Origin: Claveliimonas monacensis
GTDB lineage: Bacteria; Bacillota; Clostridia; Lachnospirales; Lachnospiraceae
DNA length: 64,000 nucleotides
NCBI RefSeq assembly: GCF_014982975.1
Contig: NZ_JADCKL010000002.1
Coordinates: 248,001 to 312,000 of the forward strand
Direction of reading: 5' to 3'
Every line of letters begins with the position of its first letter. Position 1 is the first letter of the stretch. The notes beneath the pieces are model-generated. The model worked only from the letters and a program-made list of their open reading frames with translations, searched no databases and was not told the DNA's origin. The translations under genes and the position numbers were made by a program. Of the stretch, positions 1-64,000 are shown one piece after another.

Positions 1-504
1 CCGGAAATGTCTCTCCATGTTCTGGCTCGTGGTGGCAAAGGTATACTTTGGCGTGATCCCATGCCGGGGATGGGAGACGACCTGCACCTGTCCGTCCTGC
101 GTCTGAAAGATCAGCCCGTCTCCTATGTGTATCCATCTGATCTTCCCGGTGTCCCTTTGAGCGGCCAGCATCATCAGGGTGGAGGCAAACTCTTCCCTGT
201 CTGCTCCCGCCTGCTCTGACAGATCACGGATCGTATCTCGCAGCAGGTCAATGCACCTTCTCTTTACTTTCTCATCTGACCACAGCTCTTCGTCCGGCAT
301 CCCCGCCAGGCAGCTACCCAGCGCCTCCTGGACCTTCCTCGCCCCCTGCACAGCGTATTTTTTCTTCGTCACTCCGTCTGACAGGGAAAATACCTGCCTG
401 TCCCCGCTGATCAGGGTGTATTCTACATCTTTGCATTCTCTCCTCTCCTTTCCCTGGCTGATATAGCAGGAAATCTCATACTGTCGCATCTGTCTGTTCT
501 TCAA
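1..504 (-). CDS. PP2C-family protein phosphatase (partial)
   Basis: The reading frame runs off the left edge of the window, so only the N-terminal 168 residues are seen. They match a PP2C-type metal-dependent Ser/Thr phosphatase: an early strand followed by LSDGV (the metal-binding Asp-Gly position), a helix, FASTLMMLAAQ and then IHIGDGLIF, which corresponds to the family's GDSR-type strand. The start is taken as TTG at 504 because a GAGGAGAG ribosome-binding site lies just upstream; an in-frame ATG at 489 is the alternative. It is the last gene of a co-oriented set containing a Ser/Thr kinase, so it probably reverses that kinase's phosphorylation, although a terminator separates the two. Family assignment is fairly sure; role is inferred. 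Confidence 0.72.
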   Translation of the reverse strand, partial: MKNRQMRQYEISCYISQGKERRECKDVEYTLISGDRQVFSLSDGVTKKKYAVQGARKVQEALGSCLAGMPDEELWSDEKVKRRCIDLLRDTIRDLSEQAGADREEFASTLMMLAAQRDTGKIRWIHIGDGLIFQTQDGQVQVVSHPRHGITPKYTFATTSQNMERHFR

Positions 505-595
505 ATCTCTCTCTCCTCTCTGGTTTGATCTTTACATCATCACTTTATCCCACCCCTGCACCAACTCCCCTCCGTTTTTTCAAAAGGCAGCAAAA

Positions 596-631
596 ATGCC
601 GCACGTGAGTTCTTTTTCTCACGTGCGGCAT
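596..631 (-). terminator. Rho-independent terminator after the kinase gene
   Basis: A perfect 14-bp inverted repeat with arms beginning ATGCCGCACGTGAG and an 8-nt T-rich loop is followed on the minus strand by TTTTT. It sits between the kinase stop and the phosphatase start. It is also flanked by T-runs on the plus side, so it may work in both directions. Confidence 0.88.
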
Positions 632-663
632 CATTTTTTGCCTCTGCTTTTTACTTTTCCTTC

Positions 664-3081
664 CTAAAAACCCCTCAGTATCTCAGGGATATGCGCGATC
701 AGTACTCCGTCCGTCTCCTTGTAGTCGTGGAAATGTCTGTACTCCTGGTACACGGACACACCCTCGTACAGATCAGCAAAGTATCTGCACATCTCCTCAT
801 CCTGCTGCTCCTCTATATCCCTGCGCGCGTCCTCCATCACCTGTTTCCACTCCCCGGAGAATGGCCCGCGCTCTTCCCGGATATGCGCAAGCAGCCTTTT
901 CACCCTGATCCAGCTCTCCGGCATCTCATCGCCCTGCATGGCAAAGCCGGCTTCTATCTCACTCACCCTGTGCCGCATGACCTGCTCCTTATTTTGACAC
1001 AGCACGCCAGCTCTTGCATGAAGCCACACAGAGACCTGGTCCAGATGATCCAGTTCTGTATCTTCCTTCCGTATCTTCTCCATTTCCTTACTCCACTGCT
1101 CACCGGGAATTCCCCTGAGGGCACAGCCCTCCCCGCGTTCACAGTCCACCATACAGGGATGCCGCTTTCTTCCCGCATCCTTATACCCGGTCTGGCGGCC
1201 ATACTTGATCCTCTCCAAACCAAAACGGTCGTAAGCATCCCAGCCTCTGGCCGCCATGCTGGCCATCCATCTGCGGTGTTCCAGAAAAAGCAGTTCTCTA
1301 TAAAGAGGGGTATCCTCCCCTCCGTCAAGCACTCGCTTCTCAAACAGATCCGCCGCTCTTGCCTCATTCTCCTCGTGAAGGCCACAGTAAAACAGCTTAC
1401 AGTCCAGGTGCATGGCATTTTCTATCGACGACTGATAACGGTAAATGTTTCTGCAGAAGCTGTCGAATCTGGCGCTGTCCTTCCCGCTTGGTATTCCCTC
1501 ATACGCCTGATCAATGAGGAAGGCCTGCTTGATCAGCTTTATATAGAATTCCTCGTCCACCTGACTCCTGCTCCGCCCGAAGGAGCACAGCACAGCATTC
1601 CCTTCTCTTCTCTCCTCATTCTTTTCCGCACAGCAGCCGATAAATACCTGTTCTTCTCTGCCTGACGCCAGCCTGTCGGCCAGCTCTCCTACTCGCATCC
1701 TGTTTCTCTCCATGTTCCTGTCGGCCAGAAGATAGTAGCGGACCGGATCCCCCAGTCCCTCCTCTTCTTTCTCAAGAAACCGTCGCCATGTCAGAAAATC
1801 CACCTCTGCCAGAGGAGAGTACAAAAGTCCGTATTTCCCCGTCTCGTTATTTCTGTCCAGAACAGCCATCTTCTCCAACGCCGGCATTTCCTTCTTCTTC
1901 TCTCTCTTCCTGTATTCCGGATTCTCGCAGGTGAGATAGATATGCAGCCTCTTATCCAGCATCTGCCCACAGCATCCGAACACGGCCCGAAAGGCGGCGT
2001 CAGCGATCTCCCCCTCCCCGTCTATGAGGACTGACACTGTATCGCCTTCGCCCATGTATCTGTAGATTGGAAATCTGTGGAACAGGCAGAACAGATTTTT
2101 CTGGATCGCCGCTTTCGCCAGCTCTGTCTCCACCGGCAGGGCCCTCTCTATGATCCTCTGGAGCTGTTCCTCCATCTCGGACGCGGACCTGTATCTGTGC
2201 GCCGGATGATTGCTCAGCGTCCTCTTAAAAAACTGCCCCAGCAGCTCTCCCAGCTCCTCTTTCACATCGCCGTATTCCTCCAGATACTCCTCCAGGAAAA
2301 ATCTTGCCATGGACACCCTCTCCATAGCTGTGACTTCCTTTCTACAGAGTCTCCTGTATATCATGGCGCCTACAGAATAGTAGTCAGACGCCTCGCGGAT
2401 CAGATCTCTTCTCCCCCGCTGCACCTCCGGTGCCGCCGTCTTTTCCGAGTATCCGTACACTGCACCGCCTCGTATCTCCTCTTTGCTGACAATGTTGTCA
2501 AAATCGATAAACTTTATATAATCTCTTGTCTGCGGAAGAATAAAAATATTTTCCTCCTTGATATCCAGATGCAGATACCCGAGTCTGTGATACCTGTCCA
2601 CTGCCCTGACTACCGCAAGCCCCACTGCGCATAACTCCGCCAGAGTCTCCTCGCCCACATTGCTGTAGCAGAGCCCCTCGTCGTAGGACATGAACCAGTA
2701 AATGGACGCTCCCGCCGTATAGAGTTCCCCGTAATTGGGCATCTCGTTGCGGCTCTTCGGATCACGCACATGAATGTCCCGCATGTGCTCATAGCCCCGG
2801 AGGAATCTTGTCCTCAGCTTTTGTTCCGCCTCTCCTTCCCTACAGGAAGGATTTCTTGTCAGGACCGCACCTTCCCTTACAAAAAGCATCTCTTCCACGC
2901 CTTCAGAGGCCGGATAGAATTCCTTCAGCCTCCCGGTCATCCCATTGGGGCACAGCACATCGTACACAAGGCATAGGCTTCCCTCTCCGATAAGGTCAAG
3001 GATCTGAAATGTCTCTTTTATATTTTTGTCCTTCCCGCACAGCTCCAGAAGCTGACCGCTCTTTAGTTTCTCTCTTGCCAT
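664..3081 (-). CDS. Ser/Thr protein kinase with C-terminal Rossmann-like and RyR-like regions
   Basis: An 805-residue protein. The N-terminal third is a Hanks-type kinase: glycine loop GEGSLCLVY near residues 32-40, ATP-anchoring Lys in GRLKEF (about 53), catalytic loop HLDIKEEN (171-178), metal motif DFD (193-195) and APE (217-219). Residues about 345-385 (VSVLIDGEGEIADAAF) look like a Rossmann strand-loop-helix. Residues about 600-650 carry EHRRW, a GW pair and HPCMV, the skeleton of a RyR repeat as found in bacterial TrkA-N/RyR proteins, but degenerate. No membrane segment is evident. Start ATG 3081 is preferred over the upstream TTG because GGGAG lies 7 nt before it, overlapping the RyR gene stop 4 nt away. 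The kinase call is firm; the C-terminal assignment is moderate. Confidence 0.82.
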   Translation of the reverse strand: MAREKLKSGQLLELCGKDKNIKETFQILDLIGEGSLCLVYDVLCPNGMTGRLKEFYPASEGVEEMLFVREGAVLTRNPSCREGEAEQKLRTRFLRGYEHMRDIHVRDPKSRNEMPNYGELYTAGASIYWFMSYDEGLCYSNVGEETLAELCAVGLAVVRAVDRYHRLGYLHLDIKEENIFILPQTRDYIKFIDFDNIVSKEEIRGGAVYGYSEKTAAPEVQRGRRDLIREASDYYSVGAMIYRRLCRKEVTAMERVSMARFFLEEYLEEYGDVKEELGELLGQFFKRTLSNHPAHRYRSASEMEEQLQRIIERALPVETELAKAAIQKNLFCLFHRFPIYRYMGEGDTVSVLIDGEGEIADAAFRAVFGCCGQMLDKRLHIYLTCENPEYRKREKKKEMPALEKMAVLDRNNETGKYGLLYSPLAEVDFLTWRRFLEKEEEGLGDPVRYYLLADRNMERNRMRVGELADRLASGREEQVFIGCCAEKNEERREGNAVLCSFGRSRSQVDEEFYIKLIKQAFLIDQAYEGIPSGKDSARFDSFCRNIYRYQSSIENAMHLDCKLFYCGLHEENEARAADLFEKRVLDGGEDTPLYRELLFLEHRRWMASMAARGWDAYDRFGLERIKYGRQTGYKDAGRKRHPCMVDCERGEGCALRGIPGEQWSKEMEKIRKEDTELDHLDQVSVWLHARAGVLCQNKEQVMRHRVSEIEAGFAMQGDEMPESWIRVKRLLAHIREERGPFSGEWKQVMEDARRDIEEQQDEEMCRYFADLYEGVSVYQEYRHFHDYKETDGVLIAHIPEILRGF

Positions 3082-3085
3082 CTGT

Positions 3086-3382
3086 TTACTCCCGGCTGCT
3101 GTTTTTTCTGCGTATCTCATATCCAAGCTTCAGGATCAGCTTCAGAGTCTCCTCGGATGTGCTCCTGTCATATTCCTTCTCGCTCTCTGGAAGGTTCTCG
3201 TACTCCACAAGACAAGGATTTGTCTTTTTCACATCATCCCGCCTCTCCCCGTATATCCATCCCTCCTCGATCCTCCGTTTGCTCCAGATATCATGCGTGT
3301 TCTTTGCCAGGAGTTCTCTTAAGTCACTCAGCTCATCTGTGAGATGTATGTCTTTTGTATCAATCGGTTCCGGTCTGTACAT
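3086..3382 (-). CDS. Stand-alone RyR-domain protein
   Basis: A 98-residue protein consisting almost entirely of one RyR repeat, the fold named after ryanodine receptors and also present in bacteria. Family hallmarks are clear: PIDT near residue 7, NTHDIWSKRRIEEGW (28-42), RDDVKK (48-53), NPCLVEYENLPESEKEYDR (55-73) and ETLKLILKLGY (78-88). The start ATG 3382 has AAGGAAG 7 nt upstream; the open frame continues further upstream without a better site. It is 4 nt from both neighbours, so it is translated as part of the kinase operon. In bacteria the domain is thought to bind a small ligand or a partner, but the ligand is unknown. The domain call is strong; the function is not. Confidence 0.85.
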   Translation of the reverse strand: MYRPEPIDTKDIHLTDELSDLRELLAKNTHDIWSKRRIEEGWIYGERRDDVKKTNPCLVEYENLPESEKEYDRSTSEETLKLILKLGYEIRRKNSSRE

Positions 3383-3386
3383 ATGA

Positions 3387-4751
3387 CTACTTCCTTTCTT
3401 TTTCTTTTTCTTTCCACACACTGAGGAAGAAGGAGTATGGCTTGTCATAGAGGAGGCAGAGCACGAGAAATATCTCGTACGGCTGCACAATATAAAACTC
3501 CCCCATGCCGCACTGTTCAAGATAGGTATTCACATCTTCAACATAAGTCTCCACGCGGACCATGTAATCCTTCTCCTCGCCGGACATATACGGCATCTGC
3601 TTTTCAAGCTGGTGCGCGTACGTGAGAAAGACTCCAGTCAGGATATCCTCCTTCCGCACCCGGCTCTCGCCGTTCAGCTTGTCCTGGAGGCTTCTCTTCT
3701 TCCACATATCAGGGAGCAGAGGCGCCAACTCCCGGGACTTTTCAGAGATCGCCACAGGATCTTCTTCCTGCCAGATGGACTGGATCAGAGGATCCAGGCT
3801 GACCTCTCTCCAGTACTTCTGCATGGTTTTTATCTCACGCTGCGTCCGTTTGGTGCGATTTTGCGCATCGCCCTCCTCTTTCTGCTCAATGAGAAGTTCC
3901 AGCCATTTTGTCTCCCCTCTCCTCTCCTTAGAGAGCTCATACCACAGAATGTTCACTACAACATTCAGTGTCTCTCTGGCTGTAATCCGATTTCTCGTAT
4001 CTCTCCTGATCCTCTCAAGCTCTCTCAGATACTCTTTAAAGCCGTCATCATCTGTAATGTGAGCTGCCCTGTCTCTATAGTACCTTGTCCTGGCCCCGCC
4101 TGCGCACTCTTCCTTTTCCTCGTAAATCCCGCTCTCCTTCTGTTCCTCCGCCTCTTCCTGAATCTCCATATACTTCTCCTGCCAGTACTGGAGTCCGCCG
4201 TACCCGAGATTATGTTTCAGGCACCAGTAGTAGATCGTCTCCTGTGCGCTCCGGAAATCAAAGCCCGCCTGTCCGATCACCTTTGTGAGAAGCTCCTCTA
4301 CCTGCTCAGCAAACATATTAAACCCAAATCCAAACAGGAAGACAAGCTCTCTGCTGACCTGGTAGCAAGGCGTGCCCATCCATCTTTTCAAGTTGGATGG
4401 CGTCAGCCTTGTGCTGCCTCCAAACTGCAGGGTTCCCACACCTTTCATCCCATTCTCCTTGAAGATCTGCTGAATGTCTTTTATGTACTCATCCTCCGGG
4501 ATCTCTGTGATCTTTCTTCCGTCATCTTCAGGGAAGATGTAAAGCTCATACACCATCCTTTTCAGATAATCCCCAAACAGGTACTTTGCATAGCTTTTCT
4601 CCAGGAGCAGCCCCTCAAGCTCCGATGTATCGCCCTTCTCTATAGCTTCCTTCAATTGTTCATTTTCACTGATGAGCCGCAGATCCTCCTGCGCTATCAG
4701 CGTATAGTCCTCTCTGGGTATTTCCTTTGTACTGCTTTCCATATCCAACAA
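3387..4751 (-). CDS. Unrecognised protein of the TIR-RyR-kinase operon
   Basis: A mostly helical, charged protein of about 454 residues that I do not recognise. The N-terminal 100 residues are acidic. Residues about 115-185 are the most conserved-looking part: a Thr-Pro-Ser-Asn-Leu-Lys stretch, then a hydrophobic FLFGFGFNMF helix, EELLTKVIG, and YYWCLKHN, a layout seen in uncharacterised clostridial helical proteins. Residues 190-215 are a Glu-rich coiled-coil-like linker, followed by a second helical half ending in aromatic and Lys-rich residues. The start is probably TTG 4751, because AGGAGG (4760-4765) lies 8 nt before it; the in-frame ATG 4742 would be 17 nt away. Being 4 nt from the RyR gene, it is probably a dedicated component of this system. 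Confidence 0.6.
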   Translation of the reverse strand: MLDMESSTKEIPREDYTLIAQEDLRLISENEQLKEAIEKGDTSELEGLLLEKSYAKYLFGDYLKRMVYELYIFPEDDGRKITEIPEDEYIKDIQQIFKENGMKGVGTLQFGGSTRLTPSNLKRWMGTPCYQVSRELVFLFGFGFNMFAEQVEELLTKVIGQAGFDFRSAQETIYYWCLKHNLGYGGLQYWQEKYMEIQEEAEEQKESGIYEEKEECAGGARTRYYRDRAAHITDDDGFKEYLRELERIRRDTRNRITARETLNVVVNILWYELSKERRGETKWLELLIEQKEEGDAQNRTKRTQREIKTMQKYWREVSLDPLIQSIWQEEDPVAISEKSRELAPLLPDMWKKRSLQDKLNGESRVRKEDILTGVFLTYAHQLEKQMPYMSGEEKDYMVRVETYVEDVNTYLEQCGMGEFYIVQPYEIFLVLCLLYDKPYSFFLSVWKEKEKERK

Positions 4752-4769
4752 ATACCACACCTCCTTTTT

Positions 4770-5543
4770 TTATCTGCACTTCGGATACCTGTCCGGCCGC
4801 CAGTTGTGTCTTTTCGCTCTCATACTCCTGTCATCCAGGGAAAAATATGCAGGCAAAAAGAAGCTCTTTCCCGCATCCCAGGTCACATCCGTGTGACGGT
4901 ATGCTCCATCCGACCGCTGGATAATATTCCAGGCATGTTCACCGGATTCGCCGTTGTCTATCCACCCTATAGCAGTCATAACTGGAATCTGAAGTTTCTT
5001 CAGCATGTAAGTCAGTACACTGGAAAAACCAGAGCACACTCCCTCACCGTAAAGGAGAAGTTCCAGTGTATATGCATAGTCCGGATAGTCCCCGCCCGGC
5101 AGCATTTTGGCATATCTGTAATGCGTAGCCAGATAGGCACAGAGAGCCCTTGTCACTTCGTCATCTGTCTTCGCTCCACCCGCCAGGCAGACATCAAAAA
5201 TCTCGTCCACCTTCTTCTCCACCCTTTCCAGGCGTCTTTTTACTTCTTCCTGACTCCCCCGGTAAGCCGGATAGACTGACATTTCATTCTGGATACCGCA
5301 AGTCTTTCTTGGCGAATAGCTGCTCTTCTCATACTGCCACACCAGCATCAGTTCCGGATTATCAAAGCGCACTGCCCAGTGCAGATCCTCCAGCTCCTCC
5401 ACATTCTGCAGCGGAAGTATCACGGACGGTTCCATGTCACAGAGCGCTGCTGTCAGCTTCATATACGCACGCTTCATTCTGTCTCCAAAATTACAGTGCA
5501 GTCCCATATTGGACATACTGTCCAGCACTTCTATCCATCCCAT
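4770..5543 (-). CDS. Transglutaminase-like cysteine enzyme
   Basis: A 257-residue protein whose C-terminal half is a transglutaminase/peptidase core. The catalytic Cys is in YGEGVCSGFS (about C170), the His in GEHAWNII (about H203) and the Asp in HTDVTWD (about D219), with the usual spacing. Such cores act as protein cross-linkers, deamidases or peptidases. No signal peptide is seen, so it is probably cytoplasmic. The N-terminal 110 residues are unassigned, with a basic amphipathic helix near 95-115. Start ATG 5543 follows AAGGAGG by 6 nt, which makes the gene overlap the Hsp70-like gene by 53 nt. In this operon it is a plausible effector or processing enzyme, by inference only. Confidence 0.75.
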   Translation of the reverse strand: MGWIEVLDSMSNMGLHCNFGDRMKRAYMKLTAALCDMEPSVILPLQNVEELEDLHWAVRFDNPELMLVWQYEKSSYSPRKTCGIQNEMSVYPAYRGSQEEVKRRLERVEKKVDEIFDVCLAGGAKTDDEVTRALCAYLATHYRYAKMLPGGDYPDYAYTLELLLYGEGVCSGFSSVLTYMLKKLQIPVMTAIGWIDNGESGEHAWNIIQRSDGAYRHTDVTWDAGKSFFLPAYFSLDDRSMRAKRHNWRPDRYPKCR

Positions 5544-6411
5544 ATGCACCCTCCTTTTCTGCCAGCCATCCCGCTGCTCCCAGCAAAGCTGCGCTTTTCC
5601 CTTTATACGCTATTACTCTGGTACTCCCGTAATTTCTTTCGGCTTTTTGGACACAGGCCTGGCACTCGCTCATGCCGCCGGCCAGGAGCACGGTTCCCGG
5701 TGCCGGATACCCGTAAGCCGCACTCTTTTCCACCAGCTTTGCGTCATATGTAAAAATTGTCTCCATGATCTCTCCCACCATCTTTTCATAGTCTTCCCGG
5801 AAGACCCGGAGCCGGTATTTGATGTGATCTTTAGGAGACCGGAAAATAAATGCATCTTCCGGAAGACGGTTTCCCGCCACCCGCAATTTTGCTTCCTCCG
5901 CCATGTTCCTGAGCATATGGATACTCGCGTGGTCTCCGCGAATGTCTCCATTGACTCTCCTCAATTTGTTCATATAGTATTCCGTAAGATTGAAAGTCAA
6001 CTGCTGTCCTCCTGTCATAATCTTCTGACAGAGCACAGGTGTGACCACATCTCCCTGGACTCGCACAAGCGTCAGATCTGTGTAGTATGTATGGATATTG
6101 ATCACTTTCACAAACTCCGTCCCCAGACTGCCATGATTTTGAAAGAGGTGGTAGCGGGTGATCGCTTCCGCCTCGCTCATCATATATCTGACTGCATATC
6201 CTTCCGCCAGGCTCCTGTCTTTTGCCTTACACTTCTCTGCCGCTGTCATCGCAACCGGACAGACAAGCACCGCCGACTTTCCTCTGACGTTCCATGTTTC
6301 TCTTTTACCAGGAAGACACAGAGGCCTTTTTAACCTTCTGTCATAAACGGCTGCCTTTTCTCCTTCTTCTCCATACTGTAATGATAAATACGGCTGATCT
6401 TTCCCGCTCAT
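5491..6411 (-). CDS. Short Hsp70/actin-like protein
   Basis: A 306-residue protein resembling the later part of an Hsp70 nucleotide-binding domain. VLLAGGMSECQACVQKAE (about 240-257) matches the adenosine motif (VGGssriP-type) of Hsp70, and VINIHTYYTDLTLVRV (103-118) sits where the second phosphate motif should be, but without its usual glycines. A typical N-terminal phosphate-1 motif (GIDLGTT-like) and the substrate-binding domain are absent, and the family is normally about 600 residues. It may therefore be a degenerate or nucleotide-insensitive scaffold. Start ATG 6411 has AAGGAG 10 nt upstream. It follows the TIR gene by about 115 nt and overlaps the transglutaminase gene. Moderate confidence. 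Confidence 0.6.
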   Translation of the reverse strand: MSGKDQPYLSLQYGEEGEKAAVYDRRLKRPLCLPGKRETWNVRGKSAVLVCPVAMTAAEKCKAKDRSLAEGYAVRYMMSEAEAITRYHLFQNHGSLGTEFVKVINIHTYYTDLTLVRVQGDVVTPVLCQKIMTGGQQLTFNLTEYYMNKLRRVNGDIRGDHASIHMLRNMAEEAKLRVAGNRLPEDAFIFRSPKDHIKYRLRVFREDYEKMVGEIMETIFTYDAKLVEKSAAYGYPAPGTVLLAGGMSECQACVQKAERNYGSTRVIAYKGKSAALLGAAGWLAEKEGAYGMDRSAGQYVQYGTAL

Positions 6412-6526
6412 CTTTTCTTCTCTCCTTTCAGGTACACTTTTAATTTAAGTGTAGACCGACTCTGAAAGATGAACGGATTTTTTTTCATTTATGCTGGATA
6501 TCGCTCCGATCTATCCTGACTTTGCT

Positions 6527-8944
6527 TTAAAATCCCTCCTCGCCATCATAGGATGTGACTGTCTCTGTATAAAAAGGATCATTTGCCACAATACTCTGGA
6601 ACACTTCCCGGTATTGCTCGATCCCCTCCCCAAAGTAGCTTCCCCAGTACGACATGCCATGCCTATCGTAACTGTCGCGGTTGAAGTGGCAGGATACGCT
6701 GTCTCCCTTTTCTGACACTACCTGAACTGTCAGACCACTCAGTTCGCCTCTGCCAGCCCCACTTGCCTCATAAGCTTTTTTAATCACATCATTGACCCGT
6801 TCCGGCCATGTGTCGTCTATCTCCATTTCCAGGACGAGCTGCAGACAATCACTATCAAAAGTCACTTCCATCTCCGGCCACATCTCCTGCATGATCTGAG
6901 CGTATATATCCTCCTTCTCTTCCTCAGCAGATGGGATACCCAGCTCTTTCGACATTCCTGCCTCGGCTTCGACCATAAGCCCAGATAGGTTGTATGAATG
7001 GCTCTCCATGAGGGAATTTGTTTCTTGCACAGCTTTTAAAAACTGCACCAGATATCTCTGCCTTTCGTCCTCCTTATCCAGACCAAACAAATCTGCCCCG
7101 CCAAAGGTAATCCTAGCCTCCCCAATCACATCTGTGATGTCTGCCTCTGCAATCCTCCCGGATGCTCCGCGCAGATACACGTTGCTGTTTTCAGATTCCC
7201 GAATCTGACTGACCGCTGTCTCAAAATCTTCTTTTTCTATTTCATACTTGTCTTTGTCCCATATCAGATCCAGTCGGTACGTGCCGTCCTCCTGCTCCGA
7301 ACACTTTACTTTCTCTATATCGTAGGAATTCATCAGATCATAGAAAGCACCCTCTACTGTCAGTCCATCATAATCTCCCAGCATCTCCAGCATTTCACTG
7401 CAGACTCTTTCTGTGTTCATCTTAATCGTAAAGGCTGGCGCAGTGGCATTCTCATCAACTGTGTAGCCAAATGCGTAGGGTGTTTCCAGCGCATCAAGAC
7501 GCGTTTTCATTCCTGTAATGATATCCTGTTTCTCTCCCTCTGAAACCTCCTCACTGTAGGTCGACATCTGTACTGTCACGAAGGGCATCTCGATCTCTCC
7601 AGGATCACACTGGAACTCCCCCTTGTCTCCGGCATCTTCCGCCCTCTCCCACTCAGTCGGCAGAAGTATGTTGAAAGTAAATGGCCGGGCAAATGTATTA
7701 TGCTGGTAGTTATGCGCTACCAGCTCATAAAAATTATCTTCCTGCCAGCAGTCCACGATATAAAATACATTTTTCTCATCTGTCCCGATAAGAGCATAGT
7801 TGCAATAGCCGCCCAGCTCTTGCTCAGCATCCTGGACCAGCCTGTAGGCATCCTGCTCTCCATAGGCACTCTGGATCTGATCTGCCGTCTCGTCAGACAG
7901 GACAAGCTCTATATATTTGTACTCCTCCGCCTCTTCTATGCCATACTGGTCCATGTCGATCCGATCCAGATGGATCTCCTCGGCACTTTCCTCTTTAATC
8001 TGCAGCTCCCTGATGCTATCCCTTGATACAGGGACAAATTCTGCCTCTTCTTTCTGGTCGCCAGATGCGCCTGCTGCTTCCTGGCCTTCCTCCTCCAGTT
8101 CTGGCATAACATACAATTCTGTCGGTCTTGTCACATAGGATTTCAGTACATTACTTACGTCTATGCCGTGGAACACATCTGCCGGCATCTTCACATTGAT
8201 CGTTTCATCACTGATCTCGAAATCATATTTTTCACCGCCAGAGAGTATGTCAAACCGGTCTTTTATGATTTCTCTGGCATCGTAATACTCGGAAGCACTC
8301 ATCTCCTCATCCGGCGTCAGCTGTATCGTCACCTCTGTGGCTGCCTTATCAAGCTGCCTCTGCTGCAGCACACGCGGAATCATGACAGCTGCTGCCACTG
8401 CTGCCCCAAGAAGTGCAGCAGTGATCAGCACCTTCTTTTTCTTCCTGGCTGCCGCCTTTGCGTCAAAACGGGGCATTTTCCTCCTCGCTTTTTTGGATAT
8501 AGCGATCCGGGAAGACGCGCGGCTATGCATGAGCTGTGTCATCTTGTCTATCACTGCATCGAAATACTCTTTACTGTCCCTGATCCCGTTGAAGTTTTGA
8601 AGCTCTTGCAGATTCTCCGGAATGTCCTGTGTCCATTCGAACCCCTTCATCATAACCGGAATGATATTCTTGCGGGCTTTCAGAGCATGAGAAATTTCCA
8701 GATAAAGCCAGTCCCCCTCGTTCCTGCATCTCTCCAGCGCCCCCGGCGGAAGAATGACCACCACGTCTTTACACTGATCGATCACTTCCAGAAGTTTCTC
8801 ATTAAATTTGCCTGACCGCAGAGACTCCACGTCTAAGAAAACTTTATAGCCCCGGTCAGTCAGTCGGTCATATACCAGCTGCGCCAGGGTATCCCCTCCA
8901 TCCCGGCGGTAGCTTATAAAAATATCGTATGTCACTTTTCCCAT
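6527..8944 (-). CDS. TIR-domain transmembrane protein
   Basis: An 805-residue protein. Residues 3-138 form a TIR domain: YDIFISYRRDGGDTLA (box 1), YKVFLDVESLRSG (box 2), a DVVVILPPGAL strand and DWLYLEI, whose Glu (about 83) occupies the catalytic position of TIR NAD hydrolases. A basic stretch is followed by one membrane helix at about 172-193 (VLITAALLGAAVAAAVMIP). The positive-inside rule places TIR in the cytoplasm and the remaining 610 acidic residues outside. That region has repeated alpha-beta units with (R/K)xRxDxL helices reminiscent of SecD periplasmic modules. Start ATG 8944 is chosen over TTG 8962. First gene of the operon, directly behind a good promoter. TIR call firm; activity and the outer-domain comparison inferred. 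Confidence 0.85.
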   Translation of the reverse strand: MGKVTYDIFISYRRDGGDTLAQLVYDRLTDRGYKVFLDVESLRSGKFNEKLLEVIDQCKDVVVILPPGALERCRNEGDWLYLEISHALKARKNIIPVMMKGFEWTQDIPENLQELQNFNGIRDSKEYFDAVIDKMTQLMHSRASSRIAISKKARRKMPRFDAKAAARKKKKVLITAALLGAAVAAAVMIPRVLQQRQLDKAATEVTIQLTPDEEMSASEYYDAREIIKDRFDILSGGEKYDFEISDETINVKMPADVFHGIDVSNVLKSYVTRPTELYVMPELEEEGQEAAGASGDQKEEAEFVPVSRDSIRELQIKEESAEEIHLDRIDMDQYGIEEAEEYKYIELVLSDETADQIQSAYGEQDAYRLVQDAEQELGGYCNYALIGTDEKNVFYIVDCWQEDNFYELVAHNYQHNTFARPFTFNILLPTEWERAEDAGDKGEFQCDPGEIEMPFVTVQMSTYSEEVSEGEKQDIITGMKTRLDALETPYAFGYTVDENATAPAFTIKMNTERVCSEMLEMLGDYDGLTVEGAFYDLMNSYDIEKVKCSEQEDGTYRLDLIWDKDKYEIEKEDFETAVSQIRESENSNVYLRGASGRIAEADITDVIGEARITFGGADLFGLDKEDERQRYLVQFLKAVQETNSLMESHSYNLSGLMVEAEAGMSKELGIPSAEEEKEDIYAQIMQEMWPEMEVTFDSDCLQLVLEMEIDDTWPERVNDVIKKAYEASGAGRGELSGLTVQVVSEKGDSVSCHFNRDSYDRHGMSYWGSYFGEGIEQYREVFQSIVANDPFYTETVTSYDGEEGF

Positions 8945-8979
8945 TTTACTCTCTGCTCCCAAAGTACCGTATTTTTTTT

Positions 8980-9009
8980 AGTATATCATACCCCCTTTAT
9001 CTGTAACAA
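8980..9009 (-). promoter_or_regulatory. Sigma-A-type promoter of the TIR operon
   Basis: On the minus strand TTGTTA (9004-9009) is followed after 18 nt by TATACT (8980-8985), 36 nt before the TIR start codon. It lies in the 68-nt gap after the KptA-fusion gene, so the TIR-to-kinase genes can be transcribed independently of it. Confidence 0.65.
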
Positions 9010-9012
9010 GCA

Positions 9013-9990
9013 TCATACATTCTTCTCCAGATACTCCACCGGTACCATGTATGTAAGCCACACCCCGGTTACCGCCTGGTAAAAACGGAACCCCTGTCGG
9101 TACATTTCCCCGCTCCTCACCTTATAGAGCACCAGATCCCCGTGGCGCCTTCCTACTTTCTCTGCCGTCTCCCGATCCGGGGACAGATGGACATACATGC
9201 GGTTCCCTGGTTTCAGGCCGGTCCGGTCAATAGACTCCTCGTACTTCTCCGCGGACCCGTGCCAGAGTATCTCCGGCGGCTCTGCCGGCTGCAGTTCCAG
9301 ATCTACCACCACAGAGTGCCCGTGATTAGCCCGGATTTTTGAGCGGTCCTGGTTGAAGGAGTAGCGCTGCTTCTCGTCCGTCCGCACAATTTCCTCCAGG
9401 ATCTCACGGTCAAACTCCCGGTCTTTGGCAATTCCCTCTACCAAGGCGTCCACATCTGCCCATCCGTGTTCATCCAGACCGATCCCTATCAGTTCCGGCT
9501 TGTGGCGAAGAATACGGCTCATATATTTGCTGAGCTTCGTATAGTTGACCTTATTCTTTTTGCGTACAGTGAAAAAACTCTCTTTGTCCCTCTCATATCT
9601 GGCAAGAATGACCTGCTCATCAGCCCCGCAGTAAGAGAGTAATGCTTCCGGCAGAAAAAGCCGGCCTTCTGTCAGCTCTGTCTCGCAGATAGATCCGAGA
9701 ATAAGATGCCGCAGGATCCTCATCGTCTTTTCATCCGCTCCATTTTCTTCTGTAAAATATGCCAGCAGCCGCTCCAGCTGTCTCTCTGTGTAGATACAGA
9801 TTGACCTGCCAAAGCCTTTTCCGGCATACAGTGTCCTTCCATTTTCCTCCAGCTTCTGCGCCCACTTTCCGGGTATCTCTATGTATCCGCCCGGCATGTC
9901 CGCCGTCTCATCCGCTTTTCCTGACGGACGGCTCACCTGCACACAGATTTCCTCCGCCCAATCCTTTTCTCTGTCATAAAACCATTTCAT
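9013..9990 (-). CDS. AbrB/MraZ-like domain fused to KptA/Tpt1 RNA 2'-phosphotransferase
   Basis: A 325-residue two-part protein. Residues about 145-325 are a KptA/Tpt1 domain: LSKYMSRILRHKPE, a GLDEHGWADVDAL winged-helix segment, RANHGHSV, LWHGSAEKY, RMYVHLSPD and FRFYQAVTGVWLT. This family uses NAD to remove an internal 2'-phosphate from RNA, releasing ADP-ribose cyclic phosphate, or ADP-ribosylates nucleic-acid ends. The N-terminal 140 residues hold two swapped-hairpin-like repeats (GGYIEIPGKWAQKL and GRLFLPEALLSYCG, each followed by a strand) resembling MraZ/AbrB DNA-binding folds. Usual KptA length is about 180-220, so the extra domain is a real fusion. Start ATG 9990 has AGGAGG 8 nt upstream; the GTG at 9999 overlaps that site. 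KptA call strong; N-terminal call moderate. Confidence 0.8.
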   Translation of the reverse strand: MKWFYDREKDWAEEICVQVSRPSGKADETADMPGGYIEIPGKWAQKLEENGRTLYAGKGFGRSICIYTERQLERLLAYFTEENGADEKTMRILRHLILGSICETELTEGRLFLPEALLSYCGADEQVILARYERDKESFFTVRKKNKVNYTKLSKYMSRILRHKPELIGIGLDEHGWADVDALVEGIAKDREFDREILEEIVRTDEKQRYSFNQDRSKIRANHGHSVVVDLELQPAEPPEILWHGSAEKYEESIDRTGLKPGNRMYVHLSPDRETAEKVGRRHGDLVLYKVRSGEMYRQGFRFYQAVTGVWLTYMVPVEYLEKNV

Positions 9991-10002
9991 ATCTCTCACC
10001 TC

Positions 10003-10284
10003 CTACCAGTCTGTCATTTTCAGGACTTCCTCTACTTCTCTGATCTCTGCCTGATCCGGACGGTTCTCTTTATACAGTACCCTCGTGTAGTGGGAAGTTC
10101 CATCTATACCCAGACTTTTACAGCTACACCAATGCACCCGTCCTCTTGTATACGGCGGCAGCCAGTCTCCGCATTTTGAGCAGCGCACAGCCTTGTCAAA
10201 ATCATTCGCCCATTCTCCCTGCTCCTTCAGCTTTTTCATGGTGCTGTACATCTCATACATATAGTTTCTGTTTTTCTCACACAT
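10003..10284 (-). CDS. Small putative zinc-ribbon protein
   Basis: A 93-residue protein not recognised by family. It has two cysteine pairs, RCSKCGDWLP (C35, C38) and HWCSCKS (C53, C55), arranged like a small zinc-binding knuckle, between a charged N-terminal helix and an acidic C-terminal tail. ATG 10284 is preceded by GGAGG at 10 nt and overlaps the upstream membrane-protein gene by 8 nt; the stop lies 12 nt before the KptA-fusion start and overlaps its ribosome-binding site. The tight coupling suggests a joint function with the KptA fusion. No function is assigned. Confidence 0.6.
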   Translation of the reverse strand: MCEKNRNYMYEMYSTMKKLKEQGEWANDFDKAVRCSKCGDWLPPYTRGRVHWCSCKSLGIDGTSHYTRVLYKENRPDQAEIREVEEVLKMTDW

Positions 10285-10936
10285 TTGTGATCACCCTCCA
10301 CTCTCTTCGTTTTCTTCTTTTTTCCATCTGCCGCTTCCATGCACGCCCGCCACATACGATCGCTGTCAGCCCTGCGGCAGCGACTGTCTGCCAGAAGAAC
10401 CACATATTACAGAATGTCCTTATAAACAGACTTCCGCCTGCAGTCAGCAGAAGCAGTGCTGCCAAGAGCTGATACGTCCTCCCATTTTTTCTTTCGCTCC
10501 GCCTCCAGAATATGACGCACACCAAAGCGGCAGCAGCCAAAAAGGACGCAGCCTGCAGAATACGACAGATATCCATCACTCTGTTGTCCCACCCCAGAAA
10601 CAGCCCATAGTAAGTCTCACTGATACTGTCAAAGAGATCCCAGGCGCAGATATTGCCAAGAAACAGGGACGCAGCCGCACTGCCCGCCGGGTACTTTTCT
10701 TCCTTGGAGACGATCTGCATCACTCCTCGGATCAGAAAAACACCCCCCAGCATCCCAAGACATGTGGTCCAGTGATACCCTATGTTGAACGGATGTGCAG
10801 ATATGAGATACCCGTTTTGTACATAGGAGAAGTCCCAAACCGTCGCCCACTTCTCACTGACCAAAAACATTTTCATTGCTGCTCCTCCCGCAGCACACAT
10901 TACAGCTCCTGACAAATACCTTACTTTTTTGTCCAT
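10277..10936 (-). CDS. Polytopic membrane protein, unknown function
   Basis: A 219-residue hydrophobic protein with about five or six predicted membrane helices, for example around residues 8-24, 55-74, 85-98, 125-146, 155-172 and 178-193, ending in a very basic tail (RRKRREWR). I do not recognise the family. ATG 10936 follows AGGAGG by 7 nt. It heads a three-gene operon with the zinc-ribbon-like protein and the KptA fusion. A TATAAT-like hexamer lies about 30 nt upstream but without a recognisable -35, so the promoter is uncertain. Confidence 0.6.
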   Translation of the reverse strand: MDKKVRYLSGAVMCAAGGAAMKMFLVSEKWATVWDFSYVQNGYLISAHPFNIGYHWTTCLGMLGGVFLIRGVMQIVSKEEKYPAGSAAASLFLGNICAWDLFDSISETYYGLFLGWDNRVMDICRILQAASFLAAAALVCVIFWRRSERKNGRTYQLLAALLLLTAGGSLFIRTFCNMWFFWQTVAAAGLTAIVCGGRAWKRQMEKRRKRREWRVITNV

Positions 10937-11035
10937 TCTATCCCCTCCTTTATGTTTGATCAGTCACATTATACCCCTTCCCGTCACTCTGCACCGCTTT
11001 CATTTTCATGGATTTGCTTTCTTTATAAAAAGCAA

Positions 11036-11070
11036 AGGCCTCCGCTGTCTGTAAAGACAGGCGGAGGCCT
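11036..11070 (-). terminator. Terminator of the esterase-transporter unit
   Basis: The inverted repeat AGGCCTCCGC with its matching GCGGAGGCCT is followed on the minus strand by TTTGCTTTTTATAAAG. It lies about 40 nt past the stop of the transporter gene. Confidence 0.8.
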
Positions 11071-11112
11071 CTCGTCTACTATTTTCTTTTATACTATAAG
11101 TTTCATCCCGCC

Positions 11113-12414
11113 CTACAGCTGCAGTACCCCGAAGATCACTGCCGTCAGCACGACGATGGCGTTGGTCACCGTCTGGATGGGCACAGCCTTTTTACAGTAG
11201 TGCTGCACATCCGTCTCTGTCAGGGCGCATCCTGTGTAAGTGGATGAGTTGGTAGGCGTGGAGCTGGTAGCCAGTGACAGGTTGCAGACAAAAGGCGCGA
11301 TGACTGCCACAGCCGGAATACCAAATCCTGCCCCGATGGAAATGAAGATCGGGTACAGTGCGTTGAAGATCTGGAAGGGGATCACGTAGATGATCACAAC
11401 ACACAGAAGCAGCAGGATGATATGGATGTAGCGGAGCAGGAACTCGGGACAGAACTGCATGAGAGCGTCCGATATGGCTCCCACCATTCCGGTGTTGTTG
11501 AACACAGCCTGGTACACGTTGATGGCGATCAGCATAACAAGGATGTTCAGGTACATGGGGCCCACCTTGGCAAAGATCTCGCCGAAATTCTTCGGGTAGT
11601 TGATCATGGCTGTCACAACCGTCGCCACGATGAACACGAAGTAGGGGTCAACGCCAAACACGCCCAGCGCCGCCAGTGCAATCACAAAGATAAGAAGATT
11701 GACCCAGAAAAGTTTTGGCCGCAGATTGGGATTCTCCTCTTTCTTTTCCGTTGCCGTCTCCACCTCTGCCACAGCCTGGAAGGTGCCCACACGCTTTTTG
11801 TGCTTCCATCCAAAGTACACCCACTGCAGGATGATGGCCGGGATGAAGCAAAGGCCCCATGGCATGGAAGCCGCAGCCAGCTCATTGGCGTCCAGACCGG
11901 CAGAAGAAGCCGTGTAGGCCATACCAATTCCCCAGGGAATAAAACACAGGGCGGACATGGCTGTCTGGGCGATAATGAAGGCCGCCTCCCTGTCAAAGTC
12001 AAACTTCTTGTACAATGGTACAAGGATGGGGAATGTGATCAGATAGGCAGGAGTAAAGTTACCTGTCAGAATGCTGAAACCTCCGATCACGGTTGTCAAA
12101 ACCATGATCACGATAACATTCATCTTATTTCCCAGTTTTGTCGTCACGGCGGTCACAATGGTGTCAAATACACCGGCTTCCGTTAGCATCTGGAAATACA
12201 AAAAGGCAAACAAAAGCATAAAGCCTGCCGACTGCATCATGGAGGAAAGCTGTTCCACAACAAAGGTGCTTGTCTCCTCCACGCTGTATCCCAAAAGCAA
12301 GGCACAGACAATGGGCACAATGAGAAGCACAAAGTTAAAGGGAACTTTCTTTGTGATAACCGTGGCTACCACGATCAGGATCAGAACGATAGCCATTAAT
12401 AAAACCGTATTCAT
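11113..12414 (-). CDS. Ion-transporter-superfamily carrier (CitMHS-like)
   Basis: A 433-residue integral membrane protein with about 11-12 hydrophobic helices in two halves, separated by a charged loop near residues 200-235 (KKRVGTFQ and a following Glu-rich stretch). The N-terminal TKKVPFNFVLLIVPIVCALL, the STPTNSSTYTG segment near 390 and the reentrant-loop pattern fit the CitMHS/ArsB-NhaD group, which moves citrate, dicarboxylates or other organic anions with protons or cations. The substrate cannot be read from sequence. ATG 12414 has GGAGG 10 nt upstream, and the gene starts 18 nt after an esterase gene with which it shares a promoter and terminator. The pairing suggests import of a carboxylate released or processed by that hydrolase. 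Confidence 0.7.
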   Translation of the reverse strand: MNTVLLMAIVLILIVVATVITKKVPFNFVLLIVPIVCALLLGYSVEETSTFVVEQLSSMMQSAGFMLLFAFLYFQMLTEAGVFDTIVTAVTTKLGNKMNVIVIMVLTTVIGGFSILTGNFTPAYLITFPILVPLYKKFDFDREAAFIIAQTAMSALCFIPWGIGMAYTASSAGLDANELAAASMPWGLCFIPAIILQWVYFGWKHKKRVGTFQAVAEVETATEKKEENPNLRPKLFWVNLLIFVIALAALGVFGVDPYFVFIVATVVTAMINYPKNFGEIFAKVGPMYLNILVMLIAINVYQAVFNNTGMVGAISDALMQFCPEFLLRYIHIILLLLCVVIIYVIPFQIFNALYPIFISIGAGFGIPAVAVIAPFVCNLSLATSSTPTNSSTYTGCALTETDVQHYCKKAVPIQTVTNAIVVLTAVIFGVLQL

Positions 12415-12432
12415 ATCTGCCGCTCCTCCCCT

Positions 12433-13359
12433 TTATCTGCTGATATGTTTCCGGATAAATCCGTCTACAATATCCATATTTTTCTCTGTCCAGAATGCAA
12501 CGTCCCCGTGGGAGGCATTTTCTACAAGATAGAATTCCACATCCTTGCCCTCCTCAAGAAATTTCTTGTACAGGCGGATACTCTGGTTGCAGGAAACCGT
12601 GTCGTCGGCCGTACCGTGCATCATGAGAACCGGTGGGATCTCTTTCTCCGCTTTCACATAGTTTGAAAGGATAACCGGGCCGGAAAGCTCCGGATGCTCA
12701 TACACATTGTTGCCGCCGATCAGCATACCTTCCGGGCTGTCCGCCTCCCCCTGGTTTGGCGTGGTGGGGAAATCTCCCTTCTGGCAGATGTCCGTCACGC
12801 CGTACAGGTCCACAATGGCTTTTACGGCGCAGGACACATCCTGGTACACATCGGTATCCATGCAGTCATCTCCTGCAGTCATGCCTGCTGCCAGAGCTGT
12901 ATGTCCGCCGCTGGAGTCTCCCATGATAACAATGTTGTCCGGGTCAATGTGGTATTCCTCTGCGTGCTTTCTCAGGAAACGTACGCCCGTCTTGGCATCC
13001 TCCACCGGTGCCGGATAGGAGGCAAGGGCGCTCTCCCTGTACTGGAGGATGGCTGTCACATATCCTCTCTGAGCCAGCCTTGCCATCACACCCAGGCGCT
13101 TGTAATTGTCCTGCTTCATCCAGGCAGAACCCTGGACATACAGGATAGCCGGGTAAGTATACTTTTTGTCCGGCTTCATCTCCGGCACGATCATCTGCAG
13201 CGTGCGCTGTATGCCGTCTCTTTCCACATAACACACATCATGCTTGTAAAGGCCGTACACCTCTGTGCCGTCGGCTTTCAGAACATGCACTTCTCCCATC
13301 GATGGAAGCGCTGCCTTGAACACTTCAAAATCCATGCTTTTTACCTCTTCACGCGTCAT
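12433..13359 (-). CDS. Alpha/beta-hydrolase, esterase or acetyl-hydrolase type
   Basis: A 308-residue soluble alpha/beta hydrolase. The nucleophile elbow is MGDSSGGH (Ser about 149), the acid residue is in HGTADDTVS (Asp about 252-253) and the His in ENASHGD (about 284). The oxyanion-hole region reads LYVQGSAW instead of the usual HGGG, as in the BD-FAE group of feruloyl/acetyl esterases. No signal peptide is seen, so it should act on imported esters. ATG 13359 follows AAGGA. It shares a transcription unit with the downstream carrier, so the two probably use a related substrate. The hydrolase call is firm, the substrate unknown. Confidence 0.82.
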   Translation of the reverse strand: MTREEVKSMDFEVFKAALPSMGEVHVLKADGTEVYGLYKHDVCYVERDGIQRTLQMIVPEMKPDKKYTYPAILYVQGSAWMKQDNYKRLGVMARLAQRGYVTAILQYRESALASYPAPVEDAKTGVRFLRKHAEEYHIDPDNIVIMGDSSGGHTALAAGMTAGDDCMDTDVYQDVSCAVKAIVDLYGVTDICQKGDFPTTPNQGEADSPEGMLIGGNNVYEHPELSGPVILSNYVKAEKEIPPVLMMHGTADDTVSCNQSIRLYKKFLEEGKDVEFYLVENASHGDVAFWTEKNMDIVDGFIRKHISR

Positions 13360-13424
13360 GTCTCTTCCTTCCTTTCTTCGTGATCACCTGTGGATCCTTT
13401 CAATCGTTTTTTGATATTGTTAAT

Positions 13425-13453
13425 TTTATAACTATCTATCGCTTTCATGTCAA
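13425..13453 (-). promoter_or_regulatory. Promoter of the esterase-transporter operon
   Basis: On the minus strand TTGACA (13448-13453), a 17-nt spacer and TATAAA (13425-13430) form a near-consensus sigma-A promoter about 65 nt before the esterase start. The rest of this AT-rich gap shows only the MerR-gene terminator. Confidence 0.78.
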
Positions 13454-13570
13454 TCTTCTACTCATTCTCAAAATCTATATTTTTATCCGATTTTTGCATT
13501 ATTATATTTGTATTTTCTATGGTTTCGGACTGATTTCTTCTCTCACACAACCGATTAAGGCGCAAAAAAA

Positions 13571-13601
13571 CTGCAACCTGTAAGCAGCTTACAGGTTGCA
13601 G
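13571..13601 (-). terminator. Terminator after the MerR-family gene
   Basis: A perfect 14-bp stem (arms starting CTGCAACCTGTAAG) with a 3-nt loop is followed on the minus strand by TTTTTTT. It ends the tex-merR unit. Confidence 0.92.
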
Positions 13602-13634
13602 TCTGTATTTCTTCTTCAGAATTCTTTTTTCTGA

Positions 13635-14441
13635 TCAATCCAGCGGAATAAATATTTTAAAATAGTTCCAGTCGTTTCCTTCCTTGTCGTAGGTGATCTT
13701 CAGCCTGACACCGAAGGCCTCCGGCGGCGTGCCGGGGCGGAACATGCGATAAGCCTCTGCGATCTCCCTTGCCATGGAACCGTCCGACACATAGGGGCCT
13801 GTGATCTTCAGGCAGAGCACAAACGCCCGCCCGGCAGGGATGTGCCTGTATCCTTTTTTCTCTCTGATCCAGTCCCTGTCCTCCCCGGGGAAAATACCCA
13901 TTCCCCAGGAGTAGCCGCTTCTTCCTCCGGACAGATACTCACGGTCCATCCACACAGTGGTCTTGCTGACAGGCAGGCGGTCGGCAAGGTTGAGGCCGTC
14001 GGCCTCCAGGTAGTCCCCGCCGTCATAATTCAGTTCTTTTGTCTGGGAGCGGAAATAAAAATCGTCATATTCCTCGATATACCATTTCCCGATCCTCTTT
14101 TCCAGATCCCGGATCTCGCGGCTAAAGATTTCCAGCCTCTTTTTCTGCTCCGTCAGTGCCCGGATCTCCTCTTCTATCTGAAGTCTGCGGTCCTCCAGAA
14201 GCTCCTCCAGCCTCCTGTCGTCCGCCTCTTTTACCAGTTCCTTCGCCTCTTTCAGCGGAAATCCCATATTTCTGTACTTGACGCACTCGTAGATATCCGT
14301 GCAGATACGCATGTCATAGGACCGGTAATTGGAGTGTTCATTCCGGCTGGACTCAAGGAGCCCGATCTTTTCATAGTATTTGATTGTGTGGGCCGGGATG
14401 CCGGTAAATTTTGACAGCGTCCCGATGGTTTTCTCACTCAT
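13635..14441 (-). CDS. MerR-family transcriptional regulator with GyrI-like effector domain
   Basis: A 268-residue regulator. Residues 4-75 are a MerR winged helix-turn-helix: IGTLSKFTGIPAHTIKYYEK, then LLESSRNEHSNYRSY and a GFPLKEAKELV helix. Residues 75-115 form the dimerising coiled coil. The C-terminal 150 residues, with GRAFVLCLKITGPY and a closing ITYDKEG strand, resemble the GyrI/BmrR-type ligand-binding domain that senses small, often cationic or aromatic compounds. ATG 14441 begins 12 nt after the tex stop, with AGAGGAAG upstream, so it is probably co-transcribed with tex. No target operator could be picked out. Confidence 0.82.
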   Translation of the reverse strand: MSEKTIGTLSKFTGIPAHTIKYYEKIGLLESSRNEHSNYRSYDMRICTDIYECVKYRNMGFPLKEAKELVKEADDRRLEELLEDRRLQIEEEIRALTEQKKRLEIFSREIRDLEKRIGKWYIEEYDDFYFRSQTKELNYDGGDYLEADGLNLADRLPVSKTTVWMDREYLSGGRSGYSWGMGIFPGEDRDWIREKKGYRHIPAGRAFVLCLKITGPYVSDGSMAREIAEAYRMFRPGTPPEAFGVRLKITYDKEGNDWNYFKIFIPLD

Positions 14442-14453
14442 TGTCTCTTCCTC

Positions 14454-16610
14454 TTACGAAATCCCCTTCATGGTAAGCTGAATCCGCTTTTTCTTCAGAT
14501 CCACGCTCATCACTTTCACGTCCACGACATCTCCCACACTCACCACTTCCAGGGGATGTTTGATAAACTTTTTATCCGTGATCTGGGAAATATGCACAAG
14601 CCCGTCCTGGTGTACGCCGATATCCACGAACACACCGAAGTCAATGACATTTCGCACAGTTCCTTTCAAGATCATGCCCTCTTTCAGATCTTTCATTTCC
14701 AGCACGTCGGTGCGCAGGATGGGCCTTGGCATCTCATCTCTCGGGTCTCTGGCCGGTTTCTCCAGCTCCTTCACGATGTCATGCAGGGTGATCTCCCCGA
14801 TGCCCAGCTCCTGTGCCAGCCCCTTCTCATTTTTGATGGTAAGGGACAGGCCTGCCAGTCTTCCCTTGGACACATCTTCCGGGGTAAATCCCTGCTTCGC
14901 AAGAAGGCTCTGCGCCGCCTCGTATGTCTCCGGGTGGACGCTTGTGGCATCCAGAGGGTTCGTCCCTCCCGTGATCCGCATAAATCCTGCGCTCTGCTCA
15001 AAAGCTTTCGGCCCCAGCCCCCGCACCTTGAGAAGCTGCCTTCTGTCCGTGAATTTTCCGTTCTCCTCACGGTAGGCCACAATGTTTTTTGCGATAGTCC
15101 CGCTGATACCGGATATGTAGGACAAAAGCGGAGCGGAGGCTGTATTCAGATCCACACCTACTTTATTGACGCAGTCCTCCACCACACCGGAGAGGGTGTC
15201 GTTTAATTTCTTCTGGTTCATATCGTGCTGGTACTGACCCACGCCGATGGATTTTGGATCGATCTTCACCAGTTCCGCCAGGGGATCCTGTAGTCTTCTG
15301 GCAATGGATGCGGCGCTTCTCTGTCCCACATCAAACTTCGGAAACTCTTCCGATGCCAGCTTGCTGGCTGAATACACGGAAGCTCCCGCCTCGTTGACAA
15401 TCACATACTCCACCTTCTGGGGAATTTCCTTTAACAGCTCCACGATAAACTGCTCCGACTCTCGGGAGGCTGTTCCGTTTCCAAGAGAGATCAGAGAAAT
15501 GTTATACTTCGGAATGATCTTTTTCAGCAGATCCTTGGACGCCTGGATCTTGGCAGGCGTGGTGGGCGCTGTGGGGTAGATCACCGTGGTTCCGATGACC
15601 TTTCCTGTAGGATCCACTACCGCCAGCTTGCATCCTGTACGGAAAGCAGGATCCCACCCAAGGACCGTCCGCCCTGCGATAGGCGGCTGCATGAGAAGCT
15701 GCTGCAGATTTTTGCCGAACACCTTAATGGCGCCGTCCTCTGCGCTCTCTGTCAGCTCGCTGCGGATCTCCCGCTCAATAGCCGGAGCAATGAGCCTTTT
15801 ATAGCTGTCCTCCACTGCCTCTTTAAGAACCGGGGAGGTGTAGGGGTTATTCCTGTGGATGGTCTTCTTCTCCAGGTACCTCAGGATATCCTCCTGGGGC
15901 GCCTCGATCTTCACTGTCAGGAATTTTTCTTTCTCCCCTCTGTTGACAGCCAGGATCCGATGCCCTGCCAGCTTCGTCACCGGCTCCTCAAAGTCATAGT
16001 ACATCTCATACACGGACTCCGCATCTTCATCCTTTGCTTTGGATACCATTTTCCCCTTCTGCCTTGTCAGCTTCCGGATATGGCTTCTGTAGTCCGCATC
16101 GTCGGAAATACTCTCCGCGATAATGTCCCTCGCTCCGGCGATGGCGTCCTCCGGCGTCTGTACATCCTTCCCAGGATCCACATACTTCTGTGCCTCCATC
16201 TCCAACGGCTCCTTAGCGCTCTGCAGCATGATAAATACAGCCAGCGGCTCCAGTCCCTTCTCCTTTGCAATGATGGCCCTTGTCCTTCGCTTCGGACGGT
16301 AAGGGCGGTAGAGATCCTCCACCTCCACCAGGGTTTGTGCGGCCAGGATCTGTTTTTTCAGTTCCTCCGTCAGTTTTCCCTGTTCCTCTATGGTAGAGAG
16401 CACCTGCTCCTTCTTCTCCTCCAGTCCCCGAAGATACTGAAGCCTCTCATGCAGCGTCCTAAGCTGCGCGTCGTCCAGCGTCCCGGTGGCTTCCTTTCTG
16501 TATCTGGCAATAAAGGGGATGGTATTTCCCTCATCGATGAGCCTGACTGCTGCATCCACCTGCCATCTTTTCACTCCAAGCTCATCTGTGATTTTCTGAT
16601 TAATATCCAT
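14454..16610 (-). CDS. tex: Tex-family RNA-binding transcription accessory protein
   Basis: A 718-residue cytoplasmic protein matching the Tex family over its length: N-terminal helical region (IPFIARYRKEATG, LRTLHERLQYLRGLEEKKE), a YqgF/RuvC-like fold (TVLGWDPAFRTGCKLAVVDP), helix-hairpin-helix repeats (SGISGTIAKNIVAYREENG) and a C-terminal S1 domain (GMILKGTVRNVIDFGVFVDI then HQDGLVHISQI). Tex binds nucleic acid and influences transcription and RNA turnover. The frame stays open 24 codons upstream, but family alignment favours Met in MDINQKITDELGV (16610); an ATG six codons earlier is possible. Followed 12 nt later by a MerR gene. Confidence 0.93.
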   Translation of the reverse strand: MDINQKITDELGVKRWQVDAAVRLIDEGNTIPFIARYRKEATGTLDDAQLRTLHERLQYLRGLEEKKEQVLSTIEEQGKLTEELKKQILAAQTLVEVEDLYRPYRPKRRTRAIIAKEKGLEPLAVFIMLQSAKEPLEMEAQKYVDPGKDVQTPEDAIAGARDIIAESISDDADYRSHIRKLTRQKGKMVSKAKDEDAESVYEMYYDFEEPVTKLAGHRILAVNRGEKEKFLTVKIEAPQEDILRYLEKKTIHRNNPYTSPVLKEAVEDSYKRLIAPAIEREIRSELTESAEDGAIKVFGKNLQQLLMQPPIAGRTVLGWDPAFRTGCKLAVVDPTGKVIGTTVIYPTAPTTPAKIQASKDLLKKIIPKYNISLISLGNGTASRESEQFIVELLKEIPQKVEYVIVNEAGASVYSASKLASEEFPKFDVGQRSAASIARRLQDPLAELVKIDPKSIGVGQYQHDMNQKKLNDTLSGVVEDCVNKVGVDLNTASAPLLSYISGISGTIAKNIVAYREENGKFTDRRQLLKVRGLGPKAFEQSAGFMRITGGTNPLDATSVHPETYEAAQSLLAKQGFTPEDVSKGRLAGLSLTIKNEKGLAQELGIGEITLHDIVKELEKPARDPRDEMPRPILRTDVLEMKDLKEGMILKGTVRNVIDFGVFVDIGVHQDGLVHISQITDKKFIKHPLEVVSVGDVVDVKVMSVDLKKKRIQLTMKGIS

Positions 16611-16756
16611 TCTGTCTTTTAACCTCATTTCATAAATCCGCCTCACCACCGCATGAGCCACAGACGCTCCCGGGGCAGGCATGTATCAGAGTTTATTATA
16701 TAGGAAATCCCCATGATACGCAACGCGCAGCACAATACCGAGTTCACTCTGTTTTC

Positions 16757-16785
16757 TTGAAACTGCCTGGGAAATGTGCTATGAT
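16757..16785 (+). promoter_or_regulatory. Promoter of the TetR gene
   Basis: TTGAAA (16757-16762), 17 nt and TATGAT (16780-16785) form a good sigma-A promoter. It lies inside the upstream extension of the TetR reading frame, which supports the later start at 16826. Confidence 0.75.
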
Positions 16786-16825
16786 ACAAGAAAATACACT
16801 GGAACACAAAAGGGGCGTTATTCAT

Positions 16826-17425
16826 ATGGAACAAACACAGGAATTATCCAGACAACAGCAGAAATCAAAGGAGACAAAGGACCGGATCTTCCAGGCGGCC
16901 AAGACGATTCTGCGAAAAAAGGGATATGAAGGTCTGTCCATCAAAAATATATGTGAGGAGGCCGGGGTCTCCAACGGAAGCTTCTACCACCATTTTAAGA
17001 CAAAGGATGATCTTTTGTCCTACTATATCGAGGAGCAGCCCAGCGTGGATGCTGACTGTCTGGAGCTTCCGGCCAATGCGGAGGAGGCCAAAACTGCCAT
17101 TATCCACGTATATCTGAACTATGTGAAATACTGCCGGGAGCTGGGGCTGGACTTCGTGTCCAACTACTACACCCCCAAGAACCAGTCACTGAACCCGGAT
17201 ATCCGAACCGAGCGCCCCTACCCCATCGTCACTGTGCAGAATTATCTGCAGCGCGCCCTGGACGCAGGCGTGATCCAGATGAAATACCCGCTGGAGGAAG
17301 TGACAAGCGACATCCGCACCATTGTCATCGGCGTTGTGTTTGACTGGTGTCTGAAGATCGGTAAGTCAGATTTCGAGGGAAATATGCGCCGCCTTCTCAC
17401 CACTTATCTGGACGGACTTTTTTAA
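16826..17425 (+). CDS. TetR/AcrR-family transcriptional regulator
   Basis: A 199-residue regulator. Residues about 15-60 form the TetR DNA-binding domain: DRIFQAAKTILRKKGYEGLS, IKNICEEAGVSNGSFYHHFK and KDDLLSYYIEE. The C-terminal helices form an unassigned ligand-binding and dimerisation domain. Start ATG 16826 follows AAGGGG at about 9 nt and lies downstream of a promoter; upstream in-frame ATGs overlap that promoter. No partner gene is adjacent in the same direction apart from an independently promoted acetyltransferase, so the regulated gene is not evident. Confidence 0.85.
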   Translation: MEQTQELSRQQQKSKETKDRIFQAAKTILRKKGYEGLSIKNICEEAGVSNGSFYHHFKTKDDLLSYYIEEQPSVDADCLELPANAEEAKTAIIHVYLNYVKYCRELGLDFVSNYYTPKNQSLNPDIRTERPYPIVTVQNYLQRALDAGVIQMKYPLEEVTSDIRTIVIGVVFDWCLKIGKSDFEGNMRRLLTTYLDGLF

Positions 17426-17444
17426 TACCCCCGTTTCCATCCAG

Positions 17445-17469
17445 GCCCCGGCTCCTTTGGTGCCGGGGC
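17445..17469 (+). terminator. Terminator after the TetR gene
   Basis: GCCCCGGC and GCCGGGGC form an 8-bp GC-rich stem followed by a weak T-tract (TCTTGCTTTCCTTTCT), 20 nt past the TetR stop. Confidence 0.65.
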
Positions 17470-17471
17470 TC

Positions 17472-17500
17472 TTGCTTTCCTTTCTGCCACATGATATGAT
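17472..17500 (+). promoter_or_regulatory. Promoter of the GNAT gene
   Basis: TTGCTT (17472-17477), 17 nt and TATGAT (17495-17500) lie between the TetR terminator and the acetyltransferase start. Confidence 0.6.
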
Positions 17501-17549
17501 GTGGACAGATAACGGCGCAGTACAAAACGCCAAAAAAGGAGTATATATT

Positions 17550-18017
17550 ATGCTGATCATCAGAGACATGGAACAAAAAGACGAGGCAGTCATCCTGGAA
17601 ATGATGCAGGACTTCTATAACAGTCCTGCCTGTCTTCACACAGTACCGGAGGAAAACTTCCGCCGCACTCTCACAGAGGCTTCTGCGGGTAATCCCTGTG
17701 TCAGAGTCCTGATTCTGGAAGAAAAAGAAGGACAAGATTCTGAGACGCCTGCTCTTCCTCTGGGCTACGCTCACTTCACCGTCTCCTGGAATAACGAAGC
17801 AGGAGGAAAGCAGATCTGGTTTGACGAGTTGTATCTGAAAGCTGAGGCCAGAGGAAAAGGCTGTGGCACAAAAGTATTCAAATGGCTGGAAGAAAACTGT
17901 CCCGACGTGAAGCGTATCCGCCTTGAAGTGACAAAAGAAAATACCCGGGCCATCTCGCTGTACGAGAGACTGGGTTATGAAGAACTGCCCTATTACCAGA
18001 TGTGCCGGGATTTTTAA
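17550..18017 (+). CDS. GNAT-family N-acetyltransferase
   Basis: A 155-residue protein with the GNAT fold. Motif A is in DELYLKAEARGKGCGTKVF, where RGKGCGT binds the acetyl-CoA pyrophosphate, and motif B is in NTRAISLYERLGYEEL. Family members acetylate amines on small molecules, peptides or proteins using acetyl-CoA; the acceptor is not deducible here. Start ATG 17550 follows AAAAAAGGAG at 8 nt; the frame upstream runs through the promoter and the TetR terminator and is not coding. It is a single-gene unit ending at a shared terminator opposite nrdD. Confidence 0.87.
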   Translation: MLIIRDMEQKDEAVILEMMQDFYNSPACLHTVPEENFRRTLTEASAGNPCVRVLILEEKEGQDSETPALPLGYAHFTVSWNNEAGGKQIWFDELYLKAEARGKGCGTKVFKWLEENCPDVKRIRLEVTKENTRAISLYERLGYEELPYYQMCRDF

Positions 18018-18033
18018 AATACACAAAAAGTAT

Positions 18034-18077
18034 CTCCGCAGACTGTACATCCATATCGCTGTATACAGTCTGCAGAG
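18034..18077. terminator. Bidirectional terminator between GNAT and nrdD
   Basis: CTCCGCAGACTGTA and TACAGTCTGCAGAG form a long stem with one mismatch. T-runs follow in both directions, so it can end both convergent genes. Confidence 0.8.
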
Positions 18078-18100
18078 TTTTTTCTATCCTCTTTCCATTT

Positions 18101-20479
18101 CTATCCTTCCGCATACTTCCTGATATTGGAAGCATTGGTCAGCTTCTCCACCCCGTCTTCCTTGATCACCACCAGGGTCGGTGCTGACATGATCTTGTAT
18201 TTCTTCGCCAGATCTTTATGTTCTTCCGCATCCACCACTTTGTACTCCATGTGGGCGTCCTCCAGCGCCTTCTTTGCGATGGCGCAGTTCGGGCAAGTGC
18301 TGGTTGTGAAAAGTAGCTTCACCGGAGCTTCGGGAATTTCCCCCGCCGCTGCCTTTTCTGCGGTCCCGGTCTCTGCCGCCTCTGTCTGGACATGGGCGTG
18401 GAAATGAGAGTGACTCAGGTCGTAGACTTTTCTGTCCTTGAACTCCTGTGTCTTTCCGTCGTTCCAGTTCTGCACCGGACGATAGTAGCCTGTGATACGG
18501 CTGTACACTTCCGTCTTTCCGCCACACTCCGGACAGGTGTAGTGCTCCCCTGCAATGTAACCGTGATCCTTGCAGATGGAATATGTCGGCGAGAGCGTGT
18601 AGTAGGGCAGCTTGTAGTTCTCCGCAATCTTGCGCACCAGGGCTGCCGCTGATTTCCAGGAAGGCAGCTTCTCCCCCAGGAACGCGTGAAATACGGTTCC
18701 CGACGTGTACAGTGTCTGCAGATCGTCCTGGATATCCAGAGCGTCAAAAATATCCTCTGTGTACCCCACCGGCAGATGGGAACTGTTTGTATAGTAGGGC
18801 GTTCCGTTTCCTTCCGCCGCTGTGATGATATCCGGGAACTGCTCCACATCGTGTTTTGCAAACCGGTAGGCAGTGGACTCCGCCGGGGTAGCCTCCAGAT
18901 TGTACAGGTCGCCGTACTGCTCCTGGTAGCCGGAGAGCCGCTCCCGCATATGGTTCAGCACCCTCTTGGAAAATTCCTGGGTCTCCGGGTGGGTCATGTC
19001 TTTTTGTATCCATTTTGCGTTCAGTCCGGCCTCGTTCATTCCCACAAGTCCGATAGTGGAGAAGTGGTTTTCAAAGCTGCCCAGATATCTCTTTGTGTAG
19101 GGGTACAGCCCGCCCTCCAGAAGTTTTGTGATAACGGTCCGCTTCACATGAAGGGATCTGGCGGAGATATCCATGAGCCGGTCCAGCCGCTCCATGAACT
19201 CTTCCTCATTCTCCGACTGGTAGGCAAGCCGGGGCATGTTGATGGTGACCACACCCACAGAACCGGTGCTCTCCCCGCTTCCAAAAAAGCCGCCGGACTT
19301 TTTCCTAAGTTCCCTTAAGTCCAGGCGGAGGCGGCAGCACATGCTGCGCACGTCGCTTGGCTCCATATCGCTGTTGATATAGTTGGAGAAATAGGGGGTT
19401 CCGTATTTGGACGTCATCTCAAAGAGAAGACGGTTATTCTCTGTGTCTGACCAGTCAAAATCACTGGTGATGGAGTAGGTGGGGATGGGGTACTGGAAAC
19501 CTCTTCCGTGGGCGTCCCCCTCGATCATGATCTCGATAAACGCTTTGTTGATCATGTCCATCTCTTTTTTGCAGTCCCCGTAGGTGAAATCCATCTCTTT
19601 TCCCCCTACGATAGCCGGAAGGTTGGCCAGGTCATCGGGCACCGTCCAGTCCAGGGTGATGTTGGAGAAAGGCGCCTGGGTTCCCCAGCGGGACGGTGTA
19701 TTCACGCCGTAGATGAAGGACTCAATACATTTCTTCACACCCTCGTAGTCCAGGTGGTCTGTCCGCGCAAAAGGCGCCAGGTATGTGTCAAAGGAGGAGA
19801 AAGCCTGGGCTCCCGCCCACTCGTTCTGCATGATGCCAAGGAAGTTCACCATCTGGTTGCACAGCACGCTCAGATGCTTTGCCGGGGAGGAAGAGATCTT
19901 GCCCGGAATGCCTCCTAAGCCCTCCTGGATCAGCTGCTTTAATGACCAGCCCGCGCAGTAGCCTGTCAGCATGGAGAGGTCATGGATGTGGATGTCCGCG
20001 TTCCGGTGGGCCTGGCCGATCTCCTGGTCATAGATCTCCGAGAGCCAGTAGTTGGCTGTGATGGCTCCCGAGTTGCTTAAGATGAGACCTCCTACCGAGT
20101 AGGTGACGGTGGAGTTCTCTTTCACCCGCCAGTCATTGATATTGACATAGTTATCCACGATCTCTTTATAGTTCAGCATGGTGGAACCCAGATTGCGGAT
20201 CTTCTCCCGGTTCTTCCGGTAGAGAATGTAGGCTTTGGCCACGTCCGCGTAGCCCGCCTGGACCAGGACCCGCTCAACACTGTCCTGGATCTGCTCCACC
20301 TGGATCTGCTCATTCTTGATCTTCGGCTCAAAATCCGCCGTCACTTTCAGAGCCATCATATCGATGATGGATGGATGATACTGTTTCTGCTGTGCTTCAA
20401 AGGCTTTTGTGATGGCCGCGCTGATCTTGTCTATATGAAAATCCGCGATCTGCCCGTCCCTTTTTACTACCTGGTACAT
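18101..20479 (-). CDS. nrdD: Anaerobic ribonucleoside-triphosphate reductase with C-terminal redoxin domain
   Basis: A 792-residue class III reductase that makes dNTPs from NTPs without oxygen. The N-terminal ATP-cone (YQVVKRDGQIADFHIDKIS) senses ATP/dATP. The core includes FIYGVNTPSRWGTQAPFSN. Near the end, C636, C649 and C652 (YTCPECGG) form the zinc site, and Gly about 664 in SRITGYYRPV is the glycyl-radical position. Residues about 720-792 add a glutaredoxin/thioredoxin-like domain with a TCPNC redox site (C729/C732), an extension that could supply reducing equivalents in cis. Start ATG 20479 has GGGGAGG 7 nt upstream; an earlier in-frame start lacks a site. Two NrdR boxes precede its promoter. 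Confidence 0.96.
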   Translation of the reverse strand: MYQVVKRDGQIADFHIDKISAAITKAFEAQQKQYHPSIIDMMALKVTADFEPKIKNEQIQVEQIQDSVERVLVQAGYADVAKAYILYRKNREKIRNLGSTMLNYKEIVDNYVNINDWRVKENSTVTYSVGGLILSNSGAITANYWLSEIYDQEIGQAHRNADIHIHDLSMLTGYCAGWSLKQLIQEGLGGIPGKISSSPAKHLSVLCNQMVNFLGIMQNEWAGAQAFSSFDTYLAPFARTDHLDYEGVKKCIESFIYGVNTPSRWGTQAPFSNITLDWTVPDDLANLPAIVGGKEMDFTYGDCKKEMDMINKAFIEIMIEGDAHGRGFQYPIPTYSITSDFDWSDTENNRLLFEMTSKYGTPYFSNYINSDMEPSDVRSMCCRLRLDLRELRKKSGGFFGSGESTGSVGVVTINMPRLAYQSENEEEFMERLDRLMDISARSLHVKRTVITKLLEGGLYPYTKRYLGSFENHFSTIGLVGMNEAGLNAKWIQKDMTHPETQEFSKRVLNHMRERLSGYQEQYGDLYNLEATPAESTAYRFAKHDVEQFPDIITAAEGNGTPYYTNSSHLPVGYTEDIFDALDIQDDLQTLYTSGTVFHAFLGEKLPSWKSAAALVRKIAENYKLPYYTLSPTYSICKDHGYIAGEHYTCPECGGKTEVYSRITGYYRPVQNWNDGKTQEFKDRKVYDLSHSHFHAHVQTEAAETGTAEKAAAGEIPEAPVKLLFTTSTCPNCAIAKKALEDAHMEYKVVDAEEHKDLAKKYKIMSAPTLVVIKEDGVEKLTNASNIRKYAEG

Positions 20480-20542
20480 ACGACAACCTCCCCTTTTTAT
20501 CTTTCTTGATCTCACTGTATTTATTTTTGTCCCAGTCCCTAT

Positions 20543-20572
20543 ATCATATCACCCTGCCCTTGATGCAGTCAA
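20543..20572 (-). promoter_or_regulatory. nrdD promoter
   Basis: On the minus strand TTGACT (20567-20572), 18 nt and TATGAT (20543-20548) lie about 64 nt before the nrdD start and immediately downstream of two NrdR boxes. Confidence 0.75.
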
Positions 20573-20578
20573 TAAAAA

Positions 20579-20594
20579 TAACAATATATTGTGT
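20579..20594 (-). promoter_or_regulatory. NrdR box 1 (promoter-proximal)
   Basis: The core ACAATATATTGT is a perfect palindrome matching the NrdR consensus acaCwAtATaTwGtgt. It ends 7 nt upstream of the nrdD -35 element. NrdR represses ribonucleotide reductase genes when dATP is high. Confidence 0.82.
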
Positions 20595-20611
20595 GTTTAT
20601 TTTTCCTTTCC

Positions 20612-20627
20612 ACACAATATATTGTTA
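20612..20627 (-). promoter_or_regulatory. NrdR box 2 (distal)
   Basis: A second exact copy of ACAATATATTGT, 33 bp centre to centre from box 1, or about three helical turns. That is the usual spacing of paired NrdR sites. Confidence 0.82.
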
Positions 20628-20649
20628 TTATGTATTCTTTACGTAATAA

Positions 20650-21339
20650 TCACAATCCCCGGATCTGCGCGGTTTTTACATACTTTTTCACAATCTCCAG
20701 GGCCTGGAAAAGGATCTTTTCATCGTAGGCGTGAAGGCCGGGGGCGATCACATGCCCCGAGTCCATGAACTGCTGGAGAAAATACTGATCCGCTCCTTCT
20801 ATCCATCTGCCCATTTCCTCAAAATCTGCCTTCTGGTGGAACTCCCTCACCACAGTGGTGCGGAATTCATAGGGGATCTCCCCGCCCATGAGAAACCGGA
20901 TACTCCGGTCAACGTTCCCCACATCATACGTCTCCGCTCCAATGGTACGTCCGTAGTGTTCCGGCGCGTTTTTCAGATCCATGGCCACATAGTCCAGAAG
21001 TCCCTTTTCCGCCAGACTCTCCAGCTTATCCGGCATACTTCCGTTAGTGTCCAGCTTCACACTGTACCCCAGCGAGCGCACCCCTCTTATAAAATCCTCC
21101 AGATCCGGCTGCAGCAGAGGTTCCCCGCCGCTGATGCACACCCCGTCCAGCAGCCCCTGCCTTTTTCTCAGAAACCGGAAGATTTCTTCCCCGGTTACAG
21201 TCACCTCAGGTTTTCCAGTCACCAGATCCGCGTTGTGGCAGAACGGACAACGGAAGTTGCAGCCGCCTGTAAAAATTGTACATGCCACCTTTCCCGGGTA
21301 GTCCAGAAGAGTCAGTTTCTGAATGCCGCAAATGACCAT
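20650..21339 (-). CDS. nrdG: Anaerobic ribonucleotide-reductase activating radical-SAM enzyme
   Basis: A 229-residue radical-SAM activase that installs the glycyl radical on NrdD. The [4Fe-4S] motif is GGCNFRCPFCHNAD (CxxxCxxC) near residue 30, and GVCISGGEPLLQ is the SAM-binding GGE motif. The sequence is of the longer NrdG type beginning GIQKLTLLDYPGKVACTIFT. Start ATG 21339 follows AGGAGG at 9 nt; a start six codons earlier lacks a site. It lies upstream of nrdD on the same strand, but the promoter and NrdR boxes fall between the two, so nrdD can be induced separately. Confidence 0.93.
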   Translation of the reverse strand: MVICGIQKLTLLDYPGKVACTIFTGGCNFRCPFCHNADLVTGKPEVTVTGEEIFRFLRKRQGLLDGVCISGGEPLLQPDLEDFIRGVRSLGYSVKLDTNGSMPDKLESLAEKGLLDYVAMDLKNAPEHYGRTIGAETYDVGNVDRSIRFLMGGEIPYEFRTTVVREFHQKADFEEMGRWIEGADQYFLQQFMDSGHVIAPGLHAYDEKILFQALEIVKKYVKTAQIRGL

Positions 21340-21399
21340 GATCTGTCGCCTCCTCATCTTATTTACGACCTACTATAGCACAAATTTTTCAAATGAGGA

Positions 21400-21428
21400 A
21401 TGACAAACCAAAAGAACTGTCTTATAAT
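21400..21428 (+). promoter_or_regulatory. Promoter of the Lrp-aminotransferase operon
   Basis: ATGACA (21400-21405), 17 nt and TATAAT (21423-21428) precede the Lrp gene start by about 40 nt. The divergent nrdG gene has only a weak TATAGT-type -10 in the same gap. Confidence 0.7.
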
Positions 21429-21466
21429 GGACCCTATATCATGAAATTAAAGAAGGAGGAAAACGA

Positions 21467-21958
21467 ATGGATAAAATCAGAAAACAGATCCTGCTCACCC
21501 TTGAGACAAACAGCAGGATCGATCTGAAGGAGCTGGCTGTACTTCTCGGAACCGACGAAGTCACTATCGCAAACGAAGTGGCAGCCATGGAAAAAGAACA
21601 TATCATATGCGGATATCACACGCTGATCGACTGGGACAAGGCAGGAGTGGAGCTTGTCAACGCCCTCATCGAAGTGCGTGTCACCCCGCAGAGGGATCAG
21701 GGATTTGACAAGATCGCCGAGCGCATCTACAACTATCCCGAGGTGTCCGCCACATATCTGATCTCCGGCGGCTATGACCTGCTTGTCACCATCGAAGGAC
21801 GAACTCTGCAGGAAATTTCCCGCTTTGTCTCCAGCAAGTTGTCTCCTATCGACGAGGTGGTCAGCACAGCCACCTATTTTATTCTGAAAAAATATAAAGA
21901 CCACGGAACAATCCTGGCCAATAAAACAAAAGGAGAAAGGATGCTGATTACACCATGA
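21467..21958 (+). CDS. Lrp/AsnC-family transcriptional regulator
   Basis: A 163-residue regulator. Residues 1-60 hold the helix-turn-helix (RIDLKELAVLLGTDEVTIAN) and residues about 65-145 the RAM/ligand domain (ALIEVRVTPQRDQGFDKIAE, then TYLISGGYDLLVTIEG). Family members bind amino acids and form octamers. ATG 21467 follows AAGGAGG. The stop overlaps the start of an aminotransferase gene by 4 nt (ATGA), so the two are translationally coupled. This pairing is common in Firmicutes and suggests that the regulator senses the transaminated amino acid. Confidence 0.9.
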   Translation: MDKIRKQILLTLETNSRIDLKELAVLLGTDEVTIANEVAAMEKEHIICGYHTLIDWDKAGVELVNALIEVRVTPQRDQGFDKIAERIYNYPEVSATYLISGGYDLLVTIEGRTLQEISRFVSSKLSPIDEVVSTATYFILKKYKDHGTILANKTKGERMLITP

Positions 21959-23121
21959 CAAGAAACCCACTCTCAAAAAAAGCAGTCTCCCTGGCCCCCT
22001 CGGGCATCCGGAAATTCTTTGACATCGTAAGCGAGATGGAGGACGCCATCTCCCTGGGTGTGGGGGAACCGGATTTTGACACCCCCTGGCGTGTCCGCGA
22101 GGAAGGAATCTACTCTCTGGAGAGGGGCCGCACTTTCTATACATCCAACGCAGGTCTGAAGGAGCTGAAGATCGAGATCAGCCGCTACCTGGAACGGACC
22201 ATCCACGTCACCTACAACCATGCCAGCGAAGTGCTGGTGACTGTAGGCGGCAGCGAGGCCATCGACCTGGCTTTCCGCGCCATGCTGGATTCCGGAGATG
22301 AAGTGCTCATCCCCCAGCCCAGCTATGTGTCCTACCTGCCCTGCGCCGTGCTGGCAGACGGCGTCCCGGTGACCATACCGCTGAAGCATGAAAATGCCTT
22401 CAGACTGACCCGAGAGGAACTGGAGGCCGCCATCACTCCCAGGACAAAGATCCTTGTGCTTCCGTTTCCAAATAACCCCACCGGGTCGGTCATGACAAAG
22501 GAAGATCTGGAACCCATCGCAGAGGTAGTCAAAGAGCACGATCTCTACGTAGTCTCCGATGAGATTTACTCTGAGCTTACCTACAGCGGACAGCACTGCT
22601 CCATCGCTTCCCTTCCGGGCATGCGGGAGCGGACTCTTGTCATCAATGGTTTCTCCAAGGGCTTTGCCATGACAGGCTGGCGTCTGGGCTACGTCTGCGG
22701 ACCTGCCCCCATTGTGGAACAGATGACAAAGATCCATCAGTACGCCATCATGTGCGCTCCCACCACAAGCCAGTATGCCGCTGTGGAGGCCCTTCGCAAC
22801 TGCGGAAAAGACGTGGAGAACATGCGGGAGTCCTACAACCAGAGACGCCGGTTCCTTATGAACGAATTCCGGAAAATGGGCCTTCAGTGCTTTGAGCCCT
22901 TCGGCGCCTTCTACGCCTTCCCCTCCATCCAGGAGTTCGGCATGACTTCCGAGGAATTCGCCACCCGGCTCCTCCAGGAAGAGAAAGTAGCTGTGGTACC
23001 CGGGACAGCCTTTGGGGACTGCGGCGAAGGGTTCTTGCGTATCTCCTACGCCTACTCTCTTGAAGACTTAAAAGAAGCCATCGGACGGCTGGAGAAGTTC
23101 GTCAGACGGCTGAGAGGATAA
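21955..23121 (+). CDS. Class I/II pyridoxal-phosphate aminotransferase
   Basis: A 388-residue fold-type I aminotransferase, close to the aspartate/aromatic (PatA-like) group. SLGVGEPDFDTP is the N-terminal substrate motif, PNNPTG the Asn that contacts the cofactor, SDEIYSEL holds the Asp (202) that pairs with the pyridine nitrogen, and INGFSKGFAMTGWRLGY holds the Schiff-base Lys (about 235). It exchanges the amino group between an amino acid and a 2-oxoacid; the substrate is not determined by sequence. The gene overlaps the Lrp gene by 4 nt and ends before a weak hairpin. Confidence 0.92.
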   Translation: MTRNPLSKKAVSLAPSGIRKFFDIVSEMEDAISLGVGEPDFDTPWRVREEGIYSLERGRTFYTSNAGLKELKIEISRYLERTIHVTYNHASEVLVTVGGSEAIDLAFRAMLDSGDEVLIPQPSYVSYLPCAVLADGVPVTIPLKHENAFRLTREELEAAITPRTKILVLPFPNNPTGSVMTKEDLEPIAEVVKEHDLYVVSDEIYSELTYSGQHCSIASLPGMRERTLVINGFSKGFAMTGWRLGYVCGPAPIVEQMTKIHQYAIMCAPTTSQYAAVEALRNCGKDVENMRESYNQRRRFLMNEFRKMGLQCFEPFGAFYAFPSIQEFGMTSEEFATRLLQEEKVAVVPGTAFGDCGEGFLRISYAYSLEDLKEAIGRLEKFVRRLRG

Positions 23122-23177
23122 AATCATTTTTATAACATTTACAAGTAGAATTGTATAAAATCGCTCCATAAACAACG

Positions 23178-23205
23178 CAAGGCCAGCCTGTTACAGCCAG
23201 CCTTG
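23178..23205. terminator. Weak hairpin between convergent genes
   Basis: CAAGGC pairs with GCCTTG around an inner CTG/CAG stem. There is no strong T-tract on either strand, so a terminator role is only likely from its position between convergent stops. Confidence 0.35.
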
Positions 23206-23223
23206 AAAAAATATTTTATCCAC

Positions 23224-24462
23224 TTATTTATTTCTGTTCTTTTTCACAGACATGCGGAACAGGATCAGGCCTGCCACAAACACCACCGCCAGCACAGACA
23301 CGCCCAGGTTTGTGCTGCCTGTAAGCTGGGATACCACTCCCACAAGCGTAGTACCGATAAAGGACGCGCCCTTGCCGCAGATATCCAGAAGTCCGAAGTA
23401 CTCCCCGGATTTCTCCGGCGGGATCAGCTTGGCAAAGTGAGATCTTGAGAGCGCCTGTATGCCTCCCTGAAACAGTCCCACGCAGACCGCCAGTATCCAG
23501 AACTGAAACTGGCTCTCCATAAACATGGCAAAGATGGCAATGCCGGTGTAAGCCAGGATACAGACAGTGATCAGATTGGCAGATGGATATTTCTTTGTCA
23601 GTTTTCCGAAGATGATGGCAGACGGGAAGGCCACGATCTGGGTCACCAGCAGGGCCAGGAGAAGTCCTGTCGTGTCCAGTCCCAGGGCGGTGCCGTAGGC
23701 TGTCGCCATGTCAATGATGGTGTACACACCGTCTATATAAAAGAAGTAAGCCACAAGGAAGATCAGAATCTTTCTGTCTTTCATCAGCTCCTTCAGCGTC
23801 CGCCACAGCCTGCCAAAGCTCTCTCTGACCATGCCCGGTTCTTTCTCCACATAGTGGATCTGACGGTACTTACGCAGAAGCGGTGTTGAGGACAGGAACC
23901 ACCACACGGCCACAATGAGGAAGGAGATCCCCATAGCTGCCTGCATAGAAAGTCCCAGGCTCCCTGCCCCCAGCACCACGCCCAGGCTCACAATAAACGG
24001 GATGCAGCTTCCTATGTATCCCCAGGCGTACCCCTGGGATGAGATATCATCCAGGCGTTCCGGCTCCGTCACATCGTGAAGCATGGAATCGTAGAACACA
24101 AGGCTGGAAGAATAGCCGATCTTTGCGATGACAAAAATGATCAGGAAGGCAAGCCATGTGGATGCAAATCCCATGGCCACGCATCCGATCACTCCCACCA
24201 GAAGCGTGACAAGAAAAACCGGTTTCTTGTAATTCTTCGTGTCAGCCACGGCGCCGAATACCGGCCCGATAAAGGCAACCGCAAGTGTAGCCACGGAGGC
24301 AGCGTACCCCCAGTAGGCCAGATAGGTCACAGAAGAAAGCCCGGCCTCCTCTGCCAGATAGTTAAAGTAGATGGGAATGATGGTGGACACAAGCAGGGTG
24401 AAGGCAGAGTTGCCTACATCGTACAGGATCCACGCTCTTTCCAGCGAAGTATATTTTTTCAT
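23224..24462 (-). CDS. UMF1-type (Atg22-like) MFS transporter
   Basis: A 412-residue membrane protein with about 12 helices. RAWILYDVGNSAFTLLVSTI at the N-terminus, GPVFGAVADTKNYKKP (the MFS loop 2-3 motif), SSLVFYDSMLHDV and GYAWGYIGSCIPFI are typical of the UMF1/Atg22-like subgroup, whose yeast relative exports amino acids from the vacuole. Bacterial substrates are unknown. Start ATG 24462 is preferred because the family begins at MKKYTSLERAWILYD; the frame stays open 30 codons upstream over low-complexity codons. It is transcribed away from the hyd operon. Confidence 0.85.
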   Translation of the reverse strand: MKKYTSLERAWILYDVGNSAFTLLVSTIIPIYFNYLAEEAGLSSVTYLAYWGYAASVATLAVAFIGPVFGAVADTKNYKKPVFLVTLLVGVIGCVAMGFASTWLAFLIIFVIAKIGYSSSLVFYDSMLHDVTEPERLDDISSQGYAWGYIGSCIPFIVSLGVVLGAGSLGLSMQAAMGISFLIVAVWWFLSSTPLLRKYRQIHYVEKEPGMVRESFGRLWRTLKELMKDRKILIFLVAYFFYIDGVYTIIDMATAYGTALGLDTTGLLLALLVTQIVAFPSAIIFGKLTKKYPSANLITVCILAYTGIAIFAMFMESQFQFWILAVCVGLFQGGIQALSRSHFAKLIPPEKSGEYFGLLDICGKGASFIGTTLVGVVSQLTGSTNLGVSVLAVVFVAGLILFRMSVKKNRNK

Positions 24463-24611
24463 ATTCCTTTCTCTCCTTTTTCCAGGCGGCCGCCTCTGTC
24501 CGGCTGCAGGCCGCAAAATCACATCTCTACAAGTATACCCCCGGTTTGTCAATTTGCAAACAGAAAAAAGTAAAGTTCCTGTAAAGTATTTCTATTTTCC
24601 GCCCTGTATGT

Positions 24612-24617
24612 TATAAT
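24612..24617 (+). promoter_or_regulatory. Putative -10 element of the hyd operon
   Basis: TATAAT stands 200 nt before hydE with a poor -35 (TTTCTA, 17 nt upstream), suggesting an activated promoter or dependence on another factor. Confidence 0.45.
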
Positions 24618-24624
24618 AAATAAA

Positions 24625-24812
24625 ATTTACGTACTGATTGTAAAGGGTGACACCTGAGCAAAAAGGCGCATTTACAAATGGACAAGCGGGAGTATTTTAT
24701 ACTTTTTTAGTCTGCGCCTCGGCGCAGACTTTTTTTGTTCCCGGACCCAGTCCCGGAAATGGTCTGCCTGATGCCGGGACAAGTAAGGACAGGCCGCTGA
24801 CAGGGAGGACAT
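24625..24812 (+). promoter_or_regulatory. hydE leader with intrinsic terminator (attenuator-like)
   Basis: The leader has an upstream fold closed by TTGTAAA (24638-24644) with TTTACAA (24671-24677), a small AGTAT/ATACT hairpin, then a perfect 10-bp stem AGTCTGCGCC/GGCGCAGACT (24709-24730) followed by seven Ts, and finally a GTCCCGG/CCGGGAC hairpin (24750-24780) before the hydE ribosome-binding site. A terminator between promoter and first gene implies regulated read-through, or that hydE has a promoter closer in. No known riboswitch class was recognised. Confidence 0.6.
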
Positions 24813-25871
24813 ATGGGCACAGAAGAGCTGATTCGCAAACTGCACAGAGACCAGACACTCTCAGAGGAAGAGTGGATACAAGTTATCGACGGCCGCACCC
24901 CGAAGGCGGCAGAGTACCTTTTTCGCCTCGCCCGCCAGGTGCGGCATGCATACTACGGAAGGGATGTCTATATCCGGGGGCTGATCGAGTTCACCAACTT
25001 CTGCCGGAATGACTGTTTCTACTGCGGTATCCGCAGGAGCAATCCCCACGTCCGCCGCTACCGGCTTACGGAGGATGAGATCCTGGACTGCTGCCGCCAG
25101 AGCTATGGGCTGGGCATGCGCACATTTGTGCTCCAGGGCGGGGAGGACAGTTTCTTCACGAACCAGCGGCTGACCGGCCTGATCCGCCAGATCAAAGCCG
25201 CCTTTCCCGACTGTGCCCTGACCCTCTCTGTGGGGGAAAGGAGCCGCGCTTCCTACCAGGCCTTTCTTGATGCCGGGGCAGACCGGTATCTTTTGCGCCA
25301 CGAGACCTTCAATGCCGGCCACTACGCAAAGCTCCACCCTGCGCAGATGAGCGCCGCCCACAGGCAGGCCTGCCTCTTTGACCTGAAGTCCATCGGCTTC
25401 CAGACAGGAGCCGGGTTTATGGTTGGTTCTCCTTTTCAGGAGACGAGGCACCTGGCACAGGACATGCTCTTTCTGAAGCATCTTCATCCCCACATGGTAG
25501 GCATAGGCCCCTTCATTCCCCACAGGGATACCCCCTTTGCTGGGGAAAAGGCAGGCACACTGGAGCTGACTCTGTACATGCTGGGCCTTCTGCGCCTCAT
25601 GCTGCCGGACGTTCTTCTCCCTGCCACCACAGCCCTTGGCTCCATCTGTGACAACGGGCGGGAGCTGGGCATCCTTGCCGGGGCCAATGTAGTCATGCCA
25701 AACCTCTCCCCCAGATGCCACAGAAAGGACTACTCACTCTACAACAACAAGCTGGACACAGGGGCCGAGTCAGCGGAGGGGCTTTCGGAACTTGCCAGGC
25801 GCATGGAACAGATCGGTTACCGCATAGCAGTCCACAGGGGCGACTGGCGTCCCTGCCCTGATCAGGCGTAA
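24813..25871 (+). CDS. hydE: [FeFe]-hydrogenase maturation radical-SAM enzyme HydE
   Basis: A 352-residue radical-SAM protein of the HydE/BioB group that helps build the dithiolate ligand of the H-cluster with HydG and HydF. The SAM-cluster motif is FCRNDCFYCGIRRSN (C64, C68, C71), with TFVLQGGED downstream. The second, dispensable C-terminal cluster site is not evident; only one Cys remains near PRCHRKDY. The C-terminus PNLSPRCHRKDYSLYNNK is typical. ATG 24813 follows GGGAGG. First gene of a three-gene operon in the order E-G-F; the hydrogenase structural gene is not in the window. Confidence 0.93.
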   Translation: MGTEELIRKLHRDQTLSEEEWIQVIDGRTPKAAEYLFRLARQVRHAYYGRDVYIRGLIEFTNFCRNDCFYCGIRRSNPHVRRYRLTEDEILDCCRQSYGLGMRTFVLQGGEDSFFTNQRLTGLIRQIKAAFPDCALTLSVGERSRASYQAFLDAGADRYLLRHETFNAGHYAKLHPAQMSAAHRQACLFDLKSIGFQTGAGFMVGSPFQETRHLAQDMLFLKHLHPHMVGIGPFIPHRDTPFAGEKAGTLELTLYMLGLLRLMLPDVLLPATTALGSICDNGRELGILAGANVVMPNLSPRCHRKDYSLYNNKLDTGAESAEGLSELARRMEQIGYRIAVHRGDWRPCPDQA

Positions 25872-25923
25872 ATATACGGCCTTCCCGGACAGGGAGGGAC
25901 TTACCCCAAGGAGGATGAAAAAA

Positions 25924-27345
25924 ATGTATGATGTAAATTCCAAACACCCGGACGACTTTATCAACCACCAGGAGATCCTGGAGACGCTTGCCTTTGCGGA
26001 GGAGAACAGGCACAACGAGGTCCTGATCACGGAGATCATCGAGAAAGCCAAAAAGAGAAAAGGTCTCTCCCACAGGGAGGCCGCTGTTCTTCTGGACTGC
26101 GACATTGAGGAGAAGAACCAGGAAATCTACCGGCTGGCAGAGCAGATCAAGAAAGACTTCTACGGCAACCGCATTGTCATGTTCGCCCCTCTGTATCTGT
26201 CCAACTACTGCATCAACGGCTGCACCTACTGTCCTTACCACAGCAAGAACAAACATATTGCCAGAAAGCAGCTCTCCCAGGAGGAGATCAAAAGAGAGGT
26301 CATCGCCCTCCAGGACATGGGCCACAAGCGCCTGGCCCTGGAAGCGGGGGAGGACCCGGTCCACAATACTATGGACTACTACCTGGACAGTATCAACACC
26401 ATCTACAGCATCAAACATAAAAACGGCGCCATCCGCAGGGTCAACATCAATATTGCCGCCACCACCGTGGACAACTACCGGCTTCTCAAGGAGGCAGGCA
26501 TCGGCACCTACATTCTCTTCCAGGAGACCTACCACAAAGAGAGTTATCTCCAGCTCCACCCCACAGGGCCCAAGCACGACTATGACTACCACACGACGGC
26601 CATGGACCGCGCCATGGAAGGAGGGATCGACGATGTGGGCATCGGCGTCCTCTTCGGTCTGGACAAATACCGCTACGAGTTCACCGGCCTTCTCATGCAC
26701 GCCGAGCACCTGGAGGCCGCCTTCGGCGTAGGCCCCCACACCATCAGTGTACCTCGCCTTCGTGACGCCGATGACATCGACTCCAGCTCCTTTACAAACG
26801 GCATCGACGACGACACTTTCGCCAAGCTGGTGGCCTGTATCCGCATCGCTGTCCCCTACACCGGCATGATCATCTCCACCAGGGAGAGCCAGAAGTGCAG
26901 GGAGCGGGTGCTCCACCTTGGCATCTCACAGATCAGCGGCGGCTCCCGCACAAGCGTGGGCGGCTACTGCGAGCCGGAGCCGGAGGATGCCCGCTCTGAA
27001 CAGTTTGACGTGATAGATAACCGCACACTGGACGAAGTGGTGCGCTGGCTCATGGAGATGGACTACATCCCCAGCTTCTGCACCGCCTGCTACCGCGAGG
27101 GACGCACCGGCGACCGTTTCATGTCCCTGTGCAAGAGCGGCCAGATCCAGAACTGCTGCCACCCCAACGCCCTTATGACGCTGGAGGAGTATCTGATGGA
27201 CTACGCCTCCCCGGAGACAAAGGCCATCGGCGACCGCCTCATTGACCGTGAGATCCTGAATGTTCCCAATCCGAAAGCCAGGGCTGTTGTGGAGGAAAAT
27301 CTGCGCCTTATCCGCGAGAACAACCGGCGTGATTTCCGTTTCTAG
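25924..27345 (+). CDS. hydG: [FeFe]-hydrogenase maturation tyrosine lyase HydG
   Basis: A 473-residue radical-SAM enzyme that splits tyrosine to p-cresol, CO and cyanide for the H-cluster. The N-terminal cluster motif is YCINGCTYCPYH (C96, C100, C103). The C-terminal auxiliary cluster site is seen in FCTACYREGRTG and the following MSLCKSG. ISGGSRTSVGGY and HPNALMTLEEYL are also characteristic. Start ATG 25924 lies 9 nt after AAGGAGG; the ATG at 25915 abuts that site and is unlikely. It follows hydE by about 50 nt. Confidence 0.95.
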   Translation: MYDVNSKHPDDFINHQEILETLAFAEENRHNEVLITEIIEKAKKRKGLSHREAAVLLDCDIEEKNQEIYRLAEQIKKDFYGNRIVMFAPLYLSNYCINGCTYCPYHSKNKHIARKQLSQEEIKREVIALQDMGHKRLALEAGEDPVHNTMDYYLDSINTIYSIKHKNGAIRRVNINIAATTVDNYRLLKEAGIGTYILFQETYHKESYLQLHPTGPKHDYDYHTTAMDRAMEGGIDDVGIGVLFGLDKYRYEFTGLLMHAEHLEAAFGVGPHTISVPRLRDADDIDSSSFTNGIDDDTFAKLVACIRIAVPYTGMIISTRESQKCRERVLHLGISQISGGSRTSVGGYCEPEPEDARSEQFDVIDNRTLDEVVRWLMEMDYIPSFCTACYREGRTGDRFMSLCKSGQIQNCCHPNALMTLEEYLMDYASPETKAIGDRLIDREILNVPNPKARAVVEENLRLIRENNRRDFRF

Positions 27346-27405
27346 GATACACAGCCCCGCACACTTTGCAAACACAAAATATCTCCAGAAGAACAGGAGG
27401 ACTCT

Positions 27406-28671
27406 ATGAGTTTGAACAACACGCCCGCCGCCGAGCGGGTCCACATCGGCATCTTCGGGCGGCGAAACGCCGGGAAATCCAGCCTCATCAACGCCCTCAC
27501 CTCCCAGAACCTTGCCATCGTCTCCGATGTAAAAGGCACCACCACCGACCCGGTGGCCAAATCCATGGAACTGCTGCCTTTAGGCCCGGTGGTCCTCATC
27601 GACACCCCGGGCCTGGACGACACAGGAGATCTGGGCGCGCTGCGGGTGCAGAAGGCCCACCAGACACTGAACAAGACCGATATCGCCATCCTCGTGGTAG
27701 ACGCCTCTTCCGGCGTCACAGCGGAGGATCAAAGGATCCTATCCAGGATCAGAGAGAAACAGATTCCCTGCCTTGTGGCGGTGAATAAATCTGATCTTGA
27801 CAGCGCAGGGGAAATCCCAAAGCTCCCGGACAGCAGCGCCATAGAAGTGCTGCCGGTCAGCGCAAAGACCGGCCAGGGTATAGAAAAGCTGAAGGAGCGG
27901 ATTGCTGCCCTGGCTCCGAAGGAGGAGGAGAACCGCCGCATTGTGGGGGATCTTCTCTCCCCCGGGGATCTTGTCTGTCTCGTCATCCCCATCGACAAGG
28001 CCGCCCCCAAGGGAAGGCTCATCCTTCCCCAGCAGCAGACCATACGAGATATCCTGGACACAGGCGCTCTGGCTCTTGCCGTCCGGGATACAGAGCTGAA
28101 GGCCGTTCTGGAAGGCCAGGACGGCAGACCGGGGTTCCATCCGGCCCTGGTCATCACCGACAGCCAGGCCTTCGCCAGTGTGGCCTCCATAGTGCCGCCC
28201 CAGATCCCTCTGACTTCTTTCTCCATCCTCTTTGCCCGCTACAAGGGCAGTTTAAAAGCCCTGGCAGAAGGCGCCAGAGCTCTGGATACACTGAAAAAAG
28301 GGGATCATATACTGGTCAGCGAAGGCTGCACTCACCACCGGCAGTGCGGGGACATCGGCACAGTCAAGCTTCCCGCCCTGATCCGAAGACACACAGGTCT
28401 TGCCGCGCCGGAAGATCTTCGTTTCTCCTTCACAAGCGGCACAGAATTCCCGGAGGATCTGTCCGGATACCGGATGGTCATCCACTGCGGCGGCTGCATG
28501 CTGAATGAGCGGGAAATGAAGTTCCGAATGGCGTGCGCCAGGGACGCCGGCGTTCCCATGACAAACTATGGCACTGCCATCGCCCACATGAACGGGATCC
28601 TGGAGCGAAGCCTTGCCCCCTTCGCCGGCCTGTGCCCCTTTTCCATACGGACTGCTGCCAAGGACCCATAA
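27406..28671 (+). CDS. hydF: [FeFe]-hydrogenase maturation GTPase/scaffold HydF
   Basis: A 421-residue protein that assembles the di-iron subcluster and delivers it to the hydrogenase. The GTPase domain has P-loop GRRNAGKSS (18-26), DTPGLDD (G3), NKSD (G4) and SAKTG (G5). The C-terminal cluster domain has CTHHRQCGD and, about 50 residues later, HCGGCM, the CxH...HCxxC pattern that binds the [4Fe-4S] cluster. ATG 27406 follows AGGAGG. It ends the operon, converging within 10 nt on the CPBP gene with no terminator visible between them. Confidence 0.95.
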   Translation: MSLNNTPAAERVHIGIFGRRNAGKSSLINALTSQNLAIVSDVKGTTTDPVAKSMELLPLGPVVLIDTPGLDDTGDLGALRVQKAHQTLNKTDIAILVVDASSGVTAEDQRILSRIREKQIPCLVAVNKSDLDSAGEIPKLPDSSAIEVLPVSAKTGQGIEKLKERIAALAPKEEENRRIVGDLLSPGDLVCLVIPIDKAAPKGRLILPQQQTIRDILDTGALALAVRDTELKAVLEGQDGRPGFHPALVITDSQAFASVASIVPPQIPLTSFSILFARYKGSLKALAEGARALDTLKKGDHILVSEGCTHHRQCGDIGTVKLPALIRRHTGLAAPEDLRFSFTSGTEFPEDLSGYRMVIHCGGCMLNEREMKFRMACARDAGVPMTNYGTAIAHMNGILERSLAPFAGLCPFSIRTAAKDP

Positions 28672-28681
28672 ACAACGAAAA

Positions 28682-29629
28682 CTAATATGGCATCATATAC
28701 CTCATCATGGCGCCAAAAGACGCGATGCACATGATCACGCCGATCACAAGAATGTAGGCGCTGACTCCCAGAAGGGCGAGCAGCGTCTTTTTCTTTTCCC
28801 GTGGGAACAGCCCCTTTTCATAGCCCGGCTGGCCCCTGTGGATCAGATAATTGCCGACGTAGATCAGGAAGGGAGCGCCGCAGGCGTATATCATATACAC
28901 TGCCACAGAGAAAAGCGGCAGGTGACTCGACATCGCAGTCTGCACAGCCTCCATCTCCCCTGCTCCTCCCTGTTCCGGCAGAAAACTCAGAAGCCCCAGA
29001 AGCAGCACCGGCACAGCATTATTGACAAAGTGGAACAACATGCTGTAGAACAGATTGTCTGTCTCCACCAGCAGATAGCCCAGAGCCACTCCCAGGATGG
29101 CGGTGGGGATGAACCTCCAGATGCTGCCGTGAAATGCGCCGAACACAGCGGCCACGATCAGGATCCCTGCCCATTTGCTCTTCATCCCCCGCAGGCAGGC
29201 CAAAAACCCGCCCCGGAACGCCATCTCCTCACAGATAGCTGGTGTCAGCGCCACCAGGAACAAAGAGAGCAGCACCGGCACACTCACCACGATATCCTGC
29301 ACGCCCTGGCTGGCTCCCAGCACTTCCTCCGGAAAGAAGTAGGAGACAAGCATCGTCACGGCCATGGCCGCAAGAAAGGTCCCAAGCCACAGGATCAGCG
29401 TGCCCGCCACCTTTGACGCCCGGGGCCACTTAAAGGGGAATACTCTCTTCAGATCCGCCCGGAACAGAGCTGCCAGCAGGACCGCCAGCACCGCAAGAAT
29501 GATCTCGTGGAGCAGTGTGCCCCACACTCCGAACCACATGCCCAAAAAGCCGCTCAGCACAAAAATATCCAGGGCAAATGCCAGTACAAACACAACAGCC
29601 ATCCAGGGCTTTAAATTCTTTCTTTCCAT
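28682..29629 (-). CDS. CPBP-family intramembrane metalloprotease
   Basis: A 315-residue membrane protein with about eight helices. The CPBP (CAAX protease and bacteriocin-processing) motifs are present: ICEEMAFRGGFL (EExxxR), FGAFHGSIW (FxxxH) and FHFVNNAVP (HxxxN). Members cleave within membranes and process or confer immunity to peptides; the substrate is unknown here. Start ATG 29629 has GAAGG 8 nt upstream; the 38 upstream codons have no site and overlap a neighbour's tail. It sits directly downstream of a small membrane-protein gene on the same strand. Confidence 0.86.
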   Translation of the reverse strand: MERKNLKPWMAVVFVLAFALDIFVLSGFLGMWFGVWGTLLHEIILAVLAVLLAALFRADLKRVFPFKWPRASKVAGTLILWLGTFLAAMAVTMLVSYFFPEEVLGASQGVQDIVVSVPVLLSLFLVALTPAICEEMAFRGGFLACLRGMKSKWAGILIVAAVFGAFHGSIWRFIPTAILGVALGYLLVETDNLFYSMLFHFVNNAVPVLLLGLLSFLPEQGGAGEMEAVQTAMSSHLPLFSVAVYMIYACGAPFLIYVGNYLIHRGQPGYEKGLFPREKKKTLLALLGVSAYILVIGVIMCIASFGAMMRYMMPY

Positions 29630-29676
29630 TTGAACAACCTTCTTCTTTCTTCTGGGATAAGATTTCTTACTGTCTG

Positions 29677-30147
29677 TCAGGATCCGGGAAACAATATATG
29701 AAAAAGCATAAAGAGCATGACAATGATAACAAGGACCTTGCACACCAGCGCCCCGGTCCCGTACTCGTCAAACACCCGGTTCTCCTCAAAGATTCCCGGA
29801 TCCGCCACCTCCGCCTCCAGAAAGTAATATCGGCGATATCTGGTTCTGTGATGACTGTCCTCATAGGGAGAACTTTTCATGATCACATTGACAATACGGC
29901 CCCGGGACACATTCCCCGCCGCCTTGATCTCCTCCCTCTGCCTGCGGTAAAACAGGGCCCGCCGGACTGTCTGCACAGCGGTAAAAAGCGGGATGAGACC
30001 TGCTGCCAGAAAGAGCATATAGCTGCTCTGAAAGCCGCTGGTCAGAATCCCCCGCAGCAATCCTGCATACCAGATCAGCAGAAAGAGTGCGCTGTAGAGC
30101 ACTCCCGTCATTTCCTCCTGGGCCGGTCGGATCTTCCTTTTAAACAT
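29677..30147 (-). CDS. Small membrane protein, unknown function
   Basis: A 156-residue protein with three hydrophobic segments at about 14-34, 43-61 and 134-153. Between the second and third is a soluble loop containing SRGRIVNVI and a Tyr/Arg-rich RTRYRRYYFLEAEV strand, loosely like DUF3592-type membrane-anchored beta domains. I cannot name the family. ATG 30147 has GGAGG 7 nt upstream; the upstream extension is not supported. Probably co-transcribed with the CPBP protease gene about 50 nt downstream. Confidence 0.6.
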   Translation of the reverse strand: MFKRKIRPAQEEMTGVLYSALFLLIWYAGLLRGILTSGFQSSYMLFLAAGLIPLFTAVQTVRRALFYRRQREEIKAAGNVSRGRIVNVIMKSSPYEDSHHRTRYRRYYFLEAEVADPGIFEENRVFDEYGTGALVCKVLVIIVMLFMLFHILFPGS

Positions 30148-30368
30148 TGTCTTCCCTCCCTGTATGCATAGAAACGTGTGAACAGTTTTTATTATGTATA
30201 CAACTTTCTCTAATATAGCATCTCGCGCAGAAGATGTCAAGGAACCCTGCCTGCTAAAACCTGCTGCCAATCCAAACGAAGCTGGTGTAAAAAAGCGACA
30301 TCTGTGTTATCATATGTGTGGGTCATATCCGACTCTCTTCAGAAGATAAAATCCCAAAGGAGAAACCT

Positions 30369-31322
30369 ATGTATACATTCATCATAAACCCGGCTTCCCG
30401 GTCCGGCCTGGGGCAGCAGGTATGGGAAACGCTGGAACCAGTGCTCAAAGAGCGGGGCATTTCCTATCAGGTCCATATGACCGGATACCAGCGTCACGCC
30501 ACCCGGCTGGCAAGAGAGATCACAGGGGACAAAGGAGAACACACCCTGGTGGTCCTGGGAGGGGACGGCACGGTCAACGAAGTCATAAATGGGATCGAGG
30601 ATCTGTCCCGGATTACCCTGGGCTATATCCCCGTGGGATCCGGCAACGACTTTGCCAGATTCTTCCGCCTTCCCCCGGATCCCGGGGCCGCCCTTGACCT
30701 GATCCTCTCCCCACCCGGCTTTGCCCACATGGATGTGGGCCGCATCGCGTACCGGGATCACACCAAGCGGTTTGCTGTCAGCACAGGCCTTGGGTTTGAC
30801 GCAGCCATCTGCCACCAGGCTGTCATATCTAAATTAAAGCCTCTGCTCAACAAGCTGCACCTGGGAAAGCTCACCTACGCCCTTATCGCCCTGGACAGGC
30901 TGCATTTTCTGAGGCCTGCCCGCCTGCGGGTGACACTGGATGAAGGTCCCTCCCTCTCCTTTACAAATGTCCTGTTCGCCACAGTCATGAACCATCCTTT
31001 CGAGGGCGGCGGCTTCAAGTTCTGCCCGGAGGCAGATCCCTGTGACGGCAGACTGAATGTACTGGTGGCGTCCGGCATCTCCCGGCCGAGGGCTCTTTGT
31101 CTTCTGCCCCTGGCACTAAATGGGGCGCACACAAAGGCACGGGGGATCTGCCTGCGCTCCTGCAGGCGCGTCCTGATCGAGAGCGACATGCCCCTCCCCG
31201 TGCACACCGACGGGGAGCCCCTCTTCCTGCAGCGGCAGATGGAGGTGTCTTTGGAAGAGGAAAAGCTCCGGGTCATCGTCCCTGCCGGCGACGGGAAACA
31301 TATACATAAGAAAGGATGGTAA
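30369..31322 (+). CDS. Diacylglycerol-kinase-family lipid kinase
   Basis: A 317-residue soluble lipid kinase of the DgkB/YegS type. FIINPASRSGLG opens the catalytic domain, VVLGGDGTVNEVINGI (about 62-77) is the ATP-binding GGDG motif, and GYIPVGSGNDFARFF is the conserved SGNDFA block. The C-terminal beta domain holds VLFATVMNHPFEGGGFKF and HTDGEP. It phosphorylates diacylglycerol or related lipids to recycle them. ATG 30369 follows AAAGGAG; the earlier in-frame ATG has no site. Its stop TAA overlaps the start of the GDPD gene, so the pair is coupled. Confidence 0.9.
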   Translation: MYTFIINPASRSGLGQQVWETLEPVLKERGISYQVHMTGYQRHATRLAREITGDKGEHTLVVLGGDGTVNEVINGIEDLSRITLGYIPVGSGNDFARFFRLPPDPGAALDLILSPPGFAHMDVGRIAYRDHTKRFAVSTGLGFDAAICHQAVISKLKPLLNKLHLGKLTYALIALDRLHFLRPARLRVTLDEGPSLSFTNVLFATVMNHPFEGGGFKFCPEADPCDGRLNVLVASGISRPRALCLLPLALNGAHTKARGICLRSCRRVLIESDMPLPVHTDGEPLFLQRQMEVSLEEEKLRVIVPAGDGKHIHKKGW

Positions 31323-32155
31323 TGTCTATGCGTATTCTGCTTTTTGCTGCCGTCATACTGGCGGTCGTGGCAGCCCTGTATCTCTTCTCCATCTCGCCCC
31401 GGCGCTCCCGGCTCCGGGAGATGCGGAAATTCAGGGCGACCAAATTTGCCCACAGGGGATACCACTGCGCCGCCAAACGGATACCTGAGAACTCCCTGGC
31501 CGCCTTCCAGGCTGCCCTGGACTGCCGCTATGGCATTGAGCTGGATGTGCACCTGACAAAAGACGGGCAGGTGGCTGTCTTCCACGACGACACACTGGAG
31601 AGGGTGTGCGGGGTGCCCGGCTCTGTAGAGTCCCACACTTACAATGAACTGAAGAAGCTCTTTCTTCTGCACACCACCGAGCGGATCCCTCTCCTTGCGG
31701 ATGTCCTTTCCTGTGTCAATGGAAAAGTCCCTCTTCTCATTGAGCTGAAACTGCCCGGCAGATCACTGAAGCTGTGTGAGAAGACTTATGAGCTGCTGAA
31801 AAACTACAAAGGCCCCTGCCTGATCCAGTCTTTCAACACGCTGGGGTTGCGGTGGTTCCGTCTCCACGCGCCCCACATCCTGCGGGGGCAGCTGTCTTCC
31901 AACCTGACAGCGGACGACGACACAGCGCCCTACATCCTTCGGTTTTTTGTCAAGCACATGCTGTCCAACTTTCTGGGCAGGCCGGACTTTATCTCCTACA
32001 AGCTGAAAGACCTTCCGGAGCCGGGTGTCTGGCTGTGCCGGGTCCTCTTCCGCACCCCGGTTGCTGTGTGGACGCTGAACTCTGAACACGCCATGCGAAG
32101 AGGCATGGCAGGCTATGAAATGCAGATTTTTGAAAAAGAGTCTGAATTTTATTAA
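31322..32155 (+). CDS. Membrane-anchored glycerophosphodiester phosphodiesterase
   Basis: A 277-residue protein. An N-terminal helix (residues about 4-23, ILLFAAVILAVVAALYLF) anchors it, probably facing outward. The catalytic domain shows FAHRGYH (HRG), PENSLAAF, GIELDVHLTKDG (metal-binding Glu and Asp) and VFHDDTLERVCG (catalytic HDD). It hydrolyses glycerophosphodiesters to glycerol-3-phosphate and an alcohol. ATG 31322 lies 6 nt after AAGAAAGGA and overlaps the lipid-kinase stop. Acting with the upstream kinase and a nearby PAP2 gene, it fits turnover of membrane-lipid or lipoteichoic-acid products. Confidence 0.9.
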   Translation: MSMRILLFAAVILAVVAALYLFSISPRRSRLREMRKFRATKFAHRGYHCAAKRIPENSLAAFQAALDCRYGIELDVHLTKDGQVAVFHDDTLERVCGVPGSVESHTYNELKKLFLLHTTERIPLLADVLSCVNGKVPLLIELKLPGRSLKLCEKTYELLKNYKGPCLIQSFNTLGLRWFRLHAPHILRGQLSSNLTADDDTAPYILRFFVKHMLSNFLGRPDFISYKLKDLPEPGVWLCRVLFRTPVAVWTLNSEHAMRRGMAGYEMQIFEKESEFY

Positions 32156-32171
32156 GAAACCGTGAACCGCC

Positions 32172-32200
32172 TTGTTGAATATTTTTTTTCGTGTTATAAT
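32172..32200 (+). promoter_or_regulatory. Promoter of the PAP2 gene
   Basis: TTGTTG (32172-32177), 17 nt and TATAAT (32195-32200) lie 66 nt before the PAP2 start. Confidence 0.65.
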
Positions 32201-32265
32201 CCGATTGAACTAAAAATATATCTTTTATATGGAGATTTTGCACCATATCGGAAGGACGTATCTAT

Positions 32266-32928
32266 ATGTTTGAAAAGGCAAAAAACCTCATTAAAAAGTA
32301 TCGTCACGCATGGGTGCTGCTGTACGTTTTTATTTATCTGCCCTGGTTTGTCTACCTTGAAAAAGCCGTACAGCACGATTACTACCTGATCCACTCCCCT
32401 CTGGATGATTACATTCCTTTTGTGGAGTTTTTTATCGTGCCGTACTTTTTATGGTTTATATTTATTGCAGTGACTATGGCCTACTTCTTCTTTACGGACA
32501 GGAAGGGCTTCTACAAACTGTGCGCGTTCATGTTCACAGGAATGACCATATTCCTGATCATATGCACGATTTTCCCAAACGGGCTGGATCTGCGGCCAAC
32601 GGTCTTCCCGCGGGATAATATTTTTACAGATGCAGTAAAATGGCTTTACCAGACAGACACATCCACAAATGTACTGCCAAGTATCCACGTGTTCAACTCC
32701 CTGGCCGCCGCATTTGCCATCGGCCACAGCCACGCGTTGAAAAAGAAGAAGTGGGTACAGCCGGCAGCCTATGTGCTGGCCACTCTGATCATTCTGTCCA
32801 CCATGTTCCTGAAGCAGCATTCAGTGACAGATGTATTTGCAGCCATGGTCATGGCGGGAGTCATTTATCCGTTTGTGTATGTACCTTCATCCAGAAAGGC
32901 GCCCAGCCTTTCCCACCAACCGGTGTGA
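32266..32928 (+). CDS. PAP2-superfamily membrane phosphatase
   Basis: A 220-residue protein with about five or six membrane helices. The PAP2 signature is partly visible: LPSIHVFNSL (the PSxH motif, about 140-150) and LKQHSVTDVFA (the SxxxD-type motif 3 with its His). Motif 1 is weak, as in the inositol-phosphorylceramide-synthase-like branch. Members remove phosphate from lipid phosphates or transfer head groups at the membrane surface. Start ATG 32266 with GAAGGA upstream. It has its own promoter but follows lipid-kinase and GDPD genes, suggesting shared work on lipid phosphates. Confidence 0.8.
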   Translation: MFEKAKNLIKKYRHAWVLLYVFIYLPWFVYLEKAVQHDYYLIHSPLDDYIPFVEFFIVPYFLWFIFIAVTMAYFFFTDRKGFYKLCAFMFTGMTIFLIICTIFPNGLDLRPTVFPRDNIFTDAVKWLYQTDTSTNVLPSIHVFNSLAAAFAIGHSHALKKKKWVQPAAYVLATLIILSTMFLKQHSVTDVFAAMVMAGVIYPFVYVPSSRKAPSLSHQPV

Positions 32929-32987
32929 TCACGATACAAAGGGTCTGATACCTTTGCCATAAATGTATACTTTAAGGAGGAAAAATT

Positions 32988-33410
32988 ATGTATGCAGAAT
33001 TTACAGATAATCTGGTAACAGGAAATGAGATGATCGACTCTCAGCACAAAGAGCTCATCGAGAAGATCAACGCAGTCATGGAGAGCTGCGAGCAGAGCAA
33101 TGACAAGTCCGTGGCTGTCAAGACGCTGGACTATCTGGAGGACTACACAAACTACCACTTCTCCGCTGAGGAGCAGCTCCAGAGGGAGATCGACTACCCT
33201 GGCTTCCAGAAGCATAAAGAGCAGCATGAGATCTTTAAGCAGACCATCGCTGACCTGCAGGATATGCTGCAGGAGGAGGAAGGACCTTCACCGGCTTTCG
33301 TTGCAAAGGTGCAGGAGAAAGTCATCGAGTGGCTCTATGTCCACATCCAGGGATTCGACCGTTCTGTGGCTGAGTACAAGTTCATGCGCGAGAACAACGA
33401 GCGCCTGTAA
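32988..33410 (+). CDS. Bacteriohemerythrin
   Basis: A 140-residue O2-binding di-iron protein. All seven iron ligands are present in canonical order: H20 (SQHKEL), H57 and E61 (YHFSAEE), H76 and H80 (HKEQH), H119 and D124 (YVHIQGFD). Single-domain members bind or scavenge oxygen in anaerobes and microaerophiles. No signal peptide, so cytoplasmic. AAGGAGG lies 7-8 nt before ATG 32988. The gene stands alone before a strong terminator. In this oxygen-sensitive gene neighbourhood an O2-protection role is sensible but inferred. Confidence 0.95.
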   Translation: MYAEFTDNLVTGNEMIDSQHKELIEKINAVMESCEQSNDKSVAVKTLDYLEDYTNYHFSAEEQLQREIDYPGFQKHKEQHEIFKQTIADLQDMLQEEEGPSPAFVAKVQEKVIEWLYVHIQGFDRSVAEYKFMRENNERL

Positions 33411-33457
33411 AGAGGATCAGGGTTCCTACACACTGGAAATCCAATAAAAAGTAAGCA

Positions 33458-33494
33458 AATAGCTTCCGCAGGACAAAGCGGAAGCTATTTTTTA
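33458..33494 (+). terminator. Terminator after bacteriohemerythrin
   Basis: AATAGCTTCCGC pairs perfectly with GCGGAAGCTATT (33478-33489), followed by TTTTTT. Confidence 0.93.
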
Positions 33495-33504
33495 TGTTTT
33501 TCTT

Positions 33505-35280
33505 TTATTTGTCTCTGTATTTTTCATTTCCGAGCCGTATCTTCAGATACTCGGCATACTTTTCAAACGCTGATGGGATCGCGTACTCCTCCTCCGCGGT
33601 CTTGGGATGGATGAAGATCATCTCATCCCGGCAGGATTTCTCCAGCTCATCCACCTGCACCAGATACCCGATCATGTCCCACTCCACATGGCTGAAGATA
33701 TGTCTGGCTTCCCCCAGCTCTTTTACCCGGACAGGGGCCAGACCTATCCCCTTGCTGTAGGCAACCGCCTCCTCCATAGTCAGGTGTCCCTCTGTATTGG
33801 GGAGCTCATAAAGGCCCGCCAGGAGTCCCTTTGCCGGGCGCTTGCGGATGGCCGCTGCCTCGCCGTCCCGGAAGATGAATACGGTCTTTTTCTCCACCCG
33901 CCTCTTCTTCGCCTTGGTCCGCACCGGCAGCTCTCCCTGGGTGCCCTCCCTCTTTGCCCTGCAAAGGCCGGCCAGTGGGCACTGGCTGCACTTTGGCTCC
34001 CCGCCGGGCAGACACACAAGGGCTCCCAGCTCAATGAGCCCCTGGTCAAAGTCGCTGGCCGCCTCCGGCGGGATCACCTCCAGAAGCTCCTCCTCCGTCT
34101 TCCTGCGCACAGAGGCCTTCATAATATCCTCCCTGCTCCCCAGAAGGCGGGAGATCACCCGAAGTACATTTCCGTCCACCGCGGGCCTTGGAAGCCCGTA
34201 TGCAAAGGCGCTGACTGCCCCCGCTGTGTAGCTTCCGATCCCGGCAAGGGAGAGAATATCCTCGTATCGGTCCGGGAACACGCCCCCGTACTCCTCCATG
34301 ATCTGCCGGGCTGCTTTTTGCATGTTCCGCACCCGGTTGTAGTAGCCCAGGCCCTCCCACAGTTTCAGCAGCACATCTTCCGGTGCCTCTGCCAGTGCCT
34401 TCACGTCCGGCAGAGCAGCAAGGAAGCGCTGGTAGTATGGTTTGACTGCCTCCACCCGGGTCTGCTGCAGCATGATCTCAGACACCCACACGCGGTAGGC
34501 GTCCGGGTTCTCCCTCCAGGGAAGATCCCTTTTATTTTCCCGGTACCAGTGGATCAGGGGCCTGCGGATCTCATAGAGGGTCCTCTCCCCCAGCACCACA
34601 GGCACCTCTCTTTGGATCGAGATGCTGCTGCTCTCCACATGGCAGTCCCATGCCGTCACTTTCACACCTGCCGCAGCCGCCCTCTTGAGAGCCTCTCCAA
34701 AGGCGGGGTGGGTATCTGTGTTGGGAGTAAAAAAGTCCACTCCCTCCATCTGCACCACAAAAAAGGCCACCGCCTCATACCCTTTTTTCACAGCAGCGGC
34801 CAGCTCCTCCACATGCTTCACAGCCCGTTCGCTGGGGGCATCCGGAAACCGCACCACACCGTCTTCTTCCAGAGTGACCCCCTTCACTTCTATGAGGACT
34901 TTCCTCTCCCCCGCCTCCGCGTAGAGGTCGATCCTGGAATTTCCAAAAGTGAACTCCGGCTTCAGGTACGTCACCCCGGGCAGAAAGGCGCGCCCTTCCT
35001 CCGTCTCCTCCAGCCATTCCCGCACAAGTGCGTTGGGGATCTGGGAGTCCATGTTGATCAGGCGCCGGCCCTTCCACACAGCAATGAGATCCCATTTTGT
35101 CTTCCTTTCCGGATTATCTGACTTCTGCACATAGACTCTGGCTCCGGGCACCAGCAGTTCTGCACATCTGCCCGTATTTTTCACATGGACGGTCTCCCTG
35201 CTGCCGTCAATCTCTATATATGCTATAAAACGGTTGGGTCTCTCCAGGAAGATCCCCTCGTATATCCTATCGTACTTCAT
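33505..35280 (-). CDS. SfsA-MutY fusion protein
   Basis: A 591-residue fusion. Residues 1-225 are a complete SfsA domain (RFIAYIEIDG, HVKNTGRCAELL, LKPEFTFGNSRIDLY, IEVKGVTLEEDGVVRFPDA), a nuclease-like fold of uncertain role. Residues about 235-591 are a complete MutY adenine glycosylase acting on 8-oxoG:A pairs: LPWRENPDAYRVWVSEIMLQ with catalytic Glu, LAGIGSYTAGAV hairpin, PAVDGNVLRVISR with catalytic Asp, and four Cys from CLPGGEPKCSQC onward for the [4Fe-4S] cluster (first gap seven residues rather than six). A NUDIX-like 8-oxoG domain closes it. The two are normally separate. ATG 35280 follows AGGAG by 6 nt; there is no internal stop or frameshift. Confidence 0.92.
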   Translation of the reverse strand: MKYDRIYEGIFLERPNRFIAYIEIDGSRETVHVKNTGRCAELLVPGARVYVQKSDNPERKTKWDLIAVWKGRRLINMDSQIPNALVREWLEETEEGRAFLPGVTYLKPEFTFGNSRIDLYAEAGERKVLIEVKGVTLEEDGVVRFPDAPSERAVKHVEELAAAVKKGYEAVAFFVVQMEGVDFFTPNTDTHPAFGEALKRAAAAGVKVTAWDCHVESSSISIQREVPVVLGERTLYEIRRPLIHWYRENKRDLPWRENPDAYRVWVSEIMLQQTRVEAVKPYYQRFLAALPDVKALAEAPEDVLLKLWEGLGYYNRVRNMQKAARQIMEEYGGVFPDRYEDILSLAGIGSYTAGAVSAFAYGLPRPAVDGNVLRVISRLLGSREDIMKASVRRKTEEELLEVIPPEAASDFDQGLIELGALVCLPGGEPKCSQCPLAGLCRAKREGTQGELPVRTKAKKRRVEKKTVFIFRDGEAAAIRKRPAKGLLAGLYELPNTEGHLTMEEAVAYSKGIGLAPVRVKELGEARHIFSHVEWDMIGYLVQVDELEKSCRDEMIFIHPKTAEEEYAIPSAFEKYAEYLKIRLGNEKYRDK

Positions 35281-35312
35281 GTTTGTCTCCTGTCTCTTCA
35301 TCTGCTGCCATT

Positions 35313-35969
35313 TCAAATCCCCATCTCACCCAGAAATGCCGGCAGCTCACGGAGGCTTTCAAGCTCTCCGTCTATAAGCCCTGCAAGCTCTTTATCCGCC
35401 CCTGTCAAGTCCGGCACCATCACCACATGGCAGCCTGCTCCCCGGGCTGAACGGATCCCATTGGGAGCGTCCTCCACAGCCAGGCACTCCTCTGGCTTAC
35501 ATCCGGTCACCTGGCAGGCATACTCGTATACATCCGGGTAGGGTTTTCCCCTCTCCACCATCGTGGCGCAGACCAGCCTGTCAAAATATCCGATGATCCC
35601 GGTGCTGGTCAGGTACTGACGGGTCCTCTCCTCGTCTGTGGCCGTCACAACGGCCAGCAGATAGCCCGCCTCCTTCAGCTTCTCTAATGTCTCCTCCACA
35701 AAAGGCTTCTTCTCAATGCCGTTCTCCTCCAGATGGCGGCTCATCAGCTCCTTCCGGCGCTCCCTGATCTCCCAGTAGTCCGCCTCCCGGCCAAAGCGCT
35801 CCGCAAACCACTGGCTTGCATAGCGGCTGGCAAAACTCCGCAGCGCGCAGGAATCCTCCACTGTCATCTCCACCCCGTGCTCCCTGGCTGCCTGCCGCCA
35901 GAAGCGGGTCAGATATTTCTCTGTATCGATCAATGTGCCATCCATATCAAAAAGGACTGCTTTTATCAT
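35313..35969 (-). CDS. HAD-superfamily hydrolase, beta-phosphoglucomutase-like
   Basis: A 218-residue HAD phosphatase with a small helical cap. Motif I is FDMDGTLIDTE (nucleophile Asp 8), motif II the Thr in VVTATDEE, and motifs III/IV run through GKPYPDVYEYA and LAVEDAPNGIRSA. The substrate may be a sugar phosphate or mononucleotide. ATG 35969 follows GGGGAG at 8 nt. It precedes the sfsA-mutY gene by about 30 nt on the same strand and is likely co-transcribed with it. Confidence 0.88.
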   Translation of the reverse strand: MIKAVLFDMDGTLIDTEKYLTRFWRQAAREHGVEMTVEDSCALRSFASRYASQWFAERFGREADYWEIRERRKELMSRHLEENGIEKKPFVEETLEKLKEAGYLLAVVTATDEERTRQYLTSTGIIGYFDRLVCATMVERGKPYPDVYEYACQVTGCKPEECLAVEDAPNGIRSARGAGCHVVMVPDLTGADKELAGLIDGELESLRELPAFLGEMGI

Positions 35970-36057
35970 CTGTTTTTCTCCCCTTCCATAAGATCTATTT
36001 CATTGTCCATGTTTTTTCCCGCAATGTCAAATGATTTGTCCCCACAGCACAAAAAAA

Positions 36058-36086
36058 CGGATATACACTCTGAGCATGTATATCCG
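36058..36086 (-). terminator. Terminator of the amino-acid ABC transporter operon
   Basis: CGGATATAC and GTATATCCG pair around an 11-nt loop, and the minus strand continues with TTTTTTT. Confidence 0.85.
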
Positions 36087-36100
36087 CTGTTCTTTCGATA

Positions 36101-36847
36101 TTAAAGTACCTTTGACAGGAATTCCTGAAGTCTCGGATCCTTCGGGTTCGTAAAGAACTCCTCAGGATCCGCCTCCTCCTTGATCTGCCCGGCATCCATA
36201 AAGATCACTCTTGTCCCCACCTCCCGGGCAAAGCCCATCTCGTGGGTGACAACAACCATAGTCATGCCGTCCTTGGCGAGCTGCTTCATCAGGTCCAGAA
36301 CTTCCCCTACCATCTCCGGGTCCAGAGCTGATGTTGGCTCGTCAAAGAGCATCACGTCTGGCTCCATGGCCAGAGAGCGGACAATGGCGATACGCTGCTT
36401 CTGTCCGCCGGAGAGCTGGGACGGATAAGAATGTGCCTTCTCCTCCAGCCCTACAAGCTGCAGAAGCTCCATGGCCTGCTTCTCCGCCTCTTCCTTGCTC
36501 TTCCTGCGCACCTTGATGGGCGCCAGCGTAATATTCTCCAGGATCGTCTTGTGAGGGAACAGATTAAAGTGCTGGAACACCATTCCCATCTTCTGACGAT
36601 GCTGATCAATGTTCACCTTCTTATCCGTGATGTCCACACCTTCAAAATAAATCTTTCCGCTGGACGGAACCTCCAGGAGGTTCAGAGAACGCAGGAAGGT
36701 GGACTTGCCGGAACCGGAAGGTCCCACGACAACCACCACTTCCCCTTTGCGGATCTCTGTGGTGATACCGTTCAGTGCATGGAGGGCACCACCGAACACC
36801 TTATGTACATCTTCAACTCTGATCAGAACTTCTCCGTTAGTGATCAC
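36101..36847 (-). CDS. Polar amino-acid ABC transporter ATPase
   Basis: A 248-residue ABC ATPase of the GlnQ/HisP group. It has Walker [10 protein letters not shown] (about 43-51), Q-loop [13 protein letters not shown], signature LSGGQKQR, Walker [15 protein letters not shown] and H-loop VVTHEM. It powers uptake of a polar amino acid. The start is GTG 36847, 10 nt after GGAGG, overlapping the permease stop by 11 nt. Last gene of a binding-protein, permease, ATPase operon. Confidence 0.94.
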
Positions 36848-37529
36848 TGTTTCTCAGCCTCCTTTCCAGCAGGCTTACCAGCTTGCTGAATATCAGTACC
36901 ACGATAAGGTAGATCAGTGCCACTGCGATGAGAGGCATGAATGCGTCGTATGTCCGGCTACGGATGATATCGCCGCCCTTTGTCAGATCCTGCAGGGCAA
37001 TATAGCCGGATACAGAAGTCTCCTTCAGAAGGGAGATGAACTCATTTCCAAGTGCAGGGAGCACATTCTTGAATGCCTGAGGCATGACAATATAGATCAT
37101 GGTCTGCCGGTAGTTAAAGCCAAGGCTTCTGCCCGCCTCAAACTGTCCGTTGTCGATGGACATGATACCGGACCGGAAAATCTCCGCCACATAGGCTCCC
37201 GAGTTGATACCGAAAGCCATGACTGCCACGGCTACCTTGTTTACAGTCGCGCTTGCGAATATACCGTAATAGATGAGCATAAGCTGAACAACCACCGGTG
37301 TTCCCCGGATCACTGTAAGATAAATCTGACAGATGGCATTCAGTATTTTCATTTTGCCGGTGCGGTCATGGGTAGCACGCACCATACCCACCAGAAAACC
37401 GAGAACAATACCAACGATCACGGCGCACAGTGTAATCTGTAGCGTCACAATGAGACCGTCTGTCAAATACTGCCACCGATTGTCTGTTATAAAATTGTTT
37501 ATAAATTTTGACTGCAAATCCTGCAACAT
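36837..37529 (-). CDS. Polar amino-acid ABC transporter permease
   Basis: A 230-residue membrane protein with about five helices of the HisM/GlnP family. The family N-terminus [20 protein letters not shown] and the coupling EAA-type loop [20 protein letters not shown] are clear. Only one permease gene is present, so it probably forms a homodimer. ATG 37529 follows AAAGG at 8 nt; the gene is 20 nt from the binding-protein gene and overlaps the ATPase gene. Confidence 0.92.
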
Positions 37530-37548
37530 CTCTTACACCTTTTCTCTT

Positions 37549-38322
37549 TTACTCAGCGTCAGCTTCACTGTCCGCAGTGATGTATTTCGCAATGATCTCA
37601 TCCAGCTCACCGGACTCTTTCAGTGTAGCCAGGGCATCGTTGATCTTATCTACCAGCTCTGTGTTATCCTTTGCTACCGCGATGGCGTAATCTTCCTCTG
37701 TAAATGCCTCGTCCAGGATCTTCAGCCCCTCGGCCTCTGCCACGAACTCTTTTGCCGGCTCGCCGTCGATGATAACCGCATCGATCTTATCCTGTGTCAG
37801 TGCCTGCACAGCTTCAAATCCCTTGTTGTACTGCTCTACTGTGGCATCCTCGATGTCTGTAGCGTAGATATCGCCTGTTGTCCCAAGCTGTACGCCGATG
37901 GTCTTTCCTGTCAGATCATCTGGGCCTGCAATCTCGCTGTCCTCTTTCACGATGATGACCTGTGTGGCGTGAGCGTAAGTGTCTGTGAAAGCCACGCTCT
38001 CCTCACGGTCCGGTGTGACAGTCATGCCTGCTGCCCCGATATCTGCTTTTCCGCTTGTAACTGCCGGGATGATAGCGTCAAACGCCATGTCTTCCACCTG
38101 CAGCTCCATGCCAAGCTCCTCGGCGATGGCAGAGGCGATGTCCACATCGATACCTACCACTTCGTCACCCTCATGGTACTCATAGGGCGGGAACTCTGCG
38201 TTTGTAGCCATGACAAGTGTGTTGTCCTCCTCTGATCCTCCCTCAGAACTTCCTCCGCAGGCTGCAAGCCCCATCGTACATGCAGCTACCAGCAGCATGC
38301 TCATTACTTTTTTCATCTTCAT
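37549..38322 (-). CDS. Amino-acid ABC transporter substrate-binding lipoprotein
   Basis: A 257-residue family 3 solute-binding protein. The signal peptide MKMKKVMSMLLVAACTMGLA ends in lipobox LAAC with the acylated Cys at 22, followed by a Gly/Ser linker. The mature domain has FPPYEYHEGDEVVGIDVDIA and MTVTPDREESVAFTD, typical of polar amino-acid binders of the FliY/GlnH type. Ligand specificity is not readable with confidence. ATG 38322 follows GGAGG at 9 nt. First gene of the transport operon; its promoter is unclear, with TTGTTT and TAGAAT 16 nt apart overlapping the uppP terminator. Confidence 0.93.
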   Translation of the reverse strand: MKMKKVMSMLLVAACTMGLAACGGSSEGGSEEDNTLVMATNAEFPPYEYHEGDEVVGIDVDIASAIAEELGMELQVEDMAFDAIIPAVTSGKADIGAAGMTVTPDREESVAFTDTYAHATQVIIVKEDSEIAGPDDLTGKTIGVQLGTTGDIYATDIEDATVEQYNKGFEAVQALTQDKIDAVIIDGEPAKEFVAEAEGLKILDEAFTEEDYAIAVAKDNTELVDKINDALATLKESGELDEIIAKYITADSEADAE

Positions 38323-38411
38323 AATCCTTTCCCTCCAGAATATATTTTTTCACATTTAATGCATAAAGATACACGTCAGTAAATATTCTAACATGTTCCG
38401 AACAAAAAACA

Positions 38412-38448
38412 AGTGGCTTTTTCTATATAATTCATAGAAAAAACCACT
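38412..38448. terminator. Terminator after uppP
   Basis: Arms AGTGGCTTTTTCTAT and ATAGAAAAAACCACT pair with one mismatch. The minus strand continues with TTGTTTTTTG and the plus strand with AATTTTTTAT, so it may work both ways. Confidence 0.8.
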
Positions 38449-38454
38449 AATTTT

Positions 38455-39282
38455 TTATGCAATGATCATCTGAACGATGGCCGCGATTATAATAATCGCA
38501 CCAAGGACGATCCTGTAGTAACCAAACACTTTGAAATCATGATTCTTAATGTATCCCATCAGGAACTTGATCGCCAATACAGACACACCGAAGGAAACCA
38601 CGCAACCCAGGATGAGAAGGCCCGCCTCCTTCGCCGTGAAGGAGAGTCCAAAGCCGATCAGCTTCAGGAAACTTGCGCCGAACATGACCGGAATGGCAAG
38701 GAAGAAGGTGAACTCTGCCGCCACGCCCCTCGATATCCCGATCATAAGGGCGCCCACAATAGTAGCGCCGGATCTGGATGTTCCGGGGATGAGAGCCAGC
38801 ATCTGGAACACCCCGATCCAGACCAGCATCTGGACGGACAGCTCCGAGATCTTTGTCACCTTCGGGCGAACGTGTTTGTTCCGGTTCTCCACCACGATGA
38901 AAAGGACACCGTATACGATCAGCATGACCGCCACCGGAAGAGGCTTATAGAAGATGGCATCCAGGTAGTCGTTGAACAGGAGACCCACCACAGCTGCCGG
39001 CACGGAGGCGATCAGCACCTTGATCCACATCTGCCATGTCAGGAGCTTCTGCTTCTGTGTCTTCTTCGGCGAGAAGGGGTTCAGCTTGTGGAAGTAGAGC
39101 ACCACGACCGCCATGATGGCGCCAAGCTGAATGACCACGTTGAACATCTCCATAAAGGCATCGCTCAGATCCGGCTGCAGGATGTCTCCCACAAGAATCA
39201 GGTGCCCGGTGCTGCTGACCGGAAGCCACTCTGTAATTCCTTCCACTATGCCAAGGATAATGACTTTGATAATATCTAACAT
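38455..39282 (-). CDS. uppP: Undecaprenyl-diphosphatase
   Basis: A 275-residue membrane enzyme (BacA/UppP) that dephosphorylates undecaprenyl pyrophosphate to recycle the peptidoglycan lipid carrier and gives bacitracin tolerance. Signatures are GIVEGITEWLPVSSTGHLIL near residue 13-32 and PGTSRSGATIVGALMIG near 165, both with catalytic residues, in about eight helices. ATG 39282 follows AGGAG at 7 nt. The gene is separated from a HAD gene by 27 nt and may be co-transcribed with it. Confidence 0.96.
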   Translation of the reverse strand: MLDIIKVIILGIVEGITEWLPVSSTGHLILVGDILQPDLSDAFMEMFNVVIQLGAIMAVVVLYFHKLNPFSPKKTQKQKLLTWQMWIKVLIASVPAAVVGLLFNDYLDAIFYKPLPVAVMLIVYGVLFIVVENRNKHVRPKVTKISELSVQMLVWIGVFQMLALIPGTSRSGATIVGALMIGISRGVAAEFTFFLAIPVMFGASFLKLIGFGLSFTAKEAGLLILGCVVSFGVSVLAIKFLMGYIKNHDFKVFGYYRIVLGAIIIIAAIVQMIIA

Positions 39283-39309
39283 TTTCTATCTCCTTTATTT
39301 TTTATCATT

Positions 39310-40179
39310 CTATGCATTCTTCCGCAGCGCCTGCAGGACGTACTTCTCGATCGCCGCCGCAGCGCCCTCCTGGTCGTTGGAAAGCGTGACCACATCCGCC
39401 GCAGCCTTCACGGCCTCCGTAGCATTTTCCATGGCAACGCCAAGCCCCGCTTCCCTGAGCATGGCGATATCGTTGGAGCCGTCTCCCACTGCCATGATTT
39501 CCTCTCTGTGTATTCCCAGGAGCTCTCCCAGGATCATAAGTCCTCTGCCCTTGTTCACGCCTTTCGCATTCACTTCTATATTATTGCTCAAAGCGCCTGT
39601 TATTTCAATATCAGGGATTTCTTTTTCTACCTCTTTCCAGGCTTTTTTACATTCCTCTGTCGTCCGGAACAGAGCCTGGACCTTGTCAGTGGGAGCCTTC
39701 CTCTCCTCATGCATGGCTCTGACGTCCGCCACCGGGCGCCTGGAGGATGCTATATAGCGGGCCATCGGGAGTCTGGGCACGTACTCGTCCAGATGCTTCA
39801 GCTTCTCCTCCTCCGCATATCCCACCCCGTCATAGTATATCTCCAGCATCGAGTCATAGCGGCTGCATATTTCCAACACTCTGCGCCCTGTCTCATAGGG
39901 GACAAGGTCCTCATAGAGCACCCGGCTCTCCTTAAGATCCACGATCCTGGCGCCGTTTGAGGCCACGGCGTACCGCACCCCGGGAAACTTAAGCACTTCC
40001 TCAGGAATTCCTGCCAGAGGGCGCCCCGTGGCGGGGAGCACTACGACTCCCCTGTCAATGGCCTCCCGCAGCACCTCCCTCGTGTGCTCTGTCAGCTCCT
40101 TTTCTGTTGTCAGGAGGGTACCGTCCATGTCCAGCCCTATCATCCTGATCCTGTACCCGTTAGTGCTGCACTTTGTCAT
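39310..40179 (-). CDS. Cof-type HAD-IIB phosphatase
   Basis: A 289-residue HAD hydrolase with the large C2B cap. It has motif I LDMDGTLLTTEKEL, motif II PATGRP, the Lys region ITGALSNNIEVNAKGVNKG and motif IV AVGDGSNDIAMLREAG. Such enzymes dephosphorylate sugar phosphates, flavins or pyridoxal phosphate. The start is taken as ATG 40179, which overlaps the previous gene by 20 nt and has AAGGA about 10 nt upstream; ATG 40143 just before the DMDGT motif is possible. Confidence 0.87.
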   Translation of the reverse strand: MTKCSTNGYRIRMIGLDMDGTLLTTEKELTEHTREVLREAIDRGVVVLPATGRPLAGIPEEVLKFPGVRYAVASNGARIVDLKESRVLYEDLVPYETGRRVLEICSRYDSMLEIYYDGVGYAEEEKLKHLDEYVPRLPMARYIASSRRPVADVRAMHEERKAPTDKVQALFRTTEECKKAWKEVEKEIPDIEITGALSNNIEVNAKGVNKGRGLMILGELLGIHREEIMAVGDGSNDIAMLREAGLGVAMENATEAVKAAADVVTLSNDQEGAAAAIEKYVLQALRKNA

Positions 40180-40750
40180 ATGCCAGTAATTCCTTCCCTT
40201 CTTTTGTAAAGATCATCAGGTTTCTGCTCACCTTGTCGTCACTCCTGTCATAGGCCTCTTTGCCGAACTCGACCATCCGCTCCAGCTTCTCCTCCTCTTT
40301 TGCAGGCACAAAGAGCACCATATCCTTTGAGGGCGCCATGATCACCAGATCGTCCTCCAGCTTCTGTGCACACACGTCCCATATATGCCTGAGGCACAGA
40401 GAGCTGGCCTCGTGGTGGCCGTCCGCAAGAACGGCAAATCCTCCATACCAGGTGTGACCAAAGACAAACTCCACATCTCTGGCAAGATTTTCACAGGCCT
40501 TGTAGTAGAGCTGCTCTATATCGCAGTCCGGCGGAAGCATATTATCCTTTATGATCTCATATGCATCCTCTCCCCTCTGTATGACCAACATTACTGTGAG
40601 ATCCCCCACAAAAGAAATCAGGGGCGTGTCTTTTGCAGATATATTTTTCCCATTCAGAGCATGGCTGTCCCGAAGCTCTTCCTTCACCCAGGGATAGATC
40701 TTATCCCCGATATTTTCCATCCTGTACTTTTCTTCTTCGTATTTGTTCAT
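40160..40750 (-). CDS. DUF5688/DUF1444-like hypothetical protein
   Basis: A 196-residue soluble protein of unknown function. The central GDLTVMLVIQRGEDAYEIIK and LMIFTKEGKELLAYD strands resemble the DUF5688/DUF1444 group common in Lachnospiraceae, in which proteins compare two mixed alpha-beta halves. No catalytic motif or membrane segment is seen. It overlaps the Cof-type HAD gene by 20 nt, implying co-expression. Family resemblance is moderate. Confidence 0.55.
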   Translation of the reverse strand: MNKYEEEKYRMENIGDKIYPWVKEELRDSHALNGKNISAKDTPLISFVGDLTVMLVIQRGEDAYEIIKDNMLPPDCDIEQLYYKACENLARDVEFVFGHTWYGGFAVLADGHHEASSLCLRHIWDVCAQKLEDDLVIMAPSKDMVLFVPAKEEEKLERMVEFGKEAYDRSDDKVSRNLMIFTKEGKELLAYDKVQH

Positions 40751-40814
40751 AAACTCCGCAACCTCCCGGATAGATTTTATTCTATAAATTTATTCTTAAT
40801 TATCATAACAAAAT

Positions 40815-40843
40815 TTGCGAAATAAAGCAATTTGTTGTATAAT
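40815..40843 (+). promoter_or_regulatory. Promoter of the 3D-domain protein gene
   Basis: TTGCGA (40815-40820), 17 nt and TATAAT (40838-40843) form a strong sigma-A promoter about 73 nt before the start codon. Confidence 0.78.
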
Positions 40844-40915
40844 GGTTAAGCGTTCGAGTACGGGAGAATCTGTATGCGGACGTTCGGAACTCGCCGACAG
40901 AAAGGAAATGTATAT

Positions 40916-41926
40916 ATGATGAGTACAAAATTCAAACGCATGCTGCGGGCCGGCGTTGTGGCCGGATGTGTCGCAGCCATGGGGTGTACAGGCACTCTGG
41001 TATACGCAGAACCTTCTACGGAAGAACTGGAAGAACAAAAGGGCGCCCTCGAAGATGAGGTCAGCAGCCTAAACAATGAACTGAATAGTCTGGGCAGCGA
41101 TATCGAAGAGCTCTCGGCCAAAATGGAAGAGACCGCCGCTGCCATGGAAGAAACGCAGAAACAGATGGATGAAGCACAGAAGAAAGGCGAGGAACAGTAC
41201 GAGGCAATGAAGCTCCGCATCAAATATATGTATGAGGCGGGCGACACCACATTCCTTGAGCTCTTATGCTCAGCGGAGGATATGACTGATTTTCTGAACA
41301 AGACCGATTTCGTTCAGAATGTCAGCGAATACGACAGGGATATGCTCCAGGAACTGGAAGATACCCAGAAAGAAATCAAAGAACAGGGCGATGCCCTCCA
41401 GGAACAGCAGGCATCTCTGGCAGAGATGGAGGAAGAACTGAACACGAAACGGTCAGAACTTGAACAGCAGATCGCTTCAAAATCCGATCAGATCTCAGAG
41501 TACAACAGCCAGATCCAGAAAGCTAAAGAGGCGGAAGCACTTCTCGCCCAGCAGCGGGCTGAGGCTGAAAAAGCAGCTTCCAGCGGAAGCGGAGGCGGCA
41601 GCACCGGCGGAGGCAACGTATCCACCGATGGCAAGCAGAGTCTTGGAAGGTTCAGGATCACCCACTACTGTCCCTGTTTCTACTGCACAGGCAGCTGGGG
41701 AGGCAGCAGCACAGCCAGCGGCACCGTTCCCACAGCAGGGCGGACTATCGCGGTAGATCCCAGTGTCATCCCTCTTGGCTCACAGGTCATCATTAACGGC
41801 CATGTCTACACCGCCGAGGATACCGGCGGCGCCATCAAGGGTAATGTGATCGATATTTTTGTAAATGACCACGGAACGGCATTGGCTTCCGGCGTCTATT
41901 ACGCAGAAGTGTATAGAGCAAATTAA
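40916..41926 (+). CDS. Secreted coiled-coil protein with C-terminal 3D (RpfB/MltA-like) domain
   Basis: A 336-residue exported cell-wall protein. The signal peptide covers about residues 1-31 (KRMLRAGVVAGCVAAMG, then TLVYAEP with a cleavage-like Ala). Residues about 35-220 are a long coiled coil, as in CwlO/PcsB-type hydrolases that interact with FtsEX. A Gly/Ser linker leads to a 3D domain at about 245-336: FRITHYCPCFYCTG, TIAVDPSVIPLGSQVII and AEDTGGAIKGNVIDIFV with the three conserved Asp. The domain is a double-psi barrel related to lytic transglycosylases. ATG 40916 follows AAAGGA at 9 nt. Single-gene unit with its own promoter and terminator. Confidence 0.88.
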   Translation: MMSTKFKRMLRAGVVAGCVAAMGCTGTLVYAEPSTEELEEQKGALEDEVSSLNNELNSLGSDIEELSAKMEETAAAMEETQKQMDEAQKKGEEQYEAMKLRIKYMYEAGDTTFLELLCSAEDMTDFLNKTDFVQNVSEYDRDMLQELEDTQKEIKEQGDALQEQQASLAEMEEELNTKRSELEQQIASKSDQISEYNSQIQKAKEAEALLAQQRAEAEKAASSGSGGGSTGGGNVSTDGKQSLGRFRITHYCPCFYCTGSWGGSSTASGTVPTAGRTIAVDPSVIPLGSQVIINGHVYTAEDTGGAIKGNVIDIFVNDHGTALASGVYYAEVYRAN

Positions 41927-41933
41927 TAGCAAA

Positions 41934-41961
41934 GAAGGCGCTCCCTTTTGGGAGCGCCTTC
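41934..41961. terminator. Terminator between the 3D-domain gene and adhE
   Basis: A perfect 12-bp stem GAAGGCGCTCCC/GGGAGCGCCTTC with a TTTT loop, between convergent stops and 8 nt past the 3D gene. Confidence 0.88.
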
Positions 41962-41989
41962 TCTTTGTGAGAAAAACTTATGAGAAAAA

Positions 41990-44611
41990 CTATTTGCCGT
42001 AATAGCATTTGAGATAGATTTCTTTCATTTCCTTCATCAGCGGATATCTTGGGTTAGCGCCTGTACACTGATCATTGAAGGCCTGCTCTGTCATCTCATC
42101 CAGAGTATCCAGGAAGTATTTCTCGTCGATGCCGTATTCCTTGATCGATTTCTTGATACCGATCTTCTCTTTCAGTTCTTCCAGTTTTGCTATGAAATTC
42201 TCAAATACTTCCTTGTCTGTGTTGCCCTTGCATCCAGCATAGCGTCCAAGCTCTGCATAGTCTGCCAGTGCATGCGGATACTGATACTGTGAGAATGTTC
42301 CCATTCTTGTCGGAACCTCTTCTGCATTGTACCGCATAACCTCTGTCAGGAGCACTGCGTTTGCAATACCGTGCGGCAGGTGATGGAATGCACCCAGCTT
42401 GTGAGCCATGGAATGGTTCAGTCCAAGGAACGCGTTTGCGAAGGCCATACCAGCCATGCAGGAGGCGTTGCCCATGATCTCACGTGCCTTAGGATCTTTT
42501 GCACCGTTCTCATATGCAGATGGCAGATTTTCAAATACCATCTTCACCGCTTTCATGGAAAGACCCTTTGTAAAGTCAGTAGCCATGATGGATACGAAGG
42601 ACTCGATAGCGTGTGTCATAACGTCGATACCGGATGCGCTTGTCAGTCCCTTAGGCTGAGTCATCATGTTGTCCACGTCTACGATTGCCATGTCTGGCAG
42701 CAGCTCGTAGTCAGCGATAGGCCATTTTACGCCTGTCGTAGCATCTGTGATGATGGCGAAAGGTGTCACCTCAGAACCTGTACCGGAAGATGTTGGGATT
42801 GCTACAAAATATGCTTTCTCGCCCATCTTCGGGAAGGTAAATACTCTCTTACGGATATCCATGAAATCCATAGCCATATCTGCGAAATCTGCTTCCGGAT
42901 GCTCGTACATTACCCACATGATCTTTCCGGCATCCATTGCTGAGCCGCCACCCAGTGCGATGATCGTGTCAGGCTCGAATGCTCTCATCTGCTCTACACC
43001 TTTCTGTGCGCACTGCAGAGTCGGGTCCGGAGCAACCTCGTAGAAGCATGTATGCTTAATACCCATCTGGTCCAGCTTCTCCTCGATCGGTTTCACGTAG
43101 CCGTTCTGATACAGGAAGGAGTCTGTTACGATAAATGCTTTCTTCTTGTGCATAACTGTTCCCAGCTCATCCAGAGCAACCGGCATACAGCCTTTCTTAA
43201 AGTAAATCTTTTCTGGTGTTCTGAACCAAAGCATATTCTCTCTCCTCTCGGCTACTGTCTTAATGTTGATCAGATGTTTTACTCCTACGTTCTCTGATAC
43301 GGAGTTTCCGCCCCAGGAACCGCATCCAAGAGTAAGGGAAGGTGCAAGTTTGAAGTTGTAAAGGTCACCGATTCCACCCTGAGAGGAAGGTGTGTTGATA
43401 AGGATACGGCAGGTCTTCATCGCTGCTGAGTGTTTTGCTATCTTCTCTGTCTCAGAAGGATCGATGTAGAGAGCTGATGTATGTCCATATCCGCCGTCAG
43501 CAACCAGCTTCTCAGCTTTCTCGAGCGCCTCGTCAAATGTCTTTGCCTTGTACATGGCAAGTACAGGTGACAGTTTTTCATGTGCAAACTCTTCGGAGAT
43601 GTCTACAGACTCAACCTCGCCGATCAGAATCTTTGTATTTGCAGGAACTTTCACTCCAGCCATCTCTGCGATCTTCACGGCTGACATTCCGGGGATCTTG
43701 TTGTTCAGCTTGCCGTCGATGATGATGGTCTTGCGCACCTTGTCAAGCTCCTCGCCTGGTTTCAGGAAGTAGCATCCGCGGTAAGCGAACTCCTTCTTCA
43801 CTTCCTCGTAAACGCTCTCCAGGACGGTCACAGACTGCTCGGATGCACAGATCATACCATTGTCGAATGTCTTGGAATGGATGATGGAGTTAACTGCGTT
43901 CTTGATATCTGCTGTATCGTCAATGATAACAGGTGTATTTCCAGGTCCAACACCTACGGCAGGTTTCCCGGAGGAGTACGCTGATTTAACCATTCCGGGG
44001 CCGCCCGTCGCGAGGATCAGGTCAGAGTCTTTCATAACTGTTGTGGTCAGTTCCAGTGAAGGAGCATCGATCCATCCGATGATTCCCTCAGGTGCTCCTG
44101 CCTTTACAGCGGCATCCAGAACAACCTTTGCAGCCTCGATCGTACATTTCTTTGCAGCCGGATGCGGGCTGATGATGATCGCGTTTCTTGTCTTCAGACA
44201 AATCAGTGTCTTAAAGATTGCTGTAGAAGTCGGGTTTGTAGTCGGAATAACGGCCGCTACCAGTCCTACAGGCTCAGCAATCTTCTTGATGCCGTAAGCC
44301 TTGTCTTCCTCAAACACGCCGCAGGTCTTTGTATGCTTGTATGCGTTGTATGTATACTCAGCCGCGTAATGGTTCTTGATGACCTTGTCCTCTACAAGGC
44401 CTCGCCCTGTCTCCTCCACTGCCATCTTTGCGAGAGGGATACGCATCTTGTTGGCCGCCATAGCTGCCTCAAAGAAGATCTTGTCTACCTGCTCCTGTGT
44501 GTAGGTTGCGAATACTTTCTGGGCTTCTCTCATTGCCTTCATCTTTGCTTCGAGAGCTTCCACGCTGTCAATAAATGTTGGTACCACCGCTTCTTCTTTC
44601 TTTTTCGCCAT
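41990..44611 (-). CDS. adhE: Bifunctional acetaldehyde/alcohol dehydrogenase
   Basis: An 873-residue fermentation enzyme that reduces acetyl-CoA to ethanol via acetaldehyde with NADH and forms spirosomes. The N-terminal ALDH domain has catalytic Cys in DNGMICASEQS, and GVGPGNTPVIID upstream. The C-terminal iron-dependent ADH domain has GGGSAMDAGKIMWVMYE for NAD, and the iron-ligand regions HAIESFVS, GLNHSMAHKLGAFHHLPHG. Start ATG 44611 follows GGAGG at 8 nt; an in-frame ATG 14 codons earlier lacks a site. A strong promoter overlapped by a Rex-like operator precedes it. Confidence 0.97.
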   Translation of the reverse strand: MAKKKEEAVVPTFIDSVEALEAKMKAMREAQKVFATYTQEQVDKIFFEAAMAANKMRIPLAKMAVEETGRGLVEDKVIKNHYAAEYTYNAYKHTKTCGVFEEDKAYGIKKIAEPVGLVAAVIPTTNPTSTAIFKTLICLKTRNAIIISPHPAAKKCTIEAAKVVLDAAVKAGAPEGIIGWIDAPSLELTTTVMKDSDLILATGGPGMVKSAYSSGKPAVGVGPGNTPVIIDDTADIKNAVNSIIHSKTFDNGMICASEQSVTVLESVYEEVKKEFAYRGCYFLKPGEELDKVRKTIIIDGKLNNKIPGMSAVKIAEMAGVKVPANTKILIGEVESVDISEEFAHEKLSPVLAMYKAKTFDEALEKAEKLVADGGYGHTSALYIDPSETEKIAKHSAAMKTCRILINTPSSQGGIGDLYNFKLAPSLTLGCGSWGGNSVSENVGVKHLINIKTVAERRENMLWFRTPEKIYFKKGCMPVALDELGTVMHKKKAFIVTDSFLYQNGYVKPIEEKLDQMGIKHTCFYEVAPDPTLQCAQKGVEQMRAFEPDTIIALGGGSAMDAGKIMWVMYEHPEADFADMAMDFMDIRKRVFTFPKMGEKAYFVAIPTSSGTGSEVTPFAIITDATTGVKWPIADYELLPDMAIVDVDNMMTQPKGLTSASGIDVMTHAIESFVSIMATDFTKGLSMKAVKMVFENLPSAYENGAKDPKAREIMGNASCMAGMAFANAFLGLNHSMAHKLGAFHHLPHGIANAVLLTEVMRYNAEEVPTRMGTFSQYQYPHALADYAELGRYAGCKGNTDKEVFENFIAKLEELKEKIGIKKSIKEYGIDEKYFLDTLDEMTEQAFNDQCTGANPRYPLMKEMKEIYLKCYYGK

Positions 44612-44662
44612 TTTGGTTTCCTCCGTAAATAGTTTTTCGTTGTTTTTCTTCAACCTGGGTTA

Positions 44663-44691
44663 AGTATACTTGATTGTTAAATATTTGTCAA
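44663..44691 (-). promoter_or_regulatory. adhE promoter
   Basis: On the minus strand TTGACA (44686-44691), 17 nt and TATACT (44663-44668) form a near-consensus promoter. A second, weaker TTGACA/TAATAT pair with TTGTTAA half-sites lies about 180 nt further upstream. Confidence 0.85.
44674..44691 (-). promoter_or_regulatory. Putative Rex operator on the adhE promoter
   Basis: TTGACAAATATTTAACAA on the minus strand matches the Rex consensus TTGTTAAnnnnTTAACAA with two differences in one half. It covers the -35 and spacer, so Rex without NADH would block adhE. Further TTGTTAA-like half-sites occur near 44710-44716 and 44855-44875. Confidence 0.72.
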
Positions 44692-44934
44692 TAACTTTTT
44701 GATATTTTTTTAACAAATATTTATTTTTATCTTCTCTCTAATAATTCTTTTTTCCAGCCAACCTCCTTTGCAAATTTTTCTTTTGAATTTTTAAGTGAGC
44801 ATATTCTATCATATTTTTCTTGATTTGTAACTATTATTTTGAAAAGTATATTATTTAACAATTAATTAACTGTCAATAGTTATCTCTTTCACATACTTTG
44901 ACACAATAATAACATCTTCTGTTAATCAGAAAAA
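44692..44934. other. AT-rich adhE upstream region
   Basis: No gene is seen. On the minus strand it holds a second promoter-like pair with TTGTTAA half-sites and an orphan AAAGGAGG near 44760 that is followed only by very short open frames. Confidence 0.5.
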
Positions 44935-44956
44935 CGGACAGCATTTCTGCTGTCCG
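44935..44956 (-). terminator. Terminator of the ribosomal supercluster
   Basis: CGGACAGCA pairs with TGCTGTCCG around TTTC, followed on the minus strand by TTTTTCTG. It lies about 45 nt past the rplQ stop. Confidence 0.9.
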
Positions 44957-45000
44957 CCTTTATCTCATATATAGATTTATCTCTGATATGCAGGAAACTC

Positions 45001-45537
45001 TTATACAAGCTCGATAAGAACTTCCATGGCAGCGTCACCTTTACGCTGACCGATCTTGATGATTCTTGTGTAACCACCATTGCGGTCTGCATACTTCGGT
45101 GCGATCTCATCGAATAATTTTGCTACCATATCGATCTCTTTTGTGTTTTTCTTTCTTCCAGCTGCTGTCTTCGGAACCTCAGTTACAGGGCACAGAACTT
45201 TCAGCATCTGACGTCTTGCATGAAGTCTGGAAGGCATATCCTTCTTGATCTTCTTCTCTACTTCGTCATATACTGTAACTTTCTTTCCGTCTACAACTTC
45301 TTTCACTCTCTTGCCATCTTTGTCCTTGCGGGCAACTTTAGCCATAACAGTAACTTCCTCGAAGTTATCCTTCTCTTTTACTGCCAGAGCGATCAGACCT
45401 TCTGCGATCTTGCGGATCTCTTTAGCCTTTGCCTCAGTTGTTCTGATCTTTCCGTTGTTTAAGAGAGCTGTTACCTGGTTTCTCAGTAATGCTTTTCTCT
45501 GGCTTGATGTTCTGCCGAGTTTTCTATATTTTGCCAT
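45001..45537 (-). CDS. rplQ: 50S ribosomal protein L17
   Basis: A 178-residue L17, well above the usual 115-130. The family start [20 protein letters not shown] and the end [20 protein letters not shown] are intact. The extra residues form a Lys/Asp-rich insertion at about 70-110 ([16 protein letters not shown] and following). L17 sits near the peptide exit tunnel. Last gene of the alpha operon, after rpoA, and followed by the terminator. Confidence 0.97.
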
Positions 45538-45630
45538 TTTTCTTATCCTCCAATATTTAACATCTGGTTATGCATCTTCGGGCTTACTAGCCAAATGCCG
45601 CCGCCATGCATCTTTGGGCTTACTGACGGC

Positions 45631-46590
45631 TTACTCCTCGCCCTGGCTCAGCTCTAAGCCGAGTTCTTTTAATTTTGCCAGCACTTCTTCCAGGGATTTG
45701 CGTCCCAGGTTGCGGACCTTCATCATGTCCTCGGGGGTGCGGTTTGTCAGCTCTTCCACTGTGTTGATGCCTGCGCGCTTCAGACAGTTGTAGGAGCGCA
45801 CGGAAAGTTCAAGTTCATCGATGCTCATCTCAAGAACTTTCTCTTTCTCATCGTCTTCTTTCTCGATCATAACTTCAGCGGCCTGTGCCACTTCAGAGAG
45901 ATCGATGAACAGCTTCAGATGCTCGCTGAGAACCTTTGCGGCAAGGCTGACTGCCTCGTCCGGATGAAGTGTGCCATTTGTCCACACATCAAGTGTCAGT
46001 TTATCAAAGTCTGTGATCTGTCCCACACGGGTATTCTCAACCGTAAGGTTTACTCTCTCTACAGGTGTGTAGATAGAGTCAATAGGAATAACCGCAATAG
46101 GAAGATCCTCATTCTTGTTCTTATCTGAACTTACATATCCTCTGCCCTTTGTGATAGTCAGTTCCATGTAAAGTTTGCTGTCTGCGCCGCCATTTAACGT
46201 AGCGATGACAGTCTCCGGATTCATGATCTCAATGTCTGAGTCCGCTTGTATATCAGCACCAGTTACGACACCTTCACCTTCAAATTCAATGTAGGCTGTC
46301 TTTGGTTCATCTGTCTCAGATGTATTCTTTATAGCCAGGGACTTCAAATTCATGATAATCTCTGTCACATCTTCCTTCACACCCGGGATAGAACTGAATT
46401 CATGCAACACACCATCGATCTTCACCTGGCTGATAGCAGCTCCGGGAAGAGAGGAGAGCATGATCCTTCTAAGAGAATTTCCAAGCGTTGTACCATAACC
46501 TCTCTCAAGAGGTTCTACTACAAATCTTCCATATCTCTTATCTTCTGACATTTCTGTAATTTCAATATTTGGTTTATTAAAATCAAACAC
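45631..46590 (-). CDS. rpoA: RNA polymerase alpha subunit
   Basis: A 319-residue alpha subunit. The N-terminal dimerisation domain shows [20 protein letters not shown] and [12 protein letters not shown]; the C-terminal domain, which binds UP elements and activators, shows [20 protein letters not shown] and [14 protein letters not shown] with its helix-hairpin-helix. ATG 46590 follows GGAGG. It lies between rpsD and rplQ, as in other Firmicutes. Confidence 0.98.
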
Positions 46591-46649
46591 TATATAGTCC
46601 CTCCTTATGGGCTGATAATTTACTGAGGGTTAATACTTTTCTAAATTAA

Positions 46650-47243
46650 TTATTTAGAATACAACTCGACGATCAGCATCTCGTCTACAGGAACGTCAAT
46701 CTCATCGCGTGTCGGAAGTTCTTTTACAGTTCCCTTAAGAGCCTCATGGTCAACATCGATCCACGCAGGTACAAGACGGCCGCCTGTAACCTCGATGATA
46801 TCTTTGTATCTCTGGGAACCTTTGCATTTCTCTTTGATCTCGATCACATCGCCTGCTTTAACAAGATAAGAAGGAATGTTTACCTGCTTACCGTTAACCA
46901 GTACGTGCTTGTGATCTACGATCTGTCTTGCCTCGCGGCGTGTTCTTGCAAGCCCCATGCGGAACACTACATTGTCAAGTCTGGACTCCAGAAGAACCAT
47001 CAGGTTTGTACCTGTCATACCCTTCTGCTGTTTTGCCTTCTTATAGTAGTTTCTGAAAGGTTTCTCAAGAACGCCGTAGATGAATTTTGCTTTCTGCTTC
47101 TCGCGGAGCTGCAGTCCGTACTCACTCATCTTTCTGTTTGATCTTTTTAACTGTCTGTTAGACTTTTTATCAATTCCTAAATAGACTGGGTCCATGCCAA
47201 GTGAACGGCATCTTTTAAGAACCGGAACTCTGTTTACTGCCAT
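46650..47243 (-). CDS. rpsD: 30S ribosomal protein S4
   Basis: A 197-residue S4 that nucleates 16S rRNA folding. The S4 RNA-binding domain is clear: LESRLDNVVFRMGLARTRRE then ARQIVDHKHVLVNGKQVNIP. Only one Cys remains near the N-terminus (KRCRSLG), so this is the zinc-free (C-minus) form. In many bacteria S4 represses this operon; the 97-nt gap before it shows no obvious fold. Located between rpsK and rpoA. Confidence 0.97.
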   Translation of the reverse strand: MAVNRVPVLKRCRSLGMDPVYLGIDKKSNRQLKRSNRKMSEYGLQLREKQKAKFIYGVLEKPFRNYYKKAKQQKGMTGTNLMVLLESRLDNVVFRMGLARTRREARQIVDHKHVLVNGKQVNIPSYLVKAGDVIEIKEKCKGSQRYKDIIEVTGGRLVPAWIDVDHEALKGTVKELPTRDEIDVPVDEMLIVELYSK

Positions 47244-47340
47244 GTTTTCGTTTTCCTCCTGATTTCTAGGGATATGAAATCCAATTCATTGTTTCTATTG
47301 TTAATATCTCTTCTATTAAACCTGAAACACAATCCGAAGA

Positions 47341-47736
47341 CTAGACTCTTCTGCGTTTCGGCGGACGGCATCCGTTGTGGGGAACCGGTGTTACGTCTCT
47401 GATGCTTGTAACGTCAATTCCACATGCCTGAAGGGCACGGATTGCTGCCTCTCTTCCTGAACCAGGTCCTTTTACCATAACATCTACTGTCTTTAAGCCG
47501 TGTACCAGAGCTGCTTTTGCTGCAGTCTCAGCTGCCATCTGTGCTGCATACGGAGTAGATTTCCTTGAACCTCTAAATCCCAGACCACCAGCACTTGCCC
47601 ATGACAGAGCATTTCCCTGTGCATCTGTTAATGTTACGATTGTATTGTTAAAAGATGACTGGATATGTGCTTGTCCGTGTTCAACGTTTTTCTTGACACG
47701 TTTCTTTGTCACTTTCTTTGTAACTTTCTTTGCCAT
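47341..47736 (-). CDS. rpsK: 30S ribosomal protein S11
   Basis: A 131-residue S11 of the small-subunit platform. [38 protein letters not shown] and the C-terminal [13 protein letters not shown] are characteristic. The N-terminus is a Lys/Val repeat ([10 protein letters not shown]). It follows rpsM after an unusually long 224-nt spacer containing a repeat hairpin. Confidence 0.97.
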
Positions 47737-47842
47737 TTAAACTAACCTACTTTCTTGAAATTTGCGTTGTTTGACTTTTATAAGGTAGTTCAGACCCGCG
47801 GCCTGAACAAAGAAATACTCATACACTTTCATCGTGCAGAGG

Positions 47843-47902
47843 GTTCGCTCAACTATGCTCAAGCTGCACTCTTCGAGTTTGCTTTCGCTAAGATTCGCGA
47901 AC
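47843..47902 (-). repeat. Intergenic hairpin repeat, copy in the rpsM-rpsK spacer
   Basis: GTTCGC and GCGAAC close a 60-nt fold whose arms on the transcript read CTTAGCGAAAG and TTGAGCATAGTT. They match the arms of the hairpins between rplW and rplB and between rpsH and rplF. A second GGGC/GCCC hairpin follows at about 47930-47942. Confidence 0.7.
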
Positions 47903-47960
47903 GGCCTCGCGCTAAAATTCGGGCTTCGCCATTGCTCGCCCTCATCAAGCTGCTTTCGGC

Positions 47961-48329
47961 CTACTTCTTTTTATTAGCAACTGTTCTCTTAGGACCTTTT
48001 CTTGTTCTTGCGTTTGTCTTTGTCTTCTGTCCACGAACCGGGAGTCCTTTTCTATGACGGATACCTCTGTAGCATCCGATCTCCTGTAATCTCTTGATGT
48101 TCAGCGCGATCTCTCTTCTCAGGTCGCCTTCTACCATCTGTGTCTCGTCGATCACTGCGCTGATCTTCTTTACATCCTCATCTGTCAGATCTCTGCAGCG
48201 GATGTCAGGATCTACTCCTGCTTCTTTCAGAATACGTGTTGCGCTCGGTCTTCCGATACCGTAAATATAGGTCAGTCCGATTTCTACACGTTTGTCTCTT
48301 GGTAAGTCTACACCTGCAATACGAGCCAT
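47961..48329 (-). CDS. rpsM: 30S ribosomal protein S13
   Basis: A 122-residue S13 of the subunit head, contacting the P-site t[37 protein letters not shown] and the basic tail [19 protein letters not shown] are canonical. Start ATG 48329 follows GGAGG at 8 nt; the in-frame ATG five codons earlier overlaps that site. It is separated from rpmJ by a 315-nt spacer, whereas the two are usually adjacent. Confidence 0.97.
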
Positions 48330-48644
48330 GTGATTTTCCTCCATTGATCTTTGTTGTTTAATATTGTCCTAAATTGAGGCTGCGGGTACTGGATCCTCTC
48401 CTGTTCCCTACCAGAGCACATATCTCAAGGACATTTCTCCCGCGCTCCGATATCCCAGCCCAGGCGTGTCGGTATTCACGCCCTTTCCGGCAGCCGACTC
48501 CTCATCGGCTAATGACCGCCGGTATTGTAAGCAATATACTAGAAACCCCTGTGGAACATCCACACTCTCTCGGTGTTTCATGTATATTAAATAGTACGAA
48601 CACTGCACACACACCCTGGCGTGTCATACTATCAGCCGCCCAAA
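48330..48644 (-). other. Structured non-coding spacer between rpmJ and rpsM
   Basis: No convincing gene. Several perfect stems occur: GGCGTG/CACGCC (48463-48482), AGCCGA/TCGGCT nested in CCGG/CCGG (48487-48522), and GAAAC/GTTTC around GTGG/CCAC (48542-48579). On the minus strand it belongs to the alpha-operon transcript. It differs in sequence from the hairpin repeats of the other spacers. Confidence 0.5.
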
Positions 48645-48758
48645 TTAACCCTGACGCTGTTTATGCTTTGGGTTCTCGCAGATAATGCGAATGCTTCCTT
48701 TTCTCTTGATTACTTTGCATTTCTCGCAAATTGGTTTTACTGATGATCTAACCTTCAC
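48645..48758 (-). CDS. rpmJ: 50S ribosomal protein L36
   Basis: A 37-residue zinc-binding ribosomal protein. The four ligands are present (C11, C14, C27, H32 in [14 protein letters not shown] and [13 protein letters not shown]), so this is the zinc-containing form. The start is GTG 48758, 7 nt after GGAGG; upstream in-frame codons are leader. It is the first gene behind an internal promoter of the supercluster. Confidence 0.96.
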
Positions 48759-48857
48759 GTCAAATCCTCCTTTCATCCACTGCCTGCTTGGTTCCAAGGC
48801 GCTTTTACCGGAAATCCCGTAACAAGGCATAAAAATCCCCGGGAAACGCGCCTATAT

Positions 48858-48887
48858 AGTATAGCACTACCGTTCAAGCAAAGTCAA
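48858..48887 (-). promoter_or_regulatory. Internal promoter before rpmJ
   Basis: On the minus strand TTGACT (48882-48887), 18 nt and TATACT (48858-48863) lie 100 nt before rpmJ. A GGCGC/GCGCC stem is possible in the leader. It would let rpmJ-rpsM-rpsK-rpsD-rpoA-rplQ be expressed separately. Confidence 0.78.
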
Positions 48888-48925
48888 TAGATTTTCCGGT
48901 TGTTTCTAAGATAATTTTACAGCTT

Positions 48926-49144
48926 TTATTTGTCTCTCCAGATGATCCTTCCCTTTGAGAGGTCATAGGGTGACAGCTCCAGTGTCACTTTGTCTCCCGG
49001 CAGGATCTTGATAAAATTCATACGCAGCTTTCCGCTGATATGAGCCAGCACCTGGTGTCCGTTCTCCAGTTCTACCTGGAACATTGCGTTTGGCAGTTTC
49101 TCTACTACGGTTCCTTCGATTTCGATAACGTCAGCTTTTGACAT
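48926..49144 (-). CDS. infA: Translation initiation factor IF-1
   Basis: A 72-residue S1-like OB-fold protein that binds the ribosomal A site during initiation. [39 protein letters not shown] and the end [12 protein letters not shown] match IF-1 exactly in length and layout. It follows the KOW-protein gene by 6 nt and precedes rpmJ. Confidence 0.98.
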
Positions 49145-49150
49145 GTCTCC

Positions 49151-49414
49151 TTAATCCTCCTGTTTTCCTTTTTCCTGGTTCAAGTAGTTTTTCAGTATCC
49201 TTTTTACGGCCACATCGTCCAGCGGGGCCGCCTCATACCTGGTACAGACAGGCTGTACATGCTTCTTTTTCTTCCTTTTCGGCCGGTCTACTGAGCGGAG
49301 CATTCCATCTGCCAGATAAACATATGCACTGTCACTTTCCATTATAACATACATTTTTCCTGTGTCATGTCCCGCCAGTGATCTGGCCAGCATTCCTGCC
49401 TTATATCTGTCCAT
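49151..49414 (-). CDS. KOW-domain (L14e-like) RNA-binding protein
   Basis: An 87-residue protein with an N-terminal KOW strand pair (GMLARSLAGHDTGKMYVIM, ADGMLRSVDRPKRKKKKH) and a helical tail. Such proteins, also annotated as L14e/L6e/L27e-like, occur in this position between map and infA in many Clostridia and probably bind RNA; their role is unknown. Start ATG 49414 has GAGAGG 7 nt upstream and overlaps the map stop by 14 nt. Confidence 0.85.
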   Translation of the reverse strand: MDRYKAGMLARSLAGHDTGKMYVIMESDSAYVYLADGMLRSVDRPKRKKKKHVQPVCTRYEAAPLDDVAVKRILKNYLNQEKGKQED

Positions 49415-50186
49415 CCTTTTTCCTCTCTCCATAACCTGACAGGGACAGCAGCACCGGCTCCCCTTTTGTGATCAGCACAGTGTTCTCGTAATGGGCAGAC
49501 AGGGAATGGTCCTTTGTGACAACGGTCCAGTCATCGTCCAGCCACTCCACCTCCCATGTTCCCGCATTGATCATGGGCTCAATAGCCAGGGTCATGCCCT
49601 CTTTGAGGAGAACCCCTTTCCTTCCCTGCTCGTAGTTGGGTATCTCCGGCGATTCGTGAAGATTTGTGCCGATCCCGTGGCCGCACAGGTCTCTCACTAC
49701 ACCGTAGCCCCTCTCGCTGGCATATCTGCCGATGGCAGACGATATATCAAATAGATGATTGCCTTCTTTTGCGTACTTTATACCTTCAAAAAAGCATTCC
49801 CTTGTCACATCGATCAGTCTCTGCGCATCCTCGCTGATATGCCCGATGCCGTATGTCCTGGCGGCATCGGAGTGGTAGCCTTTGTAGATGACTCCGGCGT
49901 CCAGACTCACGATATCTCCCTCTCGGATGAAGCGGTGGGGGCTGGGTATGCCGTGAACCACTTCCTCGTTCACAGAGACGCAGATGGAGGCCGGATATCC
50001 GTTGTAGTTCAGGAAGGAGGGCACGCAGCCGTGGCTGCGTATCAGCTCCTCCCCGATCTTATCTATCTCCAGGGTACTCATTCCCGGACGAAGCTCTTTT
50101 GCCAGTTCATTGTGGACAGCCTCAAGGATCCTGCCCGCTTCCGTCATAAGCTCGATCTCTCTGGGTGATTTTATCGTAATCGGCAT
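49401..50186 (-). CDS. map: Methionine aminopeptidase, type I
   Basis: A 261-residue metalloenzyme that removes the initiator Met. EVVHGIPSP, SLDAGVIYKGYHSDAART (two metal-binding Asp), GHGIGTNLHESP (His) and MTLAIEPM (Glu) are all present, with the last metal-binding Glu apparently in the terminal strand near KGEPVLLS. It lies 4 nt after adk and is coupled to the KOW gene. Confidence 0.97.
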   Translation of the reverse strand: MPITIKSPREIELMTEAGRILEAVHNELAKELRPGMSTLEIDKIGEELIRSHGCVPSFLNYNGYPASICVSVNEEVVHGIPSPHRFIREGDIVSLDAGVIYKGYHSDAARTYGIGHISEDAQRLIDVTRECFFEGIKYAKEGNHLFDISSAIGRYASERGYGVVRDLCGHGIGTNLHESPEIPNYEQGRKGVLLKEGMTLAIEPMINAGTWEVEWLDDDWTVVTKDHSLSAHYENTVLITKGEPVLLSLSGYGERKKDGQI

Positions 50187-50190
50187 GCTC

Positions 50191-50835
50191 TTACGCTCCT
50201 AAAATGTCCACAATTGCCTGGAATACATCGTCGATATCTAGTGTTCCATCCACCGTCTTCAGAATGCCTGCCTCTGTGTAATAGTCGATCAACGGCTGAG
50301 TCTGCTCATGGTACACATTCAATCTCTTCTGCACGGTCTCCGGCTTGTCATCGTCTCTTAAGATCAGCTCTGCGCCGCACACATCACAGATCCCTTCCTT
50401 CTTTGTGGGGGCATACTCTACATGGTATGTAGCGCCGCAGCCAACGCAGGCTCTTCTTCCGCCCATACGGCGAACGATATTCTCGTCCGGCACATTCACA
50501 TCGATAGCGTAATCCATCTTCTGTCCCATCTTTGCCAGAGCCTCTGTGAGAGCCTCTGCCTGGGGGATCGTTCTCGGGAAGCCGTCCAGAACATAGCCGT
50601 TCTTGCAGTCATCCTGGTTCACACGGTCTACAACCAGATCCACAACCAGCTCATCTGGAACCAGAAGTCCCTGATCCATGTATGTCTTTGCCTTTTTGCC
50701 AAGCTCTGTGCCGTTCTTGATATTTGCCCTGAAAATATCACCGGTGGAAATGTGAGGGATCTCATATTTTGCAGCGATCTTTTTTGCCTGGGTTCCTTTT
50801 CCAGCTCCAGGTGCACCTAACATAATAATTTTCAT
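50191..50835 (-). CDS. adk: Adenylate kinase
   Basis: A 214-residue enzyme that interconverts ATP, ADP and AMP. It has P-loop [12 protein letters not shown] (near 5-16), AMP-binding [11 protein letters not shown], and a zinc lid with four Cys (CVGCGATYH and CDVCG). It lies in the usual spc-operon place after secY, across a 138-nt spacer that has only a small CGCG/CGCG stem. Confidence 0.98.
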
Positions 50836-50973
50836 ATGTCACTTCCTCCTTATAGCATTTTAACCCGCGAAAAATTTTCCGCGAGTTTAAAACTGAAACA
50901 TGCCCGGCGTGAGCGCCAGCGATGCACAAAATGCACCCTGGCAGATCACTTTGGACACAGCCCACGCAGGGGC

Positions 50974-52290
50974 TTAACTATTTAAAAATCCTTTATAATT
51001 GCGTACCAGCATCTGTGACTCGATCTGTTTGATCGTCTCCAGTATAACACTGACAATGATGATCAGAGATGTGCCGCCAAAGGAAACATTTGCTCCCAGC
51101 CATCCGTTAAAGAAAATAGGCACGATCTGCACAAGAATCAGTCCACATGCGCCGATAAAGATGATGTAATTTAAGATCTTCGTGAGATATTCAACTGTTG
51201 GTTTTCCCGGACGGATACCGGGAATAAATCCACCGCTCTTCTTCATGTTATTTGCGATCTCCATTGGATTAAAGGTAATGGATGTATAGAAATAAGCAAA
51301 AAACACGGTCAGGATGATATATACCACCAGGCCCCATGAATACTGGAGCTGCTGCGGATTACACCAGTTTGACTGGTTCAGTCCGCGGAGGATCTCACTT
51401 CCAATGCCATCCCCATCGCCTTTTCCAAGGAAGGTCACGATCAGGATCGGCGTCTGCATCAGTGAGGATGCGAAGATGATCGGGATCACACCTGCAGTAT
51501 TCACACGGAGCGGAATGTAGGTGGACTGTCCACCAAACATTCTGCGTCCCTGCATTTTCTGGGAATACTGCACAGCAATCCTTCTCTGTCCATCCTGCAG
51601 GAAAATAACGAAAACGACAAGCGCCAGAATGATCGCAAGGATGATCAGCGCTGCCAAACCGCCTGATGCAAGACTCTTCCCTTTCACAAACTGCTCATAA
51701 AGAGTAGCCATGTCGCTGGGGATACGGGAGATAATATTGATCACCAGCACAATGGAGATACCGTTTCCGACACCCTTTTCTGTGATTCTCTCACCGACCC
51801 ACATAAGGAAAGCACTTCCGGCTGTCAATGTCAGTACAACGATAGCTGCATTGACAAAGTTGAACTCTTTGAGAAGTCCCTGACGTCCAAATCCAACTGC
51901 CATAGCTGTTGACTGGATCAGTGCCAGGACGACCGTCAGATAACGGGTAATAGCCGCGATCTTCTTTCGTCCGTCTTCCCCATCCTTATGCATCTCCTCC
52001 AGTTTCGGAATCGCGATGGTCAGAAGCTGCATAATGATGGATGATGTAATGTATGGTGTGATGCTCAGAGCAAGTACGGACATCTGTTCAAAGGAACCAC
52101 CGGTGATGGCGTTAAAAAAGTTAAACGCCTCACCAGTGTTCTGTGCAAAGAAGTCCTGGATGAAATCCGGATCCACACCAGGTGTGGGCAGCTCAGATCC
52201 AATCCTGATCACAATCAGCATCATGAGCGTATACAGGATCTTTTTTCTGATATCCGCAATCTGAAATGCCCTTCTCACTGTCTGAAACAT
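50974..52290 (-). CDS. secY: Protein translocase subunit SecY
   Basis: A 438-residue channel protein with about ten membrane helices. ELPTPGVDPDF, IVVLTLTAGSAFLMWVGERI, GIRPGKPTVEYL (cytoplasmic loop contacting SecA/ribosome) and the C-terminal LVRNYKGFL are characteristic. It forms the Sec pore with SecE and SecG. Its start overlaps the rplO stop (TAATG), so translation is coupled. Confidence 0.97.
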   Translation of the reverse strand: MFQTVRRAFQIADIRKKILYTLMMLIVIRIGSELPTPGVDPDFIQDFFAQNTGEAFNFFNAITGGSFEQMSVLALSITPYITSSIIMQLLTIAIPKLEEMHKDGEDGRKKIAAITRYLTVVLALIQSTAMAVGFGRQGLLKEFNFVNAAIVVLTLTAGSAFLMWVGERITEKGVGNGISIVLVINIISRIPSDMATLYEQFVKGKSLASGGLAALIILAIILALVVFVIFLQDGQRRIAVQYSQKMQGRRMFGGQSTYIPLRVNTAGVIPIIFASSLMQTPILIVTFLGKGDGDGIGSEILRGLNQSNWCNPQQLQYSWGLVVYIILTVFFAYFYTSITFNPMEIANNMKKSGGFIPGIRPGKPTVEYLTKILNYIIFIGACGLILVQIVPIFFNGWLGANVSFGGTSLIIIVSVILETIKQIESQMLVRNYKGFLNS

Positions 52291-52730
52291 TAGATCACCT
52301 CTGCTTTTCCACCAAGAGCCTCTATTTTAGCAGCTGCACCTGCGCTGAATGCATTTGCCTGAACTGTAAGTTTCTTTGTCAGTTCACCGTTTCCAAGGAT
52401 CTTTACGCCGTCCTTAGGATTTTTTACAATGCCCTTCTCGATCAGTGTATCTACAGACACAACTGCATCGTTTTCAAATACTTCGAGAGCGCTCACATTG
52501 ATACCAACAATTGTCTTGCTGTTTCTGTTTGTGAAACCTCTTTTCGGTATTCTTCTATATAATGGCATCTGTCCACCTTCAAAACCTGGTCTTGTGCCGC
52601 CTGAACGGGCCTTCTGTCCCTTGTGTCCCTTTCCGGCAGTCTTGCCGTTTCCGGAGCCATGTCCACGTCCTCTTCTGAAGTTGTTGCTCTGTTTTGCCCC
52701 GTCAGCAGGTCTTAAATTTGATAAGTCCAT
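52290..52730 (-). CDS. rplO: 50S ribosomal protein L15
   Basis: A 146-residue L15. [20 protein letters not shown], the Gly-rich [20 protein letters not shown] and [18 protein letters not shown] are typical. It binds 23S rRNA late in assembly. The gene lies between rpmD and secY, sharing TAATG with secY. Confidence 0.97.
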
Positions 52731-52757
52731 TATGACACCTCCTTACTTCTTGATAGT

Positions 52758-52937
52758 CTAAACTTCTTCTACCTTTACTAAATGCTGCACCTGTTTTACC
52801 ATGCCTCTTGTAGCTGCATTGTCCGGTAAAACAACTGTCTTTCCAGTCTTTTTCAGTCCTAAAGCTTCTACTGTTTTCTTATGCTTCGGCACAGCACCGA
52901 TCGTAGATTTTACTAAAGTAATCTTTAAATCTGCCAT
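52758..52937 (-). CDS. rpmD: 50S ribosomal protein L30
   Basis: A 59-residue L30, the bacterial short form. It reads [20 protein letters not shown], a helix, [15 protein letters not shown] and ends [14 protein letters not shown]. The frame was found by reading the gap between rpsE and rplO. ATG 52937 follows GGAGG, and the stop TAG is at 52758. Confidence 0.95.
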
Positions 52938-52951
52938 TTTTATCTGCCTCC

Positions 52952-53461
52952 TTAGCCTAAGATTTCCTCAATGGATTTACCGCGAAGCTTTGATACCTCT
53001 TCAGGTGTCTTTACTTCCTTTAATCCCTCGATCGTAGCAAGCACAACATTCTGCTTGTTGTTGGAGCCAAGAGATTTTGTACGGATGTTCTTGATTCCTG
53101 CCATCTCGATGACAGCACGCGCCGGACCTCCGGCGATCACTCCGGTACCGTCCGGAGCTGTCTTCAGAAGCACGGATGCGCTTCCGAATTTACCGATCTG
53201 ATCATGTGTGATACTTCCGTTCTCGTCCAGTGCCACTTTGATCAGTTTCTTTGCTGCATCTTCTTTTCCTTTGCGGATCGCTTCCGGGATCTCAGCTGCC
53301 TTTCCTAAGCCTGCGCCCACATGGCCGTTACCATCGCCTACAACTACAAGAGCAGTAAATCTCATGTTGCGGCCACCCTTAACAACCTTGGTTACACGCT
53401 TAATTGACACTACTTTTTCATTTAATTCTAACTGACTAGCATCAATACGTTCCTGTTTCAT
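52952..53461 (-). CDS. rpsE: 30S ribosomal protein S5
   Basis: A 169-residue S5, involved in decoding fidelity. The double-stranded-RNA-binding part has [20 protein letters not shown] and [18 protein letters not shown]; the C-terminal part has [19 protein letters not shown] and [12 protein letters not shown]. Gene order rplR-rpsE-rpmD is standard. Confidence 0.97.
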
Positions 53462-53476
53462 GTGTGTTCTCCCTTC

Positions 53477-53845
53477 CTAGAATTCCAGTCCAGCTTCACG
53501 AGCTGCGTCTGCAAGTGCCTGGATCTTTCCGTGATATACAAATCCGCCTCTGTCGAATACGACTTCCTTGATGCCCTTCTCCAGAGCCTTCTCTGCGATC
53601 ACTTTTCCCAGAGCAGCTGCTGCTTCAACATTATTGGTCTTCTCAAGGTTTGCTTTCACATCTTTCTGAAGAGTGGAAGCTGCAACCAGAGTGTTCCCTG
53701 CCACATCATCAATAATCTGTGCATACATATGATTATTGCTTCTGAATACGGCTAAACGTGGGCATTCAGGTGTACCGCTTAAACGGTTACGTAACTTTCT
53801 GTGCTTTTTAACACGTACTTCTGTTCTTGATTTCTTGCTAACCAT
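53477..53845 (-). CDS. rplR: 50S ribosomal protein L18
   Basis: A 122-residue 5S-rRNA-binding protein. [37 protein letters not shown] and [20 protein letters not shown] are typical. ATG 53845 is 9 nt after AAGGAG and gives the usual length; a GTG two codons earlier is too close to the site. Confidence 0.96.
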
Positions 53846-53862
53846 TTTCACACTCTCCTTAT

Positions 53863-54405
53863 TTATTTCTTACCAGTCTTACCAACTTTACGTCTGATAA
53901 CTTCATCGGCATACTTGATACCTTTGCCCTTGTATGGCTCCGGTCTTCTCTTGTCTCTGATCTCAGCCGCATACTGGCCAACTTTCTCTTTGTCAATTCC
54001 CTGGACAGTGATCTTGTTCTGGCCTTCCACAACAGTCTCAACGCCTTCCGGATCGGTCATTTCTACCGGATGAGAGTATCCTAAGCTGAGTGTCAGCTTA
54101 TTTCCGGCTTTTGCAGCCCTGTAACCAACACCGTTTACTTCCAGGACTTTCTTGTATCCTTCAGTAACACCAACAACCATGTTGTTGATCAGTGTTCTTG
54201 TCAGGCCGTGAAGGGATTTCATCTTCTTCAGGTCGTTCGGTCTTGTGACAACGATCTGATCTCCCTCCTGCTTAATTTCCATTTCAACCGGAAGCTCTTT
54301 CTCAAGAGTTCCCTTAGGACCTTTAACGGTCACTTTGTTATTCTCTGCAATCTCAACAGTTACGCCTGCCGGGATTGTAATTGGCAGTCTTCCTATACGT
54401 GACAT
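53863..54405 (-). CDS. rplF: 50S ribosomal protein L6
   Basis: A 180-residue L6 with two similar alpha-beta halves. [38 protein letters not shown] and the C-terminal [20 protein letters not shown] are canonical. It is preceded by a 279-nt spacer carrying several repeat hairpins where rpsH and rplF are normally close together. Confidence 0.97.
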
Positions 54406-54473
54406 ACCATGTCCTCCTTAACTTAAATTTTCGGAGCAGATGCTTTAGCCTGCTCTGTTTTCAGTCACATTGA

Positions 54474-54505
54474 GCACTTAGCGAGGTTTTTTACGAGCTT
54501 AGTGC
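54474..54505 (-). repeat. Intergenic hairpin repeat (rpsH-rplF spacer, copy a)
   Basis: GCACTTAGCGAGG and CGAGCTTAGTGC form a stem with one T-T mismatch around TTTTTTA. Confidence 0.75.
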
Positions 54506-54517
54506 GAAAGTGCACTC

Positions 54518-54554
54518 GGCCCACTTGGCGAGGTCCCTCACGAGCCTAGTGGCC
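54518..54554 (-). repeat. Intergenic hairpin repeat (rpsH-rplF spacer, copy b)
   Basis: Arms CACTTGGCGAGG and CGAGCCTAGTG, clamped by GGCC/GGCC, repeat the pattern of copy a 13 nt further on. Confidence 0.75.
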
Positions 54555-54600
54555 GTAGTGTGTCCTCTTCCCCGCATGCTCATTTATTTTTTATAAGGAT

Positions 54601-54676
54601 GTTCTTCTCGCTCCGCTCGAAGAACGGCCTTCTCACTAGGTTCAAGCTGCGCCTTACGGCTTGCTTTCACCAAGTG
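54601..54676 (-). repeat. Two further hairpins in the rpsH-rplF spacer
   Basis: GTTCTTC/GAAGAAC (54601-54625) is followed by CACTAGGT/ACCAAGTG (54634-54676). The latter again has the CACT-N-GG / CC-N-AGTG arm pattern, immediately after the rpsH stop in the transcript. Confidence 0.65.
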
Positions 54677-54684
54677 TTCAGTGC

Positions 54685-55086
54685 CTACCAAACGAAAGCC
54701 AGAACTTCTCCGCCTACGCCCAGTTTTCTTGCTTCTCTGTCAGTGATCACGCCCTGGTTTGTGGAGATGATCGCTGTTCCCAGTCCACCGAGAACCTTGG
54801 GAAGCTCCTCGCTGCTGGCGTATACACGCAGACCCGGCTTGGAGATTCTCTTCAGTCCGGAGATGACTTTCTCGTTCTTATCTGCGCCATATTTTAATGT
54901 CACACGGATCGTGCTGAACGCGCCGTCCTCTACGATCTCGTATTTTGCAATATATCCCTCATTGTATAAGATGTCTGCAATAGCGACCTTCATCTTGGAT
55001 GCGGGGATATCTACTGTATCGTGTTTTGCAGTGTTTGCATTACGGATTCTTGTAAGCATATCTGCAATAGGATCACTCATAGTCAT
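54685..55086 (-). CDS. rpsH: 30S ribosomal protein S8
   Basis: A 133-residue S8 that binds 16S rRNA helix 21. [34 protein letters not shown] and [19 protein letters not shown] are typical. ATG 55086 has AGGAGG 9 nt upstream; the Met two codons later is less well placed. It sits 15 nt after rpsN. Confidence 0.97.
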
Positions 55087-55101
55087 GGATTGCTTCCTCC
55101 T

Positions 55102-55287
55102 TTACCAACTTGCCTTTTTCACACCCGGGATCTGTCCTTTGTATGCCAGTTCGCGGAAGCAAACACGGCAGATACCATATTTTCTCAAATATGCGTGCGG
55201 ACGACCGCAGATCCTGCAGCGGTTGTATTCTCTTGTGGAGAATTTCTGCTTGCGCTGCTGTTTGATTTTCATTGCTGTCTTAGCCAT
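55102..55287 (-). CDS. rpsN: 30S ribosomal protein S14, zinc type
   Basis: A 61-residue S14 of the short zinc-binding (type Z) form: [20 protein letters not shown] supplies two CxxC pairs. [19 protein letters not shown] precedes it, and the end is [11 protein letters not shown]. It lies between rplE and rpsH with gaps under 20 nt. Confidence 0.97.
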
Positions 55288-55298
55288 AATTTACCTCC

Positions 55299-55838
55299 TT
55301 ATTTTGTAAACGGCATGTTGAACTGTTTTAACAGCTCGCGAGCCTCTTCGTCTGTCTTTGCAGTGGTTACAAAGATGATGTCCATACCTCTCACTTTGTC
55401 AACCTTATCGTACTCGATCTCCGGGAAGATGAGCTGCTCTTTGATACCGAGAGCGTAGTTACCTCTTCCGTCAAACGCGTTCGGGTTTACACCTCTGAAG
55501 TCACGTACACGGGGAAGGGCAAGATTGATGAGACGGTCAACGAACTCATACATCTTCTCTCCTCTTAAAGTAACCTTGCATCCGATCGGCATACCCTCTC
55601 TGATCTTGAAGTTTGCCACAGATTTCTTGGCCTTGCAGATCACTGCTTTCTGTCCTGTGATCTTCTCCAGGTCAGCAACCGCTGACTCTAAAACTTTGTG
55701 ATTGTCTTTTGCCTCGCCTACGCCCATGTTGATAACAACCTTGTCGAGCTTCGGCACTTCCATGATATTTTTATAACCAAACTTTTTGTTCATCGCGTCG
55801 ATGATCTCGTTCTGGTACTGTTCTTTCAGTCTGCTCAA
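55299..55838 (-). CDS. rplE: 50S ribosomal protein L5
   Basis: A 179-residue 5S-rRNA-binding protein. [40 protein letters not shown] and [20 protein letters not shown] are canonical. The start is TTG 55838, 9 nt after GGAGG; there is no ATG at this position, which is unusual for so highly expressed a gene. Confidence 0.96.
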
Positions 55839-55863
55839 AGCACTGGACCTCCTTCCTCAACAA

Positions 55864-56175
55864 TTAATCGATTACTTCGCCTGTTGACTTTGCAACGCGG
55901 ACTTTCTTGTCGCCATCCATCTTGAACCCTACTCTTGTAGCTTTTCCTTTGTGGATGTACATTACGTTAGAAATATCAATAGGTCCTTCCTGATGAACGA
56001 TACCGCCATTCTGATTGGAAACACTCGGTTTTGTGTGTTTTGTCAGCATGTTGATACCCTCAACGAGAACTGTACCGTCTTTCTGATTAACAGCGATAAC
56101 TTTGCCTTCTTTGTCTTTGTCTTTTCCAGCAATAACCTTAACCATATCGCCCTTTTTGATCTTCATAGTTGACAT
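55864..56175 (-). CDS. rplX: 50S ribosomal protein L24
   Basis: A 103-residue assembly-initiating protein with a KOW motif: [20 protein letters not shown], then [20 protein letters not shown] and [13 protein letters not shown] 56175 is used; a Met three codons later is further from the GGAGG. It follows rplN by 17 nt. Confidence 0.96.
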
Positions 56176-56192
56176 CTTATTCTCGCACCTCC

Positions 56193-56561
56193 TTAAAGTA
56201 CTTCCGGAGCCAGGGAAACGATCTTCATAAACTGTTTGTCACGAAGCTCCCTTGCAACGGGCCCGAAGATACGGGTTCCTCTTGGGTTTTTGTCTTCTTT
56301 AATAATTACAGCAGCGTTCTCGTCGAAACGGATGTAGGAACCATCTTTACGGCGAGTACCTTTTACAGTACGTACAACTACAGCCTTAACTACATCGCCT
56401 TTTTTTACAACGCCGCCTGGTGTTGCATCTTTAACGGAAGCAACGATCACATCGCCGATGCTCGCATATCTTCTTGTGGAACCGCCAAGCACACGGATGC
56501 AGAGTAACTCTTTCGCACCTGTATTGTCTGCTACTTTCAGTCTGCTTTCTTGCTGTATCAT
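56193..56561 (-). CDS. rplN: 50S ribosomal protein L14
   Basis: A 122-residue intersubunit-bridge protein. [40 protein letters not shown] and [20 protein letters not shown] match the family at the usual length. It lies between rpsQ and rplX. Confidence 0.98.
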
Positions 56562-56580
56562 GCAGGTTTCCCTCCTTATA

Positions 56581-56835
56581 CTATTTCACTTTTTCCATGA
56601 TCTCGACAAGTCTCCATCTCTTATCCTTGGACAGCGGCCTTGTCTCCATAACTTTTACCTTATCGCCGATGCTGCACTCGTTTGCTTCATCGTGGGCTTT
56701 CAGCTTATAAGTTCTCTTTACGATTTTTCCGTAAAGTGGATGTTTTACATTGTCTTCAACAGCAACTACGATCGTCTTGTCCATCTTGTTGCTGACTACT
56801 TTACCAACACGTGTCTTTCTAAGATTTCTTTCCAC
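56581..56835 (-). CDS. rpsQ: 30S ribosomal protein S17
   Basis: An 84-residue OB-fold primary-binding protein. [39 protein letters not shown] and [20 protein letters not shown] are typical. The start is GTG 56835, 7 nt after AAGGAG. Confidence 0.97.
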
Positions 56836-56870
56836 GGTGTTACTCCTTTCTCTGCGTTTTACTCAAAAAG

Positions 56871-57074
56871 CTAGGCATTGCTCTTTTCTGTGATCACAGT
56901 CTGGATCCTTGCGATGTTCTTTCTAACTTCTTTGATTCTGCTGGTGTTGTCCAGCTGGTTTGTTGCGTTCTGGAACCGTAAGTTGAAAAGTTCCTTTTTA
57001 GCAGCTACTAATTCTTCGTTCAGCTCTGCAGCTGATTTTGTTCTTAAATCTTCTACAAATGCATTAATTTTCAC
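56871..57074 (-). CDS. rpmC: 50S ribosomal protein L29
   Basis: A 67-residue two-helix protein at the exit tunnel. [20 protein letters not shown] and [20 protein letters not shown] are characteristic. The start is probably GTG 57074 (family begins (M)KINAFVEDL), 6 nt after GGCGGTG; GTG 57083 is too close to the site. It overlaps rplP by 11 nt. Confidence 0.94.
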
Positions 57075-57501
57075 TGTTATCACCGCCTTCTAAGTCTGCG
57101 CGAGAAACGACTTTACATTTACAAGGTAACTTGTGTGTTGCCAGGCGAAGAGCTTCTCTTGCCACTTCCTCAGGTACGCCTGCGATCTCGAACATTACGC
57201 GTCCCGGTTTTACAACTGCCACCCAGTATTCCAGGGTACCTTTACCGGAACCCATACGTGTTTCAGCTGGTTTTGTAGTTACTGGTTTATCTGGGAATAT
57301 CTTAATCCATACTTTACCGCCACGCTTGATGTAACGTGTCATAGCGATACGGGCAGCCTCGATCTGGTTTGATTTGATCCAGCAGGGCTCTGTTGCAACG
57401 ATACCATATTCACCATATGAAAGCGTGTTTCCACGAAGCGCTTTTCCTTTCATGGAGCCACGGAACTGTTTACGACGTTTTACTCTTTTTGGCATTAACA
57501 T
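57064..57501 (-). CDS. rplP: 50S ribosomal protein L16
   Basis: A 145-residue protein near the A-site t[43 protein letters not shown] and [20 protein letters not shown] are canonical, and [19 protein letters not shown] closes it. ATG 57501 overlaps the rpsC stop (TAATG) and has GGGAG 9 nt upstream. Confidence 0.97.
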
Positions 57502-58157
57502 TATTTATCGCTCCCTTCCTTTGCTGCCTTTTCCGGAAGAACCTCGCCTTTGTAGACCCAAACTTTTACGCCAACTTTTCCGTAAGTTGTGTCTGCCTCG
57601 GCAAATCCGTAGTCAATGTCTGCTCTCAGTGTCTGAAGAGGGATTGTTCCCTCGCTGTAGAACTCTGTACGGGCCATATCTGCTCCGCCAAGACGTCCTG
57701 ATACGGAAGTCTTAACTCCAAGAGCGCCAGCCTTCATTGTCCTGGACATACAGGACTTCATTGCACGTCTGAAGGAGATACGGTTCTCAAGCTGCTGGGC
57801 GATGTTCTCAGCTACCAGCTGCGCGTCTTTGTCCGGTCTCTTCACTTCTTTGATGTCTACAACCAGTTTCTTGTCTGTATATTTTGCAAGCTCGCCTTTC
57901 ACTTTCTCGATCTCGGAGCCGCCCTTACCGATAACTACGCCCGGTTTTGCTGTGTAGACAATGATCTTCACGCGGTCAGATGCTCTCTCGATCTCGATTC
58001 TGGAAATGCCTGCGCTGTATAATCTCTTCTTCAGAAATGTTCTGATTTCATGGTCCTCTACAAGATTGTCAGCGAAATCTTTCTCTGCGTACCATCTGGA
58101 GTCCCAATCTTTGATAATGCCGACTCTTAAACCATGAGGATTAACTTTCTGTCCCAT
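57501..58157 (-). CDS. rpsC: 30S ribosomal protein S3
   Basis: A 218-residue S3 at the mRNA entry channel. [20 protein letters not shown], the KH domain with [14 protein letters not shown]-like GKGG loop, and [20 protein letters not shown] are typical. Start ATG 58157 follows AGGAGGG; ten upstream in-frame codons are not part of the family. Confidence 0.97.
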
Positions 58158-58167
58158 AATACCCTCC

Positions 58168-58554
58168 TTATCTTTCATCAAGCACAAGTGTGATGTGGCT
58201 CATTCTCTTCTCGATCCTGTAAGCCCTGCCCTGTGCTCTAGGTCTGATTCTCTTCATTGTTGGTCCCTTATTTGCATAAGCCTCTGCAATATAAAGGTTC
58301 TCAGCATTCATACCATTGTTGTTCTCAGCATTTGCGATTGCTGACTCTAACAGTTTCTTTATAATACTTGAAGCATATCTTGGATTGTAAGTTAAAATTC
58401 CAAGTGCTGTTGTTACATCCTTACCTCTGATGGCGTCCAGTACGAAGCATGCTTTCTGAACAGAAACCCTAGCATAGGATAACTTTGCTGAAGGTCTTGT
58501 GTCCTTGTTAGCATTTCTCTCTCTCTTGATCTGGGATCTATGTCCTTTTGCCAT
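58168..58554 (-). CDS. rplV: 50S ribosomal protein L22
   Basis: A 128-residue exit-tunnel protein. [40 protein letters not shown] and the extended hairpin [20 protein letters not shown], where macrolide-resistance changes occur, are intact. ATG 58554 is 8 nt after GGAGG. Confidence 0.97.
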
Positions 58555-58584
58555 GGATGAACCCTCCTTTCAAATTAGCCTTAT

Positions 58585-58866
58585 TTATCTCACTCTTGAT
58601 TTCTTTTCGTCTTTTCCATGTCCTCTGTATGTTCTGGTTGCTACGAACTCACCGAGTTTGTGTCCAACCATATCTTCCGTCACATATACCGGCACATGTT
58701 TTCTTCCGTCATGAACGGCGATCGTGTGTCCTACCATGCTCGGGAAGATCGTAGAACGGCGAGACCATGTCTTGATAACGGACTTCTCTCCGGATGCGTT
58801 CATTGCATCGATCTTTTTAAGCAGGCTTGCGTCTGCGAATGGTCCTTTTTTAAGTGAACGAGCCAT
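58585..58866 (-). CDS. rpsS: 30S ribosomal protein S19
   Basis: A 93-residue head protein. [40 protein letters not shown] and [20 protein letters not shown] are canonical. It lies between rplB and rplV with gaps of about 30 nt. Confidence 0.98.
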
Positions 58867-58891
58867 TAGTTCTACCTCCTTGTGAAACTAT

Positions 58892-59734
58892 TTATTTGAT
58901 TCCTTTACCGTCACGTCTTCTTACGATCAGCTTGTTAGAATGTTTATTCTTCTTGCGGGTCTTAAGACCAAGAGCCGGTTTGCCCCAAGGTGTACACGGA
59001 CCCGGACGGCCGATACCGGTCTTACCTTCACCACCACCGTGCGGATGGTCATTCGGGTTCATAACAGAACCGCGCACTGTAGGGCGGAAGCCCATGTAGC
59101 GTTTACGTCCCGCTTTACCGATGTTGATCAGGTTGTGATCTCCGTTTCCTACCACACCGATAGATGCGCGGCACTCGATCGGAACCATTCTCATTTCACC
59201 AGATGGAAGTCTGAGGGTTGCATATTTTCCTTCTTTAGCCATTAACTGGGCGCTGTTTCCAGCGGAACGAACAAGCTGTCCGCCCTTGCCCGGGTAAAGC
59301 TCAATGTTGTGGATCTGTGTACCAACCGGGATGCGTGAAAGCGGCAGGCAGTTTCCTACTCTTACCTCAGCCTCAGGTCCGTTCATGACTTTCATGCCAT
59401 CTGTCAGTCCCTGGGGTGCCAGGATGTATGCTTTCTCACCATCCTCGTAGCAGATCAGCGCGATGTTTGCAGATCTGTTCGGATCGTACTCAATACCAAC
59501 TACTGTAGCCTGGATACCATCTTTTCTTCTCTTGAAATCGATGATCCTGTATTTTCTCTTAGCTCCGCCTCCGCGGTGTCTTACTGTAATCTTTCCCTGA
59601 TTATTACGTCCTGCCTGGCTGCTCTTGGAAGCAAGCAGAGATTTCTCTGGAGTCGTCTTTGTGATTTCAGCGAAATCAGATCCAGTCATCTGTCTTCTGG
59701 AAGGCGTATATGGGTTATAGGTTTTAATTCCCAT
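58892..59734 (-). CDS. rplB: 50S ribosomal protein L2
   Basis: A 280-residue protein essential for subunit joining and peptidyl transfer. [40 protein letters not shown] and the catalytic-loop region [20 protein letters not shown] are canonical. Start ATG 59734 follows AAGGAG at 8 nt. The 314-nt spacer before it is far longer than normal and highly structured. Confidence 0.98.
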
Positions 59735-59790
59735 GATTGCTTCTCCTTTCAATGCTAATTATTTGTGTCACGGAATTGCACCGTATATCC

Positions 59791-59917
59791 GCGATAAGCA
59801 GAGTGAGAATTATTGCGGATAAGACTGCCACGCTTGCGTGAGCAGGCTTATGCGAAATAATTTGAGCGTGTAACGCGACTGAGGGACCGCAGGTCCCGAG
59901 GTCACGCTGCTTATCGC
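59791..59917 (-). ncRNA. Putative three-way-junction RNA element in the rplW-rplB spacer
   Basis: Closing stem GCGATAAGCA/TGCTTATCGC (perfect, 10 bp). Inside it, one arm pairs AATTATT with AATAATT, ATAAG with CTTAT, CTGC with GCAG and CACGC with GCGTG in succession; the second arm pairs GCGTG with CACGC and contains GGGACC/GGTCCC. The nested perfect pairing over 127 nt suggests a selected RNA fold or a miniature mobile element. No known RNA class was recognised. Confidence 0.6.
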
Positions 59918-59922
59918 TGTGG

Positions 59923-59948
59923 ATCCATTGGAGTTATCCGCAATGGAT
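59923..59948 (-). repeat. Short hairpin in the rplW-rplB spacer
   Basis: ATCCATTG pairs perfectly with CAATGGAT around a 10-nt loop, between the three-way element and the repeat hairpin. Confidence 0.6.
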
Positions 59949-59954
59949 TTACAG

Positions 59955-59999
59955 GTTCGCTCAACTAGGCTCGAAAGCACCTCGCCAAGTTTCGCGAAC
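59955..59999 (-). repeat. Intergenic hairpin repeat (rplW-rplB spacer, copy 1)
   Basis: GTTCGC/GCGAAC encloses arms that read AACTTGGCGAGG and CGAGCCTAGTT on the transcript, nearly identical to copy b of the rpsH-rplF spacer and to the rpsM-rpsK copy. Confidence 0.75.
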
Positions 60000-60006
60000 G
60001 GGGTCC

Positions 60007-60048
60007 GACTAAGCTTCAGCCTTCGCTATCGCTCGCCTTCAGCAAGTC
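60007..60048 (-). repeat. Intergenic hairpin repeat (rplW-rplB spacer, copy 2)
   Basis: GACT/AGTC arms with an inner GAAGGCGAGC segment begin directly after the rplW stop codon. The inner GGCGAGCnATnGCGAAG stretch recurs after the rpsM-rpsK hairpin. Confidence 0.6.
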
Positions 60049-60354
60049 TTATAACCCCTCGAAAATCTCAATGTCAGCGCTCTCCTCTGTCAGCTGAACG
60101 ACAGCTTTCTTTGTCTTTGCTGTCTTGCCGAACTGCATGGTTCCGCGGACTCTTCTTCTCTTTCCTTCGTTGTTCATGGTGTTCACGCTCTTAACTTTTG
60201 TTCCGGCGAACATCTTCTCAACGGCCTCTTTGATCTGAGATTTTGTAGCCTCTGTGTGTACGAGGAATGTATATTTCTTCTCGCCCATCAGCTCCATACT
60301 CTTCTCAGTCACTACTGGTTTAAGGATTACATCATAATATTTGATATCAGCCAT
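60049..60354 (-). CDS. rplW: 50S ribosomal protein L23
   Basis: A 101-residue exit-tunnel protein that docks trigger factor and SRP. YYDVILKPVVTEKSMELMGE, KYTFLVHTEATKSQIKEAVE and VKSVNTMNNEGKRRR are typical. Its ATG overlaps the rplD stop by 1 nt (TAATG). Confidence 0.97.
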   Translation of the reverse strand: MADIKYYDVILKPVVTEKSMELMGEKKYTFLVHTEATKSQIKEAVEKMFAGTKVKSVNTMNNEGKRRRVRGTMQFGKTAKTKKAVVQLTEESADIEIFEGL

Positions 60355-60974
60355 TATGCGTACACCTCCTCGATACTAGCAACAGCAGCTTTTGTTGTGA
60401 TCACTGTGTTGTATTTTAAGATGTCGTACACATTAATTGTATTTGTCTTTGTGGTCTTTACATCAGCGATATTCTTTGCAGAAATCTCAGCGTTTGTATT
60501 TCCGTCTTCTAATACGACTAATGCTTTCTTCACATCCAGGTTCTTCAGAACATTTGCAAAGTTCTTTGTCTTGTGATCTGCAAATGCGATCTCATCGATA
60601 ACGATGAACTTGTTCTCCGCAACCTTAGCAGAAAGTGCAGACTTGAGAGCAGCTCTCTTCTCTTTTCTGTTCATTTTGAAAGAGTAATCTCTCGGAACCG
60701 GTGCGAATACTACGCCGCCGCCTGTCCACTGGGGAGCTCTTGTTGAACCCTGTCTTGCGTGACCTGTTCCCTTCTGCCTCCACGGTTTTCTTCCGCCACC
60801 GGAAACCTCTGAGCGAGTCTTCGCTTTCTGTGTTCCCTGACGATTATTTGCAAGCTGGCTTACAACTGCCATGTGTACCAGGTGGTCATTTACTTCCACG
60901 CCGAATACAGCATCGTTCAAGTCGATCGTACCAACTTCTTTACCTTCGATATTGTAAACAGATACGTTTGCCAT
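60354..60974 (-). CDS. rplD: 50S ribosomal protein L4
   Basis: A 206-residue protein whose loop lines the exit tunnel. SVYNIEGKEVGTIDLNDAVF, KTRSEVSGGGRKPWRQKGTG (loop), HARQGSTRAPQWTGGGVVF and RKEKRAALKSALSAK are canonical. In some bacteria L4 represses this operon; whether it does so here is unknown. Confidence 0.97.
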   Translation of the reverse strand: MANVSVYNIEGKEVGTIDLNDAVFGVEVNDHLVHMAVVSQLANNRQGTQKAKTRSEVSGGGRKPWRQKGTGHARQGSTRAPQWTGGGVVFAPVPRDYSFKMNRKEKRAALKSALSAKVAENKFIVIDEIAFADHKTKNFANVLKNLDVKKALVVLEDGNTNAEISAKNIADVKTTKTNTINVYDILKYNTVITTKAAVASIEEVYA

Positions 60975-61002
60975 CTTAAGTGTTCCTCCTTCCTCGCAAA
61001 AA

Positions 61003-61686
61003 CTAGTTAGCAGCTTTCACTGTTTCTTTAATAGTTACCAGAGATTTCTTCGGTCCCGGTACAGAACCCTTGATGAGCAGCAGGTTGTTCTCTGCGTCTA
61101 CACGCACAACCTCAAGATTCTGAATTGTGATCTTCTTGTTCCCCATCTGTCCAGGCATCTTCTTGCCCTTGAACACCTTGCTCGGATCAGATGCAGCTCC
61201 GTTGGAACCTGCGTGACGGTGGAACTTGGAACCATGAGCCATGGGTCCTCTGTGCTGTCCGTGTCTCTTGATCGCGCCCTGGAAACCTTTACCTTTGGAG
61301 ATTGCTGTAGCGTCTACTTTATCGCCAACCTCAAAGATGTCAGCCTTGATCTCCTGTGCCGGAGCATACTCCTGTGCGTTCTCAAATCTGAACTCTTTTA
61401 CGTATCTCTTTCCAGAAACACCGGCCTTTGCGAAATGTCCCTGCTCAGCCTTTGTCAGGCCGTGGCGGTGAACGATCTCTTTCTTGCCGCTTTTATCTTT
61501 GTTGATGATCTTGTCTTTCTTGTCAACAAATCCAACCTGAACTGCATCGTAACCGTCGTTTTCAACTGTCTTAACCTGTGTTACTACACAAGGACCAGCC
61601 TGAAGAACTGTTACAGGTGTCAGCACGCCGTCTTCGTTGAAGATCTGTGTCATTCCGACTTTTGTAGCTAAGATAGCTTTCTTCAT
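61003..61686 (-). CDS. rplC: 50S ribosomal protein L3
   Basis: A 227-residue early-assembly protein. [20 protein letters not shown], the [14 protein letters not shown]-like basic stretch, [20 protein letters not shown] and [18 protein letters not shown] are canonical. Start ATG 61686 follows AGGAGG; the 11 upstream in-frame codons are leader. Confidence 0.97.
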
Positions 61687-61774
61687 TATAAATACCTCCT
61701 GTGATTTACAGCGGAACACCTTTTGGTGTTCATCCTAAATTTTAGGAATACTGCTTTTGTGATTGATGCAGAGC

Positions 61775-62092
61775 TTATTTGCTCTTCATTTTGATATCAA
61801 TATAAACACCAGCCGGCATCTCCAGTCTTGACAGAGCGTCTACTGTTTTCTGTGTCGGTGTGATGATATCAATCAGTCTTTTGTGAGTTCTCTGCTCGAA
61901 CTGTTCTCTGGAGTCTTTGTACTTGTGAACAGCACGCAGGATCGTAACTACTTCCTTCTTTGTCGGAAGCGGTACAGGTCCGCTCACCTTTGCTCCATTT
62001 TTCTTTACAGTTTCGATGATCTTTTTCGCGGATGCATCAACAAGCTGATGATCATACGCTTTGAGTGTGATTCTCATTACTTGACTTGCCAT
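61775..62092 (-). CDS. rpsJ: 30S ribosomal protein S10 (NusE)
   Basis: A 105-residue protein of the small subunit that also acts as NusE in antitermination. [40 protein letters not shown] and [19 protein letters not shown] are typical. First gene of the ribosomal supercluster, 11 nt after GGAGG, behind a long leader. Confidence 0.97.
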
Positions 62093-62335
62093 AAAAAAAG
62101 TCGCCTCCTTTTCGTACTTTTGTTTTCAGTACGACAAGCGGTGACTGTACACTCTCCCGTGTGTGTCGTGAGAAACACGCACGTTGTTACTGCATCTCAG
62201 CAGCTGTTATAGTAGTTTCGTACAGTGACTTGTCGCCAGTTTCCTAACTTGACATTCGCTCCACGGAAAACCCGCCCTCACTTATGACTTTGCCGGGGCG
62301 GCAACCTCACGCTTCACAGCTATCATGTCACAGCC
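62093..62335 (-). promoter_or_regulatory. Structured leader of the S10 operon
   Basis: About 240 nt between promoter and rpsJ. Stems visible: CCGCCC/GGGCGG (62272-62301) followed on the transcript by GTTTT, terminator-like; a long stem pairing CGACAAG and ACTGTAC at 62132-62150 with their complements at 62220-62235; and CGTACT/AGTACG (62113-62133) beside the ribosome-binding site. This suggests control of the operon through its leader RNA; the regulator is unknown. Confidence 0.65.
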
Positions 62336-62340
62336 GTTTT

Positions 62341-62369
62341 ATTATATATGAAATGCCTTGTGTTTTCAA
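62341..62369 (-). promoter_or_regulatory. S10-operon promoter
   Basis: On the minus strand TTGAAA (62364-62369), 17 nt and TATAAT (62341-62346) form a strong sigma-A promoter. The remaining 130 nt to the divergent LysR gene are AT-rich with no clear feature. Confidence 0.88.
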
Positions 62370-62499
62370 GTGTTTTTTTACTTTTTTTTAATAATTCATC
62401 TTATATAGATATTTTACTTGTTTTTTTCCCTCTCATCCTCTACCATTTACTATCATGGCACCCTATTAAAATACATTATATATAGAAGGAAAGCAAGTT

Positions 62500-63372
62500 A
62501 TGGATATCAAAAGATGGAAAGTTATGCTGGCTGTTGACGACTACGGCAGCTTCACCCGGGCGGGCGAGGCCCTGGGCTACACCCAGTCCGGCGTCACACA
62601 GATGATGAAAGCCCTGGAGAAGGAGGTCGGTTTTTCGCTCTTTATAAAAGGAAAGAAGGGCGCCGTCCTGACCCCCGAAGCTCAGTCTCTGATCCCCTCC
62701 GTCCGGGCACTCCTCAGTGCGGATGAGGTTGTCCGCCAGGAGATATCCTCTCTGAAGGGGACTCCCACCGGCACCATAACGATCGGTACATACTTAAGCT
62801 GCTCTATCCACTGGATCCCGGAGATCATCCAGAAATTCAGGGAGAGCCACCCGAATATCGTCTTCAAGGTCATAGAGGGGGCCGAGGACGACCTTCCGGA
62901 CTGGATCCAGGAGCGCCGGGTGGACATTGGATTCCTCAGCCACCAGGAGGGACATCATTTTCAGTTTCTGCCGGTCATGGACGATGAGCTTTTCGCTGTT
63001 CTCCCCAAGGGTCATCATCTCGAAGGCTGCAGCTCTGTCCCCATGGAAAAATTCAGCGGCGCTCCCTTTGTCACGACAGAATATGCGCCTGGCAGCGACA
63101 TCTACAGGATCCTGAAGGAATTTCACATCAGACCTGACATCCGCTTTCTCTCCATCAACGAGTTCTCTGTCCTCTCCATGGTGGAGCACGGACTGGGCAT
63201 CACCATCCTCCCCGGCCTCCTCCTGCGGGGGCAGACCGGCAGCTTTGTAAAACGCAGGCTGGAGCCGCGCTCCTTCCGCCGGCTTGGGCTGGGCTACTCT
63301 TCCTACGATGACCTCTCTCCTGCTTCCAGGATCTTTCTGGAATACGCAAAAAGCTTTCTTCTGGATGACTGA
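62500..63372 (+). CDS. LysR-family transcriptional regulator
   Basis: A 290-residue regulator. Residues 1-62 are the winged helix: MLAVDDYGSFTRAGEALGYT, QSGVTQMMKALEKEVGFSLF. Residues about 90-290 are the periplasmic-binding-protein-like effector domain (TITIGTYLSCSIHWIPEI, VDIGFLSHQEGHHFQ, GLGITILPGLLLRG). ATG 62500 follows AAGGAAAG. It lies directly upstream of, and in the same direction as, a sodium symporter gene whose promoter carries a LysR-type T-N11-A box, so it probably controls that gene. The inducer is unknown. Confidence 0.92.
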   Translation: MDIKRWKVMLAVDDYGSFTRAGEALGYTQSGVTQMMKALEKEVGFSLFIKGKKGAVLTPEAQSLIPSVRALLSADEVVRQEISSLKGTPTGTITIGTYLSCSIHWIPEIIQKFRESHPNIVFKVIEGAEDDLPDWIQERRVDIGFLSHQEGHHFQFLPVMDDELFAVLPKGHHLEGCSSVPMEKFSGAPFVTTEYAPGSDIYRILKEFHIRPDIRFLSINEFSVLSMVEHGLGITILPGLLLRGQTGSFVKRRLEPRSFRRLGLGYSSYDDLSPASRIFLEYAKSFLLDD

Positions 63373-63389
63373 TCTTTTGCGCGCAAAAC

Positions 63390-63404
63390 ATTAGTTATTC
63401 TAAT
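63390..63404 (+). promoter_or_regulatory. LysR-type operator (T-N11-A) before the symporter gene
   Basis: ATTAG-N5-CTAAT is a perfect palindrome with the T-N11-A signature, centred about 72 nt before the predicted transcription start, where LysR recognition sites usually lie. Confidence 0.65.
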
Positions 63405-63432
63405 GCTGGCATTAACTTTTTTCATGTTTTTA

Positions 63433-63462
63433 TTGACATCTCGCCTCTTTTCATCATATACT
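63433..63462 (+). promoter_or_regulatory. Promoter of the symporter gene
   Basis: TTGACA (63433-63438), 18 nt and TATACT (63457-63462). Confidence 0.78.
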
Positions 63463-63482
63463 AGAAGGGAGGATTGAGATGT

Positions 63483-63520
63483 AACGGTGCTCTCGCAAAT
63501 GCTGAGAGTGCCGTTTTTTT
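63483..63520 (+). terminator. Leader terminator (attenuator-like) before the symporter gene
   Basis: AACGGTGCTCTC pairs with GAGAGTGCCGTT through 12 bp including two G-T pairs, followed by a T-run. It lies between promoter and coding region. A start-stop codon pair ATG-TAA (63479-63484) with GGGAGG 6 nt upstream abuts its 5' arm, and CTCCCT at 63526-63531 can pair with either AGGGAG at 63538-63543 or the leader copy at 63466-63471. Confidence 0.7.
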
Positions 63521-63591
63521 ATTTTCTCCCTCGATCAAGGGAGGCACAGAAGGCAGAAACAGCCAACTCCCGAAAGAAAGGAAGTATCTTT

Positions 63592-64000
63592 ATGAGTAAT
63601 CAGACAAACCAGGAAACTCGTCAATGGGGCTCCCGATTTGGCTACCTCATGGTTGCCGCCGGCGCTGCGATCGGCCTTGGAAACATCTGGAGATTCCCCT
63701 ATCTTGCCTACCAGGGGGGCGGTGGTGTATTTCTTGTGGTCTACATCATCGTGGTAGCACTGATCGGTCATCCCATGGTACAGATGGAGACTGCCATCGG
63801 CCGCTATACAGGCAAGGATGCGGTCAGCGCCTTCCAGCGCATCAACAAAAAGTGGGGCTTTGCAGGCTGGATGGCCAATGTCTGCACTCTGATGATCAAC
63901 ATGTACTACGTCGTTGTGGGAGGCTGGGTTGCCAAGTACGCGTTCCAGTATCTCACAGGCGGCGACTTCGGCGCTGACAAGCAGGCCTATTTCGACAGCT
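63592..64000 (+). CDS. Neurotransmitter:sodium symporter family transporter (partial)
   Basis: The first 136 residues of a member of the NSS (LeuT/SLC6) family; the gene continues past the right edge. RFGYLMVAAGAAIGLGNIWR then FPYLAY is the TM1 signature with the unwound sodium- and substrate-binding segment, and GGGVFLVVYIIVVALIGHPM and QMETAIGRYTGKD form TM2 and the following loop. Family members co-transport amino acids such as tryptophan, tyrosine or leucine with sodium. ATG 63592 follows AAAGGAAG. Regulation by the upstream LysR protein and by a leader terminator is suggested by context. Confidence 0.92.
   Translation, partial: MSNQTNQETRQWGSRFGYLMVAAGAAIGLGNIWRFPYLAYQGGGGVFLVVYIIVVALIGHPMVQMETAIGRYTGKDAVSAFQRINKKWGFAGWMANVCTLMINMYYVVVGGWVAKYAFQYLTGGDFGADKQAYFDS

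What the first reader, a model, noticed from the sequence alone, without database searches (positions are those of the whole stretch)
1..8944. TIR / Hsp70-like / transglutaminase / RyR / kinase / PP2C cassette: candidate undescribed signalling or defence system
Seven co-oriented genes, five of them overlapping or within 20 nt of their neighbour, combine a membrane TIR protein, a truncated Hsp70-like protein, a Cys-His-Asp transglutaminase, an unknown protein, a stand-alone RyR domain, a kinase ending in an RyR-like domain, and a PP2C phosphatase. TIR domains hydrolyse NAD or make cyclic ADP-ribose-type signals (established). In animals ryanodine receptors respond to cyclic ADP-ribose. A TIR-made nucleotide read by RyR domains to set kinase/phosphatase output, with the transglutaminase as effector, is an attractive but unproven reading.
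Basis: partly seen in the sequence, partly recalled or inferred. Interest (0 to 1): 0.88.

Follow-up and report, generated by a model that had tools for sequence, protein, structure and literature searches.

The report
TIR and ryanodine-receptor-domain kinase island
A bacterium carries an acquired 21-kb gene cluster that pairs an enzyme likely to make a small NAD-derived signal with proteins bearing a domain known from animal ryanodine receptors, and the same pairing recurs in other bacteria, which suggests a largely unstudied bacterial signalling system.

Summary
They are part of a larger unit: 21.4 kb of co-oriented genes (G000:C12 237718-259112) are missing in congener G202, where the same flanking genes lie 142 bp apart. 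The island adds KptA, a DO-GTPase2-like GTPase, a weakly GAP1-N2-like protein, FtsW and a PBP.

13 of 42 RyR loci have a TIR within 1 kb (0.07 expected). A natural RyR-TIR fusion exists. Eight other loci carry PP2C - kinase homologue - RyR, four with a TIR within 1.2 kb. Residues that act on 2'/3'cADPR in phage RyDEP (preprint) are kept: H30, W33, D72 in 97 of 97 RyR domains aligned.

Best reading: TIR makes an ADPR-type messenger; RyR with the kinase's RyR-like domain reads it; PP2C resets it; outputs differ between islands. Ligand, binding and any anti-phage role are inferred. The seven-gene set was seen nowhere else in what I examined, and the transglutaminase-as-effector idea gained no support.

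The parts
6527..8944 (-). Membrane-anchored TIR protein, 805 aa: N-terminal TIR, one hydrophobic segment, variable C-terminal half
   Evidence: TIR_2 1.4e-12; E83 in 66 of 71 TIRs; TM by Kyte-Doolittle; only the TIR domain is shared with TIR genes of other RyR loci
8588..8923 (-). TIR domain
   Evidence: Pfam residues 14-125 of the 811-aa ORF
5491..6411 (-). Truncated Hsp70-like protein, 306 aa
   Evidence: DnaK match 4e-4; aligns to about DnaK 137-359 in PDB matches
4770..5543 (-). Transglutaminase-like protein, 257 aa
   Evidence: Transglut_core 8.7e-10; Cys170, His203, Asp219
3387..4760 (-). Unknown 457-aa protein of a family found beside kinase/PP2C genes
   Evidence: 5 of 294 other order genomes; kinase and PP2C by Pfam beside it in G375, G323, G351
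3086..3382 (-). Stand-alone RyR (R12) domain protein, 98 aa
   Evidence: PF02026 3.3e-35; H30, W33, D72
664..3081 (-). Protein kinase with Rossmann-like middle (my reading of a GxG-containing stretch) and RyR-like C-terminal region, 805 aa
   Evidence: Pkinase 2.1e-11; HLDIKEEN, DFD, APE motifs; alignment A2
1078..1311 (-). RyR-like domain of the kinase
   Evidence: hhalign to RyR profile, E 3.5e-6; EHxRW and a later His invariant in 19 of 19
596..631 (.). Hairpin, terminator-like, between kinase and PP2C
   Evidence: 14 pairs
1..504 (-). PP2C phosphatase (continues beyond the window)
   Evidence: PP2C_2 9.6e-25 on the full 234-aa protein
9013..9999 (-). KptA/Tpt1 RNA 2'-phosphotransferase, inside the island
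   Evidence: PTS_2-RNA 4.3e-38; island
10003..10284 (-). DUF7695 protein, inside the island
   Evidence: 5.5e-10
10277..10936 (-). 219-aa protein, inside the island, no Pfam family over cut-off
1..11112 (-). Right-hand part of the 21.4-kb island (whole island G000:C12 237718-259112)
   Evidence: 142 bp between the flanks in G202

Best explanation
The region is the right-hand part of a 21.4-kb acquired island built round a TIR - RyR - kinase - PP2C signalling core. (1) On a trigger, probably sensed through the variable C-terminal half of the membrane-anchored TIR protein, the TIR domain turns NAD+ into an ADPR-type nucleotide (inferred from Glu83 and known TIR chemistry). (2) The small RyR protein, probably paired with the RyR-like domain of the kinase, binds it (inferred). 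(3) Binding changes kinase activity and PP2C reverses its marks (inferred). (4) The output is modular: most kinase homologues tested in relatives carry a Card1-like nuclease end; here that end is absent, and the output probably goes through the GTPase, GAP1-like, Hsp70-like, FHA-like and FtsW/PBP proteins to halt or remodel growth (weakest step). Shown here: gene order, island boundaries, recurrent association, residue conservation, fusions. Not shown: ligand, binding, phosphorylation, phage defence. My estimates: steps 1-2 about 0.6; kinase as receiver about 0.5; defence role about 0.5.
For: RyR-TIR within 1 kb in 13 of 42 loci, 0.067 expected, P 2e-27 under uniform placement. TIR gene density 65-70 per Mb within 2 kb of RyR in 80 named loci against 0.6 per Mb over 38 RyR-positive genomes. 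RyR-TIR fusion ORF in L101. PP2C - kinase homologue - RyR in eight other loci, Pkinase by Pfam in seven of them; TIR within 1.2 kb in L139, L094, G714, G249. 44 of 90 distinct stand-alone RyR genes have a neighbour with the kinase-type C-terminal region within 300 nt on the same strand, against 5 of 1164 control ORFs. L097 joins an RyR-like (EHNRW) segment and a full RyR in one chain. H30/W33/D72 in 97 of 97 RyR domains; kinase RyR-like H281/W284/H320 (A2 numbering) in 19 of 19. RyDEP preprint: phage RyR protein cleaves 2'/3'cADPR, with H75, W78, H100, D117 at the ligand; six of eight homologues bind it. NAD/ADPR-linked genes next to RyR elsewhere: DUF4062 (L068), ADP-ribosylglycohydrolase (L070).
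Against: In this island TIR and RyR are separated by three genes (3.1 kb; domains 5.2 kb), and a hairpin separates kinase from PP2C. Only 31 of 80 named RyR loci have a TIR within 10 kb, and 36 of 90 RyR genes have neither a same-strand TIR within 2 kb nor a kinase-type neighbour. Four of the eight PP2C-kinase-RyR loci show no TIR in the DNA held, one of them with 10 kb on both sides (L124). TIR density stays at 20-45 per Mb 2-10 kb away, so a shared TIR-rich setting explains part of the signal. Own RyR has N55 where RyDEP has H100; position 55 is H in 45, T in 45 of 97. The kinase has DFD, not DFG. RyR-ligand chemistry rests on one preprint about phage proteins.
Confidence: 0.5

Rival explanations
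1. The stand-alone RyR is an off-switch: a RyDEP-like glycosidase or sponge that destroys or soaks up the TIR product to keep the system quiet, while another protein is the receiver.
For: Equivalents of the RyDEP catalytic pair (H75, D117) are present in 97 of 97 RyR domains aligned. RyDEP cleaves 2'/3'cADPR; six of eight phage homologues bind it, none of the eight cut it.
Against: RyR domains are fused to output modules: Abi_2, PrsW protease, K+ channel, TPR-S with cyclase, which fits a receptor better. 44 of 90 sit by a protein with a second RyR-like region.
Confidence: 0.25
2. A GAP1-N2/DO-GTPase-type conflict system (Kaur 2020) with kinase/PP2C regulation, in which the TIR is a plain NAD-depleting effector and RyR reads something else.
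For: DO-GTPase2-like gene with two CxxC pairs before the G domain, Hsp70-like gene without substrate-binding domain, kinase and PP2C are all components named in that paper.
Against: DO-GTPase2 26.1 bits against cut-off 27 and GAP1-N2 13.7 against 24; no FNIII match among the genes scanned; the paper's text has no 'RyR'. It leaves the RyR-TIR association and fusion unexplained.
Confidence: 0.2
3. An envelope growth-control cluster of the kinase/PP2C/FHA/FtsW/PBP sort (known from actinobacterial PknB loci, recalled), with TIR and RyR as incidental passengers of an accessory island.
For: FtsW, PBP, an FHA-like gene (my reading), kinase and PP2C lie co-oriented in one island.
Against: The island is absent from the matching site of congener G202 and the kinase from 10 of 10 other genomes of the genus, so it is not housekeeping; RyR-TIR-kinase association recurs without FtsW or PBP homologues.
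Confidence: 0.15

Closest known systems
Thoeris anti-phage systems (TIR ThsB plus nucleotide-gated effector)
   Same: TIR protein with the conserved Glu near a candidate reader of ADPR-type nucleotides; TIR matches ThsB (3e-10) and ThcB4 (5e-13) models over the TIR domain
RyDEP phage RyR-domain proteins (PMC13232231, preprint)
   Same: Same PF02026 domain; H75, W78, D117 equivalents at identical spacing
   Different: RyDEP is a phage evasion factor; here the gene is bacterial, linked to a TIR and to a kinase with its own RyR-like domain; the H100 position is N55
GAP1-N2/DO-GTPase conflict systems (Kaur 2020, PMC7159879)
   Same: DO-GTPase-like, weakly GAP1-like, Hsp70-like without SBD, kinase, PP2C
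   Different: The paper gives HSP70 and kinase/PP2C as non-overlapping themes, the latter in actinobacteria only; here both occur in a Lachnospiraceae-family genome with RyR, FtsW and PBP; family cut-offs not reached
Animal ryanodine receptor R12 domains
   Same: PF02026; strong sequence matches to RyR1-3 and to a bacterial structure, 3nrt
   Different: Ca2+ channel of about 5000 aa against a 98-aa protein without a TM segment
Swarozyc/DUF4062 TIR-like NADases (PMC13174449, preprint)
   Same: A DUF4062 gene follows RyR in L068
   Different: 'RyR' and 'ryanodine' do not occur in that paper's held text
PD-T4-6 kinase defence models (PADLOC)
   Same: Kinase domain matches, best 9.7e-17
   Different: Match covers the kinase domain only; the Rossmann-like and RyR-like parts are not covered

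Membership tests
Thoeris | TIR with conserved catalytic Glu | tested here: met
   E83, conserved in 66 of 71 TIR domains aligned; TIR_2 1.4e-12
Thoeris | ThsA-type effector (SIR2-SLOG or Macro) beside the TIR | tested here: not met
   none among the ten window proteins in PADLOC, Pfam or NCBIfam scans
Thoeris type III | ThcB4 model cut-off, 220 bits | tested here: not met
   48.7 bits
Thoeris | NAD-derived messenger and phage protection | not testable with these tools
   needs an assay
RyR R12 domain (PF02026) | profile score above gathering cut-off | tested here: met
   120.6 bits against 27.4
RyDEP-type cADPR-acting RyR | H75, W78, D117 equivalents | tested here: met
   H30, W33, D72 by equal spacing, 97 of 97; the RyDEP sequence itself was not aligned
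RyDEP-type cADPR-acting RyR | H100 equivalent | tested here: not met
   N55 in the window; H in 45 of 97
RyDEP-type cADPR-acting RyR | binding or cleavage of 2'/3'cADPR | not testable with these tools
   needs an assay
GAP1-N2/DO-GTPase system | DO-GTPase2 profile | tested here: inconclusive
   26.1 bits, cut-off 27, E 8e-6; two CxxC pairs before the G domain; not recovered in the genome search
GAP1-N2/DO-GTPase system | GAP1-N2 profile | tested here: not met
   13.7 bits, cut-off 24
GAP1-N2/DO-GTPase system | FNIII-repeat component | tested here: not met
   no FNIII match among the 20 island genes scanned with Pfam; two small overlapping ORFs not scanned
Hsp70 | complete nucleotide-binding domain | tested here: not met
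   matches begin at about DnaK residue 137

The most novel reading that the evidence does not exclude
Bacterial RyR domains are the receptor half of a widespread TIR-to-ADPR-nucleotide second-messenger axis with plug-in outputs (kinase-nuclease, K+ channel, membrane Rossmann-like proteins, PrsW protease, Abi_2, cyclase). The window island is a kinase/phosphatase version wired to a GTPase and wall-synthesis machinery, and the axis is the prokaryotic source of the animal cADPR-ryanodine-receptor logic.
Probability: 0.35. Interest if true: 0.95.

Novelty: new variant of a known kind. Interest (0 to 1): 0.78.

Why it matters
TIR domains make ADPR-type signals in bacteria, plants and animals, and cADPR has long been implicated in animal RyR function, with how it acts still open. 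If bacterial RyR domains are operon partners and receptors of TIR products, that question becomes directly testable with a 98-aa protein. It would add a phosphorylation output and perhaps a K+-channel output to TIR signalling, and give a rule (RyR next to TIR or to a kinase-type RyR-like protein) for finding more such systems.

Tried and rejected
Seven-gene set as a unit: kinase absent from 10 of 10 congeners; unknown protein in 5 of 294 other order genomes, with no RyR, TIR or kinase-type C-terminal match in those five neighbourhoods; the Hsp70-like query gave matches in 62 of 390 other class genomes, at 18-25% identity, in ORFs of DnaK size apart from one of 467 aa. In one search (phmmer E 1e-3) no Hsp70-like, GTPase, GAP1-like, FHA-like, FtsW or PBP homologue lay in any fetched neighbourhood, so these are additions of this island or too divergent to see.

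Transglutaminase as effector: homologues near RyR only in L077, L087, L005 and weakly L092; no further support.

Known-family naming: no window protein reached an NCBIfam cut-off; PADLOC, which shows no cut-offs, gave TIR-domain and kinase-domain matches. Ten proteins of relatives: only domain-level matches. TIR C-terminal half: no convincing PDB match. Unknown-protein profile: nothing convincing. FHA-like and GAP1-like proteins: nothing in PDB; 'FHA' and 'Rossmann' are my reading of sequence. Promoter scans at chance level (9 found, 9.0 expected; 8 and 7.2). PF19993 survey: 11 of 138 class genomes, 3 over the cut-off, own genome not among them. Alignments A3 and A4 laid RyR-like on RyR segments and were not used. 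Own RyR against plasmids: 1 record; against phages: 222 records, 2 covering at least 80%.

Counting notes. One search used 38 of the 48 RyR-positive genomes (left out: G010, G151, G175, G270, G290, G352, G518, G558, G608, G829); 45 hits merged to 42 loci; its uniform model ignores clustering of defence genes. One search unnamed set: TIR within 2 kb in 15 of 42, within 10 kb in 18 of 42. One search aligned 97 RyR domains matching at E under 1e-25 (window's included, 2 sequences twice); weaker RyR-like domains were left out. One search counts distinct stand-alone RyR genes; same-strand TIR within 2 kb 22 of 90 against 37 of 1164 control ORFs, which are mechanical ORFs. L060 and L004, and L100 and L044, look like the same contigs.
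Full report
What is there. Junctions among Hsp70-like, transglutaminase, unknown, RyR and kinase are a 53-nt overlap and gaps of 9, 4 and 4 nt (kinase ATG at 3081 read). The kinase is followed by a 14-pair hairpin at 596-631 and then PP2C. Left of the window come a 221-aa protein with one hydrophobic segment, a DO-GTPase2-like GTPase, a protein with a weak GAP1-N2 match, an FHA-like protein (my reading), FtsW, a PBP transpeptidase, a GTP cyclohydrolase II-like, a CYTH and a creatininase protein, and a calcineurin-like phosphoesterase. To the right lie KptA, a DUF7695 protein and a 219-aa protein.

It is one acquired island. In G202, same genus, the aligned flanks ending at C12:237717 and starting at C12:259113 are 142 bp apart; here 21,395 bp lie between them. 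None of the island ORFs matched in the five congener stretches examined, L140-L144. The kinase is missing from all 10 other genomes of the genus searched and KptA from 9 of 10. The family is Lachnospiraceae, inferred because the RyR contig of same-family genome G165 and L060 (titled Lachnospiraceae bacterium) have the same length, 64,699.

RyR goes with TIR. PF02026 occurs in 22 of 200 family genomes and 27 of 391 class genomes (own genome in both), and in 0 of 14 controls. For 38 of those 48 genomes I located TIR_2 genes. Of 42 RyR loci 13 have a TIR within 1 kb against 0.067 expected, and 17 within 10 kb against 0.53. Same-strand TIR genes 1-19 nt downstream of RyR or overlapping it (L082, L085, L121, L139, L047, L048, G750) and a fused RyR-TIR ORF in L101 argue for a functional link beyond shared islands.

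RyR goes with kinase-type proteins. A profile of the kinase C-terminal region finds a partner within 300 nt on the same strand for 44 of 90 distinct stand-alone RyR genes, against 5 of 1164 control ORFs; 22 of 90 have a same-strand TIR within 2 kb (control 37 of 1164), 12 have both, 36 neither. Of 36 directly upstream partners, 20 have two or more hydrophobic segments by my count; others are kinases. PP2C, a kinase homologue and RyR run together in L072, L077, L094, L124, L127, L139 and G714 and in G249 (PP2C, homologue). Of these eight, L139, L094, G714 and G249 have a TIR within 1.2 kb; L072, L077, L124 and L127 have none in the DNA held, which ends 1.4-4.9 kb downstream in three but reaches 10 kb in L124. 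Pfam finds a kinase domain in 8 of 9 long homologues tested (not G249) and a Card1-like nuclease match at E up to 0.01 in 8 of 9 (not L124), over its cut-off in 4. The window kinase, 805 aa, has no such match.

Residues. H30, W33 and D72 are kept in 97 of 97 RyR domains aligned; position 55 is H in 45, T in 45, N in 3, S in 3, D in 1. Their spacing (3, 22, 17) equals that of RyDEP H75, W78, H100, D117 (preprint PMC13232231: abstract, sections 4 and 5 and passages seen). The RyDEP sequence was not aligned. In the kinase RyR-like domain an EHxRW motif and a later His are invariant in 19 of 19. RyR and this domain align by profile (probability 87.6, E 3.5e-6), and the best PDB matches of the kinase C-terminal profile are RyR structures, weakly (best 0.0035). 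L097 joins an EHNRW segment and a full RyR in one chain. RyDEP is a homodimer and the animal R12 domain a tandem repeat, so I infer an RyR: RyR-like pair as the sensor.

Plug-in outputs. RyR is fused to Abi_2 (L091), PrsW protease (L086, L092), TPR-S plus cyclase (L133) and Ion_trans_2 channels (L018, L011); the L011 channel gene is followed 2 nt later by a TIR gene. A DUF4062 gene follows RyR in L068 and an ADP-ribosylglycohydrolase gene follows it in L070; DUF4062 proteins are reported as TIR-like NADases in preprint PMC13174449 (passages seen). This fits a nucleotide receptor with exchangeable effectors.

What is particular to this island. Hsp70-like, GTPase, GAP1-like, FHA-like, FtsW and PBP homologues were not seen near any other RyR examined. 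The unknown protein belongs to a family whose homologues in G375, G323 and G351 sit beside kinase and PP2C genes (G467, same genus as G375, not scanned; the weak fifth, G214, not assigned). Kaur et al. 2020 (PMC7159879; section 29 and passages seen) describe GAP1-N2/DO-GTPase systems with separate HSP70 and kinase/PP2C themes; here both types occur together, but the family cut-offs are not reached, so I call it similar, not a member.

Literature. In the listings of searches (mostly capped; titles and abstract starts seen) I found no paper on bacterial RyR-TIR operons. PMC9503650, PMC8195603 and PMC3482391 (passages) do not describe bacterial RyR domains. The library lacks most subscription journals and a 2015 NAR paper I recalled as relevant is not held. 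The novelty claim is limited to that.

Verdict.

Noticed in passing
L101:1-1566: Natural fusion of a full RyR domain to a TIR domain in one ORF (Ruminococcaceae MAG RUG12932).
   Followed up: partly
L011:8448-12628, L018:8484-10136: K+ channel (Ion_trans_2) proteins with a C-terminal RyR domain; in L011 a TIR gene follows 2 nt later: a possible nucleotide-gated RyR-type channel.
   Followed up: partly
L139:5713-9984; also L127, L077, L072, L094, L064, L039, L037: Long kinase homologues carry a Card1-like nuclease match near the C-terminus (8 of 9 scanned, 4 over cut-off).
   Followed up: yes
L086, L092, L091, L133, L079: RyR domains joined to PrsW protease (L086, L092), Abi_2 (L091), TPR-S plus cyclase (L133), and a weak peptidase C39 match (L079).
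   Followed up: partly
L147 (Priestia aryabhattai plasmid NZ_CP128553.1): RyR gene directly after a cyclase gene near a Pycsar effector gene, with a TIR gene 1.4 kb away on the other strand.
   Followed up: no
window 9013-9999: KptA/Tpt1, an NAD-using enzyme family, with an N-terminal extension of about 150 aa, lies in the island; another KptA lies 5.4 kb from RyR in L069.
   Followed up: partly
L002:10912-11274: Short ORF starting with a TIR-like KYDVFISYRR motif that then leaves the TIR pattern and overlaps another ORF; possibly a decayed second TIR.
   Followed up: no
L070:10291-11469, L068:6472-10119: ADP-ribosylglycohydrolase and DUF4062 genes directly downstream of RyR.
   Followed up: partly
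L002:9722-10423: Calcineurin-like phosphoesterase at the far end of the island; homologues lie in RyR neighbourhoods L096 (next to RyR), L124, L129 and G714.
   Followed up: partly
RyR position 55: With a TIR within 2 kb: T 16, H 9; without: T 29, H 36. Could mark ligand classes; not tested for significance.
   Followed up: no
MT837259.1 and MT836850.1: Two unannotated human-faecal 'phage' records hold near full-length RyR proteins 61% and 56% identical to the window's.
   Followed up: partly
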